Shown: one piece after another, positions 1 through 11,675 of the stretch
Numbering within the stretch: the stretch's first letter is position 1
How the letters are laid out: every line of letters starts with the position of its first letter
Source of the DNA: an uncultured beta proteobacterium
Lineage (GTDB): Bacteria; Pseudomonadota; Gammaproteobacteria; Burkholderiales; Burkholderiaceae_C
DNA: 11,675 nt
Direction of reading: 5' to 3'
Assembly: GCA_903920405.1 (NCBI GenBank)
Contig: CAIXMC010000234.1
Span: 1 to 11,675, forward strand
The notes under the pieces: generated by a model
Database searches by the model: none
The model's input: the letters and a program-made list of their open reading frames with translations, nothing else
Told to the model about the DNA's origin: nothing
Position numbers and translations under genes: made by a program

Positions 1-201
1 CAGAGCCAAAACGCTCTCAAAGATTGGTATCGTAAGCTGGTGCAAGAAATTTCTGAAGAAGTTCTTCCCTCTCGCCGCAACCGAATCAACCCACGCGTCA
101 TCAAGGTAAAAATGAGCAAATGGCCTAAAAAAAGAGCTGTGCATCGATCCTTTCCACAACCCAGTAAATCGTTCGTGGAAGCTATTACTGTGCTCCATTG
201 A
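1..201 (+). CDS. IS4-family transposase, C-terminal fragment (5' end outside the window)
   Basis: Reading frame 1 is open from the first base to TGA at 199-201 and gives 66 residues with no start inside the window, so this is the 3' end of a longer gene. The segment PRRN-like 'PSRRNRINPRVIKVKMSKWP' followed by a basic KKRAVHR stretch and a proline/glutamine-rich tail resembles the extreme C-terminus of IS4-type DDE transposases, where an NPRVxKxKMSxxxxKR motif is common. The catalytic DDE residues would lie upstream and cannot be seen. The family call rests on remembered motif resemblance only. The stop is 41 bases before the receptor ATG, and the gene runs in the same direction as the operon that follows. 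Whether the transposase is intact cannot be judged from this fragment. Confidence 0.7.
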   Translation, partial: QSQNALKDWYRKLVQEISEEVLPSRRNRINPRVIKVKMSKWPKKRAVHRSFPQPSKSFVEAITVLH

Positions 202-211
202 ACGGTATTGG
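1..211 (+). mobile_element. Right end of an IS4-like insertion sequence (boundary approximate)
   Basis: The transposase fragment implies an insertion sequence whose right terminus must lie between the stop at 201 and the receptor's ribosome binding site near 230. The bases around 194-211 (TCCATTGAACGGTATTGG) resemble ends of IS4-like elements as I remember them, with the transposase stop lying inside the terminal repeat. The left end is not in the window, so neither the inverted repeat nor the target duplication can be verified. The right boundary is an estimate. Confidence 0.35.
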
Positions 212-229
212 GTCTAAACGGTTACCAAT

Positions 230-234
230 GAGGA
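230..234 (+). promoter_or_regulatory. Ribosome binding site that decides the receptor start at 243
   Basis: GAGGA at 230-234 lies 8 bases upstream of ATG 243-245. It supports this ATG over the in-frame TTG at 198 and ATG at 228. From 243 the protein also opens directly into a well-formed signal peptide. No convincing sigma70 promoter was found in the 41 bases between the transposase stop and this start. Confidence 0.6.
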
Positions 235-242
235 ACATAACT

Positions 243-2300
243 ATGTCTGGTATCAAAATTACTCGAAGCAATGGAGCACGCCGCAAAGAATGGCACCGTC
301 GGCTGAACCGCCTGCTCCTGACTCTGGGCGTGTCGCTGGCTTTACCGGTGCAAGCCGGTACCGACGTTTTGGATCTGCAGTTGGAGGATCTCCTCAAGGT
401 GGAAATCAAGAGTGCTTCGCGCAAGTTGCAGCACGTGCAGGATGTCTCGGCAGCGGTGTTTGTCATTACCCGCGAGGATATTGATCGCTCGGGCGCCCAA
501 ACCATCCCTGATGCGCTACGGCTGGCCCCTGGGGTTGAGGTGGCACGCATTGGCAACAACCGCTGGGCGGTGAGCATTCGCGGTTTCAATGGCCGCTTTG
601 CCAACAAGATGCTGGTGCTCAAAGATGGCCGCAGTGTTTACTCGCCACTGTTCTCGGGCGTGATGTGGGAAGATGAAGACGTCATCCTTGCGGATGTCGA
701 TCGCATTGAAGTCATCCGCGGGCCGAGTGCGGCCATGTGGGGATCCAACGCAGTCAACGGTGTCATCAACATCATTTCGCTTGATCCGTCCAGCATGCTT
801 GGCACCGAGATCAGTGCCTCCAGCGGCACCGATCAGCCGGGATCCGTCACTGTGCGCCACGGTATGAAGGTCGGCAACGGGCATGTGCGGATTTCGGCCA
901 AGGTGGCTGATCTTGATCCGGCTCACACCAGCAGCGGCGATCAAGGCAACGATAGCTGGCGCAACCAACGCCTGGGCTTGCACGCAAACTGGCCGGCGGC
1001 CGACGGCGGGAACTGGATGCTGGTGGGCGAGGCCTACCAGTCACGCGCCGACGACCGGCTCGACTACACCCGCTATGGCAGGGTGCCCCCCTTGTTTGAC
1101 ATACAGCAAGCCGACTCCGGCAGCAGTCTGCTGCTGCGCCGTGAGCAAGCCACTGGCGGCGGCGGGAACCAGGAATGGCAGCTCTCGGCGCAGACATCGG
1201 TGAGTGATTTGGAGAGCTTGATTCACGTGCAGCAACAAACCGTGGCGGGAGAGTTTCAGCAAAGTTTGCCCAGCGGCGCGCATGAGTTGATGTGGGGTGG
1301 CGCTTACCGGCTCTCACGCGACGACATTCAACTGCCCGGCTCCGTGATGTTCGACCTGGCCAAGTTCGAGCAACAGCAGCGCGACTGGCGACTGGCCAGT
1401 TTTTTTGTCCATGACGACTATGCACTCCTCCCCCGGCGCTGGCAGCTCAGTGGTGGCGTGCGCGTTGATTTTGACAGTTGGAGTGGCACCCAGGTCCAGC
1501 CCGACATTCGACTGGCCTACACACCCAGCGCCAGCAGCACCTGGTGGACCTCCCTGGCGCGTGCCTCACGCACCCCCTCGCGCCTGGAGCTTGACGTGCC
1601 GTTTCTGTTTTCTGAAACCCCCGCCGTACCGCCCGCTACGCCGGCTGTTGACACGGTGCGCGTGCCGCCGGCGGCGGGGTCCCTGAAGGCCGAGATTGTG
1701 ACCGCACTGGAGGCCGGTTGGCGCAGCCGCGTCAACGCCGAGTTGTCCCTTGACCTGAGCGTCTTCACCGCCGATTACAGCGACGTTGTCAGCATGTCCA
1801 CGCAACCCATGCAGATGGTCTCACCTGTGGTGGTGGTGGTGCCGCTGACCAGCATCAATGGAGCCAAGGTGCACACCCAGGGCTTCGAGCTGGCCGCCGA
1901 CTGGCAGGTCAGGCACGACTGGCGCCTGCAGTCGATCTACTCGCGACTCTACCTGAGCAGCCCAGCGCTGGCCGACCCTGCCGCTGCGGCCGAGCAAAGC
2001 CTGTGGATCGGTCGAGTGGCGCGTGAGCGGGCTTCCTTACGCTCGGCATGGACGCTCAACAATGGGCACCAGCTCGACCTATGGTTGAGGCACGTCAGTG
2101 GCTTGAGCAACCCGCCAGTGCCAGCCTATACCGAGCTGGACCTGCGCTACGCCGTGCCGCTGGGTGGCCATGGAAACCTGATCCTCATTGGCCAAAATCT
2201 GCTCAACCGTCGCCATCCCGAGTTTGTCTCTGATTACCTGCCAATCCAGCAGACGGAGGTGGGACGAAGCCTGCTACTCAAGGCCACATGGCACTTCTGA
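243..2300 (+). CDS. TonB-dependent outer-membrane receptor
   Basis: The product has 685 residues when started at ATG 243. Residues 1-38 form a Sec signal peptide: a basic region (RRKEWHRRLNR), a hydrophobic core (LLLTLGVSLALPV) and a likely cut after VQA. A TonB plug domain follows at about 65-180, with clear hallmarks: VFVITREDIDRSGA, ALRLAPGVEVARIG, SIRGFNGRFANKMLVLKDGR, IEVIRGPSAAMWG and NAVNGVINII. The rest, to a terminal phenylalanine (ATWHF), is the beta-barrel expected of BAM-assembled receptors. Family members sit in the outer membrane and import siderophores, cobalamin or other ligands using TonB-ExbBD energy; the ligand here cannot be told. No transporter or ExbBD genes adjoin. Instead it heads a run of signalling genes and overlaps the next start by 13 bases, which suggests a sensing role (inference). 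Residues encoded at 1827-1841 are five consecutive GTG valine codons, perhaps in an extracellular loop. Confidence 0.92.
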   Translation: MSGIKITRSNGARRKEWHRRLNRLLLTLGVSLALPVQAGTDVLDLQLEDLLKVEIKSASRKLQHVQDVSAAVFVITREDIDRSGAQTIPDALRLAPGVEVARIGNNRWAVSIRGFNGRFANKMLVLKDGRSVYSPLFSGVMWEDEDVILADVDRIEVIRGPSAAMWGSNAVNGVINIISLDPSSMLGTEISASSGTDQPGSVTVRHGMKVGNGHVRISAKVADLDPAHTSSGDQGNDSWRNQRLGLHANWPAADGGNWMLVGEAYQSRADDRLDYTRYGRVPPLFDIQQADSGSSLLLRREQATGGGGNQEWQLSAQTSVSDLESLIHVQQQTVAGEFQQSLPSGAHELMWGGAYRLSRDDIQLPGSVMFDLAKFEQQQRDWRLASFFVHDDYALLPRRWQLSGGVRVDFDSWSGTQVQPDIRLAYTPSASSTWWTSLARASRTPSRLELDVPFLFSETPAVPPATPAVDTVRVPPAAGSLKAEIVTALEAGWRSRVNAELSLDLSVFTADYSDVVSMSTQPMQMVSPVVVVVPLTSINGAKVHTQGFELAADWQVRHDWRLQSIYSRLYLSSPALADPAAAAEQSLWIGRVARERASLRSAWTLNNGHQLDLWLRHVSGLSNPPVPAYTELDLRYAVPLGGHGNLILIGQNLLNRRHPEFVSDYLPIQQTEVGRSLLLKATWHF

Positions 2301-2842
2301 TGATATTTTTTGGTGCCAACTGGAGGGCTCGTCTGCTCAGTGCCTGCGCGCTTATCCTGTGGGCGTTGCCGGGCTTAGTGCAGGTGTCGACTTTGAGCAG
2401 TGGCGAGCGCGAACTGAAAACGGCGTTCCTCTACAACTTCATTCTTTTTACCGAGTGGCCAGCGGAAACTGGCAAGACCCTGACTCTGTGTGTTCTCGAA
2501 CCGGACCCGCTGGGCCATGCTCTTAACGCACTGCAAGGCAAAGCCGTTGGTACGCGCCAACTGGCGGTGCAGATCCGAAGCGCCGATTCACTCAATGCCT
2601 GTGACGCCGTTTTTATGGCAGCCTCCGCTGCGGGCGCGTTGACGCAAGTGCTTGAGTATCTGCGCGGCAAGCCCGTTCTTACCATCGCCGACCGCCCTGA
2701 CGCTGCCCGCCAAGGCGCAGTCCTGAACATGGCGATCACCGCCAACAGGATCAGTTTTGAGGCCAATTTGCGGACCGCACGAGAGGCGCACCTTCAAATC
2801 AGCTCCAAGCTATTGCGGCTGGCCTCGGGGATCATCCAATGA
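2288..2842 (+). CDS. YfiR-family (DUF4154) periplasmic regulatory protein
   Basis: The product has 184 residues, about the usual family length. An N-terminal signal peptide or anchor spans about residues 11-36 (basic NWRAR, then a hydrophobic stretch). The mature part shows DUF4154 hallmarks: [13 protein letters not shown] at 46-58, [12 protein letters not shown] at 65-76, NACDAVFM at 103-110, the PVLTIAD and [10 protein letters not shown] strands, and a closing ISSKLLRLA at 171-179. Cys68 and Cys105 match the pair expected to form a disulfide in YfiR. In Pseudomonas aeruginosa YfiR binds the periplasmic side of the CHASE8 cyclase YfiN and represses it. Here the next gene also carries a CHASE8-like sensor, so this protein probably regulates that kinase (inference). 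The ATG at 2288 overlaps the receptor end by 13 bases. An in-frame ATG at 2300 overlapping the receptor stop is an alternative. The reading frame ends in ATGA shared with the kinase start. Confidence 0.88.
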
Positions 2843-5184
2843 GGCGGAACTATTCGCTCGGCCAGCACCTAGCGCGAATCAACCGTTGGGCACTGCTTAT
2901 GGCGCTTGGGTCGGTGGCGGTCATCATTGCCATTAGCAACTTCGCGCTGGACTTTCTTAATCTGGTTCATGGCAGTCAAGTTCAAGCGCGCGTGCTTGCG
3001 GAGAACTCCGCCGCGTCATTATTGTTCAAGGACACAAAATCGAGCGAAGAGCTGTTGCAGTCCTTGCACCAATCCCCCGATATCCTAAGCGCGGCGATCT
3101 ATGCCAATGACGGCAGTCTGCAGGCCAAATACATGGGCATCGGGTCAAAGGAACCCTCACTGATACCCGTCCCGCTGGCGCTGCACGCCAGTTATTTCGA
3201 GGTATCCGAGCCAGTGCGGTTTAAGGCCAAGCAGTATGGCTTTCTTGTGCTGACCGTAGAGCTGGGCAGTCTGTACAGAGAAACCGGCGGGCGCCTGCTG
3301 GTCACGATGCTGGCTACCGTCCTGGCGCTGGGCGCCAGTGGCCGGTTGCTACGGCGTCTCAATGCCGGCGTGTTGACCCCGTTTGCGTCGCTGAACCAAC
3401 TGATGCGCCAGACAGCAGATGGCTCAAACTTCACCGATCGCGCCTCGCCTTGCGGCATTGAAGAGCTTGATTTGCAGGCCAACGGCTTTAACACCATGCT
3501 GGAGCAAATTATTGATCGCGAAGCCCGGCTGGAGCATCAGCGCAACCACCTGGAAGAGGAAGTAAGACGCCGTACCGCAGACCTGCAAGTTGCCAAGGAG
3601 CAGGCGGAGGCAGCGAATCGGGCCAAAAGTGAGTTTCTGGCGACCATGAGTCACGAAATTCGCACCCCGATCAATGGCATTCTGGGCATGAACGAATTGT
3701 TGCTTTATAGCCCTTTGACGCCTGAGCAACAGCAGTGGGCACTGACGACGCAACGTTCAGGCCAGCATCTGTTGGGCGTGATCAACGACATTTTGGATTT
3801 TTCCAAAATTGAATCGGGCCGCATGACCATGGAGGCGCTGGATTTCAGTCTGACCGAGCTGGTAGCCGATGTACTGCTCATGTTTTCCGAATCAGCACGA
3901 AACAAAGGGCTGGAGCTCAGCACAAAATTCACCCCGCCAGAGGCATCTTGGGCGCTGCGTGGTGATCCGCTGCGCCTGCGCCAGGTGCTGGCCAACCTGG
4001 TGGGCAACGCCATCAAATTCACCCATCAGGGCAAGGTGGTGGTGATCGTCACGCAGGCCGCGCCGGTCACCCCCGAGGTGGCCTTGCGGCTGTGTATTGA
4101 AGACACCGGCATCGGCATTGCATCGGAGTTGCAGGCCTCGATCTTTGAGCACTTCTTACAAGCCGACAGTACCACCACGCGACGATATGGTGGCTCCGGT
4201 CTGGGCCTGGCAATTTGCCGGCGTTTGCTCGGGCTCATGGGTGGTACCGTTTCGGTGCAAAGCACGCCCGGGCAAGGTTCCACGTTTTGTATTGACCTGT
4301 GTTTGCCGCCTGCTTCTGCCGAAGTGATACCGCTCCCGGGTTTTGAAGCGCTGGCTTTTGATGGCGGCAGGTTCGAGCAAACGCTGTGGGGCAGTGTGCT
4401 GGTGGTGGAGGACAACCGGACCAACCAACTGGTGGCCAGAGCCATGCTCAGGAAACTCGGGCTGCAGGTCGAACTGGCCGCCAACGGCGCAGAAGCTGTA
4501 GCCCAAGTATCCCAGACCCACTTTGACCTGGTGCTGATGGACTGCCAAATGCCGGTGATGGATGGTTTTGAGGCCACCCGGCTGATCCGGCAAATGACAA
4601 GCGAGCGCAACCCTCCCCTGCCGATTGTGGCACTCACTGCCAACACCATGCACGGTGACGAAAGGGACTGTCTCGATGCCGGAATGGATGCTTTCTTGGC
4701 AAAACCGTTGACGCTATTGAACTTGCATAACATGCTGGCGCGCTGGTTGAGGACAGAGCGCCTGTCAGGTGCGCACACCTCGCAGTCGCCTGACCCAGCG
4801 CAGGGCGCAGCGGCCACCGGGGATGTCGGCAGCGCGATTGACCCGATGGTGATGGACACGTTGCGCAGTTTGGACGAATCGGGCGGCACAGCGCTGGCGA
4901 ACGAGGTTTTTGGCAGCTACCTGAGCGATGCCCGCAGCTTGATGAACCAGTTGCAGACTGCCATCGACGCCGGCGACTTCCCGACGCTGTGCCATGCGGC
5001 GCATGCGCTCAAGTCAAGCAGCGCCAACGTAGGGGCGCAAACTCTTTCGGCGAGCTGTCGCGAACTTGAGGGCAATGCCCGCAACGGCAATCTCGATGCC
5101 GCCCGCTCAGCGTTCGTTGGCGTGCCGCAAGAGTACCAACGCGTGGTGCTGGAGATCGAAAGAATACTGGAGAACTTCCCATGA
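2839..5184 (+). CDS. Membrane hybrid histidine kinase: CHASE8-HAMP-HisKA-HATPase-REC-HPt
   Basis: The product has 781 residues. TM1 is at about 17-38, a periplasmic segment at 39-150, TM2 at about 152-171, then a HAMP linker (about 172-226) and a coiled coil (226-262). The periplasmic part ([20 protein letters not shown], then [16 protein letters not shown]) resembles CHASE8 of YfiN. The kinase core is complete: the H-box SHEIRTP has phospho-acceptor His272, the N-box has Asn390 (LVGNAIKF), G1 is DTGIGI from Asp422 and G2 is GGSGLGL at 451-457. A receiver follows with acceptor Asp568 ([13 protein letters not shown]), then a C-terminal HPt with His722 ([14 protein letters not shown]). Every phosphotransfer residue is therefore present for a His-Asp-His relay. 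Start and stop are shared by ATGA overlaps on both sides, and GGGGA sits about 7 bases upstream of the ATG. The likely phosphate recipient is the next gene's receiver (inference). Confidence 0.93.
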
Positions 5185-7328
5185 AGCTCGAACAAGCCAA
5201 AATACTGGTAGTCGATGACGACCCGACCGCGCGCCTGATGATGCGCGCTGCGCTTCAAAAGCTGGGCTATGAAGTGATCCTTTCCAGCGGCGGTGAAGAT
5301 GCCCTGCGCCAGACTCAGCGTCAGATGTTTGATTTGGTCATGCTGGATGTGGACATGCCCGACATCGATGGTTATCAGGTCTGCAAGGCGCTGCGCAGCG
5401 CTGCGGGCCACCTGTTACCGATCATGATGGTGACCGGGATGGACGATGTGCAATCGGTGGAGTCCGCCTTTGATGCCGGCGCGACCGACTTCATTGCCAA
5501 ACCGATCAACTGGGCGCTCATTGGACACCGGGTGAAGTATTTGCTTAGAGGCCACGCGATACTGCAAGACCTGAGCGCCGCCAAAGCCCATACCGAAGCA
5601 ATTCTGAGCGCCCTCCCGGATTTGCTGTTTGAGATTGACCTGAGCGGGCGCATTATCAGCTACCACTCACCGAATACCGAACTTCTGGTTACGCCGGTTG
5701 AATCGTTTATCGGCAAGACGGTTACCGAGGTATTGCCACCCACGGTTGCACAAACCTGCTTGTCGGCTCTTAAGGAAGCCCATCGCAAGGGTGTCTCCAA
5801 TGGCAAACAGTATGAACATGTGCTGCGCGACGTTGTTTTCTGGTTTGAACTCTCGGTGGCGCGCAATAAGTGCACCCAGAGCGAGCTGCCACGGTTTATT
5901 GTTCTGGCGCGCGACATCACGGAGCGCAAGGCGGCCGAAGAAAAAATACGGCAACTTGCTTTTTATGACCATTTGACGGGGCTGCCAAACCGATTTAACT
6001 TCCTCGACCGAGTCAACCTCGAGATCAATCGAGCCAAACACAGCCATTCGCGCTTCGCCGTGCTGTTTATGGATCTTGACGGCTTCAAGAATATCAATGA
6101 CACCATGGGTCACGTTGCGGGGGATATTGCGCTGAAAACGGCGTCAGCGGCAATCCAGGATGCCGTGCGCTCGGTCGACTTGGTGACGCGCGCCAGGGCC
6201 AACTGCAGTGGTGTTCAGATTGCACGGCTGGGCGGCGACGAGTTCACGGCACTGATACTGGACATCAAAGCGCCGGAAGATGCGATAACGGTAGCTACCC
6301 GGATTCTCGAAATGGTTCGGCGCCCCTTCATGCTTAACGGCAAGTCAACACGCCTGACCACCAGCATCGGTATCGCCATCTATCCGGAGGATGGTGACGA
6401 CGCCACTGATTTGCTAAAAAATGCTGACGCCGCAATGTATTTGGCCAAGGACTCGGGCCACGACCAGTTTCAGTTTTACAACGCCAGTCTCACCGAGTTG
6501 GTGAACCGGCACGTGGAAATGGAGCGCGATTTACGCCTGGCACTGGAGCGCGATGAGTTTGTGCTGCATTACCAGCCGCAGGTGAATGTGACCTCAAAAC
6601 AGGTTTGCTCTGCCGAAGCGCTGATTCGCTGGCACCACCCCCTGCGAGGGCTGGTGCCGCCGCTTGACTTTATACCGGTCGCCGAGCAAACCGGATTGAT
6701 CGTTCCGATTGGTCGATGGGTGCTGTCCTGCGCCTGCGCGCAGGCCGCGAGCTGGCAGCGCGAGGGGCGCCCGTTGCGAGTGGCGGTTAACCTGTCGCCC
6801 GTTCAGTTCAAGGATCCAGACCTGGCGCGGCATGTGCAGGAAGCGCTGGATCAAACCGGTCTGTCACCCCAATACCTGGAACTCGAGGTGACCGAGAGCA
6901 TGCTGATGGCCAATACGGAAGCCAGCATGAAAACACTTAAGGCATTTAGCGAGGCAGGCGTACAAGTCTCGCTTGATGACTTTGGCACCGGCTACTCGTC
7001 GCTAAGCTACCTCAAGCGCATGCCTCTGGACAACATCAAAATAGACCAAAGTTTTGTGAAAGAATTGCCGGGCGATGCCGAAACTCTGGCCATCGTTCAT
7101 GCGATCCTGGCCATGTCCAAAAGCCTGGGCTTGAGCGCAACTGCCGAGGGCGTGGAAACCCTCGAACAGGCACAACTACTAGAGTCCATGGGATGCGACT
7201 TGCTGCAGGGCCACTTTTTCAGCAAACCTGTGGCTGCGCAGGCGATGCGAGCCTTCCTCGGAACTGACCCGTTGAATCTGACGCAAAATGACGGTTCCGA
7301 TCGATTCGCATTGCAAGGTGGTATATAA
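5181..7328 (+). CDS. Response regulator with REC-PAS-GGDEF-EAL (cyclic-di-GMP turnover)
   Basis: The product has 715 residues and no membrane segment. The receiver (about 1-122) has the acidic triad Asp12-14, phospho-acceptor Asp56 ([12 protein letters not shown]) and Lys107 (FIAKP). A PAS domain spans about 135-247, ending in ARDITERK. The GGDEF domain (about 258-430) keeps the signature GGDEF at 351-355 and the metal-site MDLDGF. The EAL domain (about 445-695) keeps Glu479 (EAL), Asn537, Glu569, Asp599-Asp600 (DDFGTG), Lys620, Glu656 and Gln676, so a phosphodiesterase is expected. Both domains look catalytically competent; net activity cannot be read from sequence. A 12-residue insert (336-347) separates an I-site-like RSVD (330-333) from [13 protein letters not shown] lies 7 bases before the ATG, which overlaps the kinase stop by 4 bases. 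It is probably the output of the preceding phosphorelay. Confidence 0.95.
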
Positions 7329-7330
7329 AA

Positions 7331-7359
7331 TTGTTTTATTTTATTCAATATCATATATT
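7331..7359 (+). promoter_or_regulatory. Candidate sigma70 promoter for the PAS-rich kinase
   Basis: The 65-base gap between the GGDEF-EAL stop and the next ATG is strikingly AT-rich. It contains TTGTTT at 7331-7336 and TATATT at 7354-7359 with a 17-base spacer, which leaves about 34 bases before the ATG at 7394. The match is reasonable (4/6 and 5/6), but AT-rich DNA gives such matches by chance. I see no rho-independent terminator in the gap, so read-through from the upstream operon is also possible. Confidence 0.35.
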
Positions 7360-7393
7360 TGCATGAATAATTAAACTGAACCAGTGCCCAAAA

Positions 7394-10300
7394 ATGACCA
7401 AAGAAACACAGTCCACGAAGATCACGACCTTAAGGGCGGATTTGAAAAGTCTGCGACATCAGCTTTCATCTTTGAGAAGTCTTTCTTTGGGAGGTTATTG
7501 CACCCTCAGCGAGCCGGGGCTTATCGTTCAAGCCAGCATGACTGCCGCCACCATGCTGGGGGTGATTCCCTCTCTGTTGGTTAAAAAACGCATCAGCCGG
7601 TTCATCCTGAAGGAAGATATGCCCATCTTCTCCAGGATGCGCACTCAGCTTCAGATGACGGGTGAGCCGCAACAGTGCAATGTGAGAATGACCAGGAGCG
7701 ACGGAACACAATTCTGGGCACATTTGGTGGCCACCACCCTACATGGCGACGATGGTGTTCTTCTGAGTCGCATCGTTCAAACCGACATCAGTGATCTGAT
7801 CAACACGGAAGCAAAACTGCATGAAAGCGAGGAATACAGAGATGCCATTTTGGACTCTATTGCCTCGCAAATTATCGTTCTTGACGCTGTCGGCAATATT
7901 GTGGAGTGCAATGAAGCCTGGCGTAAGTTTTTCAGACAGCAAAGCGCCGAAGATGACACGGCGGCCAGTCATGGCGGGATTGGAATCAGTTACCTGAAAA
8001 TGTGTCGGTTCTGTTTTGATAATTTCAGCGAAAACGCCACGGATGCAGCAAAAGGCATCCTGGGTGTGCTCAATGGCAGTACATCCATTTTTCACCACGA
8101 ATTCCAATGCCGTTCTCACACTCAGCCATATTGGGTCAGCATGGTCGTGACACCGCTTGCAGGAAAGAACAGTGGGGTGGTGATTAACCTGACCGACATC
8201 ACTGATCGCAAGGAAGGTGATGTCAGACTCACCCAGAAAGAAACCCTGTTGCAATCCATAATTCACGCCATTCCCGATCTGATCTGGATGAAGGACATCG
8301 ATGGTGTTTATTTATATTGTAATCAACGCTTTGAAGGCTTCTTTGGGACTGGGGAAAAAGAAATTATTGGCAAGACGGATTACGATTTTGTAACTAAAGA
8401 GCGTGCAGACTTTTTTCGTGACAAAGACATAGCGGTGATGTCATGTGGCGAGCCTCTCACCCATCAGGACTGGATTGAGTTTACCAATGACGGCCACAAA
8501 GAACTTCTTGAAATCACCAAAACACCGATATTTGATGCGAATCATTGCTTGATAGGCGTGTTTGGAATGGGACACGACATCACTGAGATAACAGCAGTGC
8601 ATGATCAACTCAAATCCAATGCCTTATTTTTCAGCGCACTCATGGAAGCCGTGCCAATGCCGGTGTTCTACAAGGACACAGAAGGGCGTTACCTCGGTGT
8701 CAACAAGGCGTTTGAGCTGTTCAGAGGCTGCTCAAGGGAAGCCATGATTGGTAAAACCGTGTTCGATATTGCACCACGTGAGATGGCCGCTATCTACTAC
8801 GCCAAAGACAAAGAACTGTTTCAAAACCCCGGTGGGCAGATTTACGAGACACAAATGCCAGACGCCTTGGGCCAAGTGCATGACGTGGTGTACCACAAAG
8901 CGACATTTGTGAACGCTCATAACGAGGTTATCGGACTGATCGGCGTGATACACGACGTGACTGACCGCAAAAAGTTGGAAGCAGAGATGCTAGAGGCGAA
9001 TGCGCTGCAAAACGCAATCTTCAACAGTGCCCTTTTCTACGGCATCGCCACAGATACCCAAGGTGTCATCAAAGTATTCAACGTTGGCGCACAACGTATG
9101 TTGGGGTACACGGCCGAGGAAGTTGTGAACAAAGAGATGCTGACCAACATCACGCATCCGCAAGAAGTGACGGATCGTGCCAAGGCGCTCAGTGTTGCAC
9201 TCAATAAGCCGATAGCACCAGGCTTTGATGCGTTGGTCTGCAAAACATCACACTGTGTTGAGTCTATTCATGAGCTGACCTTCATCCGCAAAGACGGTGG
9301 TCGTGTACCCACAGTGGTGACGGTCACGGCACTACGCAATGCAACGGATGTCATCATTGGCTACCTGGTGATCGGTACCGACAGTACGGTGAGCAAGTGC
9401 CTTGAGTCTAACCAAAAGGAACTCAACCAGCGTTTATATGACTTGCAGTTCTACACGCGCTCGTTGTTTGAATCCAATACTGACGCACTGATAACCATTG
9501 ATCCATCAGGTGTCATCACCGATGTCAACAAGCAGATGGAGGTCCTCACTGATTGCACGCGTGATGAATTGATGGGCACACCTGTCAAAAGCTATTTCAC
9601 CGATCCAGAACAGGCTGAAACCAGCATCCGTCGGGCGCTTGATACAAAGAAAGTAATCAACTTGGAATTCACTGCGCGCTCAAGGGACGGTAGGGAAACC
9701 ATGGTGTCCCTCAATGCAACGACGTTTTATGACCGCAACAGAAAGCTTCAGGGCATTTTTGTAGAAGCACACGACATCACAGTGCGAAAACAAATGGATC
9801 AGGTTTTAAAAGACCAAAACATTGCGCTTGAGAATGCCAAAATTGCCGCAGAAAAAGCCAGCCTGGCCAAGAGCGCCTTTCTTGCCAATATGAGCCATGA
9901 GATTCGTACCCCTCTCAATGCCGTGCTGGGCTTGGCGCAGATTGGCATGCGCGAATGTATCGACAGAGAATGTATCGACAGCGAAATCGGCCGTGTCTGT
10001 CCGACGGGCAATACCTTTAGGCGCATTGTTGATGCTGGTGAATACCTGTTGGGCATCATCAATGACATTCTGGATGTTTCCAAGATCGATGCCTACAAGC
10101 TCAAAGTTGAAAAGCTGCCTTTTGCCCTGCTTGCAACCATTGATGGTGCGGTGAGCTTTGTCACGGGTCGTGCGAATGCCAAGGGTTTGACCGTATCCAT
10201 TGTGCTGTCAAATGACCTGCCAAAATGGGTGGAAGGCGACGGTCTGCGCCTTTCCCAGATTCTCATTAACCTCTTGTCCAACGCGATCAAGTTCACTCCC

Positions 10301-11431
10301 AGTGGCACCGTGACCCTGGCGGTTATGCGTAATGGCAGCGACACCTCGTTTCAAATCAGCGATACAGGCGTAGGCATGACTACTGAGCAGATATCCCGAC
10401 TTTTTCAGCAGTTCGAGCAGGCCAATACTTCGACCACACGCACCTACGGTGGCACCGGACTGGGCCTTTACATCAGCATGAACCTCGCACGTCTCATGGG
10501 CGGCGACATCAGTGTGCAAAGTACACCAGGCGCAGGCAGTAGCTTCACCCTCCATTTGAGTTTACCGGCCGTGACAGCCCCAGAACATCTTTCAGTCGAA
10601 AAAGCAACTACCCATTCAGACCTGTCTGGTATTTCTATTCTGGCCGCAGATGACGTTGAAATAAACCGACTGGTGCTGACAGACATGCTTGAACATGAAG
10701 GAGCCAGTGTTGAATGTGTCGAGAATGGCAAAGAGGTTCTTGAACGTTTACAAAAGTCTGGGGTTGCGGCCTTTGATGTGATCCTGATGGACATTCAAAT
10801 GCCGGTCATGGATGGTTTTGAAGCGACCCGCCTCATCCGACAGATGGCTCCCACACCCACACTCCCGATCTTGGGTCTGACGGCGTATGCAATGGCCGAA
10901 GAGCGTGAGAAATGCCTGGCTGCAGGCATGGTCGATGTCGTGACCAAGCCGATCAAACTCAAAATTCTGATGACTGCCATTTTGAGACAGGTGTCCAACC
11001 GCAGGCCTGTCAACACGGTATGTGATGTCGTCGATGTGACACCCAAAACCACACCGTCCGAACCCACCGAAGTGGCATCGTGTCCATCTTGCATCATTGA
11101 CTGGCAGGCGTTGCTGGCCACTTACGGCGGGCGACGGGAGTTTGTCGCAAAAATTGCCCTCTCAATTTGCCAGCATCACGCCAATACACCAGCCAAACTG
11201 CGGTTGGCGGCACAAAAAAGTGACCGCAAGACTTTGGCCTTTATCGCGCATGGCCTGAAGGGATTGAGCATCGAAACCCGCCGTCTGCGCGAGCTGAGTC
11301 TGGCATTCGAATCCGCAGAGCGCGCCGGGGATGTCATCTCGTCAGAAAGTGTCGAAGCCTTGGCCCTTGAATTGGAGGCCGTTCTGCTTGAACTGGGAAC
11401 GGTCAATCAGCCACAATGGGGTCAGTGCTGA
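7394..11431 (+). CDS. Soluble hybrid histidine kinase with about six PAS domains, REC and HPt
   Basis: The product has 1345 residues and no evident signal peptide or membrane segment, so it is probably cytoplasmic. Six PAS-like units are seen at about 32-135, 148-273, 285-399, 411-526, 540-668 and 686-800; several end in the PAC-type motif D(I/V)T(D/V)RK. After a coiled coil come HisKA with His835 (SHEIRTP), HATPase with Asn963 (LLSNAIKF), DTGVGM from Asp990 and GGTGLGL at 1019-1025. A receiver with Asp1133 (ILMDIQMPVMDG) follows, then an HPt-like domain with His1286 (AHGLKG). All relay residues are present. The HPt lacks the usual GA pair after the histidine motif. The hairpin between the two HisKA helices is enlarged by about 11 residues, including a duplicated ECID(R/S). 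PAS2 has a CxxC (204-207). No Shine-Dalgarno site is evident before ATG 7394, but the reading frame fits. Input ligand and partner regulator are unknown. Confidence 0.93.
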   Translation: MTKETQSTKITTLRADLKSLRHQLSSLRSLSLGGYCTLSEPGLIVQASMTAATMLGVIPSLLVKKRISRFILKEDMPIFSRMRTQLQMTGEPQQCNVRMTRSDGTQFWAHLVATTLHGDDGVLLSRIVQTDISDLINTEAKLHESEEYRDAILDSIASQIIVLDAVGNIVECNEAWRKFFRQQSAEDDTAASHGGIGISYLKMCRFCFDNFSENATDAAKGILGVLNGSTSIFHHEFQCRSHTQPYWVSMVVTPLAGKNSGVVINLTDITDRKEGDVRLTQKETLLQSIIHAIPDLIWMKDIDGVYLYCNQRFEGFFGTGEKEIIGKTDYDFVTKERADFFRDKDIAVMSCGEPLTHQDWIEFTNDGHKELLEITKTPIFDANHCLIGVFGMGHDITEITAVHDQLKSNALFFSALMEAVPMPVFYKDTEGRYLGVNKAFELFRGCSREAMIGKTVFDIAPREMAAIYYAKDKELFQNPGGQIYETQMPDALGQVHDVVYHKATFVNAHNEVIGLIGVIHDVTDRKKLEAEMLEANALQNAIFNSALFYGIATDTQGVIKVFNVGAQRMLGYTAEEVVNKEMLTNITHPQEVTDRAKALSVALNKPIAPGFDALVCKTSHCVESIHELTFIRKDGGRVPTVVTVTALRNATDVIIGYLVIGTDSTVSKCLESNQKELNQRLYDLQFYTRSLFESNTDALITIDPSGVITDVNKQMEVLTDCTRDELMGTPVKSYFTDPEQAETSIRRALDTKKVINLEFTARSRDGRETMVSLNATTFYDRNRKLQGIFVEAHDITVRKQMDQVLKDQNIALENAKIAAEKASLAKSAFLANMSHEIRTPLNAVLGLAQIGMRECIDRECIDSEIGRVCPTGNTFRRIVDAGEYLLGIINDILDVSKIDAYKLKVEKLPFALLATIDGAVSFVTGRANAKGLTVSIVLSNDLPKWVEGDGLRLSQILINLLSNAIKFTPSGTVTLAVMRNGSDTSFQISDTGVGMTTEQISRLFQQFEQANTSTTRTYGGTGLGLYISMNLARLMGGDISVQSTPGAGSSFTLHLSLPAVTAPEHLSVEKATTHSDLSGISILAADDVEINRLVLTDMLEHEGASVECVENGKEVLERLQKSGVAAFDVILMDIQMPVMDGFEATRLIRQMAPTPTLPILGLTAYAMAEEREKCLAAGMVDVVTKPIKLKILMTAILRQVSNRRPVNTVCDVVDVTPKTTPSEPTEVASCPSCIIDWQALLATYGGRREFVAKIALSICQHHANTPAKLRLAAQKSDRKTLAFIAHGLKGLSIETRRLRELSLAFESAERAGDVISSESVEALALELEAVLLELGTVNQPQWGQC
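9953..9982 (+). repeat. 15-bp in-frame tandem duplication inside the kinase HisKA region
   Basis: The unit GAATGTATCGACAG(A/C) occurs twice in direct succession (9953-9967 and 9968-9982), identical at 14 of 15 positions. It encodes ECIDR-ECIDS (reading frame offset by the flanking codons) in the loop between the two dimerization helices of the histidine kinase. The 15-base length keeps the frame. Confidence 0.9.
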
Positions 11432-11589
11432 TGCGGGAATAAATTTACCCAATGAAAAAAAGATCGATGATATGGATTTGCATCTATTTTGATAGCTACT
11501 TACGCATACTGGGCTTGCGTTACAAGGCGAATCATGCTTAAAGTTTGAAGTGAGATAACCCCAGGGTGAATTTGTTCTTCAGCCAGTTC
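11432..11589. other. Intergenic stretch without a recognisable gene
   Basis: No open frame of useful length is seen on either strand after the kinase stop, apart from the repeats listed separately. An A-run (AAAAAAA near 11455) follows the gene, but there is no strong GC-rich stem with a U-tract next to it, so a classical rho-independent terminator is not supported here. Confidence 0.6.
11484..11527. repeat. Possible dispersed intergenic repeat of Comamonadaceae type
   Basis: The stretch containing ATTTTGATAGCTACTTACGC and then ACTGGGCTTGCGTTACAAGG resembles, from memory, a short intergenic sequence found many times in Comamonadaceae genomes (pattern TTTGATAGCTxCTxxCGCxTxxTxxxxxxGCGxTA, then AAGGC). 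An internal short inverted pair ACGCA (11502-11506) and TGCGT (11516-11520) is visible. There is only one copy in this window, so repetitiveness cannot be shown here. Confidence 0.35.
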
Positions 11590-11651
11590 CGTCATTCCCG
11601 CGAAGGCGGGAATCCAGAATGCACTAGATTCCCGCCTTCGCGGGAATGACG
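11590..11651. repeat. Perfect 25-bp inverted repeat, REP/BIME-like
   Basis: The arm at 11590-11614 is the exact reverse complement of the arm at 11627-11651, separated by a 12-base loop (CAGAATGCACTA). Each arm is itself a hairpin: ATTCCCGC, loop GAAG, GCGGGAAT. Two REP-like units facing each other is the arrangement of a BIME. GTCATTCCCGCGAAGGCGGG-type repeats are common between genes in many proteobacteria and can be mobilised by REP-associated (RAYT) transposases. It could also stabilise or terminate the kinase transcript about 160 bases upstream, though no T-run follows. Confidence 0.85.
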
Positions 11652-11675
11652 AAAATTCAACAACTTGCCTTCAGA

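Follow-up and report, generated by a model that had tools for sequence, protein, structure and literature searches.

The window, the whole 11,675-nucleotide stretch of DNA analysed here, comes from an uncultured beta proteobacterium whose draft genome consists of 458 contigs. Its first four genes overlap one another successively on the forward strand (Table 1). The earlier note had assigned them to a TonB-dependent receptor (TBDR), YfiR, CHASE8 kinase and REC-PAS-GGDEF-EAL family with overlaps of 13, 4 and 4 bases and with neither a transporter nor an ExbBD gene among them. All four ORFs were confirmed at their positions with the expected Pfam domains, as were the overlaps (2288-2300, 2839-2842 and 5181-5184) and the lack of transporter and ExbBD genes. 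By gene, the domains were Plug; DUF4154; CHASE8, HisKA, HATPase_c, Response_reg and Hpt; and Response_reg, PAS_4, GGDEF and EAL. Another in-frame ATG lies at 2300 in yfiR; starting there would shorten the first overlap to 1 base. In the ORF list the receptor frame is already open from a TTG at 198, but ATG 243 is the likelier start because AGGA precedes it. Scanning the window for tRNAs and Rfam families yielded no matches, and promoter and terminator patterns in it were not above those in shuffles.

Table 1. Genes of the window, with the evidence for each assignment.
Feature	Position	Strand	Evidence
TonB-dependent receptor (TBDR; plug + barrel; TOL_0244-like)	243..2300	+	ORF; Plug 80.5 bits; NF053590; structure model
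YfiR-family (DUF4154) protein, N-terminal hydrophobic stretch	2288..2842	+	Pfam 138.4 bits (cut-off 24.9); NF053591; structure match
CHASE8-HisKA-HATPase-REC-Hpt hybrid histidine kinase	2839..5184	+	five Pfam domains over cut-off (CHASE8 48.2 bits, cut-off 27)
REC-PAS-GGDEF-EAL response regulator	5181..7328	+	Pfam; motif residues
PAS-repeat hybrid kinase (PAS repeats-HK-REC)	7394..11431	+	ORF; Pfam

The PAS-repeat hybrid kinase gene, absent from the earlier note, begins 65 bases 3' of the REC-PAS-GGDEF-EAL gene on the same strand. None of the relatives compared, from the genus or the family, showed it at the equivalent position, and it lies outside the conserved set; it is possibly co-transcribed with the four genes as an extra input. 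Elsewhere in the same genome, contig C69 carries a second cluster of the same families in permuted order. The genome has three Plug-bearing loci, and two of these adjoin its two YfiR genes.

The receptor matched NF053590, the TOL_0244 family of TBDRs, over its full length (515.5 bits, under the curated cut-off of 645). A structure model predicts a plug plus a barrel, presumably of the 22-strand type, and the segment ahead of the plug is conserved in the receptor alignment. In a Pfam scan at E 0.001 the receptor matched Plug alone and no N-terminal signalling (STN) domain, and signalling of the FecA type was rejected on this basis. The YfiR protein, presumed to be periplasmic, matched almost the whole of NF053591, the TOL_0243 family of YfiR-like proteins (108.4 bits, under the curated cut-off of 125), and also the P. 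aeruginosa YfiR structures (E 2.7e-14). Hydrophobic stretches lie on either side of CHASE8 (residues 19-37 and 153-171). Judged by motif presence in the sequence, the kinase motifs with H272, D568 and H722 are intact, as are those of the regulator (D56, GGDEF 351-355, EAL 479-481 and the remaining EAL motifs looked for).

Conservation of the gene order beyond close relatives had been set beforehand as a test, and TBDR, YfiR and CHASE8 recur together in about ten phyla, going by the titles of the records; many of these are MAGs, so that an individual phylum label may be incorrect. At the 97 YfiR genes of 299 genomes of the phylum, a same-strand TBDR gene was adjacent in 54 cases, against 0.3-3.4 expected by chance under a simple random-placement model. 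A TBDR lay within 8 kb of 70 of these YfiR genes and a CHASE8 gene accompanied 79; 27 had no TBDR inside 8 kb. At genome level (n=299; NF053590 scan at E 1e-60, at most 4 candidates scored per genome), a TOL_0244-type TBDR and YfiR were both present in 49 genomes, the TBDR only in 2 and YfiR only in 21. The genus sample had an adjacent TBDR at 20 of its 22 YfiR genes. A receptor-centred scan, built from the best 80 matches of a contig search, gave 79 loci; among the matches listed YfiR lay within 6 kb in 66 and was missing inside that distance in 13. Receptor and YfiR are thus separable, as both the 13 receptor loci and the 27 YfiR genes show, although contig ends truncate some of these stretches.

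Chance adjacency or an assembly artefact could be suspected in a draft genome, but we give it practically no weight. The genome-level, receptor-centred and YfiR-centred counts all show a recurrence beyond chance, the linkage is likewise present in complete single-contig genomes (e.g. G246 and G102), and the explanation was rejected. The complete set, including a REC-GGDEF(-EAL) protein, was found again within the genus and the family as well as in distant lineages, and the parts are on record in the isolates Denitromonas iodatirespirans (L157), Geomonas limicola (L165, permuted order) and Thiocystis minor (L184). What is widely conserved is the envelope trio rather than the whole four-gene set.

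This distinction was also evident in the outputs. The mixed samples used here and below (210 YfiR domains, 168 tree rows, 92 distance loci and 106 entries) combine the 79 receptor-centred loci with YfiR-centred ones (97 from the phylum, all 22 from the genus, and 20 of 77 family matches, mostly high-scoring, plus 5 already included), and shares in them are therefore not frequencies. Among the 106 entries with TBDR, YfiR and CHASE8 kinase, in which L172, L222 and L234 each count twice (for L234, a single YfiR split into two pieces), a regulator with GGDEF or GGDEF-EAL was fused to the kinase or within 1.2 kb of it in 25, and any recognised second-messenger regulator in only 31. L165 and L176 were scored as having no regulator because their REC-GGDEF-EAL gene immediately precedes the TBDR and falls outside the 1.2 kb around the kinase. 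In 60 entries this range held no separate REC gene other than kinases. Outputs at related loci comprise GGDEF-EAL, GGDEF, HD-GYP or class III cyclase regulators, or a GGDEF(-EAL) fused to CHASE8; often none is adjacent. In one relative (L188) the kinase and regulator genes, the third and fourth of the set, are fused. The window's CHASE8 protein, a hybrid kinase, lacks GGDEF, and in seven genus relatives the CHASE8 protein itself carries GGDEF-EAL, so that the output lies within one protein (six read TBDR-YfiR-CHASE8-GGDEF-EAL and one has the same parts permuted). On the YfiR+CHASE8 tree (FastTree, 168 rows), which has several long branches and leaves 57 of its 165 inner branches open, we counted at least ten changes of output. 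The envelope half (receptor, YfiR and CHASE8) is a conserved cassette whose cytoplasmic counterpart has been swapped repeatedly.

The outer-membrane partner changed far less on the same tree: there was one change between OmpA and TBDR when rows with neither were left out. No OmpA-like (YfiB) frame was found near the window's YfiR with a profile of our own, and a TBDR stands there instead. YfiB-like OmpA genes occurred at 8 of the 97 YfiR loci and at none of the 70 with a TBDR within 8 kb (hypergeometric P 1.5e-5). YfiR residues were compared between the two groups. Cys145-Cys152 is the pair at the YfiB interface; the window's YfiR has A and N in these columns and lacks the pair. This second Cys pair is complete in 9/9 OmpA-linked proteins, and the C152 column holds Cys in 0/162 TBDR-linked ones. 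Two further columns count against a YfiBNR-like relay. That of F151, a YfiN-related residue in P. aeruginosa, is F in 9/9 OmpA-linked proteins and I, L or V in 151/162 TBDR-linked ones. The E163 column has E in 57/162 TBDR-linked proteins yet in only 3/9 OmpA-linked ones. On the CHASE8 side, the AAVVF-type motif is the YfiR-binding motif, and the window reads AASLLF there. Its Phe is kept in the alignment columns of 127/127 TBDR-linked and 9/9 OmpA-linked domains; the strict AAVVF pattern matched 24/127 and 0/9, respectively.

Pairwise distances over 92 loci were correlated for TBDR-YfiR (0.41), TBDR-CHASE8 (0.43) and YfiR-CHASE8 (0.54), with only 0.06 for TBDR-HK; the YfiR-HK value of 0.18 was also above all 500 shuffles. 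The pattern was the same with 69 and with 40 non-redundant loci. For 22 very distant loci the signal was weaker, and 17 (TBDR-YfiR), 47 (TBDR-CHASE8) and 12 (YfiR-CHASE8) of 300 shuffles were as high. By sequence distance, then, receptor, YfiR and CHASE8 diverge together, and divergence of the kinase domain does not track that of the receptor. These results weigh on the idea that the receptor and the YfiR-kinase unit sit in one operon so as to be expressed together, with no signalling link. The loci with one partner alone (13/79 and 27/97) would fit such co-regulation, but linkage over about ten phyla in permuted orders, the exclusion of YfiB and a co-divergence that spares the kinase domain make it very improbable.

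A more serious alternative is that the receptor imports its ligand in the ordinary TonB-driven way and that YfiR binds the imported ligand in the periplasm and controls CHASE8, which would make receptor-YfiR contact unnecessary. The YfiR fold resembles an ABC substrate-binding domain in the available text of PMC4655355, the modelled receptor is nearest in the PDB to BtuB, an importer, and the genome has ExbD/TolR-family genes elsewhere (3 matches). TOL_0244 was itself taken by its authors for an alkane uptake receptor (PMC6304351, available text). The same-strand flanking genes made up 79 rows (57 downstream and 22 upstream, L234 twice in each), and 20 rows were Pfam-scanned. Seven were REC or kinase partners. 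The remaining 13 comprised pairs of valyl-tRNA synthetases, epimerases and alpha/beta hydrolases, and one each of a pyruvate dehydrogenase E1, a semialdehyde dehydrogenase, an Mg-chelatase-like protein, a transporter of the EamA type, a binding protein of the ZnuA type, a protein with weak AAA matches and a protein without any match. No transporter or catabolic gene recurred among these 13, and a conserved metabolic or transport partner was rejected for the 20 of 79 rows scanned. Furthermore, YfiB imports nothing and is nevertheless excluded by the TBDR as if both had one job. The co-divergence of TBDR and YfiR fits contact, though a shared ligand could also produce it. We regard import followed by periplasmic sensing as unlikely, at perhaps one chance among several.

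We consider it probable that the four genes form a trans-envelope relay like YfiBNR, with the TBDR replacing the lipoprotein YfiB as outer-membrane input. An extracellular ligand would occupy the receptor, and occupancy would alter its periplasmic face towards YfiR, which could then shift between receptor and CHASE8; for this step we rely on the YfiB-YfiR-YfiN precedent and on co-divergence. CHASE8, freed or loaded, would switch the hybrid kinase, and phosphate may flow from H272 to D568, to H722 in Hpt and on to D56 of the regulator, all residues present in the sequence. The balance of GGDEF and EAL, whose active-site motifs are both intact, would set the level of c-di-GMP. On this reading the receptor would touch YfiR and may act as sensor rather than importer, with control of a sign that may go either way. 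The earlier note had proposed a self-contained pathway from the outer membrane to the second messenger, which is supported in part. Its route is backed by gene order, the L188 fusion, co-divergence and YfiB exclusion; as a four-gene set ending in c-di-GMP it does not hold generally, a GGDEF or GGDEF-EAL regulator being close to the kinase or fused to it in 25 of 106 entries.

That receptor, YfiR and CHASE8 genes keep company in many phyla suggests an outer-membrane input for a signalling family whose input was previously unknown. We lean towards the view that TBDR-YfiR-CHASE8 is the more common arrangement in the YfiR family, with YfiBNR one side branch. It would be a general outer-membrane receptor platform through which outside ligands set nucleotide second messengers (c-di-GMP, synthesised or degraded via GGDEF, EAL or HD-GYP; possibly cAMP/cGMP via class III cyclases) and further kinase outputs, bypassing the sigma/anti-sigma route taken by the FecA type. 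Should the receptor prove to be a sensor, TBDRs would have, beyond uptake and FecA-type sigma signalling, direct control over second messengers and perhaps over life on surfaces. Since TOL_0244 is induced on C28 alkane (about sevenfold) and resembles the reported alkane sensor OmpS, according to the available text of PMC6304351, substrates that cells attach to may be among the ligands.

YfiB-less, modular YfiR/YfiN-like systems were already described by Malone et al. in 2012 (PMC3375315), and in the text available their input was left open; the gene neighbourhood now offers a concrete candidate, a TonB-dependent receptor, that can be tested in the named isolates. Those systems share YfiR and a CHASE8-type partner with ours, have outputs that include histidine kinase, Hpt and GGDEF-EAL, and comprise, in Thauera, a hybrid kinase accompanied by two YfiR. 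TonB occurs 0 times in the main text of that paper (Table S4 apart), and the HD-GYP and class III cyclase regulators found here beside such kinases are not among the outputs in its available text. Our literature search found no paper stating a link of TBDR to YfiR; as far as their available text goes, PMC13380032 deals with a CHASE4 protein and no TBDR-YfiR link, and PMC11481889 has one TBDR insertion among hyper-adhesive Caulobacter mutants. The closest named pair is NF053590/NF053591 of Thalassolituus oleivorans, with consecutive locus tags TOL_0244/TOL_0243; both window proteins match almost the whole models but score under the curated cut-offs (515.5/645 and 108.4/125). OmpS of Alcanivorax dieselolei, 40.3% similar to TOL_0244, is likewise a TBDR reported as an alkane sensor, but it is reported to work via chemotaxis genes (PMC6304351, available text). 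An Alcanivoracaceae receptor-family locus (L189), which we do not equate with OmpS, lacks YfiR nearby. FecA-type cell-surface signalling (TBDR, FecR, ECF sigma) also uses a TBDR as signal input, but the window's receptor has no matched N-terminal signalling domain and no FecR or sigma gene is among the four. With YfiBNR (TpbB) of P. aeruginosa and its kin the window shares a DUF4154 YfiR, an inner-membrane CHASE8 protein that keeps the YfiR-binding Phe, an outer-membrane partner gene within the cluster and c-di-GMP as the likely output. It differs in that a TBDR stands in for YfiB, an OmpA-like lipoprotein, YfiR is without the Cys145-Cys152 pair, and CHASE8 sits on a hybrid kinase with the c-di-GMP enzymes on a separate response regulator.

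An ORF and domain analysis agreed throughout with the frames, overlaps and domains that an earlier note had assigned to the four genes, namely a TonB-dependent receptor (TBDR), a YfiR (DUF4154) protein, a CHASE8 hybrid kinase with Hpt and a REC-PAS-GGDEF-EAL regulator. The receptor matched NF053590 (TOL_0244 family TonB-dependent receptor, NCBIfam) along the model at 515.5 bits (cut-off 645), and YfiR matched NF053591 (TOL_0243 family YfiR-like protein, NCBIfam) at 108.4 bits (cut-off 125). The two families are named after consecutive locus tags, and the window pair falls under both cut-offs. The receptor was predicted by AlphaFold to form a plug and barrel (mean pLDDT 72, alignment of 12 rows); the closest PDB fold to this model was BtuB and the closest by sequence was Cir. 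P. aeruginosa YfiR structures were matched by the YfiR profile (E 2.7e-14). Judged from their sequences, the kinase and regulator carry phosphorelay motifs and also the motifs for GGDEF and EAL activity, and the regulator has an RxxD that begins 21 residues ahead of GGDEF. The PAS-repeat hybrid kinase that follows was not found at that position in the genus and family relatives compared.

Features of the window and its four-gene set
Feature	Position	Strand	Remark
Open-frame end	1-201	+	directly ahead of receptor gene; last residues resemble an IS4-type transposase tail
TBDR	243-2300	+	
YfiR	2288-2842	+	
CHASE8 hybrid kinase with Hpt	2839-5184	+	
REC-PAS-GGDEF-EAL regulator	5181-7328	+	
PAS-repeat hybrid kinase, large	7394-11431	+	65 bases downstream of four-gene set
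Inverted repeat, TTCCCGCCTTCGCGGGAA-type	about 11590-11651		after last gene; resembles repetitive extragenic palindrome

Linkage was examined from YfiR in a phylum sample of 299 evenly drawn genomes, 70 of which held DUF4154 (97 matches in total, all neighbourhoods examined). A same-strand TBDR was adjacent to 54 of the 97 YfiR genes (49 upstream, 5 downstream), where random placement predicts 0.3 to 3.4 adjacencies with 3 to 90 TBDR genes per genome; 70/97 had a TBDR no more than 8 kb away, whichever the strand. CHASE8 adjoined 79/97. An OmpA-like gene resembling YfiB, the outer-membrane partner in Pseudomonas YfiBNR, was present at 8/97, and none of the 97 loci had both this gene and a TBDR. 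Within the same sample, 47 of 63 receptor matches lay within 5 kb of a same-strand YfiR, and 75 of 105 CHASE8 matches were no more than 500 bases from YfiR. A TOL_0244-type receptor and YfiR occurred together in 49 of the 299 genomes (receptor only 2, YfiR only 21, neither 227). The system is patchy, since only 19 of 60 genomes in a genus sample had YfiR; there, 20 of 22 YfiR genes had an adjacent TBDR. The window's own genome (90% complete) contains three Plug-bearing loci, two of them adjoining its two YfiR genes.

Some compared loci (L-numbers) showed other arrangements. A tandem TBDR pair precedes a single YfiR in L052 (10123-14291), L215 and L226. One frame in L171 (2435-3778, +) has two YfiR-profile matches, either two domains or one interrupted domain, and a histidine kinase-REC protein in L121 (7542-10136, -) has a fused YfiR domain, as though YfiR were its periplasmic sensor domain.

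Linkage was also examined from the receptor, in one scan of named genomes with a receptor alignment. Among the matches listed (79 loci), YfiR lay within 6 kb at 66, CHASE8 at 55, a kinase at 57 and GGDEF at 24; YfiR was not found within that distance at 13, including an Alcanivoracaceae MAG (L189) and Methylobacter records (L197, L232). By record titles, the YfiR-linked loci among these matches, many from MAGs, belong to Pseudomonadota, Desulfobacterota-type groups, Nitrospirota, Nitrospinota, Acidobacteria, Planctomycetota, Verrucomicrobia, Victivallales, Armatimonadota and Krumholzibacteria. The TBDR-YfiR-CHASE8 association is real and widely conserved.

Pairwise distances were correlated over 92 loci. 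TBDR-YfiR (0.41), TBDR-CHASE8 (0.43) and YfiR-CHASE8 (0.54) each exceeded all 500 shuffles. TBDR and kinase domain showed no such correlation (0.06), although one protein carries both the kinase domain and CHASE8; CHASE8-kinase domain reached 0.16, with some of 500 shuffles as high, and YfiR-kinase domain 0.18, exceeding all. Restricting the set to 69 or 40 non-redundant loci left the envelope pairs high (equalled or exceeded in 0 to 7 of 300 shuffles) and put all three kinase-domain pairs at shuffle level; with 22 loci the signal weakened. Because p-distances are large (medians 0.59-0.74), this co-divergence is support and not proof.

The earlier note had read the four genes as a self-contained pathway. 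Their co-occurrence in the window's order was seen in genus and family relatives, and also in Denitromonas, Thiocystis, Pelomonas and an Armatimonadota MAG. This order is found at seven loci of the family (L138, L140, L142, L143, L145, L149, L152) and at four of the genus (L236, L239, L241, L242), and the 4-base kinase-regulator overlap of the window recurs in 9 of these 11; L252 and L253 share the order but have REC-GGDEF as the fourth gene. In seven further genus loci the CHASE8 protein itself bears the output (CHASE8-GGDEF-EAL); six are arranged as TBDR-YfiR-CHASE8, and L237 has the CHASE8 gene first. A second cluster in the own genome runs kinase, REC-GGDEF-EAL, broken TBDR, YfiR, its receptor gene (L032 5582-7619, contig C69) being split into overlapping frames by decay or draft error. 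Geomonas L165 has the order REC-GGDEF-EAL, TBDR, YfiR, kinase, and L188 has genes 3 and 4 fused into one protein of 1645 residues, following TBDR and YfiR. Both the permuted orders with the same parts and the L188 fusion suggest that the parts form a functional unit.

Outputs were counted in 106 entries in which TBDR, YfiR and CHASE8 kinase adjoin; these were pooled from YfiR- and receptor-centred loci and hence give shares, not frequencies. In 46 of them the output was fused or a non-kinase REC gene lay no more than 1.2 kb from the kinase; the other 60 had neither. These partners (Pfam on examples) were GGDEF-EAL (20), GGDEF (5), HD-GYP (3), class III cyclase (3) and other or REC alone (15), so that 31 of 46 are second-messenger enzymes. 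The GGDEF form is rare in the phylum sample (4 of 60 CHASE8 kinases). REC-HD-GYP genes adjoin the module in L168, L182 and L194 (Pfam for L194), and regulators with a class III adenylate/guanylate cyclase domain do so in L038, L040 and L048, where cAMP or cGMP output is possible. On an unrooted FastTree of YfiR plus CHASE8 (168 rows), the outer-membrane partner switches once between OmpA and TBDR when rows with neither are left out, the OmpA group represents 2 changes when all rows are counted, and output changes at least 10 times.

The available text of Malone et al. (2012, PMC3375315) describes YfiR-YfiN pairs that lack YfiB and whose outputs are GGDEF-EAL, histidine kinase, Hpt or MCP, and proposes an ancient core coupled to varying inputs and outputs; its main text, as available, does not mention TonB. 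Literature searches, confined mostly to papers outside subscription, found no statement of a YfiR/CHASE8-TBDR link among the papers listed. In the accessible text of PMC6304351, Thalassolituus TOL_0244 is up sevenfold on n-C28 and 40.3% similar to OmpS, which is reportedly required for alkane detection (also mentioned in PMC5174103 and PMC9788540). The TBDR is a strong candidate for the missing outer-membrane input of YfiR signalling. In the simplest model the receptor would stand in YfiB's place. Its chief rival is that the receptor imports a ligand that YfiR then binds: the YfiR fold is described as resembling an ABC substrate-binding domain (PMC4655355, in part), so YfiR could bind what the receptor imports, and ExbD/TolR-family genes elsewhere in the own genome are compatible with uptake. 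Gene order fits both models.

For a receptor in YfiB's place, the comparison is P. aeruginosa YfiBNR. There, according to the portions available, the YfiB interface of YfiR includes the Cys145-Cys152 disulphide with the adjoining Glu144 and Ser146, the residues Glu163 and Ile169 are used with both partners, YfiN and YfiB (PMC4655355), and the AAVVF motif of YfiN is the predicted YfiR site (PMC3375315). Both cysteines are present in 9/9 OmpA-linked YfiRs, whereas TBDR-linked YfiRs have Cys in the first column in 7/162 and in the second in 0/162. The AAVVF Phe is retained in 127/127 TBDR-linked and 9/9 OmpA-linked CHASE8 domains, and F162 of YfiR in 126/162 and 9/9, respectively; the F151 column is I, L or V in 151/162 TBDR-linked YfiRs, and the E163 column is E in 57/162 TBDR-linked and 3/9 OmpA-linked. 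On these residue counts, the YfiB side of the YfiR interface is not retained in TBDR-linked sets, and the CHASE8 side is partly retained.
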